A stretch of 64,000 nucleotides of DNA, from assembly GCF_000373925.1 (NCBI RefSeq), contig NZ_KB892707.1, forward strand, positions 124,001-188,000, written 5' to 3'. Origin of the DNA: Actinopolymorpha alba DSM 45243 (lineage in GTDB: Bacteria > Actinomycetota > Actinomycetes > Propionibacteriales > Actinopolymorphaceae). Positions 1 to 64,000 of the stretch are shown here, one piece after another. The translations under genes were made by a program, and so were the position numbers. Within the stretch, counting starts at the first letter, position 1, and every line of letters starts with the position of its first letter. A model generated the notes under the pieces. That model worked only from the letters and a program-made list of their open reading frames with translations. It ran no database searches and was not told the origin of the DNA.

Positions 1-504
1 TTGGGCCGCCGAGGAGATGTGCTCGCATGGAACCGCACCGGCCACGCACTCATCGCCGAGCACCTTGCCTTCGACGCGCCACAGGAGTCAGCACGCCGTC
101 CTTCCATCCCACGGATGTTCTTCGTCGACCCGCTCACCCGCGACCTACACCGCAACTGGGACGAACTCGCCCGCGTCCACGTCGCCTACCTCCGACTCAC
201 CGCCGGCCGATTCCCCACCGACGCACGGCTGGCCGAACTGATCGGGGAGCTCACGATGCGAAGCGACGAGTTCGCGACCATGTGGGCAACGGGCGAAGTC
301 GCTGATTGCACTGTCGGAGATATGCACCTGGAGCATCCCACTGTTGGTGCGGCGAGCGTCGCGTACCAGGTCTGGCTTCAGCCCGACAGCCCCGACCACC
401 GGCTCGAGATCTACACCCCCAACGACACGAGCTCTGCAGACGCATTGCGAGTCCTGACTCATCAGGACTCAATGCCAGACTCCACCGCCATCCGACAACA
501 CTGA
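1..504 (+). CDS. C-terminal part of an XRE-family regulator with MmyB-like ligand-binding domain (5' end outside window)
   Basis: The frame is open from base 1, so the leading TTG is probably an internal Leu codon and the N-terminal helix-turn-helix lies upstream of the window. The visible 167 residues match the MmyB-like ligand-binding domain that follows an XRE-type HTH in many actinobacterial regulators. Landmarks are GDVLAWNRTGHAL near the start, PRMFFVDPLTRDLHRNWDELA, a WATGEVADCTVG stretch and a closing LEIYTPNDTSSADALRVL. Proteins of this family are thought to bind a fatty-acid-like ligand and often control a divergent oxidoreductase gene, but that partner is not visible here. The gene converges on ecfT across a strong hairpin. 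The family call is firm; the ligand is unknown. Confidence 0.75.
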   Translation: MGRRGDVLAWNRTGHALIAEHLAFDAPQESARRPSIPRMFFVDPLTRDLHRNWDELARVHVAYLRLTAGRFPTDARLAELIGELTMRSDEFATMWATGEVADCTVGDMHLEHPTVGAASVAYQVWLQPDSPDHRLEIYTPNDTSSADALRVLTHQDSMPDSTAIRQH

Positions 505-567
505 GCCCCGGCGGCGCGTGAGATGCCTCCCGGTCCGGCGTCACGAATGTCCTGCCCCGCAACAGTT

Positions 568-623
568 AGAGGCTCCGGCAACAGGGAAGTCGCGGGCTGC
601 GCGGCCCTATTGCCGGAGCCTCT
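568..623. terminator. Bidirectional hairpin between convergent genes
   Basis: Arms at 568-586 and 605-623 are reverse complements over 19 bases with one mismatch; the outer 14 bp (AGAGGCTCCGGCAA) pair perfectly. The hairpin ends on the ecfT stop codon and lies 64 bp past the MmyB-type stop, so it can serve both convergent genes. There is no T-run, as is usual in high-GC actinobacteria. Confidence 0.75.
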
Positions 624-1246
624 CAGTCGTCGAGGCCACGGGCGGTGAGCGCTTCGCCGACCGCATCAGCCTTCTTCAGCAGGCGGATGACGAGGGGTAC
701 GACGAGCGCGGTTGGGCTGCGTTCGAGACCGCGGGCGCGCTGGGCTTCCCGGGTCTCCGCGTACGTCTGCGCGACCATGGGCACGCAGCGGACGGTGAGC
801 GCCAGCACCAACGCCACTCGCGTGGGGCTCACACCGATGCGGGCGAAGGGACGCAGCACTGATTCGAAGCTGTCCAGCATCGCCGACACCCGGGTCGTGA
901 GCGTCACCAGCGCGGCCAGCGTCACGAGCAGGATCAGCTGGCCCACCACGATGGTCCCGCGTTCCCAACCCGCCGTCACCCACTGGAACGCCAGGAGCGG
1001 ACCCGCGAACCACAGCACCGGTCGCACCTGCCTGAGCACCACCCGCCACGGAATGCCTGCCGCCGCCGTGACGACCATCGTGACCGCCGCCGCGATGCCG
1101 ACGGCGGGTACGGCGGAGATGCGGAGCATGACGACGGCCGCGACCGCGAGACCGGCCAGCTTCGCCCCGGCCGGTGCCCGATGCAGGAACGACCCGCCCG
1201 GCTGATAGAGCCCGAGCCCGAGCGACTGCCCGACCGAGGAGTTCAT
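623..1246 (-). CDS. ecfT: Energy-coupling factor transporter transmembrane subunit EcfT (BioN-like)
   Basis: This 207-residue membrane protein is the T component of an ECF transporter. It couples ATP hydrolysis by EcfA to toppling of the substrate-binding S component in the membrane. Several hydrophobic segments are visible (for example LAGLAVAAVVMLRISAVPAV and VGQLILLVTLAALVTL). The C-terminal region carries the ECF coupling motif ARGLE (in EAQRARGLERSPTAL) and a second degenerate copy, LTARGLDD, at the very end. The ATG at 1244-1246 overlaps the ecfA stop by 4 bp (ATGA), so the two are translationally coupled. Given bioY in the same operon, the substrate is inferred to be biotin. Confidence 0.9.
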   Translation of the reverse strand: MNSSVGQSLGLGLYQPGGSFLHRAPAGAKLAGLAVAAVVMLRISAVPAVGIAAAVTMVVTAAAGIPWRVVLRQVRPVLWFAGPLLAFQWVTAGWERGTIVVGQLILLVTLAALVTLTTRVSAMLDSFESVLRPFARIGVSPTRVALVLALTVRCVPMVAQTYAETREAQRARGLERSPTALVVPLVIRLLKKADAVGEALTARGLDD

Positions 1247-1917
1247 GCGAGCAGCTTCCGGTACGCCGCGACCGCGCCGGCCGGGTCCGCGTCGGCCGCG
1301 AGCCGCCCTTCGTGGATCACCAGGACGCGTTCGAATCCGGCCAGCAGATCGAGGTGGTGCGTCACGAGAACGACCTGCTGGGGGAGTTCGGCCAGCAGGC
1401 CGGTGACCATGGCGGCGTTGCGGAGGTCGAGCAGGGTCGTCGGCTCGTCGCACACCAGGATGCTCGGCTCGGTGGCCAGCACACCGGCAATAGCGAGCAG
1501 CTGCTTCTCCCCACCGGAGAGCAGATGGGCGGGGTGGTCGGCGTACTCCGCGAGGCCGTACCGCCGGAGCGCATCCTCCACGCGCCGCGCCACCTCGACC
1601 CGGGAGAGGCCTAGGCGACGCAGCCCGAACGCGACGTCCTCCGCGACCGTCGGCATCACGATCTGCGCGTCCGGATCGGTGAAGACGAACCCCACCTGCC
1701 GGCGTACCTCCCGCCCATCCGTCCGGGTGTTGAACCCGCCGACCTCGACCACCCCTTCGCTGGGGATGACCAGGCCGTTGAGCAGCCGGGCGAACGTCGA
1801 CTTGCCCGAGCCGTTCGCACCGATCACCCCGACCCGGCGTTCGGTGAGGTCGACGTCGATCCCGCACAGCACGTCCCGCGTGGCGTACCGATGGCTCACG
1901 CCGCGAAGCCGGATCAT
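1243..1917 (-). CDS. ecfA: Energy-coupling factor transporter ATPase EcfA (BioM-like)
   Basis: This 224-residue cytoplasmic ABC ATPase powers the ECF transporter. Walker A is GANGSGKST at residues 33-41, the Q-loop region is VGFVFTDPDAQIV, the signature is LLSGGEKQLLAIAGVL, Walker B is ILVCDEPTTLLD, and the H-loop lies in VLVTHHLDLL. The DPDAQI stretch is typical of ECF/CbiO ATPases. Only one ATPase gene is present, so the complex probably uses a homodimer, as in BioMNY. The ATG at 1915-1917 overlaps the stop of the upstream thiolase by 4 bp, and its own stop overlaps the ecfT start. Both overlaps indicate one polycistronic mRNA. Confidence 0.9.
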   Translation of the reverse strand: MIRLRGVSHRYATRDVLCGIDVDLTERRVGVIGANGSGKSTFARLLNGLVIPSEGVVEVGGFNTRTDGREVRRQVGFVFTDPDAQIVMPTVAEDVAFGLRRLGLSRVEVARRVEDALRRYGLAEYADHPAHLLSGGEKQLLAIAGVLATEPSILVCDEPTTLLDLRNAAMVTGLLAELPQQVVLVTHHLDLLAGFERVLVIHEGRLAADADPAGAVAAYRKLLA

Positions 1918-3137
1918 CGGGCGCCCACCGGTGCGGCGCCTGTGACGCGTTCGCCCAGGACGGGTTCGCCCGGGACGCGTTCGACCAGGACGGCGATCCC
2001 CATCCCACCGCCCACGGCGACGGCCGCCAGGCCGAGCGAGGGCCCGTCCTCGCGCACCATGCGGGTGAACAGCCGGACGAGGGTGACCGCTCCGGTCGCG
2101 CCCCAGGGGTGGCCGAGGGCGAGAGCGCCGCCGTCGGCGCAGATGCGTGCGGGATCGAGGTGCAGCGCGTCCGCGCAGGCGAGCACCTGCCCGGCGAACG
2201 CCTCGACGAACTCGATCGCTCCCACCTCGGAGAGGTTCCTGCCCTGCCGGGCGAGCAGCCGCCGCACCGCCGTGACCGGACCAAGCCCGGGCCGGTCGGG
2301 GTCGGTCCCCGCACACTCCCAGTCGAGCAGGCGCAGTCCCGGCCAACCATGCTCGGCGCGCCGGCGTTCGGAGGTGACGGCGACGGCGGCCGCTCCGTCG
2401 TTGACACCGCAGGAGTTGCCCGCGGTGACAGTGCCCCCGTCGGCTTCGGGAACGAACGCCGTACGGAGCCGGGCCAGCCGCCACTCGTCGAGACCGGGGC
2501 GGGGTCGCTCATCCTGTTCGAGCCCGCCGACAGGGACGAGCTCGTCCACGAACCGTTTCGCCTCCATCGCCGCCATCGCGCGGGCGTGGCTGCGGGCCGC
2601 GTAGGCGTCCTGGCGTTCGCGGGTCACGCCGGCCTCGCGGGCCACCAGGTCGGCGGCCACTCCCATCTCGGGATCGGCGTATGGCGGAGGTGCGAACGGC
2701 GCGCGTTCGAAGGGCCGAGGCTCGCCGCTTGGGGTGCTCGGCCGCCAGGCCCGGATCGGTGCCGTCGACGCGCTCTCGGCACCGCCGGCGAGGTAGAGGT
2801 CGCCTCGCCCGGCGAGCACCTGACCCGCCGCCAGCGTGACCGCGTCAAGCCCGCTGCCGCACTGCCGGTCGATGGTCACGCCGGGCACGCTCGGCCCGAA
2901 CCCCGCCGTCAGCGCAGACACCCGCGCGACGTTGCCGCCCGGGCCCATGCAGTTACCGAGGACGACGTCCGCGACCGCGGTCGGTGGCATCCGCAGGTCG
3001 GTGAGGAGCGTACGCAGGACCGGTGCGGCCAGCTGCTCGACCCGCAGGGTCGCCAACCCCCGGCCGGCAGTCGCGATGGGAGTACGTCGCGCGGCCACGA
3101 TCACCGGCGAGGTCGGACGGGGTGAGTCGGGAGTCAC
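1914..3137 (-). CDS. Thiolase-family protein in a biotin-transport operon (YhfS-like), with altered catalytic residues
   Basis: This 407-residue protein has the thiolase fold. The nucleophile motif DRQCGSGLDA places Cys at about residue 93, and the His motif GHPWGATGA follows at about residue 343. Two canonical catalytic elements are changed. The C-terminal Cys of the usual C-x-GGG-M-G motif is Ala (about residue 374, in VAVGGGMG), and the NEAFA Asn is Val (VEAFA). It may therefore not perform normal Claisen condensation or thiolysis. The GTG at 3135-3137 was chosen because it overlaps the ligase stop in a GTGA and brings the protein to family length; longer upstream starts run through the ligase. 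The ligase-thiolase-BioY combination recalls the B. subtilis yhfU-yhfT-yhfS operon. A role in pimeloyl or biotin-precursor use is inference. Confidence 0.8.
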   Translation of the reverse strand: MTPDSPRPTSPVIVAARRTPIATAGRGLATLRVEQLAAPVLRTLLTDLRMPPTAVADVVLGNCMGPGGNVARVSALTAGFGPSVPGVTIDRQCGSGLDAVTLAAGQVLAGRGDLYLAGGAESASTAPIRAWRPSTPSGEPRPFERAPFAPPPYADPEMGVAADLVAREAGVTRERQDAYAARSHARAMAAMEAKRFVDELVPVGGLEQDERPRPGLDEWRLARLRTAFVPEADGGTVTAGNSCGVNDGAAAVAVTSERRRAEHGWPGLRLLDWECAGTDPDRPGLGPVTAVRRLLARQGRNLSEVGAIEFVEAFAGQVLACADALHLDPARICADGGALALGHPWGATGAVTLVRLFTRMVREDGPSLGLAAVAVGGGMGIAVLVERVPGEPVLGERVTGAAPVGAR

Positions 3138-4426
3138 GTGAGGGCCTGAACGCCAAGGGTCCCGTCGGCCAGGCCAGCGAGGACCCGCGCGCGGGCGACC
3201 TTGCCCGATCCGGTCCGGGGCAACCGGTTCACGGCGTACCAAAGCCGCGGTCGCTGCGCCCGCGCGAGTTGGGCGGCGGCGGCGCGGAGGGCGGTGAGGG
3301 GTACGTCGGTGCCGGCGGAAGGCTCGACCACCGCGACCACCACCTCGCCGAGCTGGGCGTGCGGGCGACCCACGACGGCGAGGTCGGCGACACCTGGAAC
3401 CTGCCGGAGCGTGCTCTCGACCGCCTCCGGTGAGATGGTCGAGCCGCCGCTCGTGATCGCGGCGCCGGCCCGGCCGAGCACCGTGAGCGTGCCGTTGTCG
3501 TCGAGGACACCGTGGTCGCCGACGCTGGCGAAGCCCTCGGGGTCGCAGTCGAGGCCGAGCGCGAGGTACGGGCTCCGGGCCCAGATCACGCCGTCCCGCA
3601 GGTCCACCTCGACGCCGGGGAACGCGCGGAGTTGCCCGGCCGGTCGACCGGGTCGCCGGATCGCGACGAACGACAACTCGGCGGCGCCGTAGTAGTCGAT
3701 GACCGCGAGGCCCGCCTTGCTGGCGGCCTCCTCGACGCGGGGATCGAGGTGGGCGCCGCCGCAGACGGCGAGTCGCAACCTGCTGTGTTCGGGCGCGAGT
3801 CGGTCGGCCAGGCTGGCGAGCATCGGGGGTACGACGTGGACCGCCGTACAGCTCGCCGCCGCGCGCACCGCGAGCTCGGGCGACCAGTGCGGCAGCGGAT
3901 GGATGGCGGCGCCCATCGTGAGGGCGTGTAGCGCGCCGAACAGGAAGAGGCTTCCGGACAGCCGGCCGGGGATCAGCACGGTGTCGTCGGCGCCGATGCC
4001 GGTGAGGGCGGAGAACGTCGGGAAACTGAACGTCCAGGACTCGCGGGTACGTACGACCGGCCGGGGTGTGCGGGTGCTCCCGGAGGTGAAGACGGCGAGA
4101 CAGGCCGACTTCGGGATGCGCTCCACCGCGCTCCGTGCCGCCTCGACCGCGCCGGTGCGAAGGTCCGCCGGCCAGGTGGCGTCGGTGACGACAGCCGCGG
4201 CCCCGAGCAGGTCGGCGGCCACGAGGTCGACGAGCAGTCCGGCCGCGTCCTCGTCGGTGGTGACGACGGCGTCCTCAGGCCCGACACCGCTCGCCGCCAG
4301 CTCCTCGGCCCGGCGGCTGGCACGGGCGGCGAGCTCGCCGAAGCTGAGCACACCGGCCGGCCCGACGACGGCGGGTCGGTGAGGGTCGGCGGCCGCGCGC
4401 CGGGTCACATCACGGGAGATGGCCAT
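3134..4426 (-). CDS. Class I adenylate-forming enzyme (AMP-dependent acyl-CoA ligase family, YhfT-like)
   Basis: This 430-residue protein belongs to the ANL superfamily, which activates carboxylates as acyl-adenylates and usually transfers them to CoA. It is short for the family (about 500 residues). The P-loop reads FTSGSTRTPRPV, where the consensus has Gly and Lys in place of the first and second Arg. The YYGAAE motif (A5), the GDHG hinge-side Asp motif and the C-terminal catalytic Lys in PRTGSGK are all present. Its stop overlaps the thiolase GTG, and bioY lies 90 bp upstream on the same strand. By position it resembles B. subtilis YhfT, which is co-regulated with a BioY paralogue. The substrate is unknown; pimelate or another dicarboxylate is a guess. 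Confidence 0.8.
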   Translation of the reverse strand: MAISRDVTRRAAADPHRPAVVGPAGVLSFGELAARASRRAEELAASGVGPEDAVVTTDEDAAGLLVDLVAADLLGAAAVVTDATWPADLRTGAVEAARSAVERIPKSACLAVFTSGSTRTPRPVVRTRESWTFSFPTFSALTGIGADDTVLIPGRLSGSLFLFGALHALTMGAAIHPLPHWSPELAVRAAASCTAVHVVPPMLASLADRLAPEHSRLRLAVCGGAHLDPRVEEAASKAGLAVIDYYGAAELSFVAIRRPGRPAGQLRAFPGVEVDLRDGVIWARSPYLALGLDCDPEGFASVGDHGVLDDNGTLTVLGRAGAAITSGGSTISPEAVESTLRQVPGVADLAVVGRPHAQLGEVVVAVVEPSAGTDVPLTALRAAAAQLARAQRPRLWYAVNRLPRTGSGKVARARVLAGLADGTLGVQALT

Positions 4427-4516
4427 CGTGCCGAACCGTACCTCCTGCCAGGCAGGGCCGAACGCACCGCGCCTTTACCCGTGAGTAGTGGCGCGGCCCT
4501 GGTCGCCTCGCCCACA

Positions 4517-5167
4517 TCACGCGTCGTCTTTCCCCATGCCGGGCGTGCCTCGCTCACCGGCGGCCGTACCTCGCTGAGCGGAGGCAGCCCGCCGTGCCGC
4601 GACCTCCCGACCGAGGGTGGGGTAGCCCGCGTGGACGCCACGGGCGACGAGGGTGGCGGCCGCTGCCTTGATGAGGTCACCGGGCAGGAAGACCGTCGCG
4701 GCGACCAGCGTGGCGACGACATCGGACGTCCCGGTCCTGAATGCCTGCACCGGGATGCCGAGCGCATAGACGCAGGCGATGCCGCCGACGACGTTCGCGA
4801 TGAAGCCGTACGGCAGGGGATAGCGCGGCATCACCTTCTCGGTGAGCCAGCCGGTGACCCAGGCGCCCAGCGGGAACGCGAGGAAGTAGCCCGCCGAAGG
4901 GCCTGCCAGTGCCGCCATGCCGGTACGCCCGCCCGCCAACAGCGGGAGGCCGGCCAGGGCGAGCGCGCAGAAGACCAGGGCCGCGAGCAGCCCTCGCCGG
5001 GCGCCGAGGATCGAACCCGCCAGCATCACCCCCATGGTCTGGGCGGTGATCGGCACCGCGTTGCCGAAGAGTGAGAAGGACCCGGGCAGTCCGAGGACCG
5101 CGATAAGGGCGGCGAACAACGCGATGAGGGCGAGGTCCCGGGCGGTGAGGCGGCGGCTTGCGGGCAT
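4517..5167 (-). CDS. bioY: Biotin transporter substrate-binding subunit BioY
   Basis: This 216-residue integral membrane protein is the S component that captures biotin for the ECF module encoded downstream. About six hydrophobic segments are visible, and the BioY signature GGRTGMAALAGPSAGYFLAF lies in the middle, followed by GAWVTGWLTEK. The ATG at 5165-5167 is preceded by GAAGGGAAG at suitable spacing; a longer in-frame extension upstream lacks family similarity. It heads the operon bioY - ligase - thiolase - ecfA - ecfT, so all three transporter parts are co-encoded. The charged C-terminus beyond about residue 195 looks non-conserved. Confidence 0.92.
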   Translation of the reverse strand: MPASRRLTARDLALIALFAALIAVLGLPGSFSLFGNAVPITAQTMGVMLAGSILGARRGLLAALVFCALALAGLPLLAGGRTGMAALAGPSAGYFLAFPLGAWVTGWLTEKVMPRYPLPYGFIANVVGGIACVYALGIPVQAFRTGTSDVVATLVAATVFLPGDLIKAAAATLVARGVHAGYPTLGREVAARRAASAQRGTAAGERGTPGMGKDDA

Positions 5168-5189
5168 CGGGCTTCCCTTCGAAAGGAGT

Positions 5190-5201
5190 CCCCGTACGGG
5201 G
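5190..5201. promoter_or_regulatory. 12-bp palindrome upstream of bioY
   Basis: CCCCGTACGGGG is a perfect palindrome 23 bp upstream of the bioY start, just outside the ribosome-binding site. Its position fits an operator for the biotin operon. It does not resemble the BioQ operator I know from mycobacteria (TGAAC-N3-GTTAC). The regulator is unknown. Confidence 0.35.
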
Positions 5202-5400
5202 TACGCGAGAACAACCGCGCTGATCGAGGGTAGGTCGCGGATCGCGGGCCTGCCTGCTCGCGCGCTGGCCAAGCTCTGGCCGGTCAGGTTGGTGTGATCC
5301 GACAAATTTCGTGCGGTCCTGGGGCCTCGGCGCGGACGCACGTGCCGGCCCAAGATCCACCTGGGCCCAAACCCGGAGGCGAACGGACGGACGGGTTCTC

Positions 5401-5596
5401 TACACTGGGGCCCATGCTTAGAGGTCGCGCGGACAGGCGCACGGGCTGCGCGTCGCCCGGCATCCACGCTGTCCGCGTTGTCCTCCTCGCCGATACAAAC
5501 CCGGTATCGGCTCGTCGTCCGCCTTGCCATCATGGCGCCGGACGCCGCTCGCTATCCGCGCCCCTGTCCGCGCGACCTCTCATCCGGACCTCTTGA
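5401..5596 (+). promoter_or_regulatory. Candidate -10 box and 60-codon leader frame ahead of the ABC-F gene
   Basis: The 487 bp between bioY and the ABC-F gene hold no recognisable protein. TACACT at 5401-5406 fits a TANNNT -10 box and sits 7 bp before an ATG at 5414, the spacing of a leaderless start. That frame runs 60 codons to 5596, ending 58 bp before the ABC-F GTG. The encoded Arg/Pro-rich peptide resembles nothing I know. It may be a regulatory leader or simply the 5' untranslated region. Confidence 0.3.
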
Positions 5597-5654
5597 TCGG
5601 ACGCTCCGCCTCACGCGTGCCCTCTGTGTCCGATCAACCCCGGAGCGTGCTCTA

Positions 5655-7253
5655 GTGATTACCGCCAGCAATCTGGAACTCCGCGCCGGCGCGCGCCTCC
5701 TCCTTTCCGGCGTTTCCTTCCGCGTGTCTCCCGGCGACAAGGTCGGCCTCGTGGGCCGCAACGGTGCCGGCAAGACCACCCTGACCCGGGTCCTCGCCCG
5801 CGAAGGTCTTCCCGCCGCGGGTACCGTCACCCACGCCGGTTCGGTCGGCTACCTCCCGCAGGACCCCCGCACCGGCGATCTCGACATCACCGCCCAGGAC
5901 CGCGTGCTGTCGGCTCGCGGCCTCGACCAGGTCGTCCGCGAGTTGCGGGCCACCGAGCAGGCGATGTCAGGCGCGACCGGCGACCAGCGGGACAAGGCGA
6001 TGCGGAAGTACGCCCGGGCCGAGGCGGAGTTCCTCGCCCGCGGCGGTTACAGCGCCGAGTCGGAGGCCGCGCAGGTGACGGCGAGCCTCGGTCTGCCCGA
6101 ACGCGTGCTCGCCCAGTCGCTGCGCACTCTCTCGGGCGGGCAGCGGCGCCGCATCGAGCTGGCCCGCATCCTCTTCTCCGGCGCCGACAGCCTGTTGCTC
6201 GACGAGCCGACCAACCACCTCGACGCCGACTCGATCACCTGGCTGCGGGAGTTCCTGCGGGCGTTCAAGGGCGGTGTGGTCGTCATCAGCCACGACGTCG
6301 GCCTGCTCGAGGCGACTGTCAACCGCGTCTTTCATCTCGACGCCAACCGCGCCGAGCTGGACGTCTACAACGTGGGCTGGAAGGCGTACCTCACGCAGCG
6401 TGAGACCGACGACCGCCGCCGCAAACGCGAGCGGACCAACGCCGAGCGGAAGGCGCAGGCGCTCACCGCCCAGGCGGACCGGATGCGGGCCAAGGCCACC
6501 AAGGCGACCGCGGCCAAGAACATGGTCCGCCGGGCCGAACGCCTGATGGCCGCCGTCGAACCCGAACGCCGTGCGGATCGCGTTGCCCGGATCCGTTTGC
6601 CGGAGCCGGCTCCGTGTGGCAAGACGCCGTTGACGGCCACCGCCCTGTCGAAGTCGTACGGCTCTCTCGAGGTGTTCACCGACGTCGACCTCGCGGTGGA
6701 CAAGGGGAGTCGGGTGGTCGTCCTCGGCCTGAACGGCGCTGGCAAGACCACCTTGCTTCGGGTCCTGTCGGGGTCGGAGCAGCCCGATACCGGCATGGTG
6801 GTTCCCGGACACGGCTTGCGGTTGGGCTATTACGCGCAGGAGCACGAGACGCTCGACATCGGCCGGACGGTCCTGGAAAACATGCTGGCCGAAGCAGGTC
6901 ATCTCTCCGACACCGAAGCCCGGCGCGTTCTCGGGTCGTTCCTCTTCACCGGAGACGACGTGGACAAACCCGCGGGTGTGCTGTCTGGTGGCGAAAAGAC
7001 CCGATTGGCGTTGGCCCGGCTGGTCTGCTCCACTGCGAATGTGCTGCTGCTCGACGAGCCGACCAACAACCTCGATCCGGTCTCGCGGGAGGAAATTCTC
7101 GCCGCGATTCGCTCGTATCAGGGAGCAATTGTCCTTGTCACCCACGACGAAGGTGCCGTCGACGCGCTCGAGCCCGAGCGCGTGCTGCTCCTCCCTGACG
7201 GCGTGGAAGACCTCTGGAATGCCGATTACGCCGATCTCGTGACACTCGCCTGA
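5655..7253 (+). CDS. ABC-F family ATP-binding protein (ribosome-associated type)
   Basis: This 532-residue soluble protein has two ABC domains and no membrane segment, the layout of ABC-F translation factors acting at the ribosomal E site. Domain 1 has Walker A GRNGAGKTTL, signature LSGGQRRRIELARI and Walker B LLLDEPTNHLD. Domain 2 has GLNGAGKTTLL, LSGGEKTRLALARL and LLLDEPTNNLD. A charged linker rich in Arg, Lys and Ala (RRKRERTNAERKAQALTAQA) joins them, as in the P-site tRNA interaction motif. The GTG at 5655-5657 follows GGAG by about 10 bp and starts directly at the conserved ITASNLELRAG. A 340-bp spacer separates it from the Gbn-like gene. Whether it gives antibiotic resistance or has a housekeeping role cannot be told. 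Confidence 0.9.
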   Translation: MITASNLELRAGARLLLSGVSFRVSPGDKVGLVGRNGAGKTTLTRVLAREGLPAAGTVTHAGSVGYLPQDPRTGDLDITAQDRVLSARGLDQVVRELRATEQAMSGATGDQRDKAMRKYARAEAEFLARGGYSAESEAAQVTASLGLPERVLAQSLRTLSGGQRRRIELARILFSGADSLLLDEPTNHLDADSITWLREFLRAFKGGVVVISHDVGLLEATVNRVFHLDANRAELDVYNVGWKAYLTQRETDDRRRKRERTNAERKAQALTAQADRMRAKATKATAAKNMVRRAERLMAAVEPERRADRVARIRLPEPAPCGKTPLTATALSKSYGSLEVFTDVDLAVDKGSRVVVLGLNGAGKTTLLRVLSGSEQPDTGMVVPGHGLRLGYYAQEHETLDIGRTVLENMLAEAGHLSDTEARRVLGSFLFTGDDVDKPAGVLSGGEKTRLALARLVCSTANVLLLDEPTNNLDPVSREEILAAIRSYQGAIVLVTHDEGAVDALEPERVLLLPDGVEDLWNADYADLVTLA

Positions 7254-7591
7254 CGGCGAAATGATCATGATCAATCTGGCGTGCACATAACAGAGAAATC
7301 TGGGTATTGCACGTAACGACTCGCCGCAGGTTTTGCCGACTCTCGGCAGGATTGAGGGATTCGGTCGAAACACGCCCGATCTTCCGCTGGTCAGGAGGCA
7401 TGGGGCGGCGGATCATGGGGCATTGGTGGATTGATCGAATGCTGTGGCTCGGTGACGAGTGAGCGGACCGGTCGGCATCTTGAGGCCGCCCGCGAGGCGA
7501 AGGAGTTACCACATGATGCCCAGCACGTGGTCTGGTTCGGTTAACCAGTAACCGAAGGCGCGACCATCGCACTCGTCAGCGGGAGGCAGGA
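7254..7591 (+). promoter_or_regulatory. 338-bp upstream region of the small HTH gene: GATC cluster and overlapping inverted repeats
   Basis: No coding region is evident. Five GATC sites lie within 174 bp (7263, 7269, 7378, 7411 and 7433), where about one per 360 bp is expected at 70% GC. Nearer the gene, TTCGGTTA (7536-7543) and TAACCGAA (7549-7556) are perfect reverse complements around ACCAG. They overlap a second inverted repeat, CTGGTT (7532-7537) with AACCAG (7543-7548), and the palindrome GGTTAACC. The two pairings exclude each other. Position suggests autoregulatory sites. Confidence 0.4.
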
Positions 7592-7810
7592 GTGGCCGAG
7601 ACTCTGAAGAAGGGCGTCCGGGTCACTGGAACGCAGCGGGACAAGCTCGCCGCGGACCTGAGAAGAAAATACGACGGAGGAAAGAGCATCCGCACGATCG
7701 CTCAGGAGACAGGACGGTCCTACGGGTTCGTCCACCGGCTCCTGAGTGAGTCGGGGGTGCGGCTGCGTAGCAGAGGCGGCGCCACCCGTACCAAGAAGGC
7801 GCGGGTCTAG
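7592..7810 (+). CDS. Small helix-turn-helix protein resembling the nucleoid-associated protein Gbn
   Basis: This 72-residue basic protein has one HTH (KSIRTIAQETGRSYGFVHRL at about 30-49) and a Gly/Arg/Lys-rich tail (RLRSRGGATRTKKARV). The start MAETLKKGVRVTGTQRDKLA and the HTH agree closely, as far as I remember, with a family of about 70 residues conserved in actinobacteria. One Streptomyces member (SCO1839) was described as the GATC-binding nucleoid protein Gbn; that link rests on memory of the sequence. The GTG at 7592 follows GGGAGGCAGGAG. The many GATC sites upstream fit self-binding. A hairpin follows the stop closely, indicating a monocistronic unit. Confidence 0.8.
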   Translation: MAETLKKGVRVTGTQRDKLAADLRRKYDGGKSIRTIAQETGRSYGFVHRLLSESGVRLRSRGGATRTKKARV

Positions 7811-7812
7811 AA

Positions 7813-7844
7813 GGCACCAGGTGCCTCTGACGACCAGAGGCACC
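7813..7844 (+). terminator. Terminator hairpin after the small HTH gene
   Basis: GGTGCCTCT (7820-7828) and AGAGGCACC (7836-7844) pair perfectly around a 7-base loop. The 5' arm can also pair with GGCACC at 7813-7818, giving a competing small hairpin. It starts 3 bp after the stop codon. Confidence 0.65.
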
Positions 7845-8038
7845 GCGCGCACCTAGCGGCTCCAGGGCCTGGCCCATGACCTGGAGTCCTGGGGGCGCCG
7901 TCCGCGGGCCAGCTCGCGGAATCCTCTCCTTGGCGTACCCACGCCAGCCCCCGGCCGGGAAGACACAGCCCGGCCGGCGGGTTCATGCTGTGGGCGACAA
8001 CCCCATCGGCGGCGTACGCGGACAAAGGAGACCCGGGC

Positions 8039-9949
8039 TTGGCTATGCACGGAGGAGGCTTCGGCGGCTGGGGGATGATGCGGTCCTTCAGCCGGGATCG
8101 CTCGCTTGCCCGCCGGCGGTTGGCGCCCGGCACGACCCGCCGGATCGTACGGTTTGCCAGGCCCTATGCCGGCTTCGTTGCGGCGTTGACCGCCCTGCTG
8201 GCGGTCGACGCGGCGCTCGGTGCGGCGATTCCGCTGATCTTCCGCGAGATCATCAACGAAGGCGTGCTCGGTAAGGACGCCAGCCTGGTCGTCCGGCTCG
8301 CCCTCGTCGTGGCCGGCATCGCGGTCCTGTCCGCGCTCTTCGGACTGGTGGAGAGGTACTGCGGCGCGCGGATCGGTGAAGGACTCATCTTCGACATGCG
8401 GTCGAAGGTGTTCGCGCACATCCAGCGGATGCCGATCGCGTTCTTCACCAGGACGCAGACCGGGGCGCTGGTTTCCCGACTCAACAACGACGTCCTTGGT
8501 GCGCAGCAGGCGTTCACCTCCACGCTCTCCAACGTGGTGAGCAACCTGCTGACAGCGGTGTTCACGCTGAGCGCGATGTTCGTGCTGTCCTGGCAGATCA
8601 CGCTGGTCGCGCTCATCATGCTCCCGTTGTTCCTGCTGCCGGCCCGGTGGCTCGGGCGCAAGCTGCAGGCGATCACCCGCGAGTCCTACAACCTCGACGC
8701 CCAGATGAACGCCATGCTGTCCGAACGGCTCGGCGTGGCCGGTGCGTTGCTGGTCAAGCTCTTCGGCCGGCACGAGGCGGAGGACGAGGCGTTCCAGCAG
8801 CGGGCCGCTCGGGTGCGGGACATCGGCGTGACGCAGGCGATGTACAGCCGGATCTTCTTCACCGCCCTGATGCTGGTGGCGTCACTGTCCGTCGCGCTCG
8901 TCTACGGTTGGGGCGGGGTCCAGGCGGTGCGGGGCATCCTCGACGTCGGCACGCTGGTCGCGATGACGGCGTACCTCACCCGGCTCTACGGCCCGCTGAC
9001 CGCACTCTCCAACGTGCACGTCGACATCATGACCGCGCTGGTCAGCTTCGAGCGCGTCTTCGAGGTGCTCGACCTCGAGCCGCTGGTGAAGGATCGGCCC
9101 GACGCGCGTGCGCTTCCGGCGGACGTTCCGGCGAGCATCGAGCTCGACCACGTGGAGTTCAGGTACCCCCGCGCCGAGGAGGTTTCGCTCGCCTCCCTCG
9201 AGACGGTGGCGGTGCTCGACCAGACGACACCGACGCAGGTGCTGCACGACGTGTCGCTGCGGGCGGAGCCGGGTCAGCTGGTCGCGCTCGTCGGGCCTTC
9301 GGGGGCTGGAAAGACGACCATCACGCAGCTCGTCACGCGGATGTACGACGTGATCGGCGGTGCCGTGCGGGTCGGGAGTATCGACGTCCGCGACCTGTCC
9401 CTGGAATCCCTCCGGTCGGCGGTCGGGGTGGTGACCCAGGACCCGCACATGTTCCACGACACCATCCGGGCCAACCTGTTGTACGCCAAGCCGGACGCCA
9501 CCGAGGCTGAACTCGTGCGAGCGCTGGAGGGCGCGCAGATCTGGCCGCTGGTCCGCGGTCTCAGCGACGGGCTCGACACCGTCGTGGGTGAGCGGGGCTA
9601 CCGCCTCTCGGGCGGGGAGAAGCAGCGCCTCGCGATCGCCCGGCTGCTGTTGAAGGCGCCGCGGATCGTCGTTCTCGACGAGGCGACTGCGCACCTTGAC
9701 TCAGAGTCGGAGCTGGCGGTGCAGAGGGCCCTCGCGGTGGCGTTGCGCGGGCGTACGTCGCTGGTGATCGCTCACCGGCTGTCGACCGTGCGTGACGCCG
9801 ACCTGATCCTGGTGCTGGAAGAGGGCCGGATCGCCGAGCGGGGTACGCACGAGGAACTTCTCGCCACGGACGGGTTGTACGCCGAGCTCTACCGCACGCA
9901 GTTCAGAGCGCAGGAGCCTGACGCCCCGAGTTCGGCTCCAGTCGCCTGA
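8039..9949 (+). CDS. ABC transporter, fused membrane and ATP-binding domains (exporter type)
   Basis: This protein of about 636 residues is a type IV ABC half-exporter that works as a homodimer or heterodimer in the membrane. Six membrane segments span roughly residues 45-330, for example FVAALTALLAVDAALGAAIP. The ATPase domain follows with Walker A GPSGAGKTT, signature RLSGGEKQRLAIARL, Walker B IVVLDEATAHLD and H-loop VIAHRLSTV, all intact. A TTG at 8039 (then ATG at 8045) follows AAAGGAG by 8 bp; the TTG spacing is better, although the ATG is possible. The Gly/Trp-rich N-terminus (HGGGFGGWGMMRSF) is common in actinobacterial members. The substrate is unknown. The gene converges on an SDR gene across the 86-bp repeat. 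Confidence 0.88.
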   Translation: MAMHGGGFGGWGMMRSFSRDRSLARRRLAPGTTRRIVRFARPYAGFVAALTALLAVDAALGAAIPLIFREIINEGVLGKDASLVVRLALVVAGIAVLSALFGLVERYCGARIGEGLIFDMRSKVFAHIQRMPIAFFTRTQTGALVSRLNNDVLGAQQAFTSTLSNVVSNLLTAVFTLSAMFVLSWQITLVALIMLPLFLLPARWLGRKLQAITRESYNLDAQMNAMLSERLGVAGALLVKLFGRHEAEDEAFQQRAARVRDIGVTQAMYSRIFFTALMLVASLSVALVYGWGGVQAVRGILDVGTLVAMTAYLTRLYGPLTALSNVHVDIMTALVSFERVFEVLDLEPLVKDRPDARALPADVPASIELDHVEFRYPRAEEVSLASLETVAVLDQTTPTQVLHDVSLRAEPGQLVALVGPSGAGKTTITQLVTRMYDVIGGAVRVGSIDVRDLSLESLRSAVGVVTQDPHMFHDTIRANLLYAKPDATEAELVRALEGAQIWPLVRGLSDGLDTVVGERGYRLSGGEKQRLAIARLLLKAPRIVVLDEATAHLDSESELAVQRALAVALRGRTSLVIAHRLSTVRDADLILVLEEGRIAERGTHEELLATDGLYAELYRTQFRAQEPDAPSSAPVA

Positions 9950-10010
9950 TCACTGCGAGGTCGCACCTGGGATCCGCCATTCACGCCCAGGGCCCGCCCG
10001 AACCCGAAGC

Positions 10011-10104
10011 CCGGAATGATCACGTTTACGTGGTCATTGCCTGCCTCACACGGTGTCGGTGCCATGCAAGGCGGGGAATGACCACGTAAACGTGATCATT
10101 CCGG
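10011..10104. repeat. Paired-palindrome element, copy 1 (86-bp core)
   Basis: Two 24-bp imperfect palindromes lie at 10015-10038 and 10077-10100. The first is AATGATCACGT, TT, ACGTGGTCATT; the second is its exact reverse complement. With 4 flanking bases each side the inverted repeat is perfect over 28 bp (10011-10038 with 10077-10104). The 38-bp spacer holds a further partial dyad (GGTGTCGGTGCC). The element fills the space between two convergent genes. Copies with the same architecture lie at 26448-26533 and 32124-32209. Confidence 0.85.
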
Positions 10105-10126
10105 CCGTCCAGGACCGCCCTGGTGC

Positions 10127-10885
10127 CTAGAGCGCGCGGAGCGCCCCGCCGTCGATCGCGACCGTCGCGCCGGTGATGTACGACGCGACCGGCGACAGGA
10201 CGAACGCCGCGATCCGGCCGAACTCCGGTGGCGATCCGTAACGTCGCAGCGGGATCTCGGCCTCGCGGCGGCGGCGGTAGGCCTCGGGGTCGACGCTCTG
10301 CGACGCGAGTTCGCGAGTGCGTTCGGTGTCGAAGCTGCCGGGCAGGAGACCGTTGACGCGGACACCGGCGGGGCCGAGTTCGTCCGCCAGCGTCTTGGCC
10401 AGCCCGGCCAGCCCCGGGCGCAGGCCGTTGGAGATCGCGAGGCCGGGGATGGGGGAGCGCACCGAGCTGGAGAGCACGAAGGCGATGGATCCCCCGTCGC
10501 GGCAGGCCGCCGCGACCGCCCGGGCGAGCCTGAGCCCACCGAGGAAGACCGACTCGAACGCCGCGCGCCAGTGTTCTTCGTCGGAGTCGAGCGCCGTGCC
10601 AGGCGCCGGACCACCCACGCTGATGAGGGCACCGTCGAGGCGACCCCACTTGGCCATCGCCGTCGCGACCAGCCGCTCGGCCGATGCCGAGTCGGCGTTG
10701 TCCGCCGCGACGCCAACGGCCCGGGCGGTGCCCAGGCTGGCGGCCGCGCGTTGGACGCCGTCCTCGCCACGGGCGGAGATCACGACATAGGCGCCTTCGG
10801 CCACAAGGACCTCGGCAGTCGCCCGGCCTAACCCTCGACTCGCTCCACTGAGTAGGAACACACGGTCCCGCACGCCAAGATCCAC
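10127..10885 (-). CDS. SDR-family protein lacking the usual catalytic Tyr
   Basis: This 252-residue protein has a Rossmann fold with the glycine motif SGASRGLGRA near residues 14-23, the adenine-pocket region VAADNAD, and a typical end, ASYITGATVAIDGG. In the active-site helix, where classical short-chain dehydrogenases have YxxxK, it reads LAISNGLRPGLAGL. The Tyr is replaced by Ile and the Lys is missing, while the preceding Ser run (LSSSVRS) is kept. This resembles an atypical FabG-like subgroup. Whether it is an active NAD(P)H oxidoreductase is doubtful, and no substrate can be proposed. The ATG is at 10883-10885. The gene is divergent from the sirtuin and converges on the ABC exporter. 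Confidence 0.75.
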   Translation of the reverse strand: MDLGVRDRVFLLSGASRGLGRATAEVLVAEGAYVVISARGEDGVQRAAASLGTARAVGVAADNADSASAERLVATAMAKWGRLDGALISVGGPAPGTALDSDEEHWRAAFESVFLGGLRLARAVAAACRDGGSIAFVLSSSVRSPIPGLAISNGLRPGLAGLAKTLADELGPAGVRVNGLLPGSFDTERTRELASQSVDPEAYRRRREAEIPLRRYGSPPEFGRIAAFVLSPVASYITGATVAIDGGALRAL

Positions 10886-11055
10886 GGTGCCTCATCCTGC
10901 CGCATGCCTGTCACGCAATGCATGCAGACACGGTAAGTGGCGGACGAAATTTGTGGCCCGGGAAGGGAGCTCGGCGGCGTATCAAAGTGGCCGATGTCAG
11001 ATCGCGCCTGGGTCCACGCTGCTCGCCTGCCGCGCGGTGGCGTACGGTCGGGCCC

Positions 11056-11868
11056 ATGGCGGACGACGCTCACGTGGCGACGGCGGCGGGGGTGGGCCCC
11101 CGTCAGGTGGCTGGGATGAGCAAGGTCGGTGAGTGGTTACGCGCTGCCAACGGAGTCACGGTGCTGACCGGCGCGGGTGTCTCCACCGATTCGGGCATCC
11201 CCGACTTCCGCGGGCCGCAGGGGGTATGGACGCGTGACCCCGAGGCCGAGCGGCTCTCCACGTTGCAGGACTACGTCGCCGACCCGCGGGTCCGGGTGGA
11301 GTCGTGGCGGCGCCGCCACGACCATCCCGCCTGGACCGCCCGCCCCAACGCCGCCCACGAAGCGCTCGCCACCCTCGAACGCGCCGGGATCATCAGAGCA
11401 CTCGTGACCCAGAACATCGACGGCCTCCACCAGAAGGCGGGTTCGTCGCGGGTGATCGAGATCCACGGGACGATGTGGTGGGCGGAATGCCTGTCGTGCG
11501 GGCTGCGGACGCCGATGGCCGACGTCCTCGAGCGGGTGGCCGACGGTGAGGCCGATCCGCTGTGCCTTTCGTGTGCCGGCATCCAGAAGTCGGCGACGAT
11601 CTCGTTCGGCCAGTCCCTCGACCGGGAGGTTCTCGCCGCCGCCGAGCGCGCGGCGTCCGAATGTGAACTCTTCCTCGCGGTCGGTACGTCGCTGCAGGTG
11701 TTCCCCGCCGCCGGGCTGTGCGACGTCGCGCTGCGGGTCGGCGCCCGCCTGGTCGTCATCAACGCCCAACCCACGCCCTACGACGAAGTGGCGGCAGCGG
11801 TGATCCAGGCGCCGGTTGGCGTCGTACTCCCTCAACTCGCCGCCGCGGCTGGACTTGACCAGGCGTAA
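11056..11868 (+). CDS. NAD-dependent protein deacylase, Sir2 family
   Basis: This 270-residue sirtuin removes acyl groups from protein lysines using NAD+. The NAD-binding motif is TGAGVSTDSGIPDFRGPQG, then TQNIDGLHQKAG, and the catalytic His lies in EIHGTMW. The zinc site has two Cys pairs, CLSCG and CLSCA. The closing motif is AVGTSLQVFPAAGL followed by VINAQPTPYD. The ATG at 11056 lies 7 bp after a -10-like TACGGT (11043-11048), consistent with a leaderless transcript. The next gene, a fucosidase, begins 58 bp downstream on the same strand but has its own ribosome-binding site. Targets in the cell are unknown. Confidence 0.9.
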   Translation: MADDAHVATAAGVGPRQVAGMSKVGEWLRAANGVTVLTGAGVSTDSGIPDFRGPQGVWTRDPEAERLSTLQDYVADPRVRVESWRRRHDHPAWTARPNAAHEALATLERAGIIRALVTQNIDGLHQKAGSSRVIEIHGTMWWAECLSCGLRTPMADVLERVADGEADPLCLSCAGIQKSATISFGQSLDREVLAAAERAASECELFLAVGTSLQVFPAAGLCDVALRVGARLVVINAQPTPYDEVAAAVIQAPVGVVLPQLAAAAGLDQA

Positions 11869-11926
11869 CCCGCGGCCGGACCGACCACCCCACCCCCCAC
11901 GTGATCGCGGCTGGACAGGAGTGCCC

Positions 11927-13195
11927 ATGACTCGCCACCTCACGCCCACAGCTGGTCAACTGGCCTGGCAGCGCGCCGGGTTCGGGATGTTCTGCCACTT
12001 CGGCATCAACACCTACTTCGGTAAGGAATGGAGCGACGGAACGCTGCCGCCCAGCGGCTTCGACCCCACTGACCTGGATGCCCGGCAGTGGGTCGCGACG
12101 GCCGCGGCGGCTGGGATGAAGTACGTCGTACTCACGGCCAAGCACCATGACGGGTTCTGCCTGTGGCAGACCGACACGACGGCGTACTCCGTCCGCTCGG
12201 CCCCGTGGCGGTCCGGTCGCGGGGACGTGGTCGAAGAGCTCGCGACGGCCTGCGCGGACGCCGGGCTCGGACTCGGGCTCTACCTCTCGCCGTGGGACCG
12301 CAACGCCGCCTGCTATTCCGATCCCGCGGCGTACGACGACTTCTACGTACGCCAGCTGACCGAGCTGTGCACGAGGTACGGGCCGTTGTTCGAGGTGTGG
12401 TTCGACGGCGCGGGCTCAGAGGGCCGGGTGTACGGCTGGGAACGCATCATGGCCGTTGTCGAGGAGCACCAGCCGGGCGCGATGATCTTCAACATGGGCC
12501 GGCCGACGATCCGCTGGGTCGGCAACGAGGACGGCCTGGCCGCGGACCCGTGCGCCTATGTCGTCGACCAGGCCGAAGGTGACGTGGGGAGCGCACAGTG
12601 GGCCGGTGGGCGCTACCTGCCGCCGGAGTGCGACGTGCCGATCCGGCGGCATTGGTTCTGGCAGCCGGACGACCTGCACACGCTGAAGAGTCTCGAGCAC
12701 CTGCTGGCCATCTACTACCGGTCCGTCGGCCTTGGCGCGGGGCTGCTGCTCAACGTGCCACCTGACCGGCGAGGCCGGCTCGACGACCACGACCGGCCAC
12801 GGTTGCTCGAGCTCGCGGCGGAGCTCGAGCGGCGGTTTGGTTCGGGCGTTGACGCGGACCTCCAGGTCACGGCGGACGGGCAGGTCGGGGCGAGACTCGG
12901 GGCGGCCACGACGTTCGATCACCTTGTCCTGGAAGAGGAGTTGGCTGATGGGCAGCGGGTGACCGGGCACGAGATCGTGGTTGGCGGGCAGGTGATCGCG
13001 CGGGGAGGGACGATCGGCGTACGCCGGTTCCACGCGTTCCCGGAGGTGACGGCTGACCGGGTGGAGGTGCGGCTCACCGGTGACGGGGCAGGTCTGGGTG
13101 CCGTGACAGCGCACCGGACGGGCAGCCCGCGCTGTCCCGCATTGGAAGAGCAGCCGGCGGCGATGGCGGAGAAGGTCGACGCGAAGGCTCCGTAG
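11927..13195 (+). CDS. Alpha-L-fucosidase, glycoside hydrolase family 29
   Basis: This 422-residue protein without a signal peptide hydrolyses alpha-linked L-fucose and so probably acts on imported oligosaccharides. GH29 landmarks in order are GMFCHFGINTYFGKEWSDG, AKHHDGFCLWQT, GLYLSPWDRN and the nucleophile Asp in EVWFDGAGSEG. A LLLNVPPDRRGRL motif ends the barrel, and the remaining 110 residues resemble the beta-sandwich typical of the family. The ATG at 11927 follows GGACAGGA. A short perfect stem (GCCCGC, GGTT, GCGGGC at 13233-13248) follows the stop and may terminate transcription. No sugar transporter or regulator adjoins, so the physiological substrate is unclear. Confidence 0.9.
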   Translation: MTRHLTPTAGQLAWQRAGFGMFCHFGINTYFGKEWSDGTLPPSGFDPTDLDARQWVATAAAAGMKYVVLTAKHHDGFCLWQTDTTAYSVRSAPWRSGRGDVVEELATACADAGLGLGLYLSPWDRNAACYSDPAAYDDFYVRQLTELCTRYGPLFEVWFDGAGSEGRVYGWERIMAVVEEHQPGAMIFNMGRPTIRWVGNEDGLAADPCAYVVDQAEGDVGSAQWAGGRYLPPECDVPIRRHWFWQPDDLHTLKSLEHLLAIYYRSVGLGAGLLLNVPPDRRGRLDDHDRPRLLELAAELERRFGSGVDADLQVTADGQVGARLGAATTFDHLVLEEELADGQRVTGHEIVVGGQVIARGGTIGVRRFHAFPEVTADRVEVRLTGDGAGLGAVTAHRTGSPRCPALEEQPAAMAEKVDAKAP

Positions 13196-13346
13196 CGGGC
13201 CTGACTCCTGGCGTTGCGGGCATGCTGGCAGCGCCCGCGGTTGCGGGCGGGCCGGCCGGCAGGACCGCATATTGTCGTACTTTTCTCCGTCCGGAACAGG
13301 ACTCGCGCATTGCTCCACGCGCGAAACTGCAGTCTGGTAAGACGTT

Positions 13347-15254
13347 GTGCGACGTCTGCTGCTTCTCGCCGTCATCCTCGCCTCGGTCACGCTCTCCGCC
13401 ACACTCCCGGCCGCCGGCAGCACCGGTCAGGTGGTTCGTGCGGACGCTTCGGTCAACACGATCACATTCGCGCTGTCGCGTACCGTCGATCCCTTGCCCA
13501 GAAGGGCGTTCGACGTCCGACTCGCCTGCGCCGGCAGGACGGCGGCGCGGGCGACCGTGATCGACCCTGGCCGGCCAACCGCCACCAGCAAGCATCGTGC
13601 TGCCGGGAGAACCTGCACGGTCACCCACGTGACGGCGCCGATACCGGGACGCGTCGACGAGGTCACCTACACCGTGACCCAGGGAACGGACGTGCTGGCG
13701 CGACGAACGCTCTACGCGCGCGACGGGCGAGGACGGTCCACGGAGTTCGTGCTCCCGGCCGGTGAGACCCGGCTCGAGCTCTCGGTCGAGTCCTTGCCGA
13801 AGGGCGAGGTGGGCGTGCCGATCCGGGCGATGGCGTTCAACATCTGGCGCGGTGGCCTGATGTCGGGCGCGCCCGGTGGCCCTGCGAACCGCGAGCAGTT
13901 GATCGAGTTCATCCGGTCGGAGGATCCCGACATCCTTTTCCTGGTTGAGGTGGAGGGGTCGGGTGAGGAAATCCTCGACGGACTGAACGCCGGACGACCC
14001 GGCACCTACCAGGGACTCATGGTGACCCGCGAGCCAGGCCAGCCGGAGAACGCCGACCGGCTCTGGCTGTACAGCAGGTTCCCCATCGACAAGGTGTATC
14101 CCGTGGGGAGCGGCGGCGACCTCACGTCGTTCAATTTCGGTGGTGCCCGCCTGAAACTACCCAACGGCACATTCGTGAACACCTTCTCGACCTGGCTCTA
14201 CCACGCGCCCAGTGCCGGCGATCCGCTGAATCAGTCGGCGCTCGAAACCCAACTCGGCATTCGCCGCACCTATTCCGATCAGCAGATCATCGACACCGAC
14301 CAGCCACGGCGGCTGGTGATGGCGACGACGCTTGTCCAGCAACGGCTGCGGGAATACATCGGCGACGATCCTTCGCCGATCATTCTGGGCGGCGACTTCA
14401 ACACGATGTCACATCTGGACTGGAGTGGGCGGTTCGCGGACGCGCCGGGGCACAAGGGCCTGGTGCTCGAATGGCCGGTGACGAAACTGTTCACCGACGC
14501 GGGATTCACCGACGTCTACCGATACGCCCTTCCCGACGCCGGTCGCTATCCCGGCCAGACCTGGAGTCCCGAACTCGGTTGGGGATTCGCGCCGTTGCGG
14601 GTTGACTACCTCATGAGTCGCGGCGACGGCGTTCGCGTGCTCGGCGCCCACACACGATCGCGCCGGCTGCCCGCGCATCAGGGCACGCCGATGGATCAGA
14701 TGTATCCCTTCTACTCTGACCACGCGCCGGTTGTCAGTGAGCTGCTGATTCGAGGCAAGGGGCCTGGTCCTGCCGGCGAGGCGGAGGTCGACGCGGCGGT
14801 CAGCCCTCCTTCCTGGCCTGATTCCCCGCCTGGCAAGGCGATTCCGCCGGCGGAGCTGTCGGCGGTGGCCAGCAGCGAGAACGCCGGGTACGAAGCCAGC
14901 CGGGCCGTCGACGGTGACCTCGTGACGATGTGGCATTCGGCCTGGCAACCTACAAAGGTCTGGAATCCGCACGACATCACCATTGACCTGGGCAAGGTCC
15001 GGACCCTGACCGCTGTCCGTTACCAGCCACGCATCGTCAGCACCGGGAACGGCATCATCGTGCGCGCGACCGTCCAGGCGAGTGCGGACGGCGTGACGTT
15101 CCACGACGTCAAGGACGTGACCCTGGCCCGCGACTATTACCCGAAGAACATTTCTCTCGACGGGCTGCGGGCGCGCTATCTCAGACTGCAGGTGTGGAAC
15201 GGATCTGACGGATTCTCCTCGGCGGCCGAGATCATTCCCTTCGAGTCCGACTGA
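13347..15254 (+). CDS. Secreted endonuclease/exonuclease/phosphatase-family protein with C-terminal discoidin domain
   Basis: This 635-residue exported protein starts with a signal peptide (MRRLLLLAVILASVTLSATLPAAGS). A beta-rich N-terminal segment precedes an EEP metallohydrolase domain at about residues 160-475. EEP landmarks are AFNIWRGG, the Glu in LFLVEVEGSG, ILGGDFNTMSHLDW, VDYLMSRGDG and YSDHAPVVSELL, so the metal and catalytic His residues look complete. The last 140 residues form an F5/8 type C (discoidin) domain: SSENAGYEASRAVDGD, TMWHSAW, YLRLQVWNGSDGFSSAAEI. The architecture suggests a surface-bound phosphodiesterase or nuclease acting on polymers; the substrate is unknown. GTG at 13347 places the signal peptide correctly. 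Confidence 0.87.
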   Translation: MRRLLLLAVILASVTLSATLPAAGSTGQVVRADASVNTITFALSRTVDPLPRRAFDVRLACAGRTAARATVIDPGRPTATSKHRAAGRTCTVTHVTAPIPGRVDEVTYTVTQGTDVLARRTLYARDGRGRSTEFVLPAGETRLELSVESLPKGEVGVPIRAMAFNIWRGGLMSGAPGGPANREQLIEFIRSEDPDILFLVEVEGSGEEILDGLNAGRPGTYQGLMVTREPGQPENADRLWLYSRFPIDKVYPVGSGGDLTSFNFGGARLKLPNGTFVNTFSTWLYHAPSAGDPLNQSALETQLGIRRTYSDQQIIDTDQPRRLVMATTLVQQRLREYIGDDPSPIILGGDFNTMSHLDWSGRFADAPGHKGLVLEWPVTKLFTDAGFTDVYRYALPDAGRYPGQTWSPELGWGFAPLRVDYLMSRGDGVRVLGAHTRSRRLPAHQGTPMDQMYPFYSDHAPVVSELLIRGKGPGPAGEAEVDAAVSPPSWPDSPPGKAIPPAELSAVASSENAGYEASRAVDGDLVTMWHSAWQPTKVWNPHDITIDLGKVRTLTAVRYQPRIVSTGNGIIVRATVQASADGVTFHDVKDVTLARDYYPKNISLDGLRARYLRLQVWNGSDGFSSAAEIIPFESD

Positions 15255-15376
15255 TGTCGGGCCACCCCTAGGGAGGGAAATCGGTGGACCCGCGAGGACC
15301 GAGGTGGGTACCTTGCTGGCACACCCGTCACCGTCTGCCGGTGGGTGATCAGGACACGAGGAGAGACGCGAGCGCG

Positions 15377-15462
15377 ATGTACGACGCGAGCCAGCGAGCT
15401 AGGTGCGCCGAGCTGGGCGCGGGGTCCTAGGGACCTCGACGGCCCTTCGGGTCCGGCTCGGC
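15377..15462 (+). promoter_or_regulatory. Possible Ala-containing leader peptide and competing hairpins upstream of alaS
   Basis: A 17-codon frame starts with ATG at 15377 behind AGGAGAG and ends with TAG at 15428-15430. Four of its codons are Ala (GCG, GCT, GCC, GCG). Its stop lies inside a set of competing segments: GGTCC (15423-15427), GGACC (15431-15435) and GGTCC (15450-15454), with CTTCGG between the last two. An outer stem GCCGAGC/GCTCGGC spans 15407-15462. This could be ribosome-mediated attenuation of alaS. Four Ala in 17 is only modestly above the background for this genome. Confidence 0.35.
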
Positions 15463-15509
15463 GTTCGCGTGATGACCAAGCTCGCCGTTCCGTCCCGAAA
15501 GAGGCCCTC

Positions 15510-18260
15510 GTGCGTTCCGTCGAGATCCGTCGTACCTTCCTGGAGTTTTTCCGCCAGCGCGACCACCTGATCATTCCGTCGTCCTCGCTGGTCCCCGACG
15601 ATCCCACCCTGCTGCTCACCACCGCGGGCATGGTGCAGTTCAAGCCGTATTTCCTGGGCGTCACCAGCCCGCCCCATCCGCGCCTGACGTCGGTACAGAA
15701 ATGCGTGCGTACCGTCGATATCGATTCCATCGGCCAGACCGACCGGCACACGACGTTCTTCGAGATGCTGGGCAATTTCTCCTTCGGCGACTACGGCAAG
15801 GGCCAGGCTATTGCGTGGGCGTACGAACTCCTGACCGAAGGGTTCGGGCTCGATGCCGGGCGGCTCTGGGCGACTGTCCATCCTGACGACGACGAGGCCG
15901 TCGCCTTGTGGCGCGAGATCGGGATACCCGCGGAGCGGATCCAGCGCCTGGAGGAGAACTTCTGGGATACCGGCGGACCTGGGCCCTGTGGTCTGTGTTC
16001 GGAGATCTTCTACGACCGGGGACCTGAGTTCGGCGAGGTTGGCGGCCCTGCCGTTAATCCCGAGCGCTACCTGGAGGTGTGGAACCTCGTCTTCATGCGC
16101 TACCTCCGCGGCGAGGGAGGCGACGGTGGGGCCGGCGGCATTGGCGCGGTCCCGATCGTGGGGGAGCTGCCGCGGCCGTGTATCGAGTCCGGGCTGGGCC
16201 TGGACCGGTTGGCCGTCGTTCTGCAGAACGTCGCGAACGTCCATGAGACCGATCTCCTCGCGCCCACACTGGAGCTTGTCGCGGAACTGGCTGAGAGTGG
16301 CCGGAGTGCAAAGGTGTCCCGCTCCTCGGGGGAGTTCGACCGCTCTGTGCGGGTGGTCGCGGACCACGTGCGCGCGGCGGCGTTCCTGCTCGCCGACGGA
16401 GTGCTGCCCTCGAACGAGGGGCGCGGATACGTGGTGCGCCGGTTGGTACGCCGGGCGGTGCGGCAGGCGCGGCAGCTCGGCATCGACCAGCAGGTGCTCC
16501 CCGAACTCGCGGCCAGCGTCATCGACCACCTCGGCGACCGCGGTGGGGGTGGGCCCCAACGCAGTTGGGGACCGGAACCAGATATGTGGCCGGAGCTGCT
16601 CGAGCATCGATCGCTGATCGAGCGGGCGCTGGGCCAGGAGGAGGAGGCTTTCGACCGCACTCTCCGCCAGGGTTCGCGGCTGCTCGCCACCGCGCTCGGG
16701 CGTACCCGCGACGAGTCCGCGCCGGCGCTGTCGGGCCAGACGGCGTTCGACCTGCACGACAGGTACGGCTTCCCCATCGACCTCACCGTCGAGATCGCCC
16801 GGGAGACTGGCATCGAGGTCGACACCGAACGCTTCGCGGCGCTGATGGAGGACCAGCGCCAGCGGGCGAGGCGGGCGGGCGCGGCCGCGCGGGAAACCGG
16901 TGGTGGCCGTGCGTACCAGGAACTGGCCGGAAGGCATGGCACCAGCAGGTTCGTCGGTTACGAACACCTTTCGGCGGAAGGGATTGTCCGCGGCATCCTC
17001 GACGACGGGGTGGTGGTGCCGGCCGTTGCCGAGGGGCAGCGGGCCGAGCTTGTGCTGGACCAGACGCCGTTCTATGCCGAGTCTGGTGGCCAGGTCGGCG
17101 ATACCGGGACCATACGGACCGCCGGTGGTGCGGAGGTGCGCGTCCTCCAGACGACGTACGGCGTAGAACGGCTGCACGTCCACCTCGTCGAGGTGGTGCG
17201 GGGCGAGGTACGCGCGGGCGAGATGGTCGAGGCGGTCGTCGACCGGGACCAGCGGGAGGCGACCGCGCGTTCGCACAGCGCGACCCATGTCCTCCACGCG
17301 ATGCTCCGTCAGGCGCTCGGTGAGCACGCCCGCCAGCGGGGCTCGCTGGTGGCGCCGGGCCGGCTGCGGTTCGATTTCACCCACGTCGCGGCGCTGGATC
17401 GCGAGCAACTCGGTGACATTGAGGAAGCTGTCAACCACCGCTTGCTGTCCGATCCAGAGGTGCGAGTGTGGGAGACCAGCCGGGCCGAGGCGCGGGCGGC
17501 GGGCGCGATCGCGTTGTTTGGTGAGAGGTACGCCGAGACGGTCCGGGTCGTCGACATCGGTGACTTCTCCCGTGAACTCTGCGGAGGCACCCACGTTGGC
17601 CATGGCAGCCAGGCGGGACCGGTTCGGCTGTTGGGGGAGACCTCTGTCGGTGCGGGCGTACGCCGGATCGAGGCGCTCACTGGGCTTGACGCGTTGCGGT
17701 ACGCCGATCACGAACGCCGGCTGCTCGAACAGCTAGGGTCCTTGCTGGGTGTGGATTCGGGTGCTGCCCAACCCGACCAGCTGCTCGGCCGGCTCCAGCA
17801 ACGTCTTACCGCGTTGACGGTCGCGGAACGAGAGCTGGCCGGGCTGCGTCAACGCAACCTTGCGGTGGCGGCGGAGCGGCTGGCCGGCCGCCGGCGCGAC
17901 CTTGAAGGTGGCCGGGGTTTGGGGTGGCTGGTCGCGGAACGCCTGGGCCCTGCCGATGGGCAGGATCTGCGGACACTGGCCGAGGCGGTGCTCGAGCGGT
18001 GCCCGTCGGATCGCCCCGGCGGCGTCATTCTCGGCCAGGCCGATGAAGGCAAGGCGCAACTTGTCCTTGCGCTCGGCCAGCTGCTCGTCGACCAAGGGGT
18101 GCGTGCCCGCGACCTGCTGGCGTCCGCGGGTCGGCGCATCGGCGGAGGTGCGGGCGGCAAGGGATCTCTTGCGCATGCGGGGGGACGCGAGGTTCGTCAG
18201 CTCGATGCGGGCCTCGCGCTCGCGGTCGAAGAGCTGACCGCCCGGTGCGATGGGGGATGA
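15510..18260 (+). CDS. alaS: Alanine-tRNA ligase
   Basis: This 916-residue class II synthetase charges tRNA-Ala. The catalytic core has DRHTTFFEMLGNFSFGDYGK and the GPCGLCSEIFYDRG segment (usually GPCGPCSE). The region usually reading IDTGMGLER is IESGLGLDRLA. The editing domain keeps FYAESGGQVGDTG, the HSATHVLH zinc motif and ELCGGTHVGHG. A C-Ala domain ends in IGGGAGGKGSLAHAGG. GTG at 15510 follows AAAGAGG and begins the conserved RSVEIRRTFLEFF. It is not next to ruvX, mltG or aroE, the usual alaS neighbours in actinobacteria. Together with the altered motifs this leaves open a second paralogue. All editing and aminoacylation residues I can check are present. Confidence 0.93.
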   Translation: MRSVEIRRTFLEFFRQRDHLIIPSSSLVPDDPTLLLTTAGMVQFKPYFLGVTSPPHPRLTSVQKCVRTVDIDSIGQTDRHTTFFEMLGNFSFGDYGKGQAIAWAYELLTEGFGLDAGRLWATVHPDDDEAVALWREIGIPAERIQRLEENFWDTGGPGPCGLCSEIFYDRGPEFGEVGGPAVNPERYLEVWNLVFMRYLRGEGGDGGAGGIGAVPIVGELPRPCIESGLGLDRLAVVLQNVANVHETDLLAPTLELVAELAESGRSAKVSRSSGEFDRSVRVVADHVRAAAFLLADGVLPSNEGRGYVVRRLVRRAVRQARQLGIDQQVLPELAASVIDHLGDRGGGGPQRSWGPEPDMWPELLEHRSLIERALGQEEEAFDRTLRQGSRLLATALGRTRDESAPALSGQTAFDLHDRYGFPIDLTVEIARETGIEVDTERFAALMEDQRQRARRAGAAARETGGGRAYQELAGRHGTSRFVGYEHLSAEGIVRGILDDGVVVPAVAEGQRAELVLDQTPFYAESGGQVGDTGTIRTAGGAEVRVLQTTYGVERLHVHLVEVVRGEVRAGEMVEAVVDRDQREATARSHSATHVLHAMLRQALGEHARQRGSLVAPGRLRFDFTHVAALDREQLGDIEEAVNHRLLSDPEVRVWETSRAEARAAGAIALFGERYAETVRVVDIGDFSRELCGGTHVGHGSQAGPVRLLGETSVGAGVRRIEALTGLDALRYADHERRLLEQLGSLLGVDSGAAQPDQLLGRLQQRLTALTVAERELAGLRQRNLAVAAERLAGRRRDLEGGRGLGWLVAERLGPADGQDLRTLAEAVLERCPSDRPGGVILGQADEGKAQLVLALGQLLVDQGVRARDLLASAGRRIGGGAGGKGSLAHAGGREVRQLDAGLALAVEELTARCDGG

Positions 18261-18340
18261 CTCGGGAGAATCGATCGGCTCCCACGGCCATTGCCCTTTT
18301 GGTCTTGCTCGCAGCCCCGGTGCTTGGTTGGGGAGGGAGT

Positions 18341-18442
18341 TGATCACGTCTACGTGGTCATTCAGGGGGCTGGCCTCCACCGGAAAGCCTGATCTACAGG
18401 ACACGCCCCAGCCTCACGGCGGCGCGGGGTGTCTGACAGACA
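18341..18442. repeat. Solitary degenerate palindrome of the 24-bp family, plus a hairpin and a 13-bp dyad
   Basis: The 361 bp between alaS and the DJ-1 gene contain no gene. TGATCACGTC followed by TACGTGGTCATT (18341-18362) matches the 24-bp palindrome family but has lost the two leading bases. No partner lies at the 62-bp spacing seen in intact copies. An imperfect hairpin (GACACGCCCC at 18400-18409, GGGGTGTC at 18426-18433) and a perfect dyad TGTCTGACAGACA (18430-18442) follow. The hairpin could end alaS transcription, and the dyad could be an operator for the next gene. Confidence 0.55.
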
Positions 18443-18621
18443 GGAGTCCCAGGAAGTCGGACGGGGTGTGGCCGGCAGGGCTTGCCGGGATCGCCGGTGC
18501 GGTGAGCATGTAAACCCCACCGGTTTCCATCCGCGGGCTGGTGAGCCCTCCGATCCGCAGCGTAGGCACCAGACATGCCACGACAACCGAGCGGTTTCCC
18601 ATCGCTGGAAGGGATTTGGCT

Positions 18622-19344
18622 ATGCAGATCGCCATCGTGCTCTATCCGGGAGTGACCGCCCTGGACGCCGTCGGACCATACGAGGTCCTGCGGCTGCTGC
18701 CCGACGCCGAGGTGCGGTTCGTTGGCGAGGAGCCCGGACCGGTGCTTGCCGACAGCGGCGTGCTGTGCCTCGGCATCACCCACAGCTATGCGGAGACGCC
18801 GGAGCCTGACATCGTGCTGGTACCCGGCTCCGGTCCGCGGACCGCGACGATGATGGCCGACAAGCAGCTCACCGACTGGTTGCGGAAGGTGCACGCGACA
18901 ACGAGCTGGACAACGTCGGTCTGCACCGGGTCGATGATTCTCGCCGCCGCGGGCATCCTTGACGGACTACCGGCGACCACGCATTGGCTCGTGCAGCCTG
19001 GGTTGGCGGCGATGGGTGCGGAGGCTCGGCGCGGAGAACGAATCGTGCACGCCGGCAAGGTCGTGACCGCGGCCGGTGTCTCGGCCGGAATAGACCTTGC
19101 GCTGTGGCTCGCGGGTGAGATCGCCGGGCGGGAACGCGCGGAGATTATCCAGCTGTTCGTCGAGTACGACCCGCAGCCGCCGTTCGACGCCGGACACCCG
19201 AGCAAGGCGAGCAAAGCAGTCCTGGACAACGCGGCAGCCCTTGTCCGCAAGGGCGCGATCAACCGGTCTGAGATGCGCGCGATCCCGACGATCGCCTGGC
19301 AGCGCACACTGGCCGTGGTACGCAGGCGAAGGAAAGCACGGTGA
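18622..19344 (+). CDS. DJ-1/PfpI family protein
   Basis: This 240-residue protein has the DJ-1/PfpI (class I glutamine amidotransferase-like) fold. It begins MQIAIVLYPGVTALDAVGPYEVL, characteristic of the branch containing isonitrile hydratase and the N-terminal halves of GlxA-type AraC regulators. The nucleophilic Cys lies in TSVCTGSMILAAAGILDG at about residue 95, and a conserved HWL follows. There is no C-terminal HTH, so it is an enzyme-like member rather than a GlxA regulator. The C-terminal 50 residues contain KASKAVLDNAAALVRKG. The ATG follows GGAAGGGA. It converges on the GH15 gene with only 23 bp between stops. The substrate is unknown. Confidence 0.85.
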   Translation: MQIAIVLYPGVTALDAVGPYEVLRLLPDAEVRFVGEEPGPVLADSGVLCLGITHSYAETPEPDIVLVPGSGPRTATMMADKQLTDWLRKVHATTSWTTSVCTGSMILAAAGILDGLPATTHWLVQPGLAAMGAEARRGERIVHAGKVVTAAGVSAGIDLALWLAGEIAGRERAEIIQLFVEYDPQPPFDAGHPSKASKAVLDNAAALVRKGAINRSEMRAIPTIAWQRTLAVVRRRRKAR

Positions 19345-19367
19345 AGGACGCGCGCCGCTCAGAGAAG

Positions 19368-21167
19368 TCAGTCGCGCTCGCAGCGGACCGCGGACTCCGT
19401 GCCGCCGAGGTGCAAGGCGGAGTTGACAAGGGCGATGTGGCTGTACGCCTGGGGAAAGTTGCCCACCATCCGGCCATACCTCGGGTCGTACTCCTCGGCG
19501 AGCAGGCCGACGTCGTTGCGCAGGTCGAGGAGGCGTTCGAAGAGCGCCCGGGCGTCCTTGGGGCGTCCGATGAGATGCAGGTCGTCGGCCAGCCAGAACG
19601 TGCACGCGAGGAACGCGCCCTCGGTGCCCGGTAGCCCGTCAAGGTTTTCACCGTCACTCGTGTCGGTGGAGTAGCGCAGGACGAGACCGTCGTGGGTCAG
19701 CTCCCGCTCGATCGCCTCGACCGTGCCGACCACCCGCGGGTCGGAAGGCGGGAGGAACCCCACCTGCGGGATGAGGAGGAGCGCCGCGTCGAGCTCGCGG
19801 GAGCCGAAGTACTGCGTGAAGGTGTTGCGGTCGGCGTCGAAACCCTTCGCGCACACCTCACGGTGGATCTCGTCGCGCACCGCCTTCCACTCGGCGGCGG
19901 GTCCGCTCAGACCGAAGCGTTTCACCGCCCGGACCGCGCGATCCAGCGCCACCCAGGCCATCACCTTGGAATGGGTGAAGGGGCGTCGCGCTCCTCTGAC
20001 CTCCCAGATCCCCTCGTCCGGCTCGCCCCAGTGCTTGATGAGGTGGTTGATCAGGACGCACTGAAGGGACCAGGACTCCTTGTGGATGCCGAGCGGTCCG
20101 CGAGCGACGGCGAGCGCGTCGATCACCTCGCCGTAGACGTCGAGCTGGAGTTGGTCGACCGCGCCGTTCCCGATGCGAACGGGCACCGAGCCCTCGTAGC
20201 CCGGCAGCCAGGGGAGTTCGTACTCGGGCATCCGCCGCTCGCCGGCGACACCGTAGACGTTCTGCAGGTCAGGCGCCGACCCAGCGATCGCGCGGAGGAG
20301 CCACTGCCGCCACGCGGACGCTTCCTGGGTGTAGCCGCTGCGGATGAGGGCCGCCAGCGTCATCGTGGCGTCGCGCAGCCAGCAGAAGCGATAGTCCCAG
20401 TTGCGGACCCCACCCAGGTCTTCCGGAAGCGAGGTGGTGGGCGCCGCGACGATGCCGCCGGTCGGGTCGTACGTCAGAGCCTTCAGGGTGAGCAGCGACC
20501 GGAGGACGGGCTCGCGCCACTTGCCGGAGTACCAGCACTGCTCCGACCAGTCGTTCCAAATCGCCTCGGTCTGCGAAAGGGCAAGCTCGGCGATGACCGG
20601 CGACGGAGGTGGGAGGTGTGAAGGGCTCCAGGTGAGGACGAACCGCACCCGGTCGTTCGGGCCGACCTCGAAGTCGGAGTACGTCGCGAAGTCCCGGCCG
20701 TGGGAGGGTACGTCGGACCGCAGCCACACCGAGTCGGGCCCCGCGACCGCGGCGATCTGGTGGTCGACGCGGCGGACCCACGGGATCACCGAGCCGTAGT
20801 CGAACCGCAGCCGCAGGACGCTCTGCATCGGCACCCTGCCGGAGATGCCTTCGACGATCCGGACCACATCGGGGGCCTCATCGCGTGGTGGCATCAGGTC
20901 GATCACCCGGACGGACCCGTCAGGGGTGTCCCACTCGGTCTCGAGGATGAGCGTGTCGCCGCGGTACCGCCGCCGGGTCGCCCGGCCGGTGCCGCCCCGT
21001 GGGGCGATCCTCCAGTGGCCGTTCTCAAGCGTCCCGAGGAGCGCGGCGAAGCAGGCGCCAGAGTCGAAGCGCGGGAGGCACAACCAATCGATCGACCCTG
21101 ACCGGCTGACCAGCGCCACGGTCTGCATGTCGCCGATGATCGCGTAGTCCTCGATGGGAGCACCCAT
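19368..21167 (-). CDS. Glycoside hydrolase family 15 protein (glucoamylase/trehalase-like)
   Basis: This 599-residue cytoplasmic protein has an N-terminal trehalase-like domain (IEDYAIIGDMQTVALVSRSG, SIDWLCLPRFDSGACFAALL) and a C-terminal GH15 (alpha/alpha)6 barrel. Barrel landmarks are NWDYRFCWLRDATMTLAALI, EYELPWLPGYEGSVPVRIGN and the late TEGAFLACTFWLADDLHLIG, where a catalytic Glu is expected. Actinobacterial relatives include mycobacterial trehalases and proteins annotated as glucoamylases, so trehalose or short alpha-glucans are likely substrates, but the sequence alone cannot decide. The ATG at 21165-21167 follows GGAGGAGG. The gene lies 120 bp downstream of SURF1 on the same strand. 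Confidence 0.88.
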   Translation of the reverse strand: MGAPIEDYAIIGDMQTVALVSRSGSIDWLCLPRFDSGACFAALLGTLENGHWRIAPRGGTGRATRRRYRGDTLILETEWDTPDGSVRVIDLMPPRDEAPDVVRIVEGISGRVPMQSVLRLRFDYGSVIPWVRRVDHQIAAVAGPDSVWLRSDVPSHGRDFATYSDFEVGPNDRVRFVLTWSPSHLPPPSPVIAELALSQTEAIWNDWSEQCWYSGKWREPVLRSLLTLKALTYDPTGGIVAAPTTSLPEDLGGVRNWDYRFCWLRDATMTLAALIRSGYTQEASAWRQWLLRAIAGSAPDLQNVYGVAGERRMPEYELPWLPGYEGSVPVRIGNGAVDQLQLDVYGEVIDALAVARGPLGIHKESWSLQCVLINHLIKHWGEPDEGIWEVRGARRPFTHSKVMAWVALDRAVRAVKRFGLSGPAAEWKAVRDEIHREVCAKGFDADRNTFTQYFGSRELDAALLLIPQVGFLPPSDPRVVGTVEAIERELTHDGLVLRYSTDTSDGENLDGLPGTEGAFLACTFWLADDLHLIGRPKDARALFERLLDLRNDVGLLAEEYDPRYGRMVGNFPQAYSHIALVNSALHLGGTESAVRCERD

Positions 21168-21287
21168 CCCGTCCTACCTCCTCCGCTCGGTAAAACACCG
21201 GGGTTCGTGGCGGCGTTCCCGTCCAGTGTTCTCCGCCGAGGCGAATCTCGCCGCCTCCTTGAGGTCGCGGGACCTCTCAGAGGTCGG

Positions 21288-22181
21288 TTATCGCGGCCGG
21301 GCCCGGGTGTCGCGGCGGCCGGGCGAGCCGGCGGGGGAGCGTCGCGGGCGGGAACCCGCGGCCTCGTCGGCGCTGCGCAGGCGCTGGCGGAGCCGGCCGC
21401 CCTTCGCCTCGTCGTACGCGAGGAACCCCAACCCGCCGACGGCGACCGCGGCGAAGAGGTACCACTGGAGGGCGTACGCCAGATGGGGCCCTTCGGACAG
21501 CTCCGGCGCGGGCAGGGGCCGCGGCGCGCCGGCGGCGGTGGGGACGGGCTCGACGAGTTCGAGGTAGCCGCCGAGGACGGGGTACGGCAGCGTGCCGGCG
21601 ATCTGGGGTACGTCGATGAAGCGCACCTGTCCCCGCTCGGGCCGGCCCCGTCCAGGATCGGCGTGCTCGCTCTGGCGCACCCGACCGGTGATCGTGACGT
21701 CACCGGACGGCGGAGCCGGTGACGCCGGGGCGCGCACGGAGCCGGAGCTTGGGATCCACCCGCGGTTGACCAGGATGGTGTTTCCATCCGTGGTGACGAG
21801 CGGGGTGAGGACGTTGTACCCGGGTTCGCCTTCGAGCGGGCGATAGCGCACGAGGATCTGATGCTCCGCGTCGTAGGTGCCGCGGGCGCTGAGCTGGCGC
21901 CATTGGTCCTGGCTACGGGCAGGGCGATCCGGCGCGAGGATGGTCCCGACCGGGCGGCTGGGGGCGCCGTCGTTCGTTGTGATGACCGCGTTCAGTGCAC
22001 GGCGTTCGTCGAGACGCTGCAGTTGCCAGCGGGCAAGCAGGACGAACGTCGTGACCAGTACGACGACCGCGACCATCAGCGCGATCCAGCGCGGTCGCAG
22101 CAGAAAGCGGTACACGAGCAGTGACGCTAACCGAGTCCCCCGCCCGACGCGCCGGTCGGGGTCGGGGATCCCGGCCGGCAT
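21288..22181 (-). CDS. SURF1 family cytochrome oxidase assembly protein
   Basis: This 297-residue membrane protein belongs to the SURF1 family, which helps assemble cytochrome c oxidase. It has a membrane segment near each end (IALMVAVVVLVTTFVLLARW and LQWYLFAAVAVGGLGFLAYD) and an extracytoplasmic domain between. Conserved features are ARWQLQRLDERRALN, YDAEHQILVRYRPLEGEPGYNVLTPL and ILVNRGWIPS. The C-terminal Arg/Ser-rich tail is variable. The ATG at 22179-22181 has GGAG 9 bases upstream, which supports this start over an internal GTG. It is divergent from moaA with only 52 bp between the starts, so the promoters share this space. Confidence 0.9.
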   Translation of the reverse strand: MPAGIPDPDRRVGRGTRLASLLVYRFLLRPRWIALMVAVVVLVTTFVLLARWQLQRLDERRALNAVITTNDGAPSRPVGTILAPDRPARSQDQWRQLSARGTYDAEHQILVRYRPLEGEPGYNVLTPLVTTDGNTILVNRGWIPSSGSVRAPASPAPPSGDVTITGRVRQSEHADPGRGRPERGQVRFIDVPQIAGTLPYPVLGGYLELVEPVPTAAGAPRPLPAPELSEGPHLAYALQWYLFAAVAVGGLGFLAYDEAKGGRLRQRLRSADEAAGSRPRRSPAGSPGRRDTRARPR

Positions 22182-22233
22182 CCAACCCGGCTCCGCACTC
22201 GGCCCTGTCGGATGGGCGGCCTAGGCTGAACGC

Positions 22234-23232
22234 GTGGGTGCGCAACTTGTCGACCGTTTCGGGCGGATCGCGACAGATCTACGGATCTCGTTGACCGACC
22301 GATGCAACCTCCGCTGCAGCTACTGCATGCCCCCGGAAGGGCTGCCGTGGCTTCCGTCACCTGACGTCCTCACCGACGACGAGGTGGTCCGCCTGACCGG
22401 AGTCGCGATCCGGCTCCTCGGCGTGCGGGAGGTGCGGTTCACCGGCGGTGAGCCGTTGATCCGGCGCGGGCTCGTCGACATCGTGCGCCGCACCAGCCAG
22501 TTGGACCCGCGCCCGGAGATCTCACTCACCACCAACGGCATCGGACTCACCCGCCTGGCCGGACCGCTCCGCGAGGCGGGCCTGGACCGGATCAACGTCT
22601 CCCTGGACAGCCTGAGCACCGAGACGTTCCGGGAGCTCACCCGGCGCGACCGCTGGACGGACGTCGTGGACGGTCTCGCCGCGGCGGAGGGGGCCGGGCT
22701 CACGCCGGTGAAGGTGAACGCCGTCCTGATGCGCGGCGTCAACGAAACCGAGGCGCCTGACCTCCTGGCCTGGTGCCTCGAACGCGGGTACGAGCTGCGG
22801 TTCATCGAGCAGATGCCGCTGGACGCCCACCACCGGTGGAGCCGCTCCGTGATGGTGACCGCCGACGAGATCCTGGAGCGGCTGCGCGAACGCTTCGACC
22901 TCACGCCTGCAGACCCGCGGCAGCGAGGGAGCGCTCCCGCGGAGTCGTTCCTGGTCGATGGTGGGCCCGCGCGAGTGGGGATCATCGCGTCGGTGACGAG
23001 GCCGTTCTGCGGCGACTGTGACCGGGTACGCCTCACCGCCGACGGTCAGGTCCGCAACTGCCTCTTCGCACGGGAGGAGTCCGACCTGCGCGGCGCTCTG
23101 CGGGCGGGCGCCGATGACGCGGACCTCGCCCGGCGCTGGCGGGCGGCCGTGGCGACGAAGCAGCCGGGTCACGGGATCGACGATCCGACGTTCCTCCAGC
23201 CGACCCGGCCGATGTCGGCGATCGGGGGCTGA
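22234..23232 (+). CDS. moaA: GTP 3',8-cyclase MoaA (molybdenum cofactor biosynthesis)
   Basis: This 332-residue radical SAM enzyme converts GTP to the 3',8-cyclised precursor of molybdopterin together with MoaC. The N-terminal cluster motif is CNLRCSYC, followed by the SAM-binding FTGGEPL. The second Fe-S cluster ligands are in CGDCDRVRLTADGQVRNC. The C-terminus ends in the conserved Gly-Gly (MSAIGG). GTG at 22234 lies 7 bp after TAGGCT (22222-22227), so the transcript is probably leaderless. No other moa gene is in the window. The adjacent SURF1, small Cys/His protein and DUF3099 form a neighbourhood that I recall from other actinobacteria. Confidence 0.95.
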   Translation: MGAQLVDRFGRIATDLRISLTDRCNLRCSYCMPPEGLPWLPSPDVLTDDEVVRLTGVAIRLLGVREVRFTGGEPLIRRGLVDIVRRTSQLDPRPEISLTTNGIGLTRLAGPLREAGLDRINVSLDSLSTETFRELTRRDRWTDVVDGLAAAEGAGLTPVKVNAVLMRGVNETEAPDLLAWCLERGYELRFIEQMPLDAHHRWSRSVMVTADEILERLRERFDLTPADPRQRGSAPAESFLVDGGPARVGIIASVTRPFCGDCDRVRLTADGQVRNCLFAREESDLRGALRAGADDADLARRWRAAVATKQPGHGIDDPTFLQPTRPMSAIGG

Positions 23233-23248
23233 GGCGCGCCGGCCGGGC

Positions 23249-23479
23249 TCAGCGCTCGTCGAGCGGCGCGGTCGGGTCGAACGGCACGACTTCGCGCAGG
23301 AAGTTCCGTGCCGTCAGGAAGTCCGTGAGGTGGGCCCGGTGCTGGTCGCAGGCGAGCCAGGTCTTGCGCCGCTCGGGCGTGTGCAGGCGGGGGTTGTTCC
23401 AACGCAGCGCCCAGGTGGCCGGCGCGGAGCATCCCCTGGCCGAGCAGATGGCGGGCTCCGGATCGGGCTGCTGGGTCAT
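23249..23479 (-). CDS. Small conserved actinobacterial protein with Cys/His pattern
   Basis: This 76-residue protein is not assigned a function. It contains CSARGCSAPATWALRWNNP near the N-terminus, a second Cys and a His in WLACDQHRAHL, and LREVVPFDP near the end. The C-x4-C and C-x2-H spacing suggests a small metal site. Similar small proteins occur near SURF1 and moaA in other actinobacteria and are sometimes labelled acetone carboxylase, a name that is not credible at this size. Its 3' end faces moaA with 16 bp between stops. The proximity to SURF1 makes a link to respiratory metal handling conceivable but unproven. Confidence 0.7.
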   Translation of the reverse strand: MTQQPDPEPAICSARGCSAPATWALRWNNPRLHTPERRKTWLACDQHRAHLTDFLTARNFLREVVPFDPTAPLDER

Positions 23480-23766
23480 CGTGAGTGCTCCGCAGCGGAC
23501 GGTGAGGGGGATAGATGAGGTGTCCCGCTATGCGGGACGGCGGGCCCGAACGTCGTCACACATCGAAGGTGGATGCGGAGCGTGATGAAAATGCGCCATA
23601 TCCGCCTGGTTTGACTGCGGTGCGTGATGCTGTGACAATCCGGCCCCACAACAAGAAGCGATGCCGGGCAGCCACGGGGGAAGCCGCCCGGCATCGCATC
23701 ACGTCGCACTCCGACGGGGGAAGCGGAGCGCGCAGAAAGAGTTTGGCATGAACGCCCCGGCCAGGT
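23480..23766. other. Intergenic region with two hairpins carrying the same CGGGGGAAG loop motif
   Basis: No gene is visible in these 287 bp. GCGATGCCGGGC (23658-23669) and GCCCGGCATCGC (23686-23697) form a perfect 12-bp stem around a 16-base loop containing CGGGGGAAG. About 35 bp further on, CTCCGA and GCGGAG flank a second CGGGGGAAG. On the minus strand the region lies just beyond the DUF3099 stop, so the first hairpin may be its terminator. The repeated loop motif could also mark a small structured RNA. Confidence 0.4.
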
Positions 23767-24096
23767 CTAGACGGGCCTGCCGTTATTTTGCGAGGGGACG
23801 CTGGCGTCGGGCCCGCTCGGGAGTTGCCGTTCGTGATCGGGGACGTAGGGCAGGGGAGCCTCCGCACGGCGCTCGCGACCCGCGTTCGCGATCACCACGG
23901 CGATGTAGGGCAGGACGAAGGCGGCCACGATGAGCAGCCATCGAAGAATGCCCTCCGTGACGAACGCCAGCACGAAGCACACTGTCCGTACTCCCATGGA
24001 GAGCAGATAGCGCACTTCACGCGAGCGAATGTCTTCCTTGAGGCTCTTGGGCGCCCCGGAGATGCGGAAGACCGGTTGGACCGGCTTCTGATGCAT
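23767..24096 (-). CDS. DUF3099 family membrane protein
   Basis: This 109-residue protein matches the actinobacterial DUF3099 family. It has the family start (QPVFRISGAPKSLKEDIRSREVRYLLSMGVRTVCF) and two closely spaced membrane segments (VCFVLAFVTEGILRWLLIVAAF and VLPYIAVVIANAG), then a polar tail. The function is unknown. The ATG at 24094-24096 is preceded by a strong GGAGGAGGG. A longer frame upstream adds a segment without family similarity and was rejected. It is divergent from the decayed ABC ATPase gene. Confidence 0.85.
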   Translation of the reverse strand: MHQKPVQPVFRISGAPKSLKEDIRSREVRYLLSMGVRTVCFVLAFVTEGILRWLLIVAAFVLPYIAVVIANAGRERRAEAPLPYVPDHERQLPSGPDASVPSQNNGRPV

Positions 24097-24161
24097 CAGA
24101 CCCTCCTCCACTCCTCTTGCCACCGTACGCCCGTTCGACCCTCGACGGACCACCGCAGAGG

Positions 24162-24179
24162 GCATGACGGATGTCATGC
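24162..24179. promoter_or_regulatory. Dyad GCATGAC-N4-GTCATGC between divergent genes
   Basis: GCATGAC (24162-24168) and GTCATGC (24173-24179) are perfect reverse complements around GGAT. The dyad lies 58 bp upstream of the ABC ATPase start. It has the form of an operator for the NarL-type regulator of the same operon, which is now broken. Confidence 0.4.
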
Positions 24180-24236
24180 TCCGAACACGACTCACGACGG
24201 GGGAGCCGCGGCGCCCGCCGCGGGAGCGTATGTCCC

Positions 24237-24728
24237 ATGACAACGTCAAACAGTGCCAACCCCGGCATGGCGGTCCGACTCGACGGACTGGTCAAGCGGT
24301 ACGGAACCATCCAAGCGGTCCGAGGGATCGACCTCGACATCGCGCCTGGTGAGGTGGTCGCCCTGCTCGGGCCCAACGGCGCCGGCAAGTCGACCACCAT
24401 CGACATGCTGCTCGGACTGGCTCGACCCGACGAGGGATCGGCCAGCATCTTCGGTAACCCGCCCGAGCAGGTGGTCGCGCAGGGACTCGTCGGAGCGATG
24501 CTCCAGTCCGGGTCGCTGCTCCCAGACGTGACGGTCGGCGAGATCGTCGCGATGTTCGCGGCCCTGCACCGCAAACCGCTCAGCGTGGGGGAGGCGCTCG
24601 AACGCGCCGGTATCGCCGACCTTGCCAAGCGCCGGACGGCCAAGCTCTCCGGTGGACAGGCGCAGCGGGTCCGGTTCGCCCTGGCCGTCGTTCCCGACCC
24701 AGACCTGCTGGTGCTCGACGAGCCCACG
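24237..24728 (+). pseudogene. Truncated ABC transporter ATPase (fused by deletion to permease remnant)
   Basis: The frame encodes a normal drug-export-type ABC ATPase start: LVKRYGTIQAVRGIDLDIAPG, Walker A GPNGAGKSTTIDMLLGL, Q-loop GAMLQSG, signature KLSGGQAQRVRFALAVV and the Walker B start LLVLDEPT. Immediately after DEPT the similarity stops. The D-loop, H-loop and the last third of the protein are missing. The reading frame continues for about 43 meaningless codons to 24857, while the next frame picks up a permease. A deletion of roughly 1 kb that joined the two genes out of frame explains this. The protein cannot complete the catalytic site. Confidence 0.85.
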
Positions 24729-25183
24729 CGTACCTCCTCGCCAAGGGCGCCGTCGCGATGCTGGTGGCGGCCCCGGCGATCCTCCTCGTCTTTGCCGCGG
24801 GCGGGGTGCTCGCACATGTCGACCTGTCGGGGTCGCAGTGGCTGGCCTCGGCCGTGAGCACCTGGCTGGCGATCGTGCCGTTCGCGCTCATCGGCCTGCT
24901 GATCGGGTACGCCTCCTCGCCGGACAGCGCGCAGGCGATCTTCTCCGCGACGTTCATGACCATGTCGCTGTTCGGCGGCATCTTCATCCCGGTCGAGGTG
25001 ATGCCGAAGGTGATGGCCAACCTGGCGCAGGTCCTGCCGTCGTACTGGCTCGGAATCCTCGGACGCAGCCCGCTGGGGACCGGGGGGTTCGAGTGGCGAG
25101 CGGTGCTGGTCCTCCTCGCGTGGACCGTGGCGCTCGCCCTGGTGGTGGCCCGCAGGTACCGCGTCGACACGGCCCGCGCCTGA
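24729..25183 (+). pseudogene. C-terminal remnant of an ABC-2 type permease
   Basis: From the junction near 24728 the second frame reads AYLLAKGAVAMLVAAPAILL and continues as the final membrane segments of an ABC-2 permease. Landmarks are LAIVPFALIGLLIGYASSP, FMTMSLFGGIFIPVEVMPKV and LPSYWLGILGRSPLG, ending VVARRYRVDTARA. About half of a normal 240-260-residue permease is missing at the N-terminus, and no start signal lies near the junction. Together with the truncated ATPase this marks a single fusion deletion. Confidence 0.85.
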
Positions 25184-25216
25184 GCGGCCCCGCTGCCTCT
25201 AAGGTCCCAGCTTGCG

Positions 25217-25801
25217 GTGACCAACGAGCGGCTGCGGTTCTCCCGCGACCTTCACGACATCCTTGGCCACAGCCTCACGGTGATCACCGTCAAGGCGGAG
25301 TTGGCGGGGCAGCTTGTCCAGCGGGCTCCTGACCGGGCGTTGGCCGAGATCAACGACGTCGAACGCCTCGCCCCGGAAGCGCTAGCTGACGTTCGGGCAA
25401 CTGTCGAGGGCTATCGCGGCGCCAGCCTGGCCGCCGAGATCAGCCGGGCCCGTCGGGCGCTCACCGCGGCGGGGATCGCCTCCACCCTGCCCAACTCCAT
25501 GGATGAGGTGAGCGGACCGCAGCGTGAGGTCTTCGGGTGGGTGATCCGGGAGGGCGTGACGAACGTCCTGCGGCACAGCAAGGCCCGCGTCTGTCACGTC
25601 CGGCTCACCCCGACGAGTGTCGAGGTCACCGACGACGGGATCGGTGCGGGAGCGACCGGCCGCCCGGAGTTCAGGGATGGGCACGGACTGAACGGCCTTC
25701 GTGAGCGGGTGGCGGCAATCGGTGGCACCCTCACCGCGGACTCCGTGCGCGACGGGGGCTTCCGGCTGCACGCGATGATCCCGGACGGAGTCACTGAATG
25801 A
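25217..25801 (+). pseudogene. Histidine kinase lacking its sensor half (probable pseudogene)
   Basis: The 194-residue frame contains an intact HisKA_3 phosphoacceptor motif (RFSRDLHDILGHSLTVITVKAEL), an N-box (VIREGVTNVLRHSKA) and a G-box (GHGLNGLRERVAAIGG), as in DesK-type kinases. The membrane sensor region, normally about 170-200 residues upstream, is absent; only 33 bp separate this frame from the permease remnant. GTG at 25217 has a weak AAGGT upstream. It could still make a soluble kinase core, but a second deletion in a decaying operon is the simpler reading. The stop overlaps the regulator ATG in the normal coupled way. Confidence 0.7.
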
Positions 25802-26399
25802 CCGAGCCGATCCGGATCCTGCTCGCCGACGACCAGCACCTGGTGCGGGGTGCGATGGCCGCCCTCCTGTCCCTGGAGTCCGACATCGCCGTCGTCGCCG
25901 AAGTGGGACGTGGCGACGAGGTGGTGGCGCGGGCGACGGAGACCAGGCCGGACGTCGCCCTGATCGACGTCGAGATGCCGGGTGCGGACGGGATCACCGC
26001 CACCCGCGAGCTGCGGACCGCACTGTCGACCTGCCGGGTGCTTGTCGTCACGACGTTCGGGCGTCCGGGGTACGTCCGGCGGGGGCGAGTGGGTTCGTGG
26101 TCAAGGACACCCCGGCGTCCCAGCTTGCCGACTCCATCCGGCGGGTACATCAGGGCCTGCGGGTCGTCGATCCCTCGCTCGCCATCGAGTCACTGGCGGC
26201 CGGCGACAGTCCTCTGACACCACGCGAACGCGATGTCCTGCGGGAAGCGCGGGCCGGCGGGACCGTGGCCGACCTCGCGCGGGCGCTCGTGCTGTCGGAG
26301 GGGACGGTACGCAACCACCTGTCCAGCGCGATCGGCAAGACAGGTGCGCGGACCCGCGCCGAAGCGGTCCGGATCGCTGACTCCCAGGGTTGGCTCTGA
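25798..26399 (+). pseudogene. NarL/DesR-type response regulator with internal frameshift
   Basis: The first frame (25798 to about 26078) encodes a receiver domain: RILLADDQHLVRGAMAALL, phosphoacceptor Asp in ALIDVEMPGADG, and LVVTTFGRPGYVRR. It then breaks into an unrelated frame ending at 26217. The correct continuation appears in the next frame: AGASGFVVKDTPASQLADSI, then the LuxR-type HTH LTPRERDVLREARAGG and LSEGTVRNHLSSAIGKTG, to 26399. About 13 bp between YVR and AGASGF seem to have been lost, flanked by GCGGG-type repeats, which suggests slippage. With three broken genes upstream, the whole operon is inactive. Confidence 0.85.
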
Positions 26400-26447
26400 G
26401 CAACGTCTGCTCTGTGTGCCGCGGGGCGCGCCAGGGGGTGCTGGCGT

Positions 26448-26533
26448 AATGATCACGTATACGTGGTCATTGCATGCCTCACATGGTGTCGACACCACGT
26501 GAAGCTGGTAATGACCACGTATACGTGATCATT
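26448..26533. repeat. Paired-palindrome element, copy 2
   Basis: Two 24-bp palindromes at 26448-26471 (AATGATCACGT, AT, ACGTGGTCATT) and 26510-26533 are exact reverse complements across 38 bp. The spacer matches that of copy 1 at 27 of 38 positions and contains the perfect dyad GGTGTCGACACC. The element lies between the convergent response-regulator remnant and the CocE gene. Confidence 0.85.
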
Positions 26534-26616
26534 CGGCACGGTGGAGGCAGTCGGCAAGGGATTTGCCGGCGGGGCTCGAGCGGTGTGGCGGTGGCGGGGG
26601 CGAGCGTCAGCTCTGC

Positions 26617-28200
26617 TCAGGTCCAGATGGGGAGCACCAGGCGGCTCGCGGCCCGTCCACCGTGGTGGACCGTCTGGTCGGCCGCCTCGCAGGTGTCGAA
26701 CCTCGGATAGTTGGACGACGCGATCTCGACCCGGATCCGGTGGCCCGCCGAGAACGTCTGTGCCGTGGAGCCCACCTCGACCTCGACCTCCACGGCGTTC
26801 CCGCCCGGCGTAGGAACGCGGCGGATCGAGTCGACGACCAGCATCGCCGTCCCGTCCGGGTGGACGTCGACGAGCTTGACCGTGACGTCGGCGAGTGGGG
26901 CGGTGGACTCGAAGACCACGTGCGCCCGGACCATCCCCACGATGGTGAGGTCCCGCTCCAGGACATCGCTTGTGTAGACGAGGACGTCGGGGCGTTCCTC
27001 GAGCGAACGCTGGTCAAGCGGCCCGGCCTCGGGTGGCACCGGATGGAGGGTGCGGCCGCCGTTGGTGGGTACCGGATCGCTGGGGTCGTGGCGGTAGTGG
27101 TCGGTCCCCGACTCTGCCGGCGCCGACCAGGACAGGCGCCCGCCCTCGGCGAGGTACAACGGGACCGCCTGGGTGGGCGGCGGCCAGTCAGCCAGGTCCA
27201 GCCAGCGGTTGGCTCCCATGACGAAGACGCGTACGCCGGATGGACCGTCCCGGTCGGCGATGGTTTCGCTCAGGAAGGCGATCTGCTCGTCGAGCAGGCC
27301 GTTGAAGTCGCCTTGCGCGCGGACGCCGAAGTCGAGGTGACCAGTGGTGCGTCTCAGCATGGTCGCGTGGGCCCACGGACCGATGACGAGTCGCTGCCGC
27401 CGGTGGGAGTGGCCGTCGTCGGCGGCACGTCCGGCGAGCTGGGTGTACCCGCGGATGGTGCTCTCGCAGAAGAGGTCGTGCCAGCCGGCGAGGTGGTAGC
27501 CGGCGACGCCGAGATGGCCGGGAGCGGCGCCGGCGTCGAGCGGGTTCCAGAGTTCGGTGTCGTCCGTGTCCAACCAGCGCGACCAGTCAGGGCTGATCCG
27601 CGTCAGGGTGGGGGTTCCTGGCAGCCCGTCGAGGCTCGCCGGCCACCGGTCGAGCTCGTCGATGGCCGCGTCGACGAGTTCGGTGTCGAGGTTGCTGCCG
27701 AGCGCGCCGATGCCGAGGGTCCACGAGGAGAAGACACCGAGCTGCAGTGCGCCGCCTTCGTACACCGCGTCCCGGATGGTCGGGCCGGCAACGGCTGGGG
27801 CGATGGCGCGCAGGGCCGCCGGGCGTTCGGCGGCGGCGAGCCACTGGGTGAAGCCGTTGTACGAACCACCGGCCATGGCGACCGCGCCGTTCGACCATGG
27901 CTGGCTCGCGCACCACGCGATCGTCTGCGCGCCGTCCATGCGTTCGGCCCGGAACGGCGAGAACGTTCCGGGCGAGTCCCAGCGTCCGCGCACGTCCTGG
28001 GTGACGACCGCCCAGCCCAGCCGGGCCAGCCCGATCGCGTCGTAGGCGCCACGCACCGAGGCGCGGCCGTACGGCGTCCGGACCAGCAGGACCGGGTGGC
28101 GTTCCCCGTCGTCGGCGACGGTCACGTCAGTCGCGAGGGGTACTCCGTCGATGGTCGTGACATCGGTATCAAGGCTGACGATGCGTGCGGCTCGTCCCAC
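26617..28200 (-). CDS. CocE/NonD family hydrolase (X-Pro dipeptidyl-peptidase S15-like)
   Basis: This protein of about 527 residues has the CocE architecture: an alpha/beta-hydrolase domain with an inserted helical cap and a C-terminal jelly-roll. The nucleophile Ser is in AGGSYNGFTQW, preceded by the oxyanion-side VVTQDVRGRWDS. The acid Asp is in AGWHDLFCES and the His in VIGPWAHATM. The jelly-roll shows VVFESTAPLADVTVKLVDVHPDG and GHRIRVEIASSNYPRFD. Relatives hydrolyse esters or amides, including cocaine esterase and glutaryl-7-ACA acylase. GTG at 28198-28200 begins the conserved part; an ATG at 28284 would add 28 residues but would overlap the operator-like dyad. It is divergent from an ABC exporter pair. 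No signal peptide is seen. Confidence 0.85.
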   Translation of the reverse strand: MGRAARIVSLDTDVTTIDGVPLATDVTVADDGERHPVLLVRTPYGRASVRGAYDAIGLARLGWAVVTQDVRGRWDSPGTFSPFRAERMDGAQTIAWCASQPWSNGAVAMAGGSYNGFTQWLAAAERPAALRAIAPAVAGPTIRDAVYEGGALQLGVFSSWTLGIGALGSNLDTELVDAAIDELDRWPASLDGLPGTPTLTRISPDWSRWLDTDDTELWNPLDAGAAPGHLGVAGYHLAGWHDLFCESTIRGYTQLAGRAADDGHSHRRQRLVIGPWAHATMLRRTTGHLDFGVRAQGDFNGLLDEQIAFLSETIADRDGPSGVRVFVMGANRWLDLADWPPPTQAVPLYLAEGGRLSWSAPAESGTDHYRHDPSDPVPTNGGRTLHPVPPEAGPLDQRSLEERPDVLVYTSDVLERDLTIVGMVRAHVVFESTAPLADVTVKLVDVHPDGTAMLVVDSIRRVPTPGGNAVEVEVEVGSTAQTFSAGHRIRVEIASSNYPRFDTCEAADQTVHHGGRAASRLVLPIWT

Positions 28201-28262
28201 GATGGCGAGCCTACGTTTCGATGACCGCCGCGTGCCGCTGTCTGCCGGCCACCCTCGGCCAC

Positions 28263-28327
28263 GGATGACGTCACCCGACGTCATCCGACATCACCATGCC
28301 GTTGACATGATGCCGGTATGACGTCAT
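28263..28327. promoter_or_regulatory. TGACGTCA-type operators between divergent CocE and ABC genes
   Basis: GGATGACGTC (28263-28272) and GACGTCATCC (28277-28286) are perfect reverse complements around ACCC. A second site, ATGACGTCAT (28318-28327), is a perfect 10-bp palindrome 32 bp further on. Both contain the TGACGTC core. They lie upstream of the conserved starts of both divergent genes, so one regulator may control both. No regulator gene adjoins. Confidence 0.5.
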
Positions 28328-28406
28328 GATCGCCCGCATGCCTTCTTCTGGAAGCCCTCACCCAGCCGCGCCGCCGAGGCGTCGCTCGCGGCTTGGGGGA
28401 TGGAGC

Positions 28407-30326
28407 ATGCCGCCCTCAGTGCGTGGGATTGTCGCGCTTCTCCGGATCCTGCCGCAGGTGAACTCTCGTACGCCGGCCCTTCTCGTGGTTGGTGCTTTCC
28501 TCGCCGCGGCCCTCCCGGTCGCGGTCGCGGTGGTGACAGGTCTGTTGATCGGGTCGATCCCGGCCGCGGTGCGGGACGGAGCGGACTCGGCCGCCACGCA
28601 ACGGACCTGGACCCTGCTCGTCGTGGTGGGTGGCCTGATCGTCGTGCAGCGGGCCCTGAGCCCCGTCCTCGACGCGCTGGCAAGGACGCTCGGACGCGAG
28701 ACCGACCGCTACCTCCAGGAGCGGGTGATCGCCGCGGTCGGTCGTCCAGATGGCGTCGCCCACCTGGAGGATCCGGCCGTTCTCGACGAGATCCGCGTCG
28801 TACGCGGGCTCGGCGCGGACACCAACCGCCCCGGCCGTGCGGTCGAGGCGCTGGCACGGGTGTTGCCCGCCTGGCTGCAGGCGCTGGGTTCGGCCGCGGT
28901 ACTACTGGCGTTCGCGTGGTGGTTGGGGCTGGCCTGGCTGGTGGCCTGGCCGCTGATCGTCTTCTTCATGCAGCGGGAGTACGTCCGGGTCGGCCAGGTT
29001 GGCTACGGGCAGAGCAGCGCGTTGCGGCGGGCGGAGTACCTCCGCGACCTCGCACTCAACCCGCCGGCCGCCAAGGAGGTGCGGGTCTGGGGCATGCTCG
29101 GCTGGCTCATCGAGCGGTTCGAGGTGACCTGGCGGAGCGCGATCGAGCCCGTGTGGAAGGTGCGGCGCCCCCGCCCGGGCGTTCTCTTCGGTTCCAGCGG
29201 CGCGGTGCTCCTGATCAACCTCGGGTCGTACGGCGTTCTCGCCTGGGCCGCGACCCGGGGCGATCTTGGTCTCGCGGCGCTGGCGGTCTATACGCAGGCG
29301 TTGGGAGGGACCAACTCCTATGCGGCGTTCGACGACGACAACGCCTACCTCTCCTTCGCCGCGGTCTCGGTGCCGAAGGTGATCGGGCTGGACCAGCGGC
29401 TTTCCGCGGAGGGGCAGGCCGCGCGCCCGGAGGCGGCGGCCGCGGTCGGTGTGGCCGGCGCCGTTGGTGTGGCCGGCGCCGTTGGTGTGGCCGCCGCCGT
29501 TGCCCCGCTGGCGGCGGACTCGCCGCAGACCGAGATCCGCTTCGAAGGGGTGCGGTTCCGGTATCCGCGAGCCGACCGCGAGGCGCTGGCCGGGCTCGAC
29601 CTGGTGATCCCGTCCGGCCGCTCGCTCGCCATCGTGGGGGAGAACGGCGCGGGCAAGACGTCCCTCGTCAAGCTGCTCTGCGGTCTGTACGACCCGACCG
29701 GAGGCCGGATCTCTGTGGGCGGCGTCGGGCTGGAGCACCTTGACGTGGATGTGTGGCGGTCCAGGGTCGCGGTGTTGTTCCAGGACTTCGCCCGCTATCA
29801 CCTGCCGGTGCGCGACAACATCGGCCTGGGGGCGCCCGCCCTGGCGGACGACCTCGACCGGCTGCGGAGCGCGGCCGCGAAGGCAGGCGTCCTGGAGCTC
29901 ATCGAGTCTCTGCCGCAGGGCTGGGACACGGTGCTGTCCCGCGAGTACACCGGTGGGGTCGACCTGTCGGGCGGCCAGTGGCAGCGGGTCGCGCTGGCCC
30001 GGGCGATGTTCGCGGTCGAGGCGGGCGCTCGGGTGCTCATCCTCGACGAACCCACGGCCGCGCTCGACGTCCGTGCCGAGGCGGAGTTGTACGACCGGTT
30101 CCTCGAGCTCACGGCCGGCCTCACGACCTGCCTGATCTCGCACCGGTTCTCGACGGTACGCCGCGCCGACCGGATCGTCGTCCTCGCTGACGGAAAGATC
30201 GCCGAGGACGGTACGCATGAGCGGCTGATGGCCATGGACGGCCGCTACGCGAGGATGTTCACGTTGCAGGCCGCGCGCTTTCTCGACGATGCCGTGGCCG
30301 GCAGCCCGCGAGGGGATGACCAGTGA
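28407..30326 (+). CDS. ABC transporter, fused permease/ATPase (first of a pair)
   Basis: This protein of about 639 residues is an ABC half-exporter. The membrane domain covers roughly residues 10-330. The ATPase domain has Walker A GENGAGKTSLVKLLCGLYDP, Q-loop VAVLFQDFARY, signature DLSGGQWQRVALARAM, Walker B VLILDEPTAALD and H-loop LISHRFSTV. A linker before the ATPase contains three near-identical 18-bp units (29448-29501) encoding GVAGAV, GVAGAV and GVAAAV, which is unusual. The ATG at 28407 has GGGGGA upstream; an earlier ATG at 28326 overlaps the operator-like palindrome and was not chosen. Its stop overlaps the GTG of a second half-transporter, so the two probably form a heterodimer. 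The substrate is unknown. Confidence 0.85.
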   Translation: MPPSVRGIVALLRILPQVNSRTPALLVVGAFLAAALPVAVAVVTGLLIGSIPAAVRDGADSAATQRTWTLLVVVGGLIVVQRALSPVLDALARTLGRETDRYLQERVIAAVGRPDGVAHLEDPAVLDEIRVVRGLGADTNRPGRAVEALARVLPAWLQALGSAAVLLAFAWWLGLAWLVAWPLIVFFMQREYVRVGQVGYGQSSALRRAEYLRDLALNPPAAKEVRVWGMLGWLIERFEVTWRSAIEPVWKVRRPRPGVLFGSSGAVLLINLGSYGVLAWAATRGDLGLAALAVYTQALGGTNSYAAFDDDNAYLSFAAVSVPKVIGLDQRLSAEGQAARPEAAAAVGVAGAVGVAGAVGVAAAVAPLAADSPQTEIRFEGVRFRYPRADREALAGLDLVIPSGRSLAIVGENGAGKTSLVKLLCGLYDPTGGRISVGGVGLEHLDVDVWRSRVAVLFQDFARYHLPVRDNIGLGAPALADDLDRLRSAAAKAGVLELIESLPQGWDTVLSREYTGGVDLSGGQWQRVALARAMFAVEAGARVLILDEPTAALDVRAEAELYDRFLELTAGLTTCLISHRFSTVRRADRIVVLADGKIAEDGTHERLMAMDGRYARMFTLQAARFLDDAVAGSPRGDDQ

Positions 30327-32113
30327 TGCGTGAGGTGTTCCGTGCGTACCGCATGACGATCGCGATCGGGTTCCGTGCGGCGCCCTGGCACGCGACGTTC
30401 CAGCTGCTGACGGGTATCGCGATGGCGCTGGGCGCTCCGGTCCTCGCCTACGGCGGCAAGTTGTTGGTGGACGCGGCGGTGGCCGCGGACCTTCGGCTCG
30501 GCCTGGTCGCGACGGGTGTGCTCGCCGCTGGCATGGCCCTGGTCCTGATCGCGGTCTTCTACTACGTCGACTGCGTGTTCGGGGTGATCGAGCGGGCGCA
30601 GGCGTTCGCTGACCGGCGCCTGATGGATCTGGTCGGTGGCGCCGACGGGCTCGCGCACCACGAACGCCCCGACTACCTCGACGAGGTCCAGCGCATCCGC
30701 GAGGAGCGAGTGGCCCTCGCGCTCATGACGAACGCGACCGCCGGCATCCTGCGTGCGTCAGTGTCGCTCGGCGCCACCGGGTTCCTGCTCGCCCAGCTGC
30801 ATCCGGCGCTGTTGCTCCTGGTGTTGGTCGCCGCCGTCTCGGTCCTGGTCGGCAAGCGCAGCAACGACCTCGACGTCGCGGCGCAGGAGGAGACGACCGA
30901 GCCCGAACGCCTGCGCCGCCATCTCTTCGAGGTCGCGACCGCTGCCTCGTCGGGCAAGGAGCTACGGATCTTCGGACTTACAGACGAGCTGGTGCGCCGA
31001 CACCATGACGTGTCGGAGACGGTTGTACGCGGGCGCAACCAGGCGACCTGGCGCGGTGCGCGCCTGCAGGTGGTCGATGCGCTGGTCTTCGCACTGGCGT
31101 ACGTCGCAGCGATCGCCTTCGTGCTGTACCGCGCCGTCTCCGGGCTCGCGACCCCCGGAGACGTGGTGCTCGCGATCGGACTGGCCTCGCAGTTGACCAA
31201 CGTCGTGGCGGTCGGGGTGTCGTACGGCACCGCCTTCTTGTGGGTGTTGAAGATCGCCCGGCGGCTCGTGTGGCTCGAGGATCACACCCGCAAGGCACGG
31301 TTGACGCCGGTAGATCCGGCTCCGGTGCCCGACCGGCTTGAGCAGGGGATCGACATCCGGGGAGTGTCGTTCGGGTATCCCGACACGTCCCGGCCGGTGC
31401 TCGACGGGCTGTCCCTGCACCTGCCGGCGGGGAAGGTGGTCGCGCTGGTCGGCGAGAACGGCGCCGGTAAGACCACCTTGATCAAGCTGCTCTGCGGCTT
31501 CTACCAGACTGACGAGGGGCAGGTCCTCGTGGACGGGGTCGCGCTGGGCCGTTTTCCCGTGGCCGCGTGGCGCTCGCGGGTCAGCGCGGCGTTCCAGGAC
31601 CATGTGGCGTTCGAGTTCCTGGCGCGCGAGACCGTCGGTGTCGGCGACCTCGCCCGGATCGACGACCCTGCGGCCGTGACGGGCGCTCTGGAACGCGCGG
31701 GTGCGACCGGCGTACTCGACATCCTGCCGAACGGCCTGGACACCCAACTCGGCAAGGCGTGGGAGGGCGGCGTCGACCTGTCCGGCGGGCAGTGGCAGCG
31801 GCTCGCCCTCGGGCGGGGACTCATGCGGCCCGACCCGCTGCTGGTCGTCTTCGACGAGCCGACGGCCGCGCTGGACGCGCAGACCGAGCACGCGTTGTTC
31901 GGGCGGTTCGCCGAGGCGGCGCGTGCCGGCCAGAGTCGCGGGACGGTGACGCTGCTGGTCTCGCACCGCTTCTCGACGGTACGCATGGCCGATCTCATCG
32001 TCGTTCTCGAGAACGGTGCGGTGCTCGAGCAGGGCGACCACGCCGAGCTCATGGCGGTCGGCGGGTTGTACGCCGAGCTCTACACCCTCCAGTCCAAGGC
32101 GTACCAGCACTGA
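30323..32113 (+). CDS. ABC transporter, fused permease/ATPase (second of a pair)
   Basis: This 596-residue half-exporter is translationally coupled to the preceding one: GTG at 30323 overlaps its stop, and an ATG follows at 30326. Membrane segments fill residues 15-300 (for example LVATGVLAAGMALVLIAVFY). The ATPase domain has Walker A GENGAGKTTLIKLLCGFY, Q-loop VSAAFQDHVAF, signature DLSGGQWQRLALGRGL, Walker B LLVVFDEPTAALD and H-loop LVSHRFSTV. Both partners keep the catalytic Glu after Walker B, so both ATP sites should be active. The LSGGQWQR signature shared by the two is typical of paired actinobacterial exporters often found near peptide or lipid export functions. The gene ends 10 bp before a paired-palindrome element. 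Confidence 0.87.
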   Translation: MMREVFRAYRMTIAIGFRAAPWHATFQLLTGIAMALGAPVLAYGGKLLVDAAVAADLRLGLVATGVLAAGMALVLIAVFYYVDCVFGVIERAQAFADRRLMDLVGGADGLAHHERPDYLDEVQRIREERVALALMTNATAGILRASVSLGATGFLLAQLHPALLLLVLVAAVSVLVGKRSNDLDVAAQEETTEPERLRRHLFEVATAASSGKELRIFGLTDELVRRHHDVSETVVRGRNQATWRGARLQVVDALVFALAYVAAIAFVLYRAVSGLATPGDVVLAIGLASQLTNVVAVGVSYGTAFLWVLKIARRLVWLEDHTRKARLTPVDPAPVPDRLEQGIDIRGVSFGYPDTSRPVLDGLSLHLPAGKVVALVGENGAGKTTLIKLLCGFYQTDEGQVLVDGVALGRFPVAAWRSRVSAAFQDHVAFEFLARETVGVGDLARIDDPAAVTGALERAGATGVLDILPNGLDTQLGKAWEGGVDLSGGQWQRLALGRGLMRPDPLLVVFDEPTAALDAQTEHALFGRFAEAARAGQSRGTVTLLVSHRFSTVRMADLIVVLENGAVLEQGDHAELMAVGGLYAELYTLQSKAYQH

Positions 32114-32123
32114 CGGGCCCCGG

Positions 32124-32209
32124 AATGATCACGTAAACGTGGTCATTCGCCACCAGGCAAGGTGAATTTGCCGCGTGTCGTGGGGAATGACCACGTAAAC
32201 GTGATCATT
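32124..32209. repeat. Paired-palindrome element, copy 3
   Basis: Palindromes at 32124-32147 (AATGATCACGT, AA, ACGTGGTCATT) and 32186-32209 (AATGACCACGT, AA, ACGTGATCATT) are reverse complements except for the central two bases. The spacer is again exactly 38 bp but has a sequence unlike copies 1 and 2. The element lies between convergent genes, 10 bp past the ABC stop and 22 bp before the oxidase stop. Confidence 0.85.
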
Positions 32210-32231
32210 CCCCACGACACCAGCGTGGCGG

Positions 32232-33266
32232 TCAGGGGTACCGCACGAGGTCGGGGGTGACCTCGGCGACGGAGCGGCACCCGCACAGGGCGAGTGCCTC
32301 GTCAACCTCTTCGTGCAGCGAGCTCAGCAGGTCGCGGACGCCATCGGACCCGCTGGTCGCGAGCGCCCACAGCGCGGGCCGTCCGACGAAGGCCGCGTTG
32401 GCTCCGAGCGCCAGCGCGCGTACGACGTCGCGACCGGTACGGATGCCGCCGTCGACGTACACCTCGCACTCCTCGCCGACGGCCGCGCGGACCTCGGCGA
32501 GCGCGAACGCGGTCGCCAGGGCGCCGTCCAGCTGGCGGCCGCCGTGGTTGGAAACGTAGAGCGCGCTGGCGCCGGCCTCGACGCACGAACGGGCGTCATC
32601 GCCGCGCAAGACACCCTTGACGACGACCGGCAGCCCACCGGAAACCTCCCGCAGCCAGCCGATGTCGTCGAACGTCACCGACGGGTTCTGCCAGGTGCCC
32701 TCGTCATCGCGGGCCACCAGCTCAGGGATGAGGAACCGCGCGCTGCCGCCCACCGGCACGTTCGCGGCCCGCGCCTTCGCCGCGACGTACGGCGTGTCGG
32801 CGGTCAGCACCAGCGCCCGGGCACCGCATGCCGCTGCCCGCTCGACGATGCGGGCGCTCAGATCACGGTCCCGGAGGACATAGACCTGCAGCCACCAGGG
32901 CCCGGCCACCGCCGCCACCTCGTCGAGGCTCGCGGTGGCCCGGGTCGACAGGACGTACAGCGATCCGGCGTCCGCCGTTCCCTTGGCGACCCCAGCCTCA
33001 CCGCTGGCATGCGCGAGCGTCTGGTAGCCGGTCGGTGCGACGTGCACGGGCGAGGCCACCGGCGTACCCAGCAGTGTGGTGCCGGTGTCGACGCGCGCCA
33101 CGTCGCGCAGGATCCGGGGCCGCAGCGGAAACTGGCGCCAGGCCGCGTCGTTGGTGGCGAGCGTCTCCTCGACTCCCGAACCCGTCGCGAGGTAGCCGAA
33201 GATGTCAGGGGGCAGGATTTCGCGGGCGCGTCTCTCCAACTCGTCGTAGGTCGTCACGAGCGGCAT
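32232..33266 (-). CDS. FMN-dependent alpha-hydroxy-acid oxidase/dehydrogenase
   Basis: This 344-residue TIM-barrel flavoprotein oxidises 2-hydroxy acids such as lactate or glycolate to 2-oxo acids. Conserved features are the FMN-binding APTGYQTLAHASGE, LQVYVLRDRD, ALVLTADTPYV, the Lys in VVVKGVL, the catalytic His in SNHGGRQLDGA and the phosphate-binding DGGIRTGRDVVRALALGA. The family splits into oxidases, dehydrogenases and lactate monooxygenases, and the sequence does not decide between them. The ATG at 33264-33266 gives a family-length protein; a 34-residue extension upstream looks unrelated. It is divergent from fabG. Confidence 0.88.
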   Translation of the reverse strand: MPLVTTYDELERRAREILPPDIFGYLATGSGVEETLATNDAAWRQFPLRPRILRDVARVDTGTTLLGTPVASPVHVAPTGYQTLAHASGEAGVAKGTADAGSLYVLSTRATASLDEVAAVAGPWWLQVYVLRDRDLSARIVERAAACGARALVLTADTPYVAAKARAANVPVGGSARFLIPELVARDDEGTWQNPSVTFDDIGWLREVSGGLPVVVKGVLRGDDARSCVEAGASALYVSNHGGRQLDGALATAFALAEVRAAVGEECEVYVDGGIRTGRDVVRALALGANAAFVGRPALWALATSGSDGVRDLLSSLHEEVDEALALCGCRSVAEVTPDLVRYP

Positions 33267-33503
33267 TGTCGACCGGGATGGGGTTCCCGGCAACGGCGGT
33301 TGGCTGGCCGCGGACTCCTTGATTTCCCGGCCGGCTCCGGCCGCGCCAGCGTTTTGGCGACCCGGCACGCCGGGGACAAACCTCTCACCGGTGATCGAGT
33401 TCCAGGCTGCTAGCGTGCCTGGTGTGTGGATCCGGCCCCGGACGGTGTCTGCCTGTCAGGGCCCACCACCTCAGCTACGACCAGCACGAACAGGGGAGGC
33501 GTC

Positions 33504-34208
33504 GTGGGTCGATCAGTACTCGTGACTGGCGGGAACCGTGGCATCGGACTGTCGGTCGCGCAGGCGTTCCGTGATGCGGGCGACAATGTGGCCATCACCT
33601 ACCGCGGTGGCGAGGCCCCCGAGGGCTTCCTCGCGGTCAAGTGTGACGTGACCGAGCCGGAGACCGTCGAAGCGGCGTTCGCCGAGATCGAGGAGAAGCA
33701 GGGCCCGGTCGAGGTCCTGATCGCCAACGCCGGCATCACCCGCGACACGCTGCTCCTCCGGATGTCCGAAGAGGACTGGTCGAGCGTGATCGAGACCAAC
33801 CTCACGGGGGCGTTCCGGGTGTCCAAGCGCGCCGCGAAGGGCATGCTTCGGCTGCGCCGCGGCCGGATCGTCTTCGTGTCGTCCGTCGTCGGGCTGTTCG
33901 GCGGCGCCGGCCAGGTCAACTACGCCGCCAGCAAGTCCGGCATGGTCGGGATGGCCCGCTCGATCGCCCGCGAACTCGGGTCGAGGGGCATCACCGCCAA
34001 CGTCGTGGCCCCAGGTTTTGTCGAAACCGCCCTCACCGACGAGCTGTCTGACGAGCTAAAAAAGCAGTATCTGGCTCAGATCCCGCTCGGCCGGTACACC
34101 TCCACCGAGGAGGTGGCTCGGGTGATCCGCTGGGTGGCAAGCGACGAGGCGGCGTACATCACCGGCGCGGTCATCCCGGTCGACGGTGGACTTGGAATGG
34201 GGCACTGA
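33504..34208 (+). CDS. fabG: 3-oxoacyl-ACP reductase FabG (MabA type)
   Basis: This 234-residue SDR carries out the first reduction in fatty-acid elongation, from 3-oxoacyl-ACP to 3-hydroxyacyl-ACP using NADPH. The cofactor motif is TGGNRGIG at residues 8-15, the NAG motif is in IANAGITRD, catalytic Ser is in FVSSVVGLFG, and Tyr and Lys are in YAASKSGMVGMARS. The end ITGAVIPVDGGLGMGH is typical of MabA. GTG at 33504 follows GGGGAGG and starts at VGRSVLVTGG; a frame extending to 33426 lacks similarity. It is followed after 3 bp by fabI. The fabG-fabI pair is the mycobacterial mabA-inhA arrangement, so both act in the FAS-II cycle. Confidence 0.95.
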   Translation: MGRSVLVTGGNRGIGLSVAQAFRDAGDNVAITYRGGEAPEGFLAVKCDVTEPETVEAAFAEIEEKQGPVEVLIANAGITRDTLLLRMSEEDWSSVIETNLTGAFRVSKRAAKGMLRLRRGRIVFVSSVVGLFGGAGQVNYAASKSGMVGMARSIARELGSRGITANVVAPGFVETALTDELSDELKKQYLAQIPLGRYTSTEEVARVIRWVASDEAAYITGAVIPVDGGLGMGH

Positions 34209-34211
34209 ACA

Positions 34212-34982
34212 ATGGGCGGAATCCTCGAAGGCAAACGGATCCTGGTCGCCGGCGTGACCATGGACACCTCGCTCGGGTTCGCGGTGGCCAAGGTCGCCCA
34301 GGACCAGGGTGCGCAGGTCATCATCACCAACTTCGGCCGGGCGCTGTCGATCACCCGACGGATCGCCAAGCGGCTGCCGGTCGAGCCCGCGGTGATCGAG
34401 CTCGACGTCACCAACGAGGAGCACCTGGCCGGACTTGCCGACTCGTTGCGGGCCCACGTCGACGGGCTCGACGGAGTGGTGCACTCGATCGCGTTCGCGC
34501 CGCAGGAGGCGCTCGGCGGTAACTTCCTCAACACGTCGTACGCCGACGCGGCTACGGCGTTCCACGTCTCGGCCTACTCCCTCAAGGGCCTGGCGATGGC
34601 CGCACTGCCCCTGATGAAGGAGGGTGGGTCCATCGTCGGGTTGACGTTCGACGCGAGCGTCGCGTGGCCGGCGTACGACTGGATGGGCGTGGCCAAGGCC
34701 GGCCTGGAGTCGTGCGCTCGCTATCTCGCGCGCGACCTCGGCCCGAAGGGCATCCGGGTCAACCTGGTCTCGGCCGGCTACACCAAGACCATCGCGGCTG
34801 GCGGCATCCCCGGCATCGAACGTGTCGAGAACGTCTGGAGCGAGCGGGCGCCACTGGGCTGGAACCCAACGGACAGCGATGCCACCGGACGGGCATGTGT
34901 CGCGCTCCTTTCGGACTTCTTCCCGAAGACGACCGGCGAGATCGTGCACGTCGACGGCGGCTACCACGCGATGGGCGCCTGA
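34212..34982 (+). CDS. fabI: Enoyl-ACP reductase FabI (InhA type)
   Basis: This 256-residue divergent SDR reduces trans-2-enoyl-ACP with NADH, the last step of the elongation cycle. Landmarks are GILEGKRILVAGVTMDTSLG, SIAFAPQEALGG, YSLKGLAMAALPLM, LTFDASVAWPAYDWMGVAKA (active-site region with Tyr and Lys), and LVSAGYTKTIAAGGIPG. The FDASVAWPAYDWMG stretch closely resembles InhA, the target of isoniazid and triclosan-class inhibitors. It starts 3 bp after the fabG stop, so the two are co-transcribed, and ends 55 bp before a strong hairpin. Confidence 0.95.
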   Translation: MGGILEGKRILVAGVTMDTSLGFAVAKVAQDQGAQVIITNFGRALSITRRIAKRLPVEPAVIELDVTNEEHLAGLADSLRAHVDGLDGVVHSIAFAPQEALGGNFLNTSYADAATAFHVSAYSLKGLAMAALPLMKEGGSIVGLTFDASVAWPAYDWMGVAKAGLESCARYLARDLGPKGIRVNLVSAGYTKTIAAGGIPGIERVENVWSERAPLGWNPTDSDATGRACVALLSDFFPKTTGEIVHVDGGYHAMGA

Positions 34983-35037
34983 ACGACCCGAACTCCGGCC
35001 GACCGTTCCTCTGGCCGGCCTCCGTTCCGCTGACTAT

Positions 35038-35139
35038 TGCGTCGGGGGGACCCTTGTCCAGCTCTATTGGACAAGGGTGCCCCCGACGCATGCACGGCCC
35101 GCGTTGTAGTCGCGGTCCGGACTCCCCCGACGCGTGCAC
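35038..35139. terminator. Strong bidirectional hairpin with a duplicated arm
   Basis: Arms at 35038-35060 and 35068-35090 pair over 23 bases with one mismatch around the loop GCTCTAT (for example CCCTTGTCCA with TGGACAAGGG). The 3' arm end CCCCCGACGCATGCACG (35080-35096) recurs with one change at 35124-35140. The 5' arm could therefore pair with either copy. The element lies between convergent fabI and rtcB. Confidence 0.8.
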
Positions 35140-35143
35140 GAGG

Positions 35144-36304
35144 CTAGTCGCCCTTGACGTTGACGATCTGGTGGAGCGTGTGCCGGATCTCCACGAGGTC
35201 GCGGGCGTCAGCCATCACCTGGTCGACGTCCTTGTACGCCTGGGGAATCTCGTCGAGGAAGGCGTCGGTGTCGCGGTACTCGATGCCCTTCATCGCCTCC
35301 CGGAGTTGCTCGCGCGAGAACGTCTTACGGGCCGCCGACCGGGAGTACATCCGCCCCGCGCCATGCGGTGAGGAGTGCAGGGACACCGGGTTTCCCTTGC
35401 CTGTCACCACGTAGCTCGCGGTGCCCATCGACCCCGGGATCAGCCCCGGCTTACCTTCGGTCGCCTCGATCGCGCCCTTCCGGCTGAGCCAGACCTCCTT
35501 GCCGAAATGGCGTTCCCGCTGGGTGAAGTTGTGGTGGCAGTTGATCCGCTCGGCTTCGTCGACACTCGAGCCGTACCACTCCTCGAAGCAGCTGACCACC
35601 CGGTCCATCATTTCCTCGCGGTTGAGCAGTGCGAACTCCTGCGCCCAGGTGAGGTCGCGGATGTACGCCCAGAACTCCTCGGTGTCCTGGACGAGATAGG
35701 CAAGATCCTTGTCTGGCAAGGAGATCCAGTACTTCTCCATCAGCCGTTGGGCAACCTTGATGTGCTTCATCGCGATCTTGTTGCCAATACCTCGGGAGCC
35801 TGAGTGCAGGAACAACCAGACGCGGTTCTCCTCGTCGACCGTCACCTCGATGAAATGGTTGCCCGAGCCGAGCGTGCCCAGCTGGAACGGCCATTTCCCG
35901 GTGATCTGGTCGTAGTCGAAGCGTGCCTTGCCTTCCAGGTGGGCGATCCGCGCCTTCGCGGTCTCGGTGAGCGTGGTGTTGTAGACGCCCGCGGACAGCG
36001 GAATCGCGCGTTCGATGGAAAGCCGCAGTGCCCGGCGGTCGAGCCCGTCGAGTTCGTCGACAGTGACCTGCGTACGCACGGCGATCATCCCGCAGCCGAT
36101 GTCGACGCCAACAGCGGCGGGGATGATCGCGCGCAGGGTGGGAATCACCGAGCCCACCGTCGCGCCTCGACCAAGGTGTGCGTCGGGCATCAGAGCGACG
36201 TGCGGAAAGATGAACGGCATTGTCGCCGTCATCTCGGCCTGCTGGCGGGTGCTGGGCTCCAGAACCGAAGCCCAGTTGAAGAGTCGCTTGCTGATCTGCT
36301 CCAT
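35144..36304 (-). CDS. rtcB: RNA-splicing ligase RtcB
   Basis: This 386-residue enzyme joins RNA 2',3'-cyclic phosphate or 3'-phosphate ends to 5'-hydroxyl ends using GTP and Mn2+. Metal and catalytic motifs are present in order: VGVDIGCGM (metal Cys), GTLGSGNHFIEV, SGSRGIGNKIA, CHHNFTQRE, PGSMGTASYVVTGKGN and LHSSPHGAGRMYSR, where the His is the guanylylated residue region. The ATG at 36302-36304 lies 8 bases after GGAG; the GTG two codons upstream is too close to it. No archease gene or RtcR-type regulator is in the window. An SGNH hydrolase gene lies 86 bp upstream on the same strand. A role in RNA repair or tRNA maintenance is inferred from the family. Confidence 0.94.
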   Translation of the reverse strand: MEQISKRLFNWASVLEPSTRQQAEMTATMPFIFPHVALMPDAHLGRGATVGSVIPTLRAIIPAAVGVDIGCGMIAVRTQVTVDELDGLDRRALRLSIERAIPLSAGVYNTTLTETAKARIAHLEGKARFDYDQITGKWPFQLGTLGSGNHFIEVTVDEENRVWLFLHSGSRGIGNKIAMKHIKVAQRLMEKYWISLPDKDLAYLVQDTEEFWAYIRDLTWAQEFALLNREEMMDRVVSCFEEWYGSSVDEAERINCHHNFTQRERHFGKEVWLSRKGAIEATEGKPGLIPGSMGTASYVVTGKGNPVSLHSSPHGAGRMYSRSAARKTFSREQLREAMKGIEYRDTDAFLDEIPQAYKDVDQVMADARDLVEIRHTLHQIVNVKGD

Positions 36305-36390
36305 GATCACTGCTCCTTTGTCGCCTGGGACGGTAACGAAGGACCCGGTGGTCAGGGAATCGAATTAGCGGTGGAGCGGCCGCTCATCTT

Positions 36391-37020
36391 TCAGGTTGTT
36401 GTCGCCGCCAGCCATGTGCGCGCGATGAACACGTGCCCCTCGGGTGTCGGGTGTACGCCGTCGTGGGCGAGTTTGGCCGGGTCGCGGGTCGCGGCCGCCT
36501 GCGTGATCAGCGTGTCGAGCGAAACCAGCGTCGCGGAATAGTCGGCGGCAAGCTGGCGTACGACTGCGATCTTCGGATCGAGGTCTTCACGCCAGGATTC
36601 CTGGCCGTCGCGCACCGGCAGGAGGAACGGCTCGACCAGGACCAGCGCCCCCGAGGAGCTGTCAACCGTTCCTTGCAGGATCGCGCGGTAGTCGCGTTCG
36701 AAGGCGTTTACGGGCGTCTCGTCGTCGCTGTCGTAACGCCGCCAGGTGTCGTTGATGCCGATCATGATCGAGACCACGTCGGGTGCGAGGTCGAGGCAGT
36801 TGGCCTGCCAGCGGGCCCGCAGATCGCGGATGCGGTTGCCGCTGATCCCGCGGTTGAGGAACCGAACGCCGTCCGCGGCGTGGATGCCGGCGGCGTACGT
36901 CGCCGCCACGACGGACGGATAGCCACCACCGAGGTCGTCCGGATTGGACCGGTCACGCCCGGCGTCGGTGATGCTGTCGCCGATGAAGAGCACCCGGTTT
37001 CCTGGCTTCAGTAGGCTCAC
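36391..37020 (-). CDS. SGNH/GDSL hydrolase family protein
   Basis: This 209-residue protein has the SGNH esterase/lipase fold. Block I is RVLFIGDSITDAGRD with the nucleophile Ser, block II is NRGISGNRIRDL with the oxyanion Gly, block III is MIGINDTWRRY with Asn, and block V is HDGVHPTPEGH with the Asp-His pair. The catalytic set is complete. No signal peptide is present, so the enzyme should be cytoplasmic. Close family members include rhamnogalacturonan acetylesterase-like and lysophospholipase L1-like enzymes, so deacetylation of a sugar or small ester is plausible. GTG at 37018-37020 is the start. The gene lies upstream of rtcB on the same strand. Confidence 0.88.
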   Translation of the reverse strand: MSLLKPGNRVLFIGDSITDAGRDRSNPDDLGGGYPSVVAATYAAGIHAADGVRFLNRGISGNRIRDLRARWQANCLDLAPDVVSIMIGINDTWRRYDSDDETPVNAFERDYRAILQGTVDSSSGALVLVEPFLLPVRDGQESWREDLDPKIAVVRQLAADYSATLVSLDTLITQAAATRDPAKLAHDGVHPTPEGHVFIARTWLAATTT

Positions 37021-37119
37021 GGCCTTGGACCCTAGGCGGTTCCGGCGTTGTGCGGCAGGCGACGTCCAGGACTGGACGTACCCGGTCTGGTCAAAGGTTC
37101 ACGAATCATGCAGCCGCGC

Positions 37120-37899
37120 CTAGACGCTCTGCGCGCGCCCGCGGCGAAAGCGCTGGTACCAAGCTTCGGAGGCCTCGTCGGCCAGGCGGTCGAAGGCTGG
37201 GCGCGGGATGGCGATGTCGGCGTGCCCGGGAATCTCGAGAAAATCGAGCAGGTGGCGCACCGTCGCCTGGTAGTCGGCGACGAGATCTTCGTAGACCACG
37301 GTGTACGGGACCACGCCCCAGCGGTCGAACTGATCCTGCATGTCGGCCTCGCGCTGGTTGGCGCCGATGAGCAGGAATTCGAGCGCGTCGTGATCGTAGC
37401 GGTCAATCACATCGGCGGCGCTGGTGCGCGGCGGCGCCTCGCCCACCACGGTGTCGGCGCGGTTGGGCCGGTGCCACTCCTGTGATCGGATCGCGCGCAG
37501 CCACGAGACTGCCAGGCGCAGCTTGTTCCGCCGGGTCATGAACACGTGTTTGCAGGCGGGAAAGACCGCTGCCCAGGCATTGCGTCCATCGGGATCGGCC
37601 ACGTCCGGGCTTACACCCGCGAACAAAGCCGTCAGTTCCTGGTGCAGGCCGGCGCTCATGCCGTATTTGGCGCCCATCACACCGTTGGGCGTGGCAGCCT
37701 CGCGCCAGAAGAAGTCGCGCAGCTGAACGGCATCGGGGACGCCATATTTGACCGGCAGCCCGTGGCCCGCCGGGTCCTCGAACCACTCGCGCGGACGCCC
37801 GGCGATGCCGGTGTCCTCCAGCGCTTGGGTCAACATGGTGCTGCCCACGCGCTGGCTGAACCAAATGAGATACGACTGTCGGGGCGCTGCGACCGCCAT
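37120..37899 (-). CDS. Stf0-family sulfotransferase
   Basis: This 259-residue protein matches the Stf0 family, whose founding mycobacterial member transfers sulfate from PAPS to trehalose for sulfolipid synthesis. The PAPS 5'-phosphosulfate-binding segment is YLIWFSQRVGSTMLTQALE. The substrate and dimer region follows in GRPREWFEDPAGHGLPVKYG, and the 3'-phosphate-binding region includes FMTRRNKLRLAVSWLRAI. The VVYEDLVADYQATVRHLLDFL stretch is typical of the C-terminal half. The acceptor here is unknown; there is no sulfate-activation gene in the window. The ATG is at 37897-37899. Confidence 0.85.
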   Translation of the reverse strand: MAVAAPRQSYLIWFSQRVGSTMLTQALEDTGIAGRPREWFEDPAGHGLPVKYGVPDAVQLRDFFWREAATPNGVMGAKYGMSAGLHQELTALFAGVSPDVADPDGRNAWAAVFPACKHVFMTRRNKLRLAVSWLRAIRSQEWHRPNRADTVVGEAPPRTSAADVIDRYDHDALEFLLIGANQREADMQDQFDRWGVVPYTVVYEDLVADYQATVRHLLDFLEIPGHADIAIPRPAFDRLADEASEAWYQRFRRGRAQSV

Positions 37900-38017
37900 G
37901 CGCGGAGCTTAGCGCCCGGCGCACGGCGCCGCGTGGGCGCGAGCGGGCTGGTCTTGATGTGCCCGGCGTCCACATCCTTCGCGGCGTTGCCAACAACTCC
38001 GCTCTCGGCCCTCGCTC

Positions 38018-38290
38018 TCAGGGCCGGTAGGCGTCCGCGCGATGCTGAATATCCATCACGATGATCGTGCGGCTGTCGTCATCGATCCGATAGCGAATGC
38101 GATAGGTCGAGCGTCGGGCGACCCAGTAGCCGGCCAGCGGCGCACGCAGCCTTTTCCCGATGCGCTGGGGTTCGTCCCGAAGCGCTCCGTTGATGAGTTC
38201 CCAGGCCGCCATCGCCACTTTGGGAGGTAACTCCTGGCTGAGTGCGCGACGAGCCGGTCGGTCGATCTCCAGTGCGTAACGGTCGCTCAC
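38018..38290 (-). CDS. RelE/ParE family toxin
   Basis: This 90-residue basic protein matches RelE-type toxins, which cleave mRNA on the ribosome. The family pattern is visible: YALEIDRPARRALSQELPPKVA, a helix with LINGALRDEPQRIGKRLRAPLAGYW, then RSTYRIRYRIDDDSRTIIVMDIQHRADAYRP. The Arg-rich strand YRIRYRI and the final HRADAY are where catalytic residues lie in RelE. Its GTG start overlaps the antitoxin stop by 4 bp (GTGA), the usual arrangement with the antitoxin translated first. The neighbouring mobility genes that often accompany such pairs are absent. Confidence 0.9.
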   Translation of the reverse strand: MSDRYALEIDRPARRALSQELPPKVAMAAWELINGALRDEPQRIGKRLRAPLAGYWVARRSTYRIRYRIDDDSRTIIVMDIQHRADAYRP

Positions 38291-38580
38291 GCCGCTCCGG
38301 CCTCGCGGCGCAGGCGCTCACGGAGAAGCGCTTCCATCTCTTCACCGGTGAGGGTGTCGCCGGAGGTATGGGAGGCCTCAGCCTCGGCGAGCCGACGAAG
38401 GCTCTCGGGATCGCCGAGTAGGTCCAGGGTCTCCATGATCGATTCATAGTCATCGGCGGAGAGCAGGACGGCGGAGGGTACGCCGTTTCGGGTGATCGTC
38501 ACAACGTCCTGAGTGCGAGCTACCTCTTCCACCAGGGCTGAGAGCCGGTTACGGACTGTGGCAAGCGGAAGTGTCTGCAT
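38287..38580 (-). CDS. Phd/YefM family antitoxin
   Basis: This 97-residue protein has the Phd/YefM DNA-binding N-terminus (LATVRNRLSALVEEVARTQD, VVTITRNGVPSAVLLSADDY) and an acidic helical C-terminus (SGDTLTGEEMEALLRERLRR) that should wrap the toxin. ATG at 38578-38580 is preferred over a GTG at 38596-38598. The latter has no ribosome-binding site, while the ATG lies 7 bp after the -10 box TAGAAT, giving a leaderless transcript. An 18-bp palindrome covering that -10 box abuts the ATG and fits conditional autoregulation by the antitoxin-toxin complex. Confidence 0.9.
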   Translation of the reverse strand: MQTLPLATVRNRLSALVEEVARTQDVVTITRNGVPSAVLLSADDYESIMETLDLLGDPESLRRLAEAEASHTSGDTLTGEEMEALLRERLRREAGAA

Positions 38581-38597
38581 GGCTAGAATTCTAGCCA
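38580..38597 (-). promoter_or_regulatory. Palindromic operator overlapping the toxin-antitoxin promoter
   Basis: TGGCTAGAATTCTAGCCA is a perfect 18-bp palindrome. On the minus strand its centre supplies the -10 hexamer TAGAAT, and its end overlaps the antitoxin ATG. Repressor binding would block RNA polymerase directly. No clear -35 box is visible. It occupies the whole space between the queA homologue stop and the antitoxin. Confidence 0.7.
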
Positions 38598-38599
38598 CT

Positions 38600-39703
38600 T
38601 CACGGGAGGAGGAGGTTGAGGTCGCCGAACTCGTGCCACAGGTAGCCCTCCTCCAGCGCGGCGGCGTAACAGCGGTGGACCAGCTCCGCTCCGGCGATCG
38701 CTTCGAGCATCAGCAGGTGCGAGGCCCGGGGTTCGTGCAGGCCGGTGAGGAGGCCGGACACGACCGAGACGCCCCGGTGCGGGGTGATCACCAGATCGGT
38801 CCAGCCCTCCGTCGCGGTCACCACCGGCGTTCCGCCGTTCGCCGCCGCCGCGTCGGGGGCTACGGCCGACTCGAGCGCCCGGACGGCCGTCGTACCCACC
38901 GCGACCACCCGCCCACCCGCCGCCAATGCGCCATTGACAACCCGCGCGGTCGGCTCGGGTACCTCGAACCACTCGGCGTACGGCGGCTCGTGGAACTCCG
39001 GTGACGCCACCCCCGTGTGCAGCGTCACTGGTACGACGAGCACGCCCCGCGCCACCAGCCGGGTCACCAACTCGGGCGTGAACGGCCGACCCGCGCTCGG
39101 CATCTCCGCGCTGCCGGGCACCGTCGCGAACGCCGTCTGGTAGTCGTCGAGCGGCCATCTCTGCGCGACGTAGCCGTACCTGATCGGCCGGCCGAACTCC
39201 GCGAGGTAGGCGGGTACGTCCGTCACGGTGACCCTGGCGTGCCACAGGCGCCCGGAGACGTGGCGCTCCCTCAACACCACCTCGGCCCCGCCGGGCAGCC
39301 CGATCCGCTCGCCTGGCTGCCCGCTGGCGTCGGGCTCGGCGTCGCGGCGGAGTTCCACCAACCAGGATCCGTCGGGCGCCAGGGTCGAGAAGTGCACGGT
39401 CCGGTGCCCGTCCGGCAGGTCGATGGCCGCCGGCAGCGTGCCAGACCGGTTGACGACGAGGACGTCGCCGGGTTCGAGCAGGTCGGGCAGATCCGCGAAC
39501 CTCTGGTGGCGGATCACGTCCGGTGTTGTTCCGGCCCCGTCCGGGCCCATCCCCAGCCCGGCCTGCCCGACCAGCAGCCGTACTCCGTCCCGGCTCAGCC
39601 CTCGTGCCTCCGGCGGCTCGTGCGCCTCGAGGTCTGCCGGCAGCTCGAACTCCAGCGACGGTGCGATGGCCTGGCTGACTGACTCGGTCCGCAACGCGCT
39701 CAT
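38600..39703 (-). CDS. S-adenosylmethionine:tRNA ribosyltransferase-isomerase family protein (QueA homologue)
   Basis: This 367-residue protein matches the QueA family, which transfers and isomerises the ribosyl group of SAM onto 7-aminomethyl-7-deazaguanine in tRNA to make epoxyqueuosine. Landmarks are a start near LEFELPADLEAHEPPEARG, LEPGDVLVVNRSGTLPAAI, HVSGRLWHARV, TLHTGVASPEFHEPPYAEWF, GGRVVAVGTTAVRALESA, and TDLVITPHRGVSVVSGLLT. Canonical QueA has RDASR-type and LPPYI stretches that are altered here. It belongs to an actinobacterial subgroup usually paired with an SDR gene, as in this window, so its substrate may differ. ATG at 39701-39703 follows GAGGA. No other queuosine gene is present. 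Confidence 0.82.
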   Translation of the reverse strand: MSALRTESVSQAIAPSLEFELPADLEAHEPPEARGLSRDGVRLLVGQAGLGMGPDGAGTTPDVIRHQRFADLPDLLEPGDVLVVNRSGTLPAAIDLPDGHRTVHFSTLAPDGSWLVELRRDAEPDASGQPGERIGLPGGAEVVLRERHVSGRLWHARVTVTDVPAYLAEFGRPIRYGYVAQRWPLDDYQTAFATVPGSAEMPSAGRPFTPELVTRLVARGVLVVPVTLHTGVASPEFHEPPYAEWFEVPEPTARVVNGALAAGGRVVAVGTTAVRALESAVAPDAAAANGGTPVVTATEGWTDLVITPHRGVSVVSGLLTGLHEPRASHLLMLEAIAGAELVHRCYAAALEEGYLWHEFGDLNLLLP

Positions 39704-39770
39704 GCGCGTCCTCGCTTCGCTGCGGGCGCGCATGAGGCACCCAGGGCGCTGTGCTTGGTGATTCGCTCGC

Positions 39771-40493
39771 TCATGCGGGCACCTCGGAGAGCAGGTCGGC
39801 GGCGCGGTAACGACCGCTCGGGCGTCGTTCCCCGATCAGGCGCAGGAACGCCGGCACCACGGTGTGGGGGAGCGGCCGGTCGGAGATGTCCTCGCCCGGG
39901 AACGCGTCCTGGTGCATCTGGGTCCGCAGGTCGCCTGGATCGACCCACCAGACGCGAACGTCCTCCCGCGCCTCGCTGAGCTCCACCGCCAGGACGCTGG
40001 ACCACTGCTCGAAGGCCGCCTTCGCCGAGCCGTACCCACCCCATCCGGCGTACGCCTCGACCGCGGCGTCGCTGGTGATGTTGACGATCGCCCCCTGCCG
40101 CCCGCGGAACTCGGCGAGGGCGAGTTGGGTCAGCGCGAGCGGCGCCACGACGCCGACCTCGAGGATCTCGCGGTACGCCGCCAGGCCGAGCTTTTCCATC
40201 GCCGGAAGGGGACTCGGGCCGAGCGTGCCCGCGTTGTTCACCAGCAGATCGAGCCCACCGAGGTCGCGGGCGGCCCGAACCAGCGCGGCCCGGTGGTCAG
40301 GGTCGGTGACCGAGCCGGCGAGCGCCACCACCTCGCCGGCGGATCCGACGCGTGCGCCGTGCTCCGCGGCGGCGTCGCGCAGCGGTTCCTCGCTGCGCGC
40401 GTCCACGACCAGCGACCACCCGTGGTCGGCCAGCCCCCCGGCGAGGGCGAGGCCAAGACCACGGGACGCGCCGGTGACAAGAGCGACAGGCAT
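39771..40493 (-). CDS. SDR family oxidoreductase paired with the QueA homologue
   Basis: This 240-residue classical SDR has TGASRGLGLA at residues 7-16, NNAGTLGPSPL, catalytic Ser in NITSDAAVEAYAGW, and Tyr and Lys in GYGSAKAAFEQWSS, so the active site is complete. The C-terminus is short and lacks a membrane anchor. Its substrate is unknown. It precedes the QueA homologue by 67 bp on the same strand; I recall this pairing from other actinobacteria, which hints at a shared but undefined pathway. A small gene lies 23 bp upstream. Confidence 0.85.
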   Translation of the reverse strand: MPVALVTGASRGLGLALAGGLADHGWSLVVDARSEEPLRDAAAEHGARVGSAGEVVALAGSVTDPDHRAALVRAARDLGGLDLLVNNAGTLGPSPLPAMEKLGLAAYREILEVGVVAPLALTQLALAEFRGRQGAIVNITSDAAVEAYAGWGGYGSAKAAFEQWSSVLAVELSEAREDVRVWWVDPGDLRTQMHQDAFPGEDISDRPLPHTVVPAFLRLIGERRPSGRYRAADLLSEVPA

Positions 40494-40516
40494 GGATTCC
40501 TCCTTGGGGACGCTGC

Positions 40517-40771
40517 TCAGCAGCAGTGCGGAGCGGGCTGGGAGTTGCTCGAGACGCGCTGGCGGGGTACGGCGATCGAACGCCGTGCCCGCAGGCGCGG
40601 GAAGTTCGGTCCCCGGCGCCCGGTTTGGGCACCCTTCTGGTTACCGGCCTGGTTGGGGGTCTGGTGCGCTGCCTGGCGCGCGGTCCGGCGCAGGCGCCTC
40701 CACTGCGCCTCCTGGTGCAGGTCGGCGATCCGCGCGTGGGCCAGGTCCCGGATCAGCTGGTCGTTCATCAT
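40517..40771 (-). CDS. Small basic protein of unknown function
   Basis: This 84-residue frame starts MMNDQLIRDLAHARIADLHQEAQWRRLRRTARQAA, an amphipathic helix like those of small actinobacterial proteins encoded beside larger genes. It continues as a low-complexity Gln/Asn/Arg-rich tail ending in PHCC. The conserved-looking part is the first 35 residues. The ribosome-binding site is weak (AAGGT). It is divergent from the GAF kinase gene. It may be real, but the tail could be unselected sequence. No function can be suggested. Confidence 0.45.
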   Translation of the reverse strand: MMNDQLIRDLAHARIADLHQEAQWRRLRRTARQAAHQTPNQAGNQKGAQTGRRGPNFPRLRARRSIAVPRQRVSSNSQPAPHCC

Positions 40772-40894
40772 GATTTCGACCTTAGGAACGCGCGTGTCGC
40801 CGGCCATCGGACCGCGGTTCGGTCGGGCCTAGGCCATTGGACCTACACCTCGCGCCCGGTCCGCCGCGGCCGGCGGGCGGGTACCGTTTCGAAC

Positions 40895-42046
40895 GTGTCA
40901 AGCACGGATCAGCCCGCCTGCCGCGACGACCTCGGCGCGTTGTCGCGCGCCCTCCTCGCCGTGACGGAGCAGACCTCCACCCGCGAGGTCCTCCAGATGA
41001 TCGTGGAATCGGCGCGCAGCCTGGTCGGGTCGGAGTTCGCCGCGCTCGGCGTACCCGACGAGCAGGGGAGGTTCGCGGAGTTCTACGCGGCCGGCGTGAG
41101 CGACGAGCAATGGCGGGCGATCGGGCCAGTGCCACGTGCCCACGGCCTGCTCAGCCTGATGATGCGGGAGGACCGGGCGTACCGCACGCGGGACGTCCAG
41201 ACCGATTCGCGCTTTTCCGGCTGGCCGTCGGCACACCCGGACATGCGCGGGTTCCTCGGCGTACCCATCGTCGACTGCGGCACCATCCTTGGCTCGGTGT
41301 ACGTCGCGAACGGGCCCGACGGCGGCGACTTCACCGCCGAGGACGAGCGCCTCCTCGGCATCCTCGCGGCGCACGCGGCGATCGCGCTGACCCGGGCCCG
41401 GATGTTCGAGCGCGACCGCGAGCTGACCCTGGTCGAGGAGCGGTCCCGGATCGCGCGGGATCTCCACGACGCTGTCGCGCAGAAGCTGTTCAGCCTCCGG
41501 CTCACGGTGGGTGCCGCGGAGGCGCTGGCGCTGAAGGGGGATCACGAACGCGCCCACGTGGAGTTCACCAGCGTGAAGGAGCTGGCCGGTGCGGCCCTCG
41601 ACGAGTTGCGTGCCGTCGTCACCGAACTCCGTCCGCCGGCTGTTCGGGAGGACGGACTGGTTCCGGCCCTGCGCAAGCACGTCGCGGTGATCAGCCGCGC
41701 GCATCCGGTCGACGTGCGGTTCCGGTCGGACTGCGACGGGCGGTGCGCACTGCCGGAGGCGGTCGAGGACGCCGTGTTCCGGGTGGCGCAGGAGGCTCTG
41801 CACAACGCACTCCAGCACGGCCAGCCCGCGGTGGTCGACATCAGTCTGAGCACGCCGCGGGGCAAGGTGCGGCTCACGGTGTCTGACGACGGGCGGGGGT
41901 TCGACGAGGCGCCCGCGGTCGAAGGCGGGCACCATCTGGGTCTGGCGTCGATGCGTGAGCGCGCCCGCCGAGCCGGCGGGCGGTTGCGCGTGGAATCGCG
42001 TCCTGGCGTGGGTACGACCGTGGAGCTGGAGGTGCCCGTTGAGTGA
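40895..42046 (+). CDS. GAF-domain sensor histidine kinase (NarL-type system, soluble)
   Basis: This 383-residue kinase has no membrane segment. A GAF domain covers about residues 20-170 (SEFAALGVPDEQGRFAEFYA, GFLGVPIVDCGTILGSVYVAN). The HisKA_3 phosphoacceptor is in ERSRIARDLHDAVAQKLFSL, and the ATPase domain has AQEALHNALQHGQPA and VSDDGRGFD, with HHLGLASMRERARRAGG as G-box. GAF kinases of this form resemble DosS/NreB-like sensors, although no heme or Fe-S ligands can be assigned here. GTG at 40895 lies 7 bp after TACCGT (40882-40887), so the mRNA is probably leaderless. The response regulator start overlaps the stop, making a coupled pair. Confidence 0.88.
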   Translation: MSSTDQPACRDDLGALSRALLAVTEQTSTREVLQMIVESARSLVGSEFAALGVPDEQGRFAEFYAAGVSDEQWRAIGPVPRAHGLLSLMMREDRAYRTRDVQTDSRFSGWPSAHPDMRGFLGVPIVDCGTILGSVYVANGPDGGDFTAEDERLLGILAAHAAIALTRARMFERDRELTLVEERSRIARDLHDAVAQKLFSLRLTVGAAEALALKGDHERAHVEFTSVKELAGAALDELRAVVTELRPPAVREDGLVPALRKHVAVISRAHPVDVRFRSDCDGRCALPEAVEDAVFRVAQEALHNALQHGQPAVVDISLSTPRGKVRLTVSDDGRGFDEAPAVEGGHHLGLASMRERARRAGGRLRVESRPGVGTTVELEVPVE

Positions 42047-42692
42047 ACCTGCCGAACGCGCTGCCGCGGGACCGATCCGGGTCCTCGTGGTCGACGATCA
42101 CCAGGTGGTCCGCCACGGGTTGCGGACATTTCTTGACATCCAGGACGACATCGAGGTCGTGGGGGAGGCGGGTGACGGGAGCGAGGCGGTCGAACAAGCC
42201 GAAGCCCTCCGTCCCGACGTCATGCTCCTCGACCTGCAGCTGCCGTCGGTCGATGGCGTGGAGGCGCTGCGGATGCTGCGCGACCGGGGCAATCCGACCC
42301 GGGTCCTCGTGCTCACGTCGTTCACCGAACCCGCGAAGGTCGTCCCGGCCCTGCGGGCCGGAGCGTCGGGCTACCTCTTCAAGGACGTCGACCCCGATGC
42401 GCTGGCCCAGTCGATCCGGGCGGTCCATGCCGGACAGGTCCTGCTCGAACCCGAGGTCGCGGCCGCCCTCCTGAAAGGCGAGGCAACGGGCGACCGGGTC
42501 GACGCCCTGACCGAACGCGAGCGCGAGGTACTCGCCGAGATCGCCCGCGGTCGCTCCAACCGCGAGATCGCGCGGGCCCTGGTGCTGTCGGAAAAGACCG
42601 TGAAGACCCATGTGTCCTCGATCCTCGCCAAACTCGGGCTCGCCGACCGTACGCAGGCCGCGTTGTACGCCGTTCGCTCCGGTCTGATCTGA
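42039..42692 (+). CDS. NarL/LuxR-family response regulator
   Basis: This 217-residue regulator pairs with the upstream GAF kinase. The receiver domain has VLVVDDHQVVRHGL, phosphoacceptor Asp in VMLLDLQLPSVDG, and VLTSFTEPAKVVPALRAGASGYLFKDV. The C-terminal HTH has LTEREREVLAEIARGRSNREIA and LSEKTVKTHVSSILAKLGLADR. TTG at 42039 is the likely start because it follows TGGAGG and overlaps the kinase stop in TTGAGTGA; a start inside the kinase frame would add unrelated residues. Target genes are unknown. A decayed repeat and a palindrome follow. Confidence 0.9.
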   Translation: MSEPAERAAAGPIRVLVVDDHQVVRHGLRTFLDIQDDIEVVGEAGDGSEAVEQAEALRPDVMLLDLQLPSVDGVEALRMLRDRGNPTRVLVLTSFTEPAKVVPALRAGASGYLFKDVDPDALAQSIRAVHAGQVLLEPEVAAALLKGEATGDRVDALTEREREVLAEIARGRSNREIARALVLSEKTVKTHVSSILAKLGLADRTQAALYAVRSGLI

Positions 42693-42975
42693 TCCTTGGG
42701 GACTTGCCCGCGTGCAGGCGCGCCGCACCAGACGGACCTGGACCGCGCCGTACTTGGGGTTGTCAGAGGTCCCCTGCGCCTCTGCCACGTCAGGGTTACG
42801 TCGGTTGTCGATCTCGCATGGTGAGCGATCTTCGGGTCGGTTCATGATCATGAACTAGTCCCGAGGCTCGGCTACTTCCAGAGACCGCGACCTGGGCCCG
42901 CCGGCTGATCGGTACGGGTGGGGCCCCTAGGCTTGGGGCGACCGCGCACGATCCCACTCCGATCAGGACCCGCGC
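42693..42975. repeat. Decayed copy of the TTGTCAGAGG repeat family and a 16-bp palindrome
   Basis: No gene is present in these 283 bp. GGGGTTGTCAGAGG (42756-42769) with CCTCTG (42779-42784) is a degraded relative of the repeats at 52599 and 61658. GTTCATGATCATGAAC (42840-42855) is a perfect 16-bp palindrome 120 bp upstream of hisE. A related half, GGTTCATGATCA, begins the hairpin at 52733. Confidence 0.5.
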
Positions 42976-43239
42976 ATGAAGACGTTCGACGAGCTGTACG
43001 CCGAGCTGGCCGCGAAGGCCGCGACGCGCCCGGAGGGTTCGGGCACCGTCGTCGCGCTTGACGCGGGCGTCCATGCCATCGGCAAGAAGCTCGTCGAGGA
43101 AGCCGCGGAGGCCTGGATGGCCGCCGAGCACGAGTCGCGGGAGCGCGCCGCGGAGGAGATCTCGCAACTTCTTTACCATGCTCAGGTGCTCATGCTCGCC
43201 CTGGACCTCGACCTCGACGACGTTTACGCCCATCTGTAG
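42976..43239 (+). CDS. hisE: Phosphoribosyl-ATP diphosphatase HisE
   Basis: This 87-residue enzyme hydrolyses phosphoribosyl-ATP to phosphoribosyl-AMP, the second step of histidine synthesis. It shows the all-helical MazG-like pattern [35 protein letters not shown] and [20 protein letters not shown], where the E-E-A-x-E and E-E-x-x-D-like acids bind magnesium. hisG follows after 209 bp, as in many actinobacteria where HisE is separate from HisI. The ATG at 42976 begins right after GGACCCGCGC, without a strong ribosome-binding site. Confidence 0.93.
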
Positions 43240-43242
43240 GCC

Positions 43243-43431
43243 GTGGTCCGTCGGTCAGGCTCGCGAGCCGAGCAGGATTTACGGGTCACGGCCGTGGGGT
43301 GCCTTCCGGAGGGAGCACCGCCGGGCCGCCGCGCGGACGTCGGCCGTCCGTACCCCTCAACCTCCGAAGCGGGCCCCGCATCCGTCGACGTGTTTGTCCG
43401 CCGCCAGGCCGAGGAAGAGACCAAGGTCTGA
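43243..43431 (+). CDS. Possible small frame between hisE and hisG
   Basis: A GTG 3 bp after the hisE stop opens a 62-codon frame ending 17 bp before hisG. The last part (SEAGPASVDVFVRRQAEEETKV) looks more protein-like than random high-GC translation. The first half is Arg/Gly/Pro-rich and unconvincing. It may be a small coupled protein or chance. I recognise no family. Confidence 0.2.
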   Translation: MVRRSGSRAEQDLRVTAVGCLPEGAPPGRRADVGRPYPSTSEAGPASVDVFVRRQAEEETKV

Positions 43432-43448
43432 GGAAGAGAGCAGAAAGC

Positions 43449-44294
43449 ATGCTGCGTGTCGCCATTCCCAACAAGGGGTCATTGTCCGAGCCCGCCGCCG
43501 CGATGCTGCGCGAAGCGGGCTACCGCCAGCGCACCGACTCCCGCGATCTCGTACTCATCGACCCTGACAACCAGATCGAGTTCTACTATCTGCGCCCCAA
43601 GGACATCGCGGTCTACGTCGGGGAAGGCACTCTCGACGTCGGCATCACGGGTCGCGACCTGCTGCTGGATTCCGGATCCCCCGCTGAGGAACTCCTCCCG
43701 CTCGGTTTCGCTGGTTCGACGTTCCGGTTGGCGGCCCGTCCTGGTACGGCGAGCCGGGTGGAGGACCTCGAGGGTCTGCGGGTGGCCACGTCGTACGCCG
43801 GTCTGATGAAGAAGTTCCTCGCCGAGCACGGCGTCAATGCCCAGGTGACCCGCCTTGACGGCGCGGTCGAGACGGCGATCAAGCTCGGTGTGGCTGACGT
43901 CATCGCCGATGTCGTGGAGACCGGTGCGACCCTGCGGCAGGCCGGCCTGGAGCTGTTCGGCGACCCGATCCTGCGTTCCGAGGCTGTCCTGATCAAGCGG
44001 GACGGTGTTGCCGACCCGGGCGAACTCGAGCAGTTGGTACGCCGCCTGCAGGGCGTCATCGTGGCCCGCGACTACGTACTCATGGACTACGACATCGAGG
44101 CCGACCGGATCGAGGACGCCGTCCAGGTCACCCCCGGCCTGGAGGGTCCCACGGTCTCACCCCTTCATCGAGCGGGCTGGGTCGCCGTGCGGGTGATGGT
44201 GCCGCGCGTCGATGCCCAGCGTCTGATGGACGAGTTGTGGGAGCTTGGTGCCCGGGCGATCCTGGTCACCAGCATCCACGCCTGCCGGCTATGA
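43449..44294 (+). CDS. hisG: ATP phosphoribosyltransferase HisG (long form)
   Basis: This 281-residue enzyme commits ATP and PRPP to histidine synthesis and is feedback-inhibited by histidine. Landmarks are MLRVAIPNKGSLSEPAAAML, DVGITGRDLLLDSG, RVATSYAGLMKKFL and the PRPP-binding VADVIADVVETGATLRQAGL. The C-terminal regulatory ACT-like domain (VQVTPGLEGPTVSPL, VRVMVPRVDAQRLMDELWELG) identifies the long, homohexameric form that does not need HisZ. The ATG at 43449 follows AGGAAGAGAG. The stop overlaps the ATG of the PH-domain gene. Confidence 0.95.
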   Translation: MLRVAIPNKGSLSEPAAAMLREAGYRQRTDSRDLVLIDPDNQIEFYYLRPKDIAVYVGEGTLDVGITGRDLLLDSGSPAEELLPLGFAGSTFRLAARPGTASRVEDLEGLRVATSYAGLMKKFLAEHGVNAQVTRLDGAVETAIKLGVADVIADVVETGATLRQAGLELFGDPILRSEAVLIKRDGVADPGELEQLVRRLQGVIVARDYVLMDYDIEADRIEDAVQVTPGLEGPTVSPLHRAGWVAVRVMVPRVDAQRLMDELWELGARAILVTSIHACRL

Positions 44295-44788
44295 GTGAGG
44301 CCGCACTGATGCCCGACGACCGCGCGCCCGAGTCCGCGCTCCCTGCGCTTCCGCACACCTGGCGGCCGCGGTTCGTGCCGGTGGTCGCGGTGACGGTCGC
44401 TGTCCTTCTGGTGGTCGCGGCGGGTGGCATGTGGATCCTGCTGCCGGCCGACGCCCGCGCACAGTTCACCTGGCCGCAGACGGCGACGCTGGGATTGTTC
44501 CTGCTCGTGCTGTTGTACGGGCTGTATCGCCTGGGCCGCCTCAAGGTGCGCGCGGACGCTGGCGGCCTCACGATCGTCAACCTGATCCGCACCCGCAGGC
44601 TGGAGTGGGCCGAGGTGCTGAGGGTGAACCTCCGCCCCGGCGACCCGTGGGTGCAACTCGACATTGACGACGGTACGACCGTGCAGGTGATGGCGATCCA
44701 GTCCGCCGACGGGGCCTGGGGGAAGGCCGCCGCGCGGGAGTTGGCGCAACTGGTCGCGGTGCAGACGCACACCTCGCGCAACGACTGA
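44291..44788 (+). CDS. PH domain-containing membrane protein
   Basis: This 165-residue protein has two membrane segments (VPVVAVTVAVLLVVAAGGMW and TATLGLFLLVLLYGLYRLG) followed by a bacterial PH domain (LKVRADAGGLTIVNLIRTRR, LEWAEVLRVNLRPGDPWVQL, DIDDGTTVQVMAIQSADG). Its ATG overlaps the hisG stop by 4 bp, so it is translated from the hisEG mRNA. I recall a PH-domain gene after hisG in other actinobacteria. Function is unknown; the histidine link may be only genomic. A strong hairpin follows. Confidence 0.85.
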   Translation: MSEAALMPDDRAPESALPALPHTWRPRFVPVVAVTVAVLLVVAAGGMWILLPADARAQFTWPQTATLGLFLLVLLYGLYRLGRLKVRADAGGLTIVNLIRTRRLEWAEVLRVNLRPGDPWVQLDIDDGTTVQVMAIQSADGAWGKAAARELAQLVAVQTHTSRND

Positions 44789-44849
44789 ACGACCGACGTC
44801 AAGGACGCTGGGTTGCTCGCCGTGGCAACCGTGCGACCTCTGGAGCCGG

Positions 44850-44891
44850 GGCGTTCCCGCTCGCCGGCATGCCGCGGCGAGCGGGAACGCC
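44850..44891. terminator. Bidirectional terminator hairpin
   Basis: GGCGTTCCCGCTCGCC (44850-44865) and its exact reverse complement (44876-44891) form a perfect 16-bp stem. The 10-base loop contains the palindrome GGCATGCC. It sits between the convergent PH-domain and asparaginase genes. Confidence 0.8.
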
Positions 44892-44908
44892 TCATGTCGC
44901 ACCTCACA

Positions 44909-46168
44909 TCACCGGGTGGGTTGGACTTCCTGGACGCCGTACTTCGTGAACCAGCCGCGGATCTGGTTGACGTCCTTGCTGACGGCGAGCGAGGTCAGCA
45001 GGAGCAGCCGGGCCTTCTGCGGAAGGAGATCCTCACCGGCGATGACGTTGCCGGAGCCGCCGTACACCGAGCCGGAGCCGGTTCGCGTCGTACTCACGAA
45101 GACGACACCCTTGGCCGCCGCGTCGGTCCGGGCCGCGCTCTGCTTCGGCGAGATACCACCGGCGCCGGTGCCCGCCGTCACGATGCCCTTGACGCCGGCG
45201 TCGGCGTACGCGGTGATGGCTTCTCCGCCCGCGTCCTGGTAGCTGTAGGCGACCTCGACCCGCGGTAGCGCGTCCTTGGAGACCTTGCTGAGGTCGAACG
45301 GCGTGGCCCATTCCTTGGGCTTGTCGCACAGGCTCGCCCGGGCAGGCGCGCGCAGGAGCCGGATCCTGGTTTCGTCCACGACTCCGAGGACGCCGTACTC
45401 CCTGGTCTGGAAGGTGTCCATGCGCAGGGCGTTGGTTTTGGTGACGTCGCGGGCCGGGAAGATTTCGTCGTTGAGCATGATCACGGAGCCATAGCAGGTG
45501 GTCCGTCCGCTTGCGGCCAACGAGATCGCGTTGTAGAGGTTGGCCGGCGCGTCAGTGCCGATGACGGTCCAGGGTCGCATCGAACCCGTGAGAACGACCG
45601 GCTTCTGGCTGCGCACCGTGAGGTCCAGCCAGTACGCGAACTCCTCCATCGTGTCCGTGCCCGTGGTGACCACGATCGCGTCGACGGTCTCCAACTGCTT
45701 GTCCACCAGGCGGGAGAGGTCGTAGTAGTCACCGATCGTGTAGCCGCTCGAGCCCTTGTTTCCGAACTGCACTGTCGAGACGTCGGCGACCTTGCCGATC
45801 TCTGGCTGCAGGAACTTCACGAGGTCGGCGATCGGGAGTTGCCCAGCGCGGTACGTCTGGAAGCTCACGCGGGTGTCTGATACCCCGGCGATGGTGCCGC
45901 CGGTACCGATGACGGCGACCTTGGGGGTGCGGGTGGGCGCCTTGGCGGGAACACCTCCCGCGGCGGGGATCGGCGCGGCGGCCGCAGGTGCGGCGGCAAC
46001 TGGTGCGGCTAATGGCGCCTGGGCCGCGGGTGGTTGCGCGGCGGCGACCGCGGTGGTGCCGGCGGCCGGCTGGTTCGCGGCGGCCACCATCGGAACGACA
46101 CTGCCTCCCCCGAAGAGCGCGGCGGCCAGGGCGAGTCCGACCGGCACCTGGATACGCAAGGATCTCAT
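44909..46168 (-). CDS. Secreted type II L-asparaginase
   Basis: This 419-residue protein hydrolyses asparagine to aspartate and ammonia outside the membrane. A signal peptide (MRSLRIQVPVGLALAAALFG to about residue 31) is followed by a 55-residue Ala/Pro/Gln-rich linker, unusual in length for the family. The catalytic domain has IGTGGTIAGVSDTRV with the nucleophile Thr in the first loop, VVTTGTDTMEEFAYWLDL with the Thr-Asp pair, VVLTGSMRP, and DGYDSGVV-equivalent GSVIMLNDEIFPARDVTK. ATG at 46166-46168 follows GGGAGGAGAG. The family is used clinically in other species; nothing here indicates its specificity for Asn over Gln. Confidence 0.88.
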   Translation of the reverse strand: MRSLRIQVPVGLALAAALFGGGSVVPMVAAANQPAAGTTAVAAAQPPAAQAPLAAPVAAAPAAAAPIPAAGGVPAKAPTRTPKVAVIGTGGTIAGVSDTRVSFQTYRAGQLPIADLVKFLQPEIGKVADVSTVQFGNKGSSGYTIGDYYDLSRLVDKQLETVDAIVVTTGTDTMEEFAYWLDLTVRSQKPVVLTGSMRPWTVIGTDAPANLYNAISLAASGRTTCYGSVIMLNDEIFPARDVTKTNALRMDTFQTREYGVLGVVDETRIRLLRAPARASLCDKPKEWATPFDLSKVSKDALPRVEVAYSYQDAGGEAITAYADAGVKGIVTAGTGAGGISPKQSAARTDAAAKGVVFVSTTRTGSGSVYGGSGNVIAGEDLLPQKARLLLLTSLAVSKDVNQIRGWFTKYGVQEVQPTR

Positions 46169-46325
46169 TGCTCTCCTCCCTGTCGCGGACGACCGGACGT
46201 CCGCGACGAGCGCACTCTGGCCTTGTCTTGTTACGAAACATCGGTGGCGTGTTACAGCGGCGATGCCCGTCGTGGGGTTTCGCCGGCCGTCGACGGTCGT
46301 CCCTGCTCGGTGGTGGACCATCCCC

Positions 46326-46353
46326 TTGCGGTCGAACATCTGTTCGATATCCT
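46326..46353 (+). promoter_or_regulatory. SOS-type promoter: LexA box inside the -35/-10 spacer
   Basis: TTGCGG (46326-46331) and TATCCT (46348-46353) are separated by exactly 16 bp. Those 16 bp are TCGAACATCTGTTCGA (46332-46347), which matches the LexA operator of Gram-positive bacteria (CGAAC-N4-GTTCG) without mismatch. LexA bound there would block the promoter. Transcription would start about 23 bp upstream of a 48-residue gene. Confidence 0.75.
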
Positions 46354-46382
46354 GGGTTGTGAGGTCAGGGAGGGGCGAACCC

Positions 46383-46529
46383 GTGGCAGAGCGATTCGTG
46401 GTACGAGAGACCGACTACGGTTACGGCGTCTGGGATCTGGTGAACGACGACTGGTGGATTCCGCGCCTGGACATGACCAGCCGAGACGCCAAGCTCATCG
46501 TCGACGAGCTCAACCGAGGCATGGCATAG
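46383..46529 (+). CDS. Small 48-residue protein, apparently SOS-controlled
   Basis: GTG at 46383 follows GGGAGGGG by 7 bp and encodes a compact 48-residue acidic protein. It begins MAERFVVRETDYGYGVWDL and continues with NDDWWIPRLDMTSRDAKLIVDEL. It is rich in Trp, Tyr and Asp, has no membrane segment, and ends with a predicted helix. The strand-turn-strand start and DAKLIVDELN helix suggest a folded domain rather than a chance frame. I do not recognise a characterised family. The LexA-box promoter lies directly upstream. A glycosyltransferase gene starts 62 bp downstream on the same strand and may share the transcript. Confidence 0.7.
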   Translation: MAERFVVRETDYGYGVWDLVNDDWWIPRLDMTSRDAKLIVDELNRGMA

Positions 46530-46591
46530 GCGTGCGGACCAGGTGAGATCCCCGGCGGAGAAGCACAGCGCAGAGAGCAGGAGGTACGCGC

Positions 46592-47986
46592 GTGGCGGAC
46601 GTCACCGCTTCGGCGACCGCGACGGACCAGGGTGGTGGGCAGGTCACCGCTGGTCCGGGTCGCCGGTGGTGGCGGGCCGCCACGTGGAGGTCATCCGCGG
46701 CCGGGAGTGTGTTGGTCCCGGTGGTCGTGGCGTTGGCGTTCTTCCTGTGGCGGCTTGGCCGTCCGGCCCTCTGGCTCGACGAGGCGGCGACGGTCCAGGA
46801 GTCCGGGAGGTCGCTGGGCAGCCTGCTCGCCTTCTTGTCCGAACGCGACGCCGGGCTCGGCGCCTACTACCTCGGCATGCACGTCTGGACCCGCGTCGGC
46901 GACTCCGAATGGTGGCTGCGGTTGCCGTCCGCGCTGGCGATGGCGGCGGCTGTCGGACTTGTCGCCGACCTTGCCCGGCGCTGGTGGGGGAGTGCGAGCG
47001 CGCTCGGGGCCGGCCTGATCCTCGCGCTCTCACCGATGGCGTCGCGGTACGCGCAGGAGGCGCGGCCGTACGCGTTCGCTGTCGCGTTCGCCGTTCTGAG
47101 CACCTGGCTGCTCTGGCGAGCGGTCACGGAGCGGCGGCGGTGGTGGATCGGTTACTCCGCCGCGCTCGCGGCGCTCGGACTCACGCACCTCGTCGCACTG
47201 CTCGTACTTCTTGCCCACCCCGCGTTCCTCATGGCGGCTTGGCGGCGATCGGGAGACGTCCGTACTTTGCAGCGGTGGTTGCTCGCCGGCCTTGCCGGTC
47301 TTGGCCTGCCGGTAGTGCTGGCGGTGATGGTGTTCGCCCAGCGGGGCACCGTTTCCTGGATCCCGACACCGGAGCTTTCCGATGTGGGCGATGCCTACGT
47401 CGCAATGGCCGGGTCAGTGGCGTACCTCGCCGTGCTTGCCTTGCTCGCGGCGTTCGGCGCGCGGCTCGACTCGCTGACCGCCGCCCTTGCCACCTGGTGC
47501 GTCCTCCCTCCCGCGATTCTGGCCGCTGTCGGCCTCCTGACTCCGGCGTTCCTGCCGCGCTACCTGGTGGTGTGCGGTCCCGCGCTGGTCCTGCTGGCGG
47601 CTGGTGCGCTGCGAGAGAGTGCGCGCTGGCGGGTGCTTTTCGTTGCTGCTGTTGCTCTGGCGGTCGCCTGGACGCCGCTCGTCCGGATGCGCGCGGTCGA
47701 CGGGCACGGCGGCGACATCCGGTCTGTCGCGAACGTCATCGCAGCCGACTGCCGAGCCGGCGACGCCGTTCAGTCCAACCTCTCGACCGTCCAGACCCTG
47801 CCCTACTACCTTCGTCGAAGCGAGTGCGATCCCAGCTGGGTGAGTGGCGGCCTGCCGCCACAGGTGAGGCGAGTGTGGGTGGTGGTGCCCAACTGGCAGC
47901 GCGGGCGCCCGTCAGGAGTGACCGGCCTCGCGGAAGTGCGTACGGTCGCGGTCCCCGGCCTGCGCGTCAGCCTGTGGCGGCGCTGA
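46592..47986 (+). CDS. Polytopic membrane glycosyltransferase (GT39/PMT-like)
   Basis: This 464-residue protein has about ten membrane segments and the GT-C pattern of lipid-linked-sugar transferases. After the first segment (VLVPVVVALAFFLWRLGRPA) comes LWLDEAATVQESGRS, the DE-type catalytic motif of the first periplasmic loop. This is followed by AYYLGMHVWTRVGDSEWWLRLPSA and MASRYAQEARPYAFA, also typical. The C-terminal periplasmic part is soluble. Donor and acceptor are unknown; mannosylation of proteins or glycolipids is the family precedent. The GTG at 46592 follows AGGAGG. Another long frame in the same region is a high-GC shadow. Confidence 0.83.
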   Translation: MADVTASATATDQGGGQVTAGPGRRWWRAATWRSSAAGSVLVPVVVALAFFLWRLGRPALWLDEAATVQESGRSLGSLLAFLSERDAGLGAYYLGMHVWTRVGDSEWWLRLPSALAMAAAVGLVADLARRWWGSASALGAGLILALSPMASRYAQEARPYAFAVAFAVLSTWLLWRAVTERRRWWIGYSAALAALGLTHLVALLVLLAHPAFLMAAWRRSGDVRTLQRWLLAGLAGLGLPVVLAVMVFAQRGTVSWIPTPELSDVGDAYVAMAGSVAYLAVLALLAAFGARLDSLTAALATWCVLPPAILAAVGLLTPAFLPRYLVVCGPALVLLAAGALRESARWRVLFVAAVALAVAWTPLVRMRAVDGHGGDIRSVANVIAADCRAGDAVQSNLSTVQTLPYYLRRSECDPSWVSGGLPPQVRRVWVVVPNWQRGRPSGVTGLAEVRTVAVPGLRVSLWRR

Positions 47987-48108
47987 CGCGGTGACGCTGT
48001 GCTCGGCTCGCGGCCGCCATGTGAGACGGGCCGGACCTCACGCAGCATTTCGCCACGATGCACACTCAATTTGCCTTGTGTGGTGACGACTTGCCGTGCA
48101 AGGCATGC

Positions 48109-48132
48109 AATGACCACGTATACGTGGTCATT
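48109..48132. repeat. Solitary perfect 24-bp palindrome of the paired-palindrome family
   Basis: AATGACCACGT, AT, ACGTGGTCATT is a perfect palindrome. Reading leftward on the minus strand, the adjoining spacer begins GCATGCCT as in copy 2. The partner expected 62 bp away (48047-48070) is no longer recognisable. It lies between the convergent glycosyltransferase and map genes. Confidence 0.7.
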
Positions 48133-48176
48133 CGGCCCCTCACACAGCAGTGCGGCGACCAGGAGTTTTGAATTGC

Positions 48177-49025
48177 TTATGGCAGCGTCAGGATCTCGGC
48201 GCCGGTCTCTGTCACCAGCACCGTGTGCTCGAACTGCGCCGAGCGCTGGCGGTCCTTGGTGACGACGGTCCAGCCGTCTTCCCACATGTCCCATTCATGG
48301 GTGCCAAGGGTCAGCATCGGCTCGATCGTGAACGTCATGCCGGCCTCGATCACGGTGTCGAACCGCGGCTCGTCGTAGTGCGGGATGATCAGCCCCGAAT
48401 GGAACGACGTACCGATCCCGTGACCGGTGAAGTCGCGCACCACGCCATAGCCGAACCTCTTGGCGTACGACTCGATCACCCGGCCGATCACGTTGACCTG
48501 GCGACCCGGACGGACCGCCTTGATGCCGCGCATCATCGCTTCATGGGTGCGTTCGACGAGCAGCCGGGACTCCTCGTCAACGTCGCCGACGAAGAACGTC
48601 GCATTGGTGTCGCCATGCACACCGTCGATGAACGCGGTGATGTCGATGTTGACGAGGTCGCCGTTATCCAGGGGGCGCGAATCGGGTATCCCGTGGCAGA
48701 TGACCTCGTTGACCGAGGTGCACAGGGATTTGGGAAAGCCGCGGTAACCAAGAGTCGACGGGTAGGCGCCGGCGGCGATGAGGAAATCATGGCCGATCTG
48801 GTCGAGATCGTCCGTGGTGACACCGGGAGCCACCCGCCGTCCGACCTCCTGCAACGCTTGGGCAGCAAGCCGACCCGCCACCCGCATCCGGGCGATCGTG
48901 TCGGCGTCCTTGACCTCGGAGCCATCGAACCTCGCCGGACTCGGCCGGTCGACGTACTCAGGCTGGGCGATGTCGAGAGGGACCTTGCGGCGTGGCGAGA
49001 TCGTGGCAGGAACAAGTGGGCCCAT
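48177..49025 (-). CDS. map: Type I methionine aminopeptidase
   Basis: This 282-residue metallopeptidase removes N-terminal Met. The five metal ligands are visible: Asp in [19 protein letters not shown] (two Asp), His in [11 protein letters not shown], Glu in TIEPML and Glu in [12 protein letters not shown]. The substrate His lies in [12 protein letters not shown]. An N-terminal extension of about 35 residues ([20 protein letters not shown]) precedes the catalytic domain, as in the actinobacterial MapB-like form. ATG at 49023-49025. It is not in the usual secY-adk-map-infA context, so the genome probably has a second map. Confidence 0.93.
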
Positions 49026-49138
49026 GATTCACGGAGTCTACGGTGCGCCACCGGGCACCCGCGCGGGCGCCGGTCTCAGCCCACAGCCGGCGGGGGAGGC
49101 GGGTTGCCGCGGGTCGGAGGCTGGGGAAAGCTCTCAGC

Positions 49139-49348
49139 ATGAGCACCGAGAACGCACAGTGGTTCTACTGCCTGCGGCATCACCGTGTCGAACCCTTCGA
49201 GGGCTGCAAGGCCGCCGATCGGCTCGGACCCTATCCCAGCGTCGCCGAGGCTGAGGGTGCCCTCGAAAAGGTCGCCCAGCGCAACGAAAACTGGGACAAC
49301 GACCCCCGCTGGAACGACGACGACAACGGCGCCGACGACGAACGCTGA
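49139..49348 (+). CDS. Small acidic conserved protein
   Basis: This 69-residue protein begins MSTENAQWFYCLRHHRVEPFEGCKAADRLGPYPS and ends in a strongly acidic run (NWDNDPRWNDDDNGADDER). The WFYCL-H-V-E pattern, GPY and NE-x-W-D-x-DP-x-W-ND motif recur in small proteins of many actinobacteria. The short FYCL-H-x11-C-x6-GPY arrangement suggests a compact fold with a possible metal site. The function is unknown. ATG at 49139 follows GGGGAAAGC. It is divergent from map and convergent on the histone-like gene. Confidence 0.75.
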   Translation: MSTENAQWFYCLRHHRVEPFEGCKAADRLGPYPSVAEAEGALEKVAQRNENWDNDPRWNDDDNGADDER

Positions 49349-49442
49349 GCACCTCGTCGGGCGCCGGTCAGCGAACGCCGAGCCCGACCCGGCCGCCTCG
49401 GCGGAACCAATCCGGCGTGGGCGTACCTAACGGGGGATTGGG

Positions 49443-49484
49443 CTGGGCGTGGTGACGTGCCACGGCGTACGTCGCCACACCCAG
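49443..49484. terminator. Hairpin between convergent genes
   Basis: CTGGGCGTGGTGACGT (49443-49458) pairs with ACGTCGCCACACCCAG (49469-49484) over 16 positions with two mismatches, one a G-U pair. It lies just past the end of the histone-like gene and about 95 bp past the small acidic protein gene. Confidence 0.6.
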
Positions 49485-49488
49485 TCGC

Positions 49489-50199
49489 CTACATCATCCG
49501 TCCGGATGCCCGGCGCGACATTCCCCGCATCGTCTTCGGGGTCGTCGCACGCGTGGCACGCGTGGAGCGCTTGGCGATCGAGGCGGAGCGGGTCGCCGTC
49601 GACTTCCGCATGGACGTTCTCCTGGTGGCGGCCTTCTTGGTGGTCGAGCGCTTCGCCGCCTTCTTCGCGGGAGCCCGCTTCGTGACCTTCTTCGCGGGAG
49701 CCCGCTTGGTGACCTTCTTGGCGGGTGCCCGCTTGGTGACCTTCTTGGCGGGTGCGCGTTTGGTGACCTTCTTGGCGGCCTTCTTCGCAGGTGCGCGCTT
49801 CGCCACCTTCTTGGCGGCCTTCTTCGCGGGGGCTCGCTTGGCGGCTGCCTTCTTCGCGACCTTCTTGGCCGGAGCCCGTTTGGCCGGAGCCCTTTTGGCG
49901 GCGGCCTTTTTGGCGGGCGCCTTCTTCGCCGCCTTCTTGGCGGCAGTCCGCTTGGCAGCAGCCTTCTTTGCCGGCGTTGCCTTCCTGCGGCCCGGAGCGG
50001 CCTTGCGTCCGCCGGTGACCATCTCGGTAGCCTCCTGGGCGATCTTCCTCGCCCTCGTCGTCCGCTTCGTGATGGACTTGGCCGTCGACCTCGCGGTCGC
50101 CCGAGCAGCAGAGACCGCGGACTTCGTGGCGGCCGCCGCCGAGCCAGGTCGTCGCTGGGTGGTCGCGGCCCTGGTTACTGCATTCCTTCGTGTGGGCAC
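49489..50199 (-). CDS. Histone H1-like Lys/Ala/Pro-rich nucleoid protein
   Basis: This 236-residue protein is almost entirely Ala, Lys, Arg, Pro and Thr, like the C-terminal tails of histone H1 and the Lys-rich tails of actinobacterial HU proteins. It probably binds and compacts DNA non-specifically. The middle is built of PAKKA and APAKKVTKR repeats. At DNA level three tandem 27-bp units (49682-49762) and a partial fourth encode the latter. There is no HU domain. GTG at 50197-50199 follows GGGAGGC; an upstream in-frame ATG adds an unlikely segment. The 225 bp upstream are AT-richer than the surroundings and probably contain the promoter. Repeat number may vary between strains. Confidence 0.82.
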   Translation of the reverse strand: MPTRRNAVTRAATTQRRPGSAAAATKSAVSAARATARSTAKSITKRTTRARKIAQEATEMVTGGRKAAPGRRKATPAKKAAAKRTAAKKAAKKAPAKKAAAKRAPAKRAPAKKVAKKAAAKRAPAKKAAKKVAKRAPAKKAAKKVTKRAPAKKVTKRAPAKKVTKRAPAKKVTKRAPAKKAAKRSTTKKAATRRTSMRKSTATRSASIAKRSTRATRATTPKTMRGMSRRASGRMM

Positions 50200-50490
50200 C
50201 GTACTGCCTCCCTCTGAGGGGACCCCGGCCTCTACCGGACCGTATGTGTATGGCAGGAACGTCATTCTCGCCTGGTGTCTATGGCAACAACGCGGTTTGC
50301 CATCCTCGGTGGATCGTGCGGCATTCAGGCGGCTCGTAAACCACGAAGGACAAACGATTTTCTTGATCCGTGGATAAACGTCTGGTCTTCGGGCCTACGA
50401 GATTTCACGACCGCAACTTCGGTGAAGGCGTGATTCTCGGTCTATCGCCAAATATGTAAACAGATTCGAGCGACCGGCGGTGCCATTTCG

Positions 50491-51078
50491 TCAAGCGTCT
50501 GGTCCTGAGATGGTGTCGAGTAGCCGGTTAAGTCGGGCACGAAGTCCGCGTAGCCGGGGTTCGCCGCTTTCTGTGGTTGCGATACTCACCAGATGTTGGG
50601 CGTTTTCGAACGACACGATGGCCTGAGTCGCCACGTCGACGGTGAGAACCTCATGCGCCAATGTGGAGAGTTCTGACTGGCCGTTTTCCAGAGCGAATAC
50701 GTTCGCGCCTTTACGGCGTACGTCATCAACGCGTTCAAGAAGGGCGTCCGGAGGAGCGGATTCCGCGACGACGAGAAGCGACTCGCCGCGGCGGGTGGCG
50801 CTCAACCGGTCGAGACCGACCGCGAGATGAGGCGGCGCCTCGGTTGGGGGATTCCAGCGCACCAGAGTGGGGGCGATCTCGGCCAGCCGCGCGAACCGCG
50901 CCTCGTCGTCGAGATGGGCAGTGAGATGCCAGGGCTCCGCATCTGGTGGGCCCATCAGGAGAAGCCCGCCTGGCCTGCGCGTGCTGGTGCGGAGCGCGCG
51001 GCCGAACTCCTTGGAACGCTCGATCCAGCGAGTCCCTTCCAGGACGTCGCGGAGCGCTCTTGCCTGCTGAAGATCCAT
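50491..51078 (-). CDS. Conserved hypothetical protein with a possible SIS-like half domain
   Basis: This 195-residue soluble protein has no assigned function. After a helical start (MDLQQARALRDVLEGTRWIERSKEF) it shows LVVAESAPPDALLERVDDVR, RKGANVFALENGQSELSTLAHEVLTVD. This resembles the second half of a SIS sugar-isomerase domain, where a Ser-rich sugar-binding loop is followed by a-x-G-a-x-V-x-a-L. The Ser/Thr loop is replaced by AESAPPD, so sugar binding is doubtful. The 225 bp downstream (50266-50490) hold no gene and are AT-rich. It is divergent from fgd. Confidence 0.6.
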   Translation of the reverse strand: MDLQQARALRDVLEGTRWIERSKEFGRALRTSTRRPGGLLLMGPPDAEPWHLTAHLDDEARFARLAEIAPTLVRWNPPTEAPPHLAVGLDRLSATRRGESLLVVAESAPPDALLERVDDVRRKGANVFALENGQSELSTLAHEVLTVDVATQAIVSFENAQHLVSIATTESGEPRLRGLRARLNRLLDTISGPDA

Positions 51079-51147
51079 CGCTCATACCGTGCCACACTGG
51101 GCGGGTGAGTGGGCAGCCTGTCGGGCTGCGACGGAGAGGGGCGTTCA

Positions 51148-52152
51148 GTGAAGTACGGCTACAAGGCTTCGGCGGAGCAGTTTGGCACTCGCGAACTTCT
51201 CGACTACGCGTTGCTCGCCGAGCGGCTCGGGTTTGACCTGGTGGCGGTGTCTGACCACTTCCAACCGTGGCGGCACACCTCCGGCCGCGCTCCACTGGTG
51301 TTCAGCTGGCTCGGCGCCCTGGCTTACGCCTCGGAGCGGATCACCATGGGCACGAGCGTCCTCACCCCGATGTTGCGTTACCACCCTTCGGTGGTGGCGC
51401 AGGGGTTCGCCACCATCGACCAGCTCGCTCCCGGCCGGGTCTTCCTCGGTGTCGGCACGGGCGAGGCGATGAACGAAGTACCCGCGACCGGTGCTGCGTG
51501 GCCGAGCGGCAAGGAGCGGCGCGCCCGCCTGGCTGAGGCCGTCACGCTGATCCGCCGGCTCTGGACCGAAGAACGCGTCGACTTCGACGGCACCTACTAC
51601 CAGACCGCCAAGGCGACCGTCTACGAACGCCCTGACGTGCCGCTGCCCATCTACGTCGCGGCGTCCGGACCGCTGGCCGGCAAGCTCGCGGGCCGGATCG
51701 GTGACGGCGTGATCGCTACCAGTGGCAAGGCGCCGGAGCTCTACGAGTCTGTCCTCGGGAACGTCCGCGAAGGTGCGGAGAGTGTCGGGCGGGATGCCAC
51801 GAAGTTCCCCCACCAGATCGAGATCAAGGTGTCGTACGACACCGACCTCGACGCCGCCAGGAAGGAATGTGCGTGGTGGGCGGCGCTCGGGTTGGCGCCG
51901 GAGCAGAAGCAGGGCGTCGAGGACCCCGTGGAGCTGGAACGCCTGGCTGACGCCGATCCGCTCGCCGGCACCAAGCGGTTCATCGTGTCGAACGACCCCG
52001 ACGAGGTGGTCGACAAGATCGCGCCGTACGTCGACCTCGGCTTCACCGAACTCGTCTTCCACGGCCCGGGCAACGACCAGCAACGGTTCCTCGAGCTGTT
52101 CGCCCGGGACGTCATGCCCAGGTTGCGGGAGCGCTGGCCGGTCACCGGCTGA
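51148..52152 (+). CDS. fgd: F420-dependent glucose-6-phosphate dehydrogenase
   Basis: This 334-residue luciferase-like enzyme oxidises glucose 6-phosphate while reducing coenzyme F420, supplying F420H2. Agreement with the mycobacterial Fgd1 sequence as I remember it is strong throughout: KYGYKASAEQFGTRELLDYA, VSDHFQPWRH (catalytic His), GTSVLTPMLRYHPSVVAQ, FLGVGTGEAMNE, RVDFDGTYY, IKVSYDTD and LVFHGPGNDQQRFLELF. GTG at 51148 follows GGAGAGGGG and gives the family length of about 336. Its presence implies that the organism makes F420, although no fbi gene is in the window. Confidence 0.92.
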   Translation: MKYGYKASAEQFGTRELLDYALLAERLGFDLVAVSDHFQPWRHTSGRAPLVFSWLGALAYASERITMGTSVLTPMLRYHPSVVAQGFATIDQLAPGRVFLGVGTGEAMNEVPATGAAWPSGKERRARLAEAVTLIRRLWTEERVDFDGTYYQTAKATVYERPDVPLPIYVAASGPLAGKLAGRIGDGVIATSGKAPELYESVLGNVREGAESVGRDATKFPHQIEIKVSYDTDLDAARKECAWWAALGLAPEQKQGVEDPVELERLADADPLAGTKRFIVSNDPDEVVDKIAPYVDLGFTELVFHGPGNDQQRFLELFARDVMPRLRERWPVTG

Positions 52153-52251
52153 GCTCCGCCGGGTGCGTCTCACGTGGCACGACCCGCCCCAGGTTGAGGC
52201 GCGTTCGCTGATCGGGCGATATTTGTCGGCGGTAATGGGCACCATGAGCGA

Positions 52252-52512
52252 ATGAACCTTCTTTCGCGGGTTGGCGCGTCGGCCGGGCTGGCCGGCCTGC
52301 TGCCGCTGCTCCTGCTCTACGCCGCGAGCGGCCTGGTCGCTCCGCTCTGGGCGGTGTGTGGGCTCGTCGTGGTCTGGGTGGTCCTCGTCGTGTTCGCGCT
52401 GCGGTGGTTCCGCCGGCGGCCGTGGGCCGTCCTGGCGATGCCCTTCGCGGGTGTCGCGGTGTGGTTAGCGCTCCTGCAGGTAGGCGAGTCGTTCCTCGGC
52501 TGGACCGCGTAG
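52252..52512 (+). CDS. Small membrane protein
   Basis: This 86-residue protein has three hydrophobic segments (AGLAGLLPLLLLYAASGLV, VVVWVVLVVFALRWF and LAMPFAGVAVWLALLQVG) and a short Arg-rich loop. I recognise no family. The start ATG at 52252 lacks a strong ribosome-binding site. It lies 99 bp after fgd on the same strand and is followed by two strong inverted repeats. Hydrophobicity and length argue for a real gene; the function is unknown. Confidence 0.55.
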   Translation: MNLLSRVGASAGLAGLLPLLLLYAASGLVAPLWAVCGLVVVWVVLVVFALRWFRRRPWAVLAMPFAGVAVWLALLQVGESFLGWTA

Positions 52513-52598
52513 GCCTGGGCTGCTGGGTACTTCCTCGAGGCTTGACGTAAGGGCGTCTTCAGGTCTGCCCGCGATATGAGACCGGACCCCTGAGCTTG

Positions 52599-52652
52599 CC
52601 GGGTTGTCATAGGTTTCTCGTTTTCTTAGCCGAGATACCTATGACAACCCGG
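52599..52652. repeat. 54-bp inverted repeat, family 2 copy (also a likely terminator)
   Basis: Arms at 52599-52620 and 52631-52652 pair over 22 bases with one mismatch; the arm contains TTGTCATAGGTTTCTCG after CCGGG. The loop is TTTTCTTAGC. A homologous 54-bp element lies at 61658-61711, and a decayed one near 42756. It follows the small membrane protein gene by 86 bp, in a convergent space. Confidence 0.75.
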
Positions 52653-52736
52653 GGTTGGCGGCGGGTTGTCCCGCGGGCTGGACGGATTGTGGCCTGATCG
52701 CGGTCCGGTTCCCGCTTCAATCAGATCCGGCTGGTT

Positions 52737-52803
52737 CATGATCAAGATGCAGAAACGCCCAGGATTCGCAGGAACCCTGGGCGTTTTCTGCATGTTGATC
52801 ATG
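52737..52803. terminator. Long bidirectional hairpin before the peptidase stop
   Basis: Arms at 52737-52763 and 52776-52803 pair over about 27 bases with one mismatch and one bulge. Inner parts read GCAGAAACGCCCAGG and CCTGGGCGTTTTCTGC, and both ends read CATGATCA or TGATCATG. It lies 36 bp past the end of the minus-strand peptidase gene and can terminate either convergent gene. Confidence 0.8.
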
Positions 52804-52839
52804 GTCCGGCGCGAGGGCGTGCTCACTCCGCCCGTTCAG

Positions 52840-54537
52840 TCACCTCGAGCCGAGTAGGGCGTCCACCCCGCGGAAAGCCGGCAGTCCGCCCGGCCAGGAG
52901 GTGGCAAAGCCGCGTGCTGCGGACGCCGCAGACGCCGCGGACTCTGCCGCCCGCGGCTCGGCGTCCGGACCTGCCGGTACAGGTACGCCCTGACAGCCCC
53001 GCGCCCCAGCGGACCCGGTCTCGAAGTAGCGGAGGATGTGGGTAACGCAGCCCGGCTCCATGAGAGCCGACCCGTGGACGTCATCCTCGACGGTGAACGT
53101 CGTCCCTCCCACGGCCTTCCGCATGTCGGCGGTCCATTCGTACACCGAGACCGACTCGTACCGATGGCCCGACAACACCAGCGAGCCGCCGCCGTGATGG
53201 AGCCGGATGCGTTCCACCGGAAGCGGCCAGCCCGCGCACGGTGGGACGAAGTTGCTCAGGACGCCGGTCACGGGATAGCGCTCGAGCCGATCCTGGTACG
53301 CCGCCCACGTGGAGTCGAAGTCGCGCGCGCCACCGTCGCCGTTGCAGAAGATGGCGGTGTTGGCCGACCTGTTGCCTTGCTCGGGCAGGCCGTCCGGCGG
53401 TGGCGGCCGCTCGCCCGGCGGAGGGCCGATCAGCTCCTTCAGCGACTCCGGTGCGGTGGGACCGGTGGCGTCCCGGAGATCCGCGAGCACCCTGGCTGTC
53501 ATGGGCCACGCCAGGGATGGCTGCGCCGAGAGGAACGCGATGGCGTACCCGTCGATGGGCATGTCGACGTCAGTGAAGTGCCGTGGATGTGCGTCGAACT
53601 CCGCCCGAAGTGCGGCGAGTGCCGCCTCCACCTGCTCGCCCGTCGTTCCGAAGCCGTACGTGGAATCGAAGCGGGCAACCCATTCGGCCATCCGGGAGAA
53701 GTCTCTGGCGGTGGCCATCGACCGGCCCGCCACGAAGGCGTCCATCCGCGGGTCAGGTGGGGCGACGCTGTCGACCCACATGCGCCCAGAGTTGCCGGGG
53801 AAGAGGTTCCGGTACACCGGACCGAGCCAGCTTCCCCAGGAGACCCCGAAGTAGTTCAGCTTCGGCTCACCGAGTGCCTTCCGGACCTGATCCAGGTCGC
53901 GGGCAATGGCGCCGGTGGTGAGGTTCCGGAGGAACTCCGGATCGGTCGCGGCGCAGACCTGGTTGGACCGCACCACCCACGCGTACACCTCTCTCGCCTG
54001 CTCCTCCGTAACCGATCCCGTCGGCTGCGGAGGCGGGTCCTCCTCTCGTGGGCAGTTGACCTTCGTGCTGTAGCCGACTCCACGCGGGTCGAAGCCGATC
54101 AGGTCATACCGCTCGTTGAGCTTCGCGCTCTGCTCCATTGAGGCGACCTCGATCGGCATGAGATAGCCGCTGCCACCGGGCCCGCCGGGGTTGAGGGCGA
54201 GGCTGCCGAGCCAACGCGCCTGGTCGGTCGCCTTCAGTCGGGTGATGGCGACCGTGATCGAGCGTCCCTGAGGCCTGTTGTAGTCCAGCGGAACTCGCAC
54301 GGTGCCGCACTCGGTGCGGTCCCAGAGCTGCCGGAACCCGGGGATGTCCGAGTCGCGCAGCCCCATTGCTCGAAGGACCTCGTCCGAGTACGTCGGACAG
54401 GCCTGCCAGCTCACGGTCTGAGGTCGGTCGGTGGACACGGACGCGGCCATCGCTGGCATTCCCGCCGCGCCCGCTCCGGTCGCGGTGAGGGCGGCCGCCA
54501 ACGCGGCCAGCCCGGCGAATGATCGTCGTAGGTTCAT
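52840..54537 (-). CDS. Secreted alpha/beta-hydrolase, tripeptidyl aminopeptidase family
   Basis: This 565-residue exported enzyme starts with a signal peptide (MNLRRSFAGLAALAAALTATGAGAAG). The alpha/beta-hydrolase core shows CGTVRVPLDYNRPQG, LNPGGPGGSGYL (oxyanion region), IGFDPRGVGYST, and the nucleophile Ser in NYFGVSWGSWLG (commonly GxSYG in the family). The C-terminal TAP-like segment has SLVLSGHRYESVSVYEWTADM and the catalytic His in GHGS-equivalent DVHGSALMEPGCVT. Family members in Streptomyces release tripeptides or act as mycelium-bound proteases (SlpD/SlpE). It is divergent from a sensor kinase gene. The C-terminal 50 residues are Ala/Ser-rich and not conserved. Confidence 0.87.
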   Translation of the reverse strand: MNLRRSFAGLAALAAALTATGAGAAGMPAMAASVSTDRPQTVSWQACPTYSDEVLRAMGLRDSDIPGFRQLWDRTECGTVRVPLDYNRPQGRSITVAITRLKATDQARWLGSLALNPGGPGGSGYLMPIEVASMEQSAKLNERYDLIGFDPRGVGYSTKVNCPREEDPPPQPTGSVTEEQAREVYAWVVRSNQVCAATDPEFLRNLTTGAIARDLDQVRKALGEPKLNYFGVSWGSWLGPVYRNLFPGNSGRMWVDSVAPPDPRMDAFVAGRSMATARDFSRMAEWVARFDSTYGFGTTGEQVEAALAALRAEFDAHPRHFTDVDMPIDGYAIAFLSAQPSLAWPMTARVLADLRDATGPTAPESLKELIGPPPGERPPPPDGLPEQGNRSANTAIFCNGDGGARDFDSTWAAYQDRLERYPVTGVLSNFVPPCAGWPLPVERIRLHHGGGSLVLSGHRYESVSVYEWTADMRKAVGGTTFTVEDDVHGSALMEPGCVTHILRYFETGSAGARGCQGVPVPAGPDAEPRAAESAASAASAARGFATSWPGGLPAFRGVDALLGSR

Positions 54538-54576
54538 GCGGCTCAGGCTGCAGAGCCCTCAGCCCACCGCGCCTCT

Positions 54577-54610
54577 GTCTGGGGTTATGGATCAACCCAT
54601 GACTCCAGAC
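54577..54610. promoter_or_regulatory. Composite dyad between peptidase and kinase genes
   Basis: GTCTGG (54577-54582) with CCAGAC (54605-54610) encloses GGGTT (54582-54586) with AACCC (54594-54598). The 34-bp dyad lies in the 114-bp divergent promoter space, 42 bp from the kinase start. It is a candidate site for the adjacent NarL-type regulator. Confidence 0.35.
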
Positions 54611-54651
54611 AGGGGCTCGGTGACCCGCGAACTCCTAAGCTTTGTCCAGCC

Positions 54652-55983
54652 ATGAAGACGTACACGACGGCGTTTCGAGCTTTGCTGGGCCGGCCGGTGG
54701 TCCAGGACGTCGGCCTGGCCGGATTGCTGTTTGTCAGTACGTCGGTGTTGATGGAGAGCCTCGGCGGAACCCCCATCCTCGCTGGCGCGCCAAAGCCCCT
54801 GGCTGAGCTGGCCACGGCGGGGATCTGGTGGTTCCTGACGAGTGCGTGCGTCGCCAGCGTGTTGGGCCGTCGCCGTTGGCCGGTCGCGATGCTGGCCGTG
54901 GCGATGGTGGCGACTGTGCTTCAGATGGCTGTGGCCGCTGGGCCGAATCCCGCCAACCTGGCCGTCCCGATCGCCCTCTACACCGTCGCGAGTCGTCGGC
55001 CGCGCAGGGAGTCTCTCGGGATCCTCTGCGCCACGTTGGTCACCGCGATGGCTTGGTCGGTGTACGTCGCGAGCGATGGCAAGATCGATGGCTGGTTGTT
55101 CAGCCAACCCCTTGAGATCAGGGCTGGGAAAGCCGCTCCGAAAGGGGATCTGCCGTTTCCGCCGCCACCACCGATGCCAACCATCGGGCTCAGTTCCCAA
55201 CTTGGGCCAACAGACTGGGGCGGATTCCCCATCCTGGGCTCGGTCCTGACCGCCGCTTGGGCGGTCGGCTCCAGTGTGCGCAGCCGGCGCGCGTACCTCG
55301 ACGAGCTCAGGGCGCGAGCACGCGACCTTGAACGCGAACGCGACCAGCAGGCCGCCCTTGCGACAGCGGCTGAGCGCGGCCGGATCACCCGCGAGCTCCA
55401 CGACGTCGTGGCACATGGCCTGTCCGTCATCGTCATGCAGGCCCAGGGTGGCATGGCGGCGTTCGCCAACCGGCCCGCGGATACGCTCGCGGCACTGAAC
55501 ACCATCGTCGACACCGGCCGGGCCTCGCTCGCCGACATGCGTCAGGTGCTGGCGGTCGACGGCGAGGTTGACAGCTCACCCCATCCGGTGCCCGGCCTCG
55601 GGCGGCTGCCTCAGCTGGTCGAGCAGGTCCGGCAGGCGGGTACGCCGGTGCTGCTACAGGTCGATGGATCGCCGGGCGTACTGCCCACCAGCGTGGACGT
55701 GTCGGCGTACCGCATTGTCCAGGAGGCACTGACCAACACCATGAAGCATGCCGGGCCCGGAGCGTGTGCCCAGGTGATCGTCGCCTACGGTACGAACGAC
55801 CTGAAGCTCGACGTGAGCGACAACGGCACGGCGCGGCCCACTGCTGACGGCGTCGGCAACGGCCTTCGGGGCATGCGCGAGCGGGTGGCGCTGCTGCGGG
55901 GTGAGTTCTTCGCCGGCCCCGGACCGCGCGGTGGTTTCGTCGTCCGCGCGCGGCTCCCGATCCAGCAGGAGTTGGTGGCATGA
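54652..55983 (+). CDS. Membrane sensor histidine kinase (DesK/NarL type)
   Basis: This 443-residue kinase has an N-terminal membrane domain of about five segments (for example VGLAGLLFVSTSVLMESLGG and VAMLAVAMVATVLQMAVAAG). A periplasmic Pro-rich loop (LPFPPPPPMPTIGL) interrupts it before the last segment. A coiled segment (DELRARARDLERERDQQAAL) leads into the HisKA_3 motif RGRITRELHDVVAHGLSVIV. The ATPase domain has IVQEALTNTMKHAGP, VSDNGT and GNGLRGMRERVALLRG. ATG at 54652. The stop overlaps the regulator ATG. Signals are unknown; such systems commonly control envelope-stress or export genes. Confidence 0.88.
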   Translation: MKTYTTAFRALLGRPVVQDVGLAGLLFVSTSVLMESLGGTPILAGAPKPLAELATAGIWWFLTSACVASVLGRRRWPVAMLAVAMVATVLQMAVAAGPNPANLAVPIALYTVASRRPRRESLGILCATLVTAMAWSVYVASDGKIDGWLFSQPLEIRAGKAAPKGDLPFPPPPPMPTIGLSSQLGPTDWGGFPILGSVLTAAWAVGSSVRSRRAYLDELRARARDLERERDQQAALATAAERGRITRELHDVVAHGLSVIVMQAQGGMAAFANRPADTLAALNTIVDTGRASLADMRQVLAVDGEVDSSPHPVPGLGRLPQLVEQVRQAGTPVLLQVDGSPGVLPTSVDVSAYRIVQEALTNTMKHAGPGACAQVIVAYGTNDLKLDVSDNGTARPTADGVGNGLRGMRERVALLRGEFFAGPGPRGGFVVRARLPIQQELVA

Positions 55984-56648
55984 TCCGCGTACTCCTGGTT
56001 GACGATCAGGCGCTGCTGCGTGCCGGCGTCCGGATGATCCTGGAGAATGCCGACGACATGGAGGTGGTCGGCGAGGCCGACGACGGTGCGGTGGCCGCTG
56101 CCATGGTGGCCGAGACCGTGCCCGATGTGGTGCTGATGGACATCCGGATGCCGGACGTCGACGGCGTGGAAGCCACCCGCCGGATCAGGACGGCCATGCC
56201 TGACGGACCGAAGATCCTGATCCTCACGACGTTCGACCTCGACGAGTACGTCTATTCCGGCCTGCGCGCCGGTGCCAGCGGCTTCATTCTCAAGGACACC
56301 CTCGCCCCCGACCTGCTGTCGGCGATCCGTGCCGTGGCACGAGGTGACGCCATCGTCGCGCCGGCCGTCACCAGGCGACTGATCGAACGCCACATCGGAG
56401 GGCGCGGAGACCCTCTTCCCCGTACCGAAGTCGAGTTGCGGGTGCTCACCGAGCGGGAACGCGAGGTCCTCGAACTCATCGCGCGCGGCCTCTCCAACGC
56501 CGAGATCGCCGGCCGCTTGTTCCTCACCGAAGGGACCGTGAAAGGACACGTCAGCCGGATCCTCGCCAAGCTCGAGCTGCGGGATCGCGTCCAGGCCGTG
56601 GTTTTCGCGTACGAATGCGGTCTGGTGCGCGCCGGCAGCACCTCGTGA
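55980..56648 (+). CDS. NarL/LuxR-family response regulator
   Basis: This 222-residue regulator is coupled to the upstream kinase through an ATGA overlap. The receiver domain has RVLLVDDQALLRAGVRMIL, phosphoacceptor Asp in VVLMDIRMPDVDG, and ILTTFDLDEYVYSGLRAGASG. The HTH has LTEREREVLELIARGLSNAEIA and LTEGTVKGHVSRILAKLELRDR. Domain structure is intact, unlike the decayed regulator at 25.8 kb. Its targets are unknown. About 300 bp without a gene follow, holding the promoter of the large glycosidase gene. Confidence 0.92.
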   Translation: MIRVLLVDDQALLRAGVRMILENADDMEVVGEADDGAVAAAMVAETVPDVVLMDIRMPDVDGVEATRRIRTAMPDGPKILILTTFDLDEYVYSGLRAGASGFILKDTLAPDLLSAIRAVARGDAIVAPAVTRRLIERHIGGRGDPLPRTEVELRVLTEREREVLELIARGLSNAEIAGRLFLTEGTVKGHVSRILAKLELRDRVQAVVFAYECGLVRAGSTS

Positions 56649-56749
56649 CTCGCCGCCGCTACGCCGAGGCGACTGCTCGGCTATGACGCATTAAGGCGTA
56701 CCGCCAGTGCTCGTTGAGCCGATGATACGACCAGTCTGACGTCAGTTTA

Positions 56750-56778
56750 TTGACATGTTAATACTGCATTACTACGGT
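56750..56778 (+). promoter_or_regulatory. Consensus promoter with long leader upstream of the glycosidase gene
   Basis: TTGACA (56750-56755) and TACGGT (56773-56778) are separated by 17 bp in an AT-rich patch. This is the best housekeeping-type promoter I saw in the window. Transcription from about 56785 would give a leader of roughly 164 bases before the ATG at 56949. No clear long hairpin is seen in that leader. Confidence 0.6.
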
Positions 56779-56948
56779 GCGATGTGTTCTCCTCAGCTCG
56801 GTGGAGACAGCGCAGATCCGGTCCGTTCGTTGCGACCTTGCCTCCGGTTTTTGATCTTCCTTGTTCCAGCGACACATCCTCAGTGGTGGCGTTCCCGGGA
56901 TTGAAGGACTGATCCCGGCAGAGCGCCCCGGAATCGAGAGGTGCCACC

Positions 56949-59900
56949 ATGCACAGAGCTCGAAGATTCGCTGGTTGTTGGCTCGCCGCGATGGTTGTGC
57001 TGGCGAGCGTGGTCATGATGGTTCCAGGTCAGGCCGCTCGCGCCGCCGACATCGCCACCCTGATCGGCGGGTTCGAGGCCGCCGACGAGGCGTGGACACT
57101 CGGGCTGGGCGGTGAGTTCCCAGGCGCCAAGGGAAGTTTTAGCCGCGACTCCGCGGATGCGAAGTCGGGAAGCTTCTCCGGGCTGCTCCACGGTGACTTC
57201 AGTGGCGGCGGAAACTACGTCCAGACGTCTCGCGTCATGAACGTCGATCTCCATGAGCTCAGGCTGTGGGTACGCACGTCCGATGCCAATCGGGTCGGTC
57301 TACGTCTCACAGACAGCACCGGTCAGGTCCATCAGCAGCGGATCGCTCTGGCAGGTGGCGGAGACTGGCAGCAGGTGGTCGTCACCAACTTCACGGGTGG
57401 GGAGGGCTACGGCCATTACGGCGGGGCGAACGACGGTGTCTGGCATGGTCCCGCGACCCAGGTGGCACTGCTTCTGGACAAGGGGTACCTCCCAGCGGGA
57501 CAGACCAGTGGTGACGTGCGTTTCGACGACATCACAGCGCTCGCACCCGCGCCGGACCTCGCGATCGAGCAGACCAAGGTCGGCAACGTCTTCACCGGGA
57601 CCGAGCCCGCCGAGTTCGGCCTGATCTCCAACGGCGATTCGGTGGTCTGGAACGTTCGCGACTTCACCGGCAACGACGTCGGGAGCGGCACGCAGGCCAT
57701 CGACTCCGCTGGCAGGGCGACCTTGCGCGTGCCGGTGGACCGGATCGGCTACTACCAGCTGAGCGTGACCGCGCAGAATGACGGCACCACGATCGCCACC
57801 AGGTCCACGACGTTCGCCCGGCTGGCGCCGTTCGACATCTCGAGGTACCCAGATTCGCCGTTCGGGATGGGGGTTCGCGTGCCCGAAGGAGCGGCCGGCC
57901 TCGAGGTCCTTTCACTCTTGACCAGGGCAGGCGTCAAGAACCTGCGGAACGGCCCCAGCTGGGCCGCGGTCGAGAGAACCAAGGGACAGTACGACTTTTC
58001 GCAGACGCCGGAGTTCTTCGCGGCTCTGCGGGACACTACCCACCAGTTGATGCCTGTGGCCCTCTACAACAACCGGCACTACGACAACAACGCGACGCCG
58101 TACACCGACGAGGGACGTGCGGGCTTCGCGAGCTACGCGGCAGCGGTCTCACGTCAATTCGCCGACCAGGCGAAGTGGATCGAGATCTACAACGAGTTCA
58201 ACCACCCGGGGTTCGGCGACATCGGCGACGGGCCGGCCGATGCGCGGGCCGACTACTACTATCCGCTGCTGAAGGCGAGTTACGAGAAAGTCAAAGCGCA
58301 GAACCCGAACGTCACCGTGGTCGGCGGTGCGACCGCCGGCGTACCGCTGGAGTGGCTGGAGGAGTTGTTCCAGCTTGGTGGGCTGCAATACATGGACGTC
58401 CTCTCGATTCACCCGTACGTCTACCCAGGAGCGCCGGAGAACGCGATCCAGAGCTTGACCGCCGTGAAGGAACTCGTCAAGAAGTACAACGGCGGCAAGC
58501 TGAAGCCGATCTGGATCAGTGAGATGGGCTGGCCGACACACGTCGGGAGCACTGGCGTGAGCGAGGCGACGCAGGCGGCGAACCTCGTTCGTTCGTACGT
58601 GATCGCGTTGTCCCAGGGTGTGGAGAAGTACTTCTGGTACAACTTCATAAACGACGGTCTCGATGCGGGCTACAACGAGCACAACTTCGGTGTCGTCCGC
58701 TACACCACCGACCCGGCCGGCAGGTGGACGCCGAAACCCGCGTACGTTTCCTACGCCGCCATGACCCGGCTGCTGACGGGCGCGACCTACCAACGGCAGG
58801 AAGACGTCGCCAACGGAGTCTGGAGTTTCGTGTTCGCCAAGGACGGCAAACAGATCCGTCCGATGTGGTCGACCACGCCCACCACGGTGAGCGTGTCGAC
58901 TGACAAGCCGATCACGGTGACCGATCTCACCGGAGCGTCGGCAACGTACGCGCCGCAGAATGGCCGCGTCGATCTGTCGCTGTCGGGTGCTCCGATCTAT
59001 GTCGCCGGTGATGACGTACGCGTTACTGCCAACGCGAAGTTCTCCCTGACCGCAGTGGATGGCGGGACGGCCGTGCTGGGCGATGCCGTCAAGCTCAACT
59101 TGACAGTGGACAACACCAAGGCGCCGAAGGCGGCAGTCAGGGGCACGTTCGAGGTGGCCGGAGAATCGGTCCCGGTGTCAGTGGGTGTCGGGGAGAAGAA
59201 GACGATTCCGGTGACCGTTCCGGCACGGAGCACCCTCGGTCGGCATGATCTCGTGGGTGCGTTCGTGGCGTCCGGCAAGGCGAGAGCGCGGCTGGCCACC
59301 CAGGTCACCGTCGTTCATCCGATCAGCGTGCGGGCCAAGCATGTCGTCGCGGGCGGCGCCGACGGCACTGACGTGCTCCGTGTCACCGTGCGGAACCTCG
59401 CGAGCGAGGGCCGCGAGGTCGGGGACCTCACGTGGAAGGTAGGGGACCGGAATGGTACGGCGGACCTCGCCTCACCAATCCCGGCCGGCGGCCGCCGTAC
59501 GGTCGACATCTCCCTCGCCGACCTGGCCAGGAGCAAGACGTACGCCTCGCAGTTGCGGGTCAGCGTGCCTGGCACCACCGACATCGTGGTCTCCGGCAAG
59601 GTGGCCCTGGTCGAGCACGCGTCGATGGCGCAGGTGACGAAGAAGTCGATCGCGGTGGACGGAACGCTCGACGACCTGTCTGGCGTACCAGGGGTGGACC
59701 TCGCCGCCGACGGTGTGGTGAAGATGAGCGGCTACGGCGGCACCGACGACCTGTCGGGCAACGTGTGGGTGACCTGGGACGCGGACAAGGTGTACCTGTC
59801 GGCGCGGATCCACGACGACACGCACTTTCAGCCGGCTACCGAGAGCCAGATCTGGAACGGCGACAGCATCCAGTTCGCGATCGGTGGGGGAGTGCCGGGT

Positions 59901-60230
59901 GAGATCACGGCGTGGTACGAGTACGGCGTCGCGCTCACCTCAGCTGGTCCACAGGTCTACCGCTGGCAGGCCGCGGAGGGGTCCGTCGGCCTGGTGACCG
60001 ATGCCGACCTCAAGGTCACGCGGGACGACGCCACCAAGGAGACCACGTACGAGCTGGCGCTGCCGTGGACGCACGTGGCGCCGTTCCAGGCCGACGACCG
60101 GTTGCTCGGACTGTCACTCCTCGTCAACGACAACGACGGCTCGGGCCGGAAGGGCTATATCGAGTGGGGATCCGGCATCGGAAACAGTAAGGATTCCAGC
60201 CTCTTCAAGCCCGCGCGGCTGACGGACTGA
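56949..60230 (+). CDS. Large secreted glycosidase with clan-A barrel and C-terminal CBM9-like domain
   Basis: This 1093-residue exported protein starts with a signal peptide (to about residue 33, ending QAARAAD). A jelly-roll domain follows (residues 40-195, with ending DVRFDDITALAPAPD), then an Ig-like domain. A TIM barrel at about 300-620 follows: acid/base Glu in EIYNEFNHPGF and nucleophile Glu in IWISEMGWPTH fit clan GH-A, as in GH39-like enzymes. Further beta-sandwich repeats precede a CBM9-like domain at 905-1090 (VDGTLDD, VWVTWDADKVYLSARIHDDT, WNGDSIQFAIGG). Likely substrates are plant or bacterial polysaccharides; the exact family is unsettled. No transporter or sugar regulator adjoins. 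A terminator hairpin follows. Confidence 0.85.
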   Translation: MHRARRFAGCWLAAMVVLASVVMMVPGQAARAADIATLIGGFEAADEAWTLGLGGEFPGAKGSFSRDSADAKSGSFSGLLHGDFSGGGNYVQTSRVMNVDLHELRLWVRTSDANRVGLRLTDSTGQVHQQRIALAGGGDWQQVVVTNFTGGEGYGHYGGANDGVWHGPATQVALLLDKGYLPAGQTSGDVRFDDITALAPAPDLAIEQTKVGNVFTGTEPAEFGLISNGDSVVWNVRDFTGNDVGSGTQAIDSAGRATLRVPVDRIGYYQLSVTAQNDGTTIATRSTTFARLAPFDISRYPDSPFGMGVRVPEGAAGLEVLSLLTRAGVKNLRNGPSWAAVERTKGQYDFSQTPEFFAALRDTTHQLMPVALYNNRHYDNNATPYTDEGRAGFASYAAAVSRQFADQAKWIEIYNEFNHPGFGDIGDGPADARADYYYPLLKASYEKVKAQNPNVTVVGGATAGVPLEWLEELFQLGGLQYMDVLSIHPYVYPGAPENAIQSLTAVKELVKKYNGGKLKPIWISEMGWPTHVGSTGVSEATQAANLVRSYVIALSQGVEKYFWYNFINDGLDAGYNEHNFGVVRYTTDPAGRWTPKPAYVSYAAMTRLLTGATYQRQEDVANGVWSFVFAKDGKQIRPMWSTTPTTVSVSTDKPITVTDLTGASATYAPQNGRVDLSLSGAPIYVAGDDVRVTANAKFSLTAVDGGTAVLGDAVKLNLTVDNTKAPKAAVRGTFEVAGESVPVSVGVGEKKTIPVTVPARSTLGRHDLVGAFVASGKARARLATQVTVVHPISVRAKHVVAGGADGTDVLRVTVRNLASEGREVGDLTWKVGDRNGTADLASPIPAGGRRTVDISLADLARSKTYASQLRVSVPGTTDIVVSGKVALVEHASMAQVTKKSIAVDGTLDDLSGVPGVDLAADGVVKMSGYGGTDDLSGNVWVTWDADKVYLSARIHDDTHFQPATESQIWNGDSIQFAIGGGVPGEITAWYEYGVALTSAGPQVYRWQAAEGSVGLVTDADLKVTRDDATKETTYELALPWTHVAPFQADDRLLGLSLLVNDNDGSGRKGYIEWGSGIGNSKDSSLFKPARLTD

Positions 60231-60241
60231 CACGTACGTAG

Positions 60242-60280
60242 GGGCTCCCTGGCTGGTGATCGAGACCGGCCAGGGAGCCC
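60242..60280 (+). terminator. Terminator hairpin after the glycosidase gene
   Basis: GGGCTCCCTGGC (60242-60253) and GCCAGGGAGCCC (60269-60280) pair perfectly around 15 bases. It begins 11 bp after the stop. The rest of the 217-bp space before the lipoprotein gene shows no other strong feature. Confidence 0.75.
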
Positions 60281-60447
60281 TCGTCACGCCCGCCGCGGTT
60301 TCGCACAGTGACGACCAGCCTGCCGGTGGTGCCTACAATAAGTCGGCGTACCAACGACTCTCCAAGCCGGGGGACGGCCTGACGGAGGCTGGGGTTCACG
60401 TGCGGCCCTGTTAGCGCCGGGAGTCGCGCAACGGGGGGTGGGGCGAA

Positions 60448-61149
60448 ATGCGGCGGATGCTGGTGGTGTTTCTGGTCACGGCGTTCGTGACGGTCGCCTG
60501 CGGGTCTCCCTCGACGTCCCAGCCCACCTCGAGTCCTTCCCCACAGTCGACCGCCAAGGCCACCTCCTCGCCGCCGACACCTCGTGCCGTCCGTGGTCCG
60601 CGGGCGCCGCGGGACTACCAGCAGTCCTGCGCATGGCACCCTCAGATCTGCCGGCGCCAGCCCGGAGCCGTCCCCTCGCAGTTGTGGCGCCCGCTGCGTT
60701 TTCCCACGGTTGGTGACCGCTGCCCGACTACGCACGGGCGGCGACTTCCCGGCGAAACGCCGTTCGATGGGGTCGCGCTCGGATCGGGTCCGGTGCGGGT
60801 GGTGCCCGCGGGGGACGATGCGGATGCCACCGCAGGGATCCTGACCTTGCTCCCGACGCCCCGGGACGGGTGGTACGCCGCGAAGACTCTGTGGTTCGCC
60901 GACCCGTCGTACACCGGCCCCGTCCTGCTCCGGGGCAAACGGCTCGACGAGTGGGGCGAGGTGGCGTTCGGAATGGGCCGGCCGCACACGCTCCTCGTGC
61001 AGATTCCCCCAGGACCCGGCATCAACGTCGTCGACGGCTACCGGCGCTGGGCGGGCGCCACCTGGATGCGGGCGCCGGGCTGTTACGGACTCCAGGTGGA
61101 CGGTACGTCGTTCAGCATGTCACTGGTCGTCGAGGTCAGGTTCCGGTGA
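60448..61149 (+). CDS. Putative lipoprotein of unknown function
   Basis: This 233-residue protein begins MRRMLVVFLVTAFVTVACGS, a signal peptide with a lipobox-like VTVAC (Thr at -3 is unusual), so residue 18 is the likely lipidated Cys. A Ser/Pro/Thr-rich linker of about 40 residues follows, containing RAPRDYQQSCAWHPQICRRQ. The C-terminal domain is beta-rich (GPVRVVPAGDDADATAGILT, KTLWFADPSYTGPVLLRGKR, CYGLQVDGTSFSMSLVVEVRF) with several Cys that could form disulfides. I recognise no family. The ATG at 60448 lies after a G-run. It is the last plus-strand gene before a repeat-rich space. Confidence 0.7.
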   Translation: MRRMLVVFLVTAFVTVACGSPSTSQPTSSPSPQSTAKATSSPPTPRAVRGPRAPRDYQQSCAWHPQICRRQPGAVPSQLWRPLRFPTVGDRCPTTHGRRLPGETPFDGVALGSGPVRVVPAGDDADATAGILTLLPTPRDGWYAAKTLWFADPSYTGPVLLRGKRLDEWGEVAFGMGRPHTLLVQIPPGPGINVVDGYRRWAGATWMRAPGCYGLQVDGTSFSMSLVVEVRFR

Positions 61150-61745
61150 AGCAGGCGCCCTGAGCGGCCATTCAAGAATGAGGCTCGTTCAAAACTCCGT
61201 GCGAGTTCCAGGCCCTTGGTTCGGATCCTCACAGCGGCGCGGTGACCAAGAGTTTTGAATAGGCCTCAGGGTTCTAAAAACTCTTCGGTAGGTGCTCGAA
61301 CGCGAGTGGGCCCCCGCATCAGGCAGTCCCGGACCGCGAGACCGGGCGTGCCGCGGGTGGCGTCTCACATTGTGCATTTGGCGGGTGAGGTCCAGCGGCA
61401 TGCGGGCGCGACGGCCGTAATGGACGGCCAATCTCAGGATCGTGAAGATTTTGGGGTGCTATGACCCCCTGAAGTTTTCACGGTCTTGCTGAGGTACGGC
61501 GGGTGTGAGACCCGTTCGGGTCCTCGTTGCGGCGAGTCGTCACCCGAGCAAGGCGAGTTGAGCGTGTTCCGTGGGGAGATTGCCCGCGAGCGGGCGCTCC
61601 GTCTCGAATGGCGTACCTCCCCGCGTGTTCGGATGCTGAGAAAGCAGGGGGCTGGGCCCGGGTTGTCAGAGGTTTCTCGGCTAAGAGACCGAGAAACCTC
61701 TGACAGCTCGGCAGTAATGTGAACAAGCCTCTGACCGACGACGGG
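61150..61745. repeat. 596-bp convergent intergenic region dense in inverted repeats
   Basis: There is no gene. Four structures are visible. TGAGGC-N3-TTCAAAACTC (61179-61197) pairs with 61250-61268. AAGAGTTTT (61248-61256) pairs instead with AAAACTCTT (61277-61285), so the two exclude each other. Arms at 61433-61456 and 61465-61493 form a long imperfect hairpin. The family 2 element at 61658-61711 pairs TGTCAGAGGTTTCTCGG with its exact complement around CTAAGAGA. The segment 61226-61261 also resembles 48139-48174. Confidence 0.7.
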
Positions 61746-61913
61746 TCAGTCGAGCGCGCCGACGTCCTCGAGCCAGCCTTCCTCGTCGCAGGTCGGGCAC
61801 CGCTGCCGGACCAGGGCCGTGCCGCTGCGGTCCTTTGCGAGTTCGACCGCCGCCCGGTCGACGGCGAGATGACCTGAGCCAGCGCAGGACGGACACAGCG
61901 TTCTCACCCCCAT
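61746..61913 (-). CDS. Small zinc-ribbon protein with DnaJ-like cysteine pairs
   Basis: This 55-residue protein contains CPSCAGSGHL and CPTCDEEGWLED, two C-x2-C pairs followed by Gly-rich turns as in the zinc modules of DnaJ. It should bind one zinc ion. ATG at 61911-61913 follows AAGGA. Between the Cys pairs is a charged helix (VDRAAVELAKDRSG). A role in protein or RNA binding is possible, but nothing specific can be said. It lies 76 bp downstream of the minus-strand nadE start side? No: it lies downstream of nadE's stop side on the same strand, beyond 61990. Confidence 0.65.
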   Translation of the reverse strand: MGVRTLCPSCAGSGHLAVDRAAVELAKDRSGTALVRQRCPTCDEEGWLEDVGALD

Positions 61914-61989
61914 CACCGTTCCTTTCCGACGCCGCGGCGAGGGGCCCACACTCTAGCCCGGCCGAGGGACTTGGAGGCCGCACGACCTC

Positions 61990-63798
61990 TTACTCCCTCG
62001 GCCCTTCGCCAGGAGGTGCCGTCCGGTCAGGTGGCGTGACATTCGGGTGCCCGAGGGGCATCGTCTCGCGCCAGCGGTTGGTGATCGGGAGCCTGCGGTC
62101 ACGGCCGAATGCCTTGAAGGAGATCTTCGGCCCCGGTGGGTACTGCCGGCGCTTGAACTCCGCGGCGTCGACCATCCGGATCACGCGTTCGACCAACTCG
62201 GCTTCGAAGCCCGCCGCCACCAGGTCGGCGGCGCCGGCGTCCTGCTCGACGTAGTCGTCGAGCATGTCGTCGAGGAGTTCGTACGGCGGGAGGGAGTCGG
62301 TGTCGAGCTGGCCCGGACGCAGCTCCGCGGACGGCTCCTTGTTGATGGAGCTCGTCGGGATCGGCGGCGACTCGTCGAGGTCGCGGGCGGCCTGGTTGCG
62401 CCAGCGGGCGAGCCGCCACACCCAGGTCTTGGGCACGTCCTTCAACGGCGCGAACGCGCCGACAGCGTCGCCGTACATCGTGGAGTAGCCGACGGCGAGC
62501 TCGCTCTTGTTGCCGGTCGCCAGCACCAGGTGGCCTTCCTGGTTGGCGATTCCCATCCAGATCATGCCTCTGATCCGGGCTTGGAGGTTCTCTTCGGCGA
62601 TCCCGGTGAGCTCGACGTTGTCGAGGAACGTGGAGACGATCGGCTCGATGGGGAGCACGCGGTAGTTGAGGCCCGTGCGTTCGGCGAGGTCGGCCGCGTC
62701 GTCCTTGGAATGCTCGGAGGAGTACCTACTCGGGTTGGAGATTCCGTAGACGTTCTCGGGTCCGAGGGCGTCGCAGGCGATGGTGGCGGCGAGCGCGGAA
62801 TCGATCCCGCCGGAGAGCCCGAGCGCCACGCTGGAGTAGCCGTTCTTGTGGATGTAGTCGCGCAGGCCGGTGACGATCGCGGTGTAGATCTCGGCCTCTT
62901 CGTCCAGCCGGGGTGCGATGCCGGAGCGGCTGGGTTGGTAAGCCGAAAGTGGGGCGTCGGTGAGGACCGTGCGTTCGATCCGGATCCCGGCGTACTCGTC
63001 GGCGCCGTGGGTCGTGGTGGCGAGGTCGAGATCGACGGTGAGCAGCCCTTCGGTGAACTGCGGCGCCCGGGTCAGCACGTTGCCCGTCTCGTCGACCACG
63101 ATGGAGTCGCCGTCGAAGACGAGCTCGTCCTGGCCGCCGACCATGTTGACGTACGCCAGCGGGCACATCGCCTCCCGCGCGCGCCGGGTCACCAGGTCGA
63201 GGCGTACGTCGTCCTTGGCCCGCTCGTACGGCGAGGCGTTCACGGTGAGGAGCAGCCCGGCCCCCGCGGCGCGCGCCGCCCGCACGGGACCGCCGTCCTG
63301 CCAGAGGTCTTCGCAGATGGCGACCGCGATGTCGATGCCGTGGACCGTGATGATCTGGAGCGTGTCGCCTGGGACGAAGTAGCGGAACTCGTCGAAGACG
63401 CCGTAGTTGGGCAGGTGGTGCTTGACGGCGCGGGCGACCACCTTGCCGCCGTGGAGGATGGCGGCGGCGTCCTGCGGGGAGCCCTTCGGGCGTCCGACCT
63501 GGTCGAGGCTGCCGTCGGCGCGGTCGAGGTAGCCGCACACGACGACGAGCTGGGAGAGCCCGGCGGCGGCGAGTTTGGCGGCGAGGTCATCGATCGCGTC
63601 CCGTGAGGCCTGGACGAACGACGACCGTAACGCGAGGTCCTCCACCGGGTATCCGGTCAGCGCCATCTCCGGAAAGGCGACGATGTGGGCGCCCCGGTCG
63701 GCTGCGTGCTGGGCCCACCGGAGGATCGCGTCCGCGTTTCCGGGGATGTCGCCGACCGTGACATTGAGCTGGGCGAGGGCGAGGCGGATTTGTGCCAC
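61990..63798 (-). CDS. nadE: Glutamine-dependent NAD+ synthetase
   Basis: This 602-residue two-domain enzyme makes NAD+ from deamido-NAD+ with glutamine-derived ammonia. The N-terminal nitrilase-like glutaminase has the triad Glu in AFPEMALTGY, Lys in KHHLPNYGVFDEFRYF and Cys in VAICEDLW. The C-terminal synthetase has the pyrophosphatase P-loop LGLSGGIDSALAA, NLQARIRGMIWM, LATGNKSELAVGYSTMYGD and KEPSAELRPGQLD. The start GTG at 63796-63798 lies 6 bp after TACTCT on its strand, consistent with a leaderless or near-leaderless mRNA. The protein is shorter than the mycobacterial enzyme (about 680) but has all motifs. Confidence 0.95.
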   Translation of the reverse strand: MAQIRLALAQLNVTVGDIPGNADAILRWAQHAADRGAHIVAFPEMALTGYPVEDLALRSSFVQASRDAIDDLAAKLAAAGLSQLVVVCGYLDRADGSLDQVGRPKGSPQDAAAILHGGKVVARAVKHHLPNYGVFDEFRYFVPGDTLQIITVHGIDIAVAICEDLWQDGGPVRAARAAGAGLLLTVNASPYERAKDDVRLDLVTRRAREAMCPLAYVNMVGGQDELVFDGDSIVVDETGNVLTRAPQFTEGLLTVDLDLATTTHGADEYAGIRIERTVLTDAPLSAYQPSRSGIAPRLDEEAEIYTAIVTGLRDYIHKNGYSSVALGLSGGIDSALAATIACDALGPENVYGISNPSRYSSEHSKDDAADLAERTGLNYRVLPIEPIVSTFLDNVELTGIAEENLQARIRGMIWMGIANQEGHLVLATGNKSELAVGYSTMYGDAVGAFAPLKDVPKTWVWRLARWRNQAARDLDESPPIPTSSINKEPSAELRPGQLDTDSLPPYELLDDMLDDYVEQDAGAADLVAAGFEAELVERVIRMVDAAEFKRRQYPPGPKISFKAFGRDRRLPITNRWRETMPLGHPNVTPPDRTAPPGEGPRE

Positions 63799-64000
63799 GC
63801 CCCGAGAGTAGTCGGTGACAGCTGGGTGTTGGGAGGGAGTCGGAGCCAGCCGGGTGCGGCTGGTTGGACCCGCATGGATCCGGGTTGCTCAGGGTCACGC
63901 ACAGGATCCGGTCGTGAACTCTCCGAGGGCCGGTAAGGAGACTCGTGATCGTCGTGCCGGGTGCGGAGGTCGTGCCAGCTGGGGCGCGGTAACGTGCTCG
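63799..64000. other. Window end, no supported gene
   Basis: These 202 bp contain the nadE promoter region on the minus strand. On the plus strand a 15-codon frame (GTG 63945 to TAA 63992) follows AAGGAG but is too short to support. GGATCCGG recurs at 63876 and 63904. A gene may start beyond the window. Confidence 0.3.

Follow-up and report, generated by a model that had tools for sequence, protein, structure and literature searches.

BIMEs of enterobacteria are mosaics of palindromic units at transcript ends, some of them binding gyrase or IHF, and MITEs such as NEMIS and ERIC are non-autonomous elements of ~80-130 bp with inverted ends. REPINs are REP doublets forming hairpins, with compensatory changes reported in the hairpin spacers and with singlets expected to be decayed relative to doublets (Bertels and Rainey 2011, PMC3116915, where BIMEs are also named). 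The REPIN literature consulted links them to RAYT transposases. REPINs persist in E. coli strains that have no RAYT (PMC8049555), and CGTC REPs are said to lack a dedicated transposase (Di Nocera 2013, PMC3733652).

Of the known kinds, the 86-bp unit analysed here comes nearest to REPINs, resembling them in its two inverted conserved ends, its spacer of free sequence and fixed length, its long hairpin, its extragenic position and high copy number, and the occurrence of singles next to pairs. It differs from them in that its ends are near-perfect self-palindromes, its singles are as conserved as its pairs (5/8 exact in the unselected sample described below; small numbers), its spacer lacks compensatory changes, and no associated RAYT was found, for which last reason it is filed here as REPIN-like and not as a REPIN. 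With the GTAG- and CGTC-tagged REPs (PMC3733652) it shares the character of a short, abundant extragenic palindrome, and with the CGTC REPs also the lack of a dedicated transposase, none having been found for the unit; neither tag occurs at the palindrome ends in the listed copies, whose flanks and joints were read directly. Like BIMEs, the unit places palindromes at transcript ends, but it has another sequence and one dominant fixed-length form. The NEMIS and ERIC MITEs are similar in being non-autonomous, in their inverted ends and in size, whereas for the 86-bp unit no target duplication was seen and no parent insertion sequence was found.

Anatomy and fixed geometry of the unit

The sequence-only reading of the window (the whole 64,000-nucleotide stretch) described three 86-bp copies, and exact inverted pairs of a 24-mer were indeed located at 10015/10077, 26448/26510 and 32124/32186, each with a 38-bp spacer and with GATC at the outer and GGTC at the inner side, as had been stated. 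This 24-bp palindrome, termed A (AATGATCACGTWWACGTGGTCATT), matched the window 15 times at <=3 mismatches, strands being counted separately, vs 0 in 100 shuffles. The earlier account did not include the copies at 18339 and 48109, both of them unpaired. The features are:

10015..10038, + strand: palindrome A, copy 1 left, exact match
10039..10076, no strand: 38-bp spacer B, copy 1, of the B family analysed
10077..10100, - strand: palindrome A', copy 1 right, inverted, exact match
18339..18362, + strand: single A, 2 mismatches, without partner
26448..26471, + strand: palindrome A, copy 2 left, exact match; element absent in same-genus relatives
26472..26509, no strand: 38-bp spacer B, copy 2
26510..26533, - strand: palindrome A', copy 2 right, exact match
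32124..32147, + strand: palindrome A, copy 3 left, exact match; element absent in same-genus relatives
32148..32185, no strand: 38-bp spacer, copy 3, of a second (minority) type with AATT at the dyad and unchanged length
32186..32209, - strand: palindrome A', copy 3 right, exact match
48109..48132, no strand: single A of the symmetric GACC/GGTC form, without partner at 62 bp

The unit is laid out as A (24), joint (4), B (30), joint (4) and A' (24), with dyads at 12.5, 43.5 and 74.5 and therefore in 31-bp steps. The 30-bp core B is dyad-symmetric in its purine/pyrimidine pattern, with dyad-symmetric invariant bases, and its copies, once oriented, share the pattern GCYTYRCRYGGYRYCNRYRCCRYGYRARGC. 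In some pairs the inner half of one A is swapped for a GTGGCGCGT-like sequence.

The earlier observation was right but understated, as the source genome (G000; 8.0 Mb, 127 contigs) contains ~200 palindrome A sites, most of them in head-to-head pairs, the reversed-pattern control giving 0. Inverted A pairs searched genome-wide with a free gap of 30-50 bp numbered 36, all of them (36/36) with the 38-bp gap of the 86-bp unit, and among partnered A sites at the sampled loci 97/98 showed a 62-bp centre spacing. The proposed selection on geometry is supported, a single length being kept despite ~30% spacer divergence, which consists mainly of transitions with almost no length change.

The sample comprised 795 kb fetched unselected and 60 loci nearly all picked from exact-match lists, together holding 54 full pairs and 31 singles, with 117/129 A sites exact, a figure inflated by the choice of loci. 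The unselected 795 kb held 25 elements and 37 A sites with 0 (27), 1 (9) or 2 (1) mismatches, and almost no sites lay between these classes and the chance level, bar arms of known pairs. Words of the element were the top dispersed 14-mers in contig C1 and in the sample of the second carrier genome (G007), and were not among the top dispersed words in samples of two non-carriers. Seven singles form part of a longer repeat that starts with A-B and continues differently; a longer dispersed repeat in which one A and B precede GGTGCTAGCCATGTGAAGTACCCGCCAGGTGTACACAATGTGAGACAACCCCCTGGATTGA was observed at L091 (12220 and 19008), L161, L166, L167, L176 and L187.

On both strands the whole 86-mer is predicted to form a single long hairpin (-59 to -77 kcal/mol, z -7.5 to -12.5). 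Core B carries 183 transitions vs 15 transversions; compensatory pairing was not found in it, its stem pairing was below the shuffled expectation, and A-C mispairs were about as frequent as G-T, indicating that conservation of an RNA stem fails to explain the spacer or the geometry. The unit is thus a clean case of a fixed element length that outlasts spacer divergence without an RNA-pairing constraint. A decay of B from an all-CpG ancestor, strong at first sight, was rejected since oriented copies give an ordinary consensus; the genome showed no CpG depletion.

The inverted A arms co-vary at their central bases above shuffles, and the first three flanking bases form matching (complementary) trinucleotides in 23/54 pairs vs 5.9 by shuffle and in 16/31 singles vs 3.0. 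This complementarity ends after three bases in the pairs, and the flanks were accordingly rejected as pre-existing terminators. In our reading, the flank complementarity and the arm co-variation reflect the way in which the unit is generated or inserts, without proving a mechanism.

Distribution, gain and placement

G000 and G007 were the only genomes to match among 397 of the order, with 186 and 167 exact sites of the degenerate palindrome, respectively; G007 belongs to another genus of the same family and has its chromosome in one contig. The palindrome was absent from the five same-genus genomes searched, and 149 other genomes across the phylum gave no match. In G007 the palindrome has the symmetrically changed form AATGATCATGTWWACATGATCATT, and its copies are mostly A with a related B, one of them (L060) retaining the 86-bp layout. 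Many of the G007 copies (L054-L067) are preceded by a common upstream stretch, CTCGATCTTTCGTCCGGCGGTGGGTTCGACCGG. Plasmid and phage records contained no palindrome match, one viral match (L077) having been rejected as a chance match within a phage polymerase gene; Rfam gave 0 matches above the gathering score over the window, and 11-mers occurred in the literature text only in 13 papers with unrelated titles. The statement that no named element has this sequence therefore holds for the Rfam, plasmid and phage records and literature text searched.

At the copy-2 and copy-3 loci, gene order is kept in the same-genus genomes (~74% identity) and the element is absent. At these two loci, respectively, the gaps are ~50 and ~25 nt in the relatives (one of 68 nt) vs 247 and 148 nt between the matched blocks in G000. 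These short, element-free gaps, compared by length at two loci, suggest that the element was probably gained in G000; a single locus cannot separate gain in G000 from loss in the relatives, and loss in all five is unlikely.

Genes were called with a home-made gene finder, and all 84 classified copies (84/84) were intergenic. Convergent gaps held 35/84 (42%) vs 18% expected from intergenic length, codirectional gaps 43/84 vs 56% of intergenic length, and divergent gaps 6/84 (7%) vs 26% expected, with the nearest stop codon mostly <=60 bases from the element. All three window copies do lie between convergent genes, as claimed, but genome-wide this setting is a preference and not a rule. The neighbouring genes are ordinary, encoding an ABC transporter and an SDR at copy 1, a LuxR-type regulator and an S15 peptidase at copy 2, and an ABC transporter and an FMN-dependent dehydrogenase at copy 3. 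An even distribution along the chromosome, like that of matS-like systems, was rejected, placement along the G007 genome being not different from random.

Origin and possible function

The 86-bp family is a real, high-copy, lineage-restricted repeat of mobile type, as evidenced by the inverted A pair at a fixed distance, the ~200 intergenic sites, the absence in relatives at two loci and the presence in two genera of one family; its description as a REP-like or MITE-like dispersed unit is borne out by this copy number, the apparent insertion relative to relatives and the REPIN-like doublet architecture. We consider it fairly probable that the unit is a REPIN-type mobile repeat, small and non-autonomous. 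A dimeric protein would recognise palindrome A and copy the unit whole, probably via a form with the two arms paired, since arm variants co-vary and the three flanking bases tend to be complementary. Copying of the whole unit through recognition of A would constrain A and the length and let B drift by transitions. Insertions would survive mainly just past stop codons, where the cell would tolerate a transcribed 86-nt hairpin, which might terminate or protect transcripts; the unit may thus also act as a hairpin where transcripts end. Against this reading, neither transposition nor an empty site at base level was seen, searches with NF047646 and PF01797 revealed no mobiliser, and the conservation of singles is close to that of pairs, unlike the decayed singlets expected of REPINs.

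The RAYT profile NF047646 gave no match above cut-off in G000 or G007, no Y1_Tnp (PF01797) was present in the complete G007 genome, Y1 transposases were also absent from most relatives, and no repeat-flanked RAYT (Y1) gene was found in either carrier. In G000 the Y1 genes appear to be of IS200 type and have no flanking A pairs, and a RAYT link was rejected, only one of these genes having an A site within ~1.5 kb and G007 carrying no Y1 gene. One G007 element cluster, read by eye as a lead to a mobiliser, held no recognisable transposase. As REPINs persist in E. coli strains lacking RAYT, the absence of RAYT alone is no proof of another mobiliser; high copy number, REPIN architecture and sharply conserved ends, together with the absence of any Y1 transposase from the complete genome of one carrier, point to a different mobiliser or else to a strong function in the host.

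The same E. coli strains lend some weight to the idea that the units are true REPINs persisting as relics after a recent loss of RAYT from both genomes, which is nonetheless improbable given the absence of a GTAG end, the lack of Y1 transposases in G007 and most relatives, and the near-zero decay of A, which argues against old relics. We also regard it as improbable that the unit is a MITE belonging to an ordinary DDE insertion sequence whose terminal inverted repeat is A: the inverted ends, fixed length and high copy number would suit it, but no direct repeat (target-site duplication) was seen in the flanks of the copies read, and the intervals examined between close copies contain host genes and no transposases, on which ground A was also rejected as the ends of an IS.

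Two further readings assign the unit a host role. It is conceivable, if doubtful, that the units form a family of bidirectional intrinsic terminators, spread and retained for termination at gene ends, as the predicted folding on both strands, the proximity to stop codons and the depletion in divergent gaps would suggest; at copy 1, however, the hairpin is not followed by a T-run, the spacer shows no compensatory change and about equal G-T and A-C mispairs, and the 24-base sequence identity and fixed length are left unexplained. A protein-binding site is plausible from the near invariance of A in singles and pairs and the dyad symmetry of B. We hold it unlikely, though, that A and B serve as operators for a nucleoid or regulatory protein, bound as three dimers on one DNA face in 31-bp (three-turn) steps and selected site by site as in gyrase- or IHF-binding BIMEs. 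The nearly invariant A, the invariant bases and purine/pyrimidine pattern of B, the dyad spacing and the related B after A in the other genus favour such an array, whereas its absence from five same-genus genomes, the unrelated gene contexts and the random-like placement in G007 speak against it.

A second inverted-pair family

Word counting also led to a second, REPIN-like family, TGATCATGAAG - 27 or 28 - CTTCATGATCA, whose exact copies number 21 in G000, 104 in G007 and 2 in G003, with none in the other five relatives. RNA covariation was looked for and is absent here too. None of the listed sites lies inside the window, those on contig C1 of G000 being at 101597, 101678, 189449, 208369, 226337 and 332686 (L083, L087, L088, L089, L094). 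Its outer part, TGATCAYG repeated in inverted order, is the half-site of A, and the sharing of this half-site by two families that occur together in both carriers suggests that one protein may recognise both. We tentatively consider an actinobacterial REPIN-like superfamily, with two families built on TGATCAYG, that might be mobilised by an enzyme other than Y1/RAYT or held by a dedicated DNA-bridging protein on three evenly phased palindromes. In a 200-kb sample of genome G002 (L222-L231), the parS-like GTTTCACGTGAAAC was a top dispersed palindromic word.
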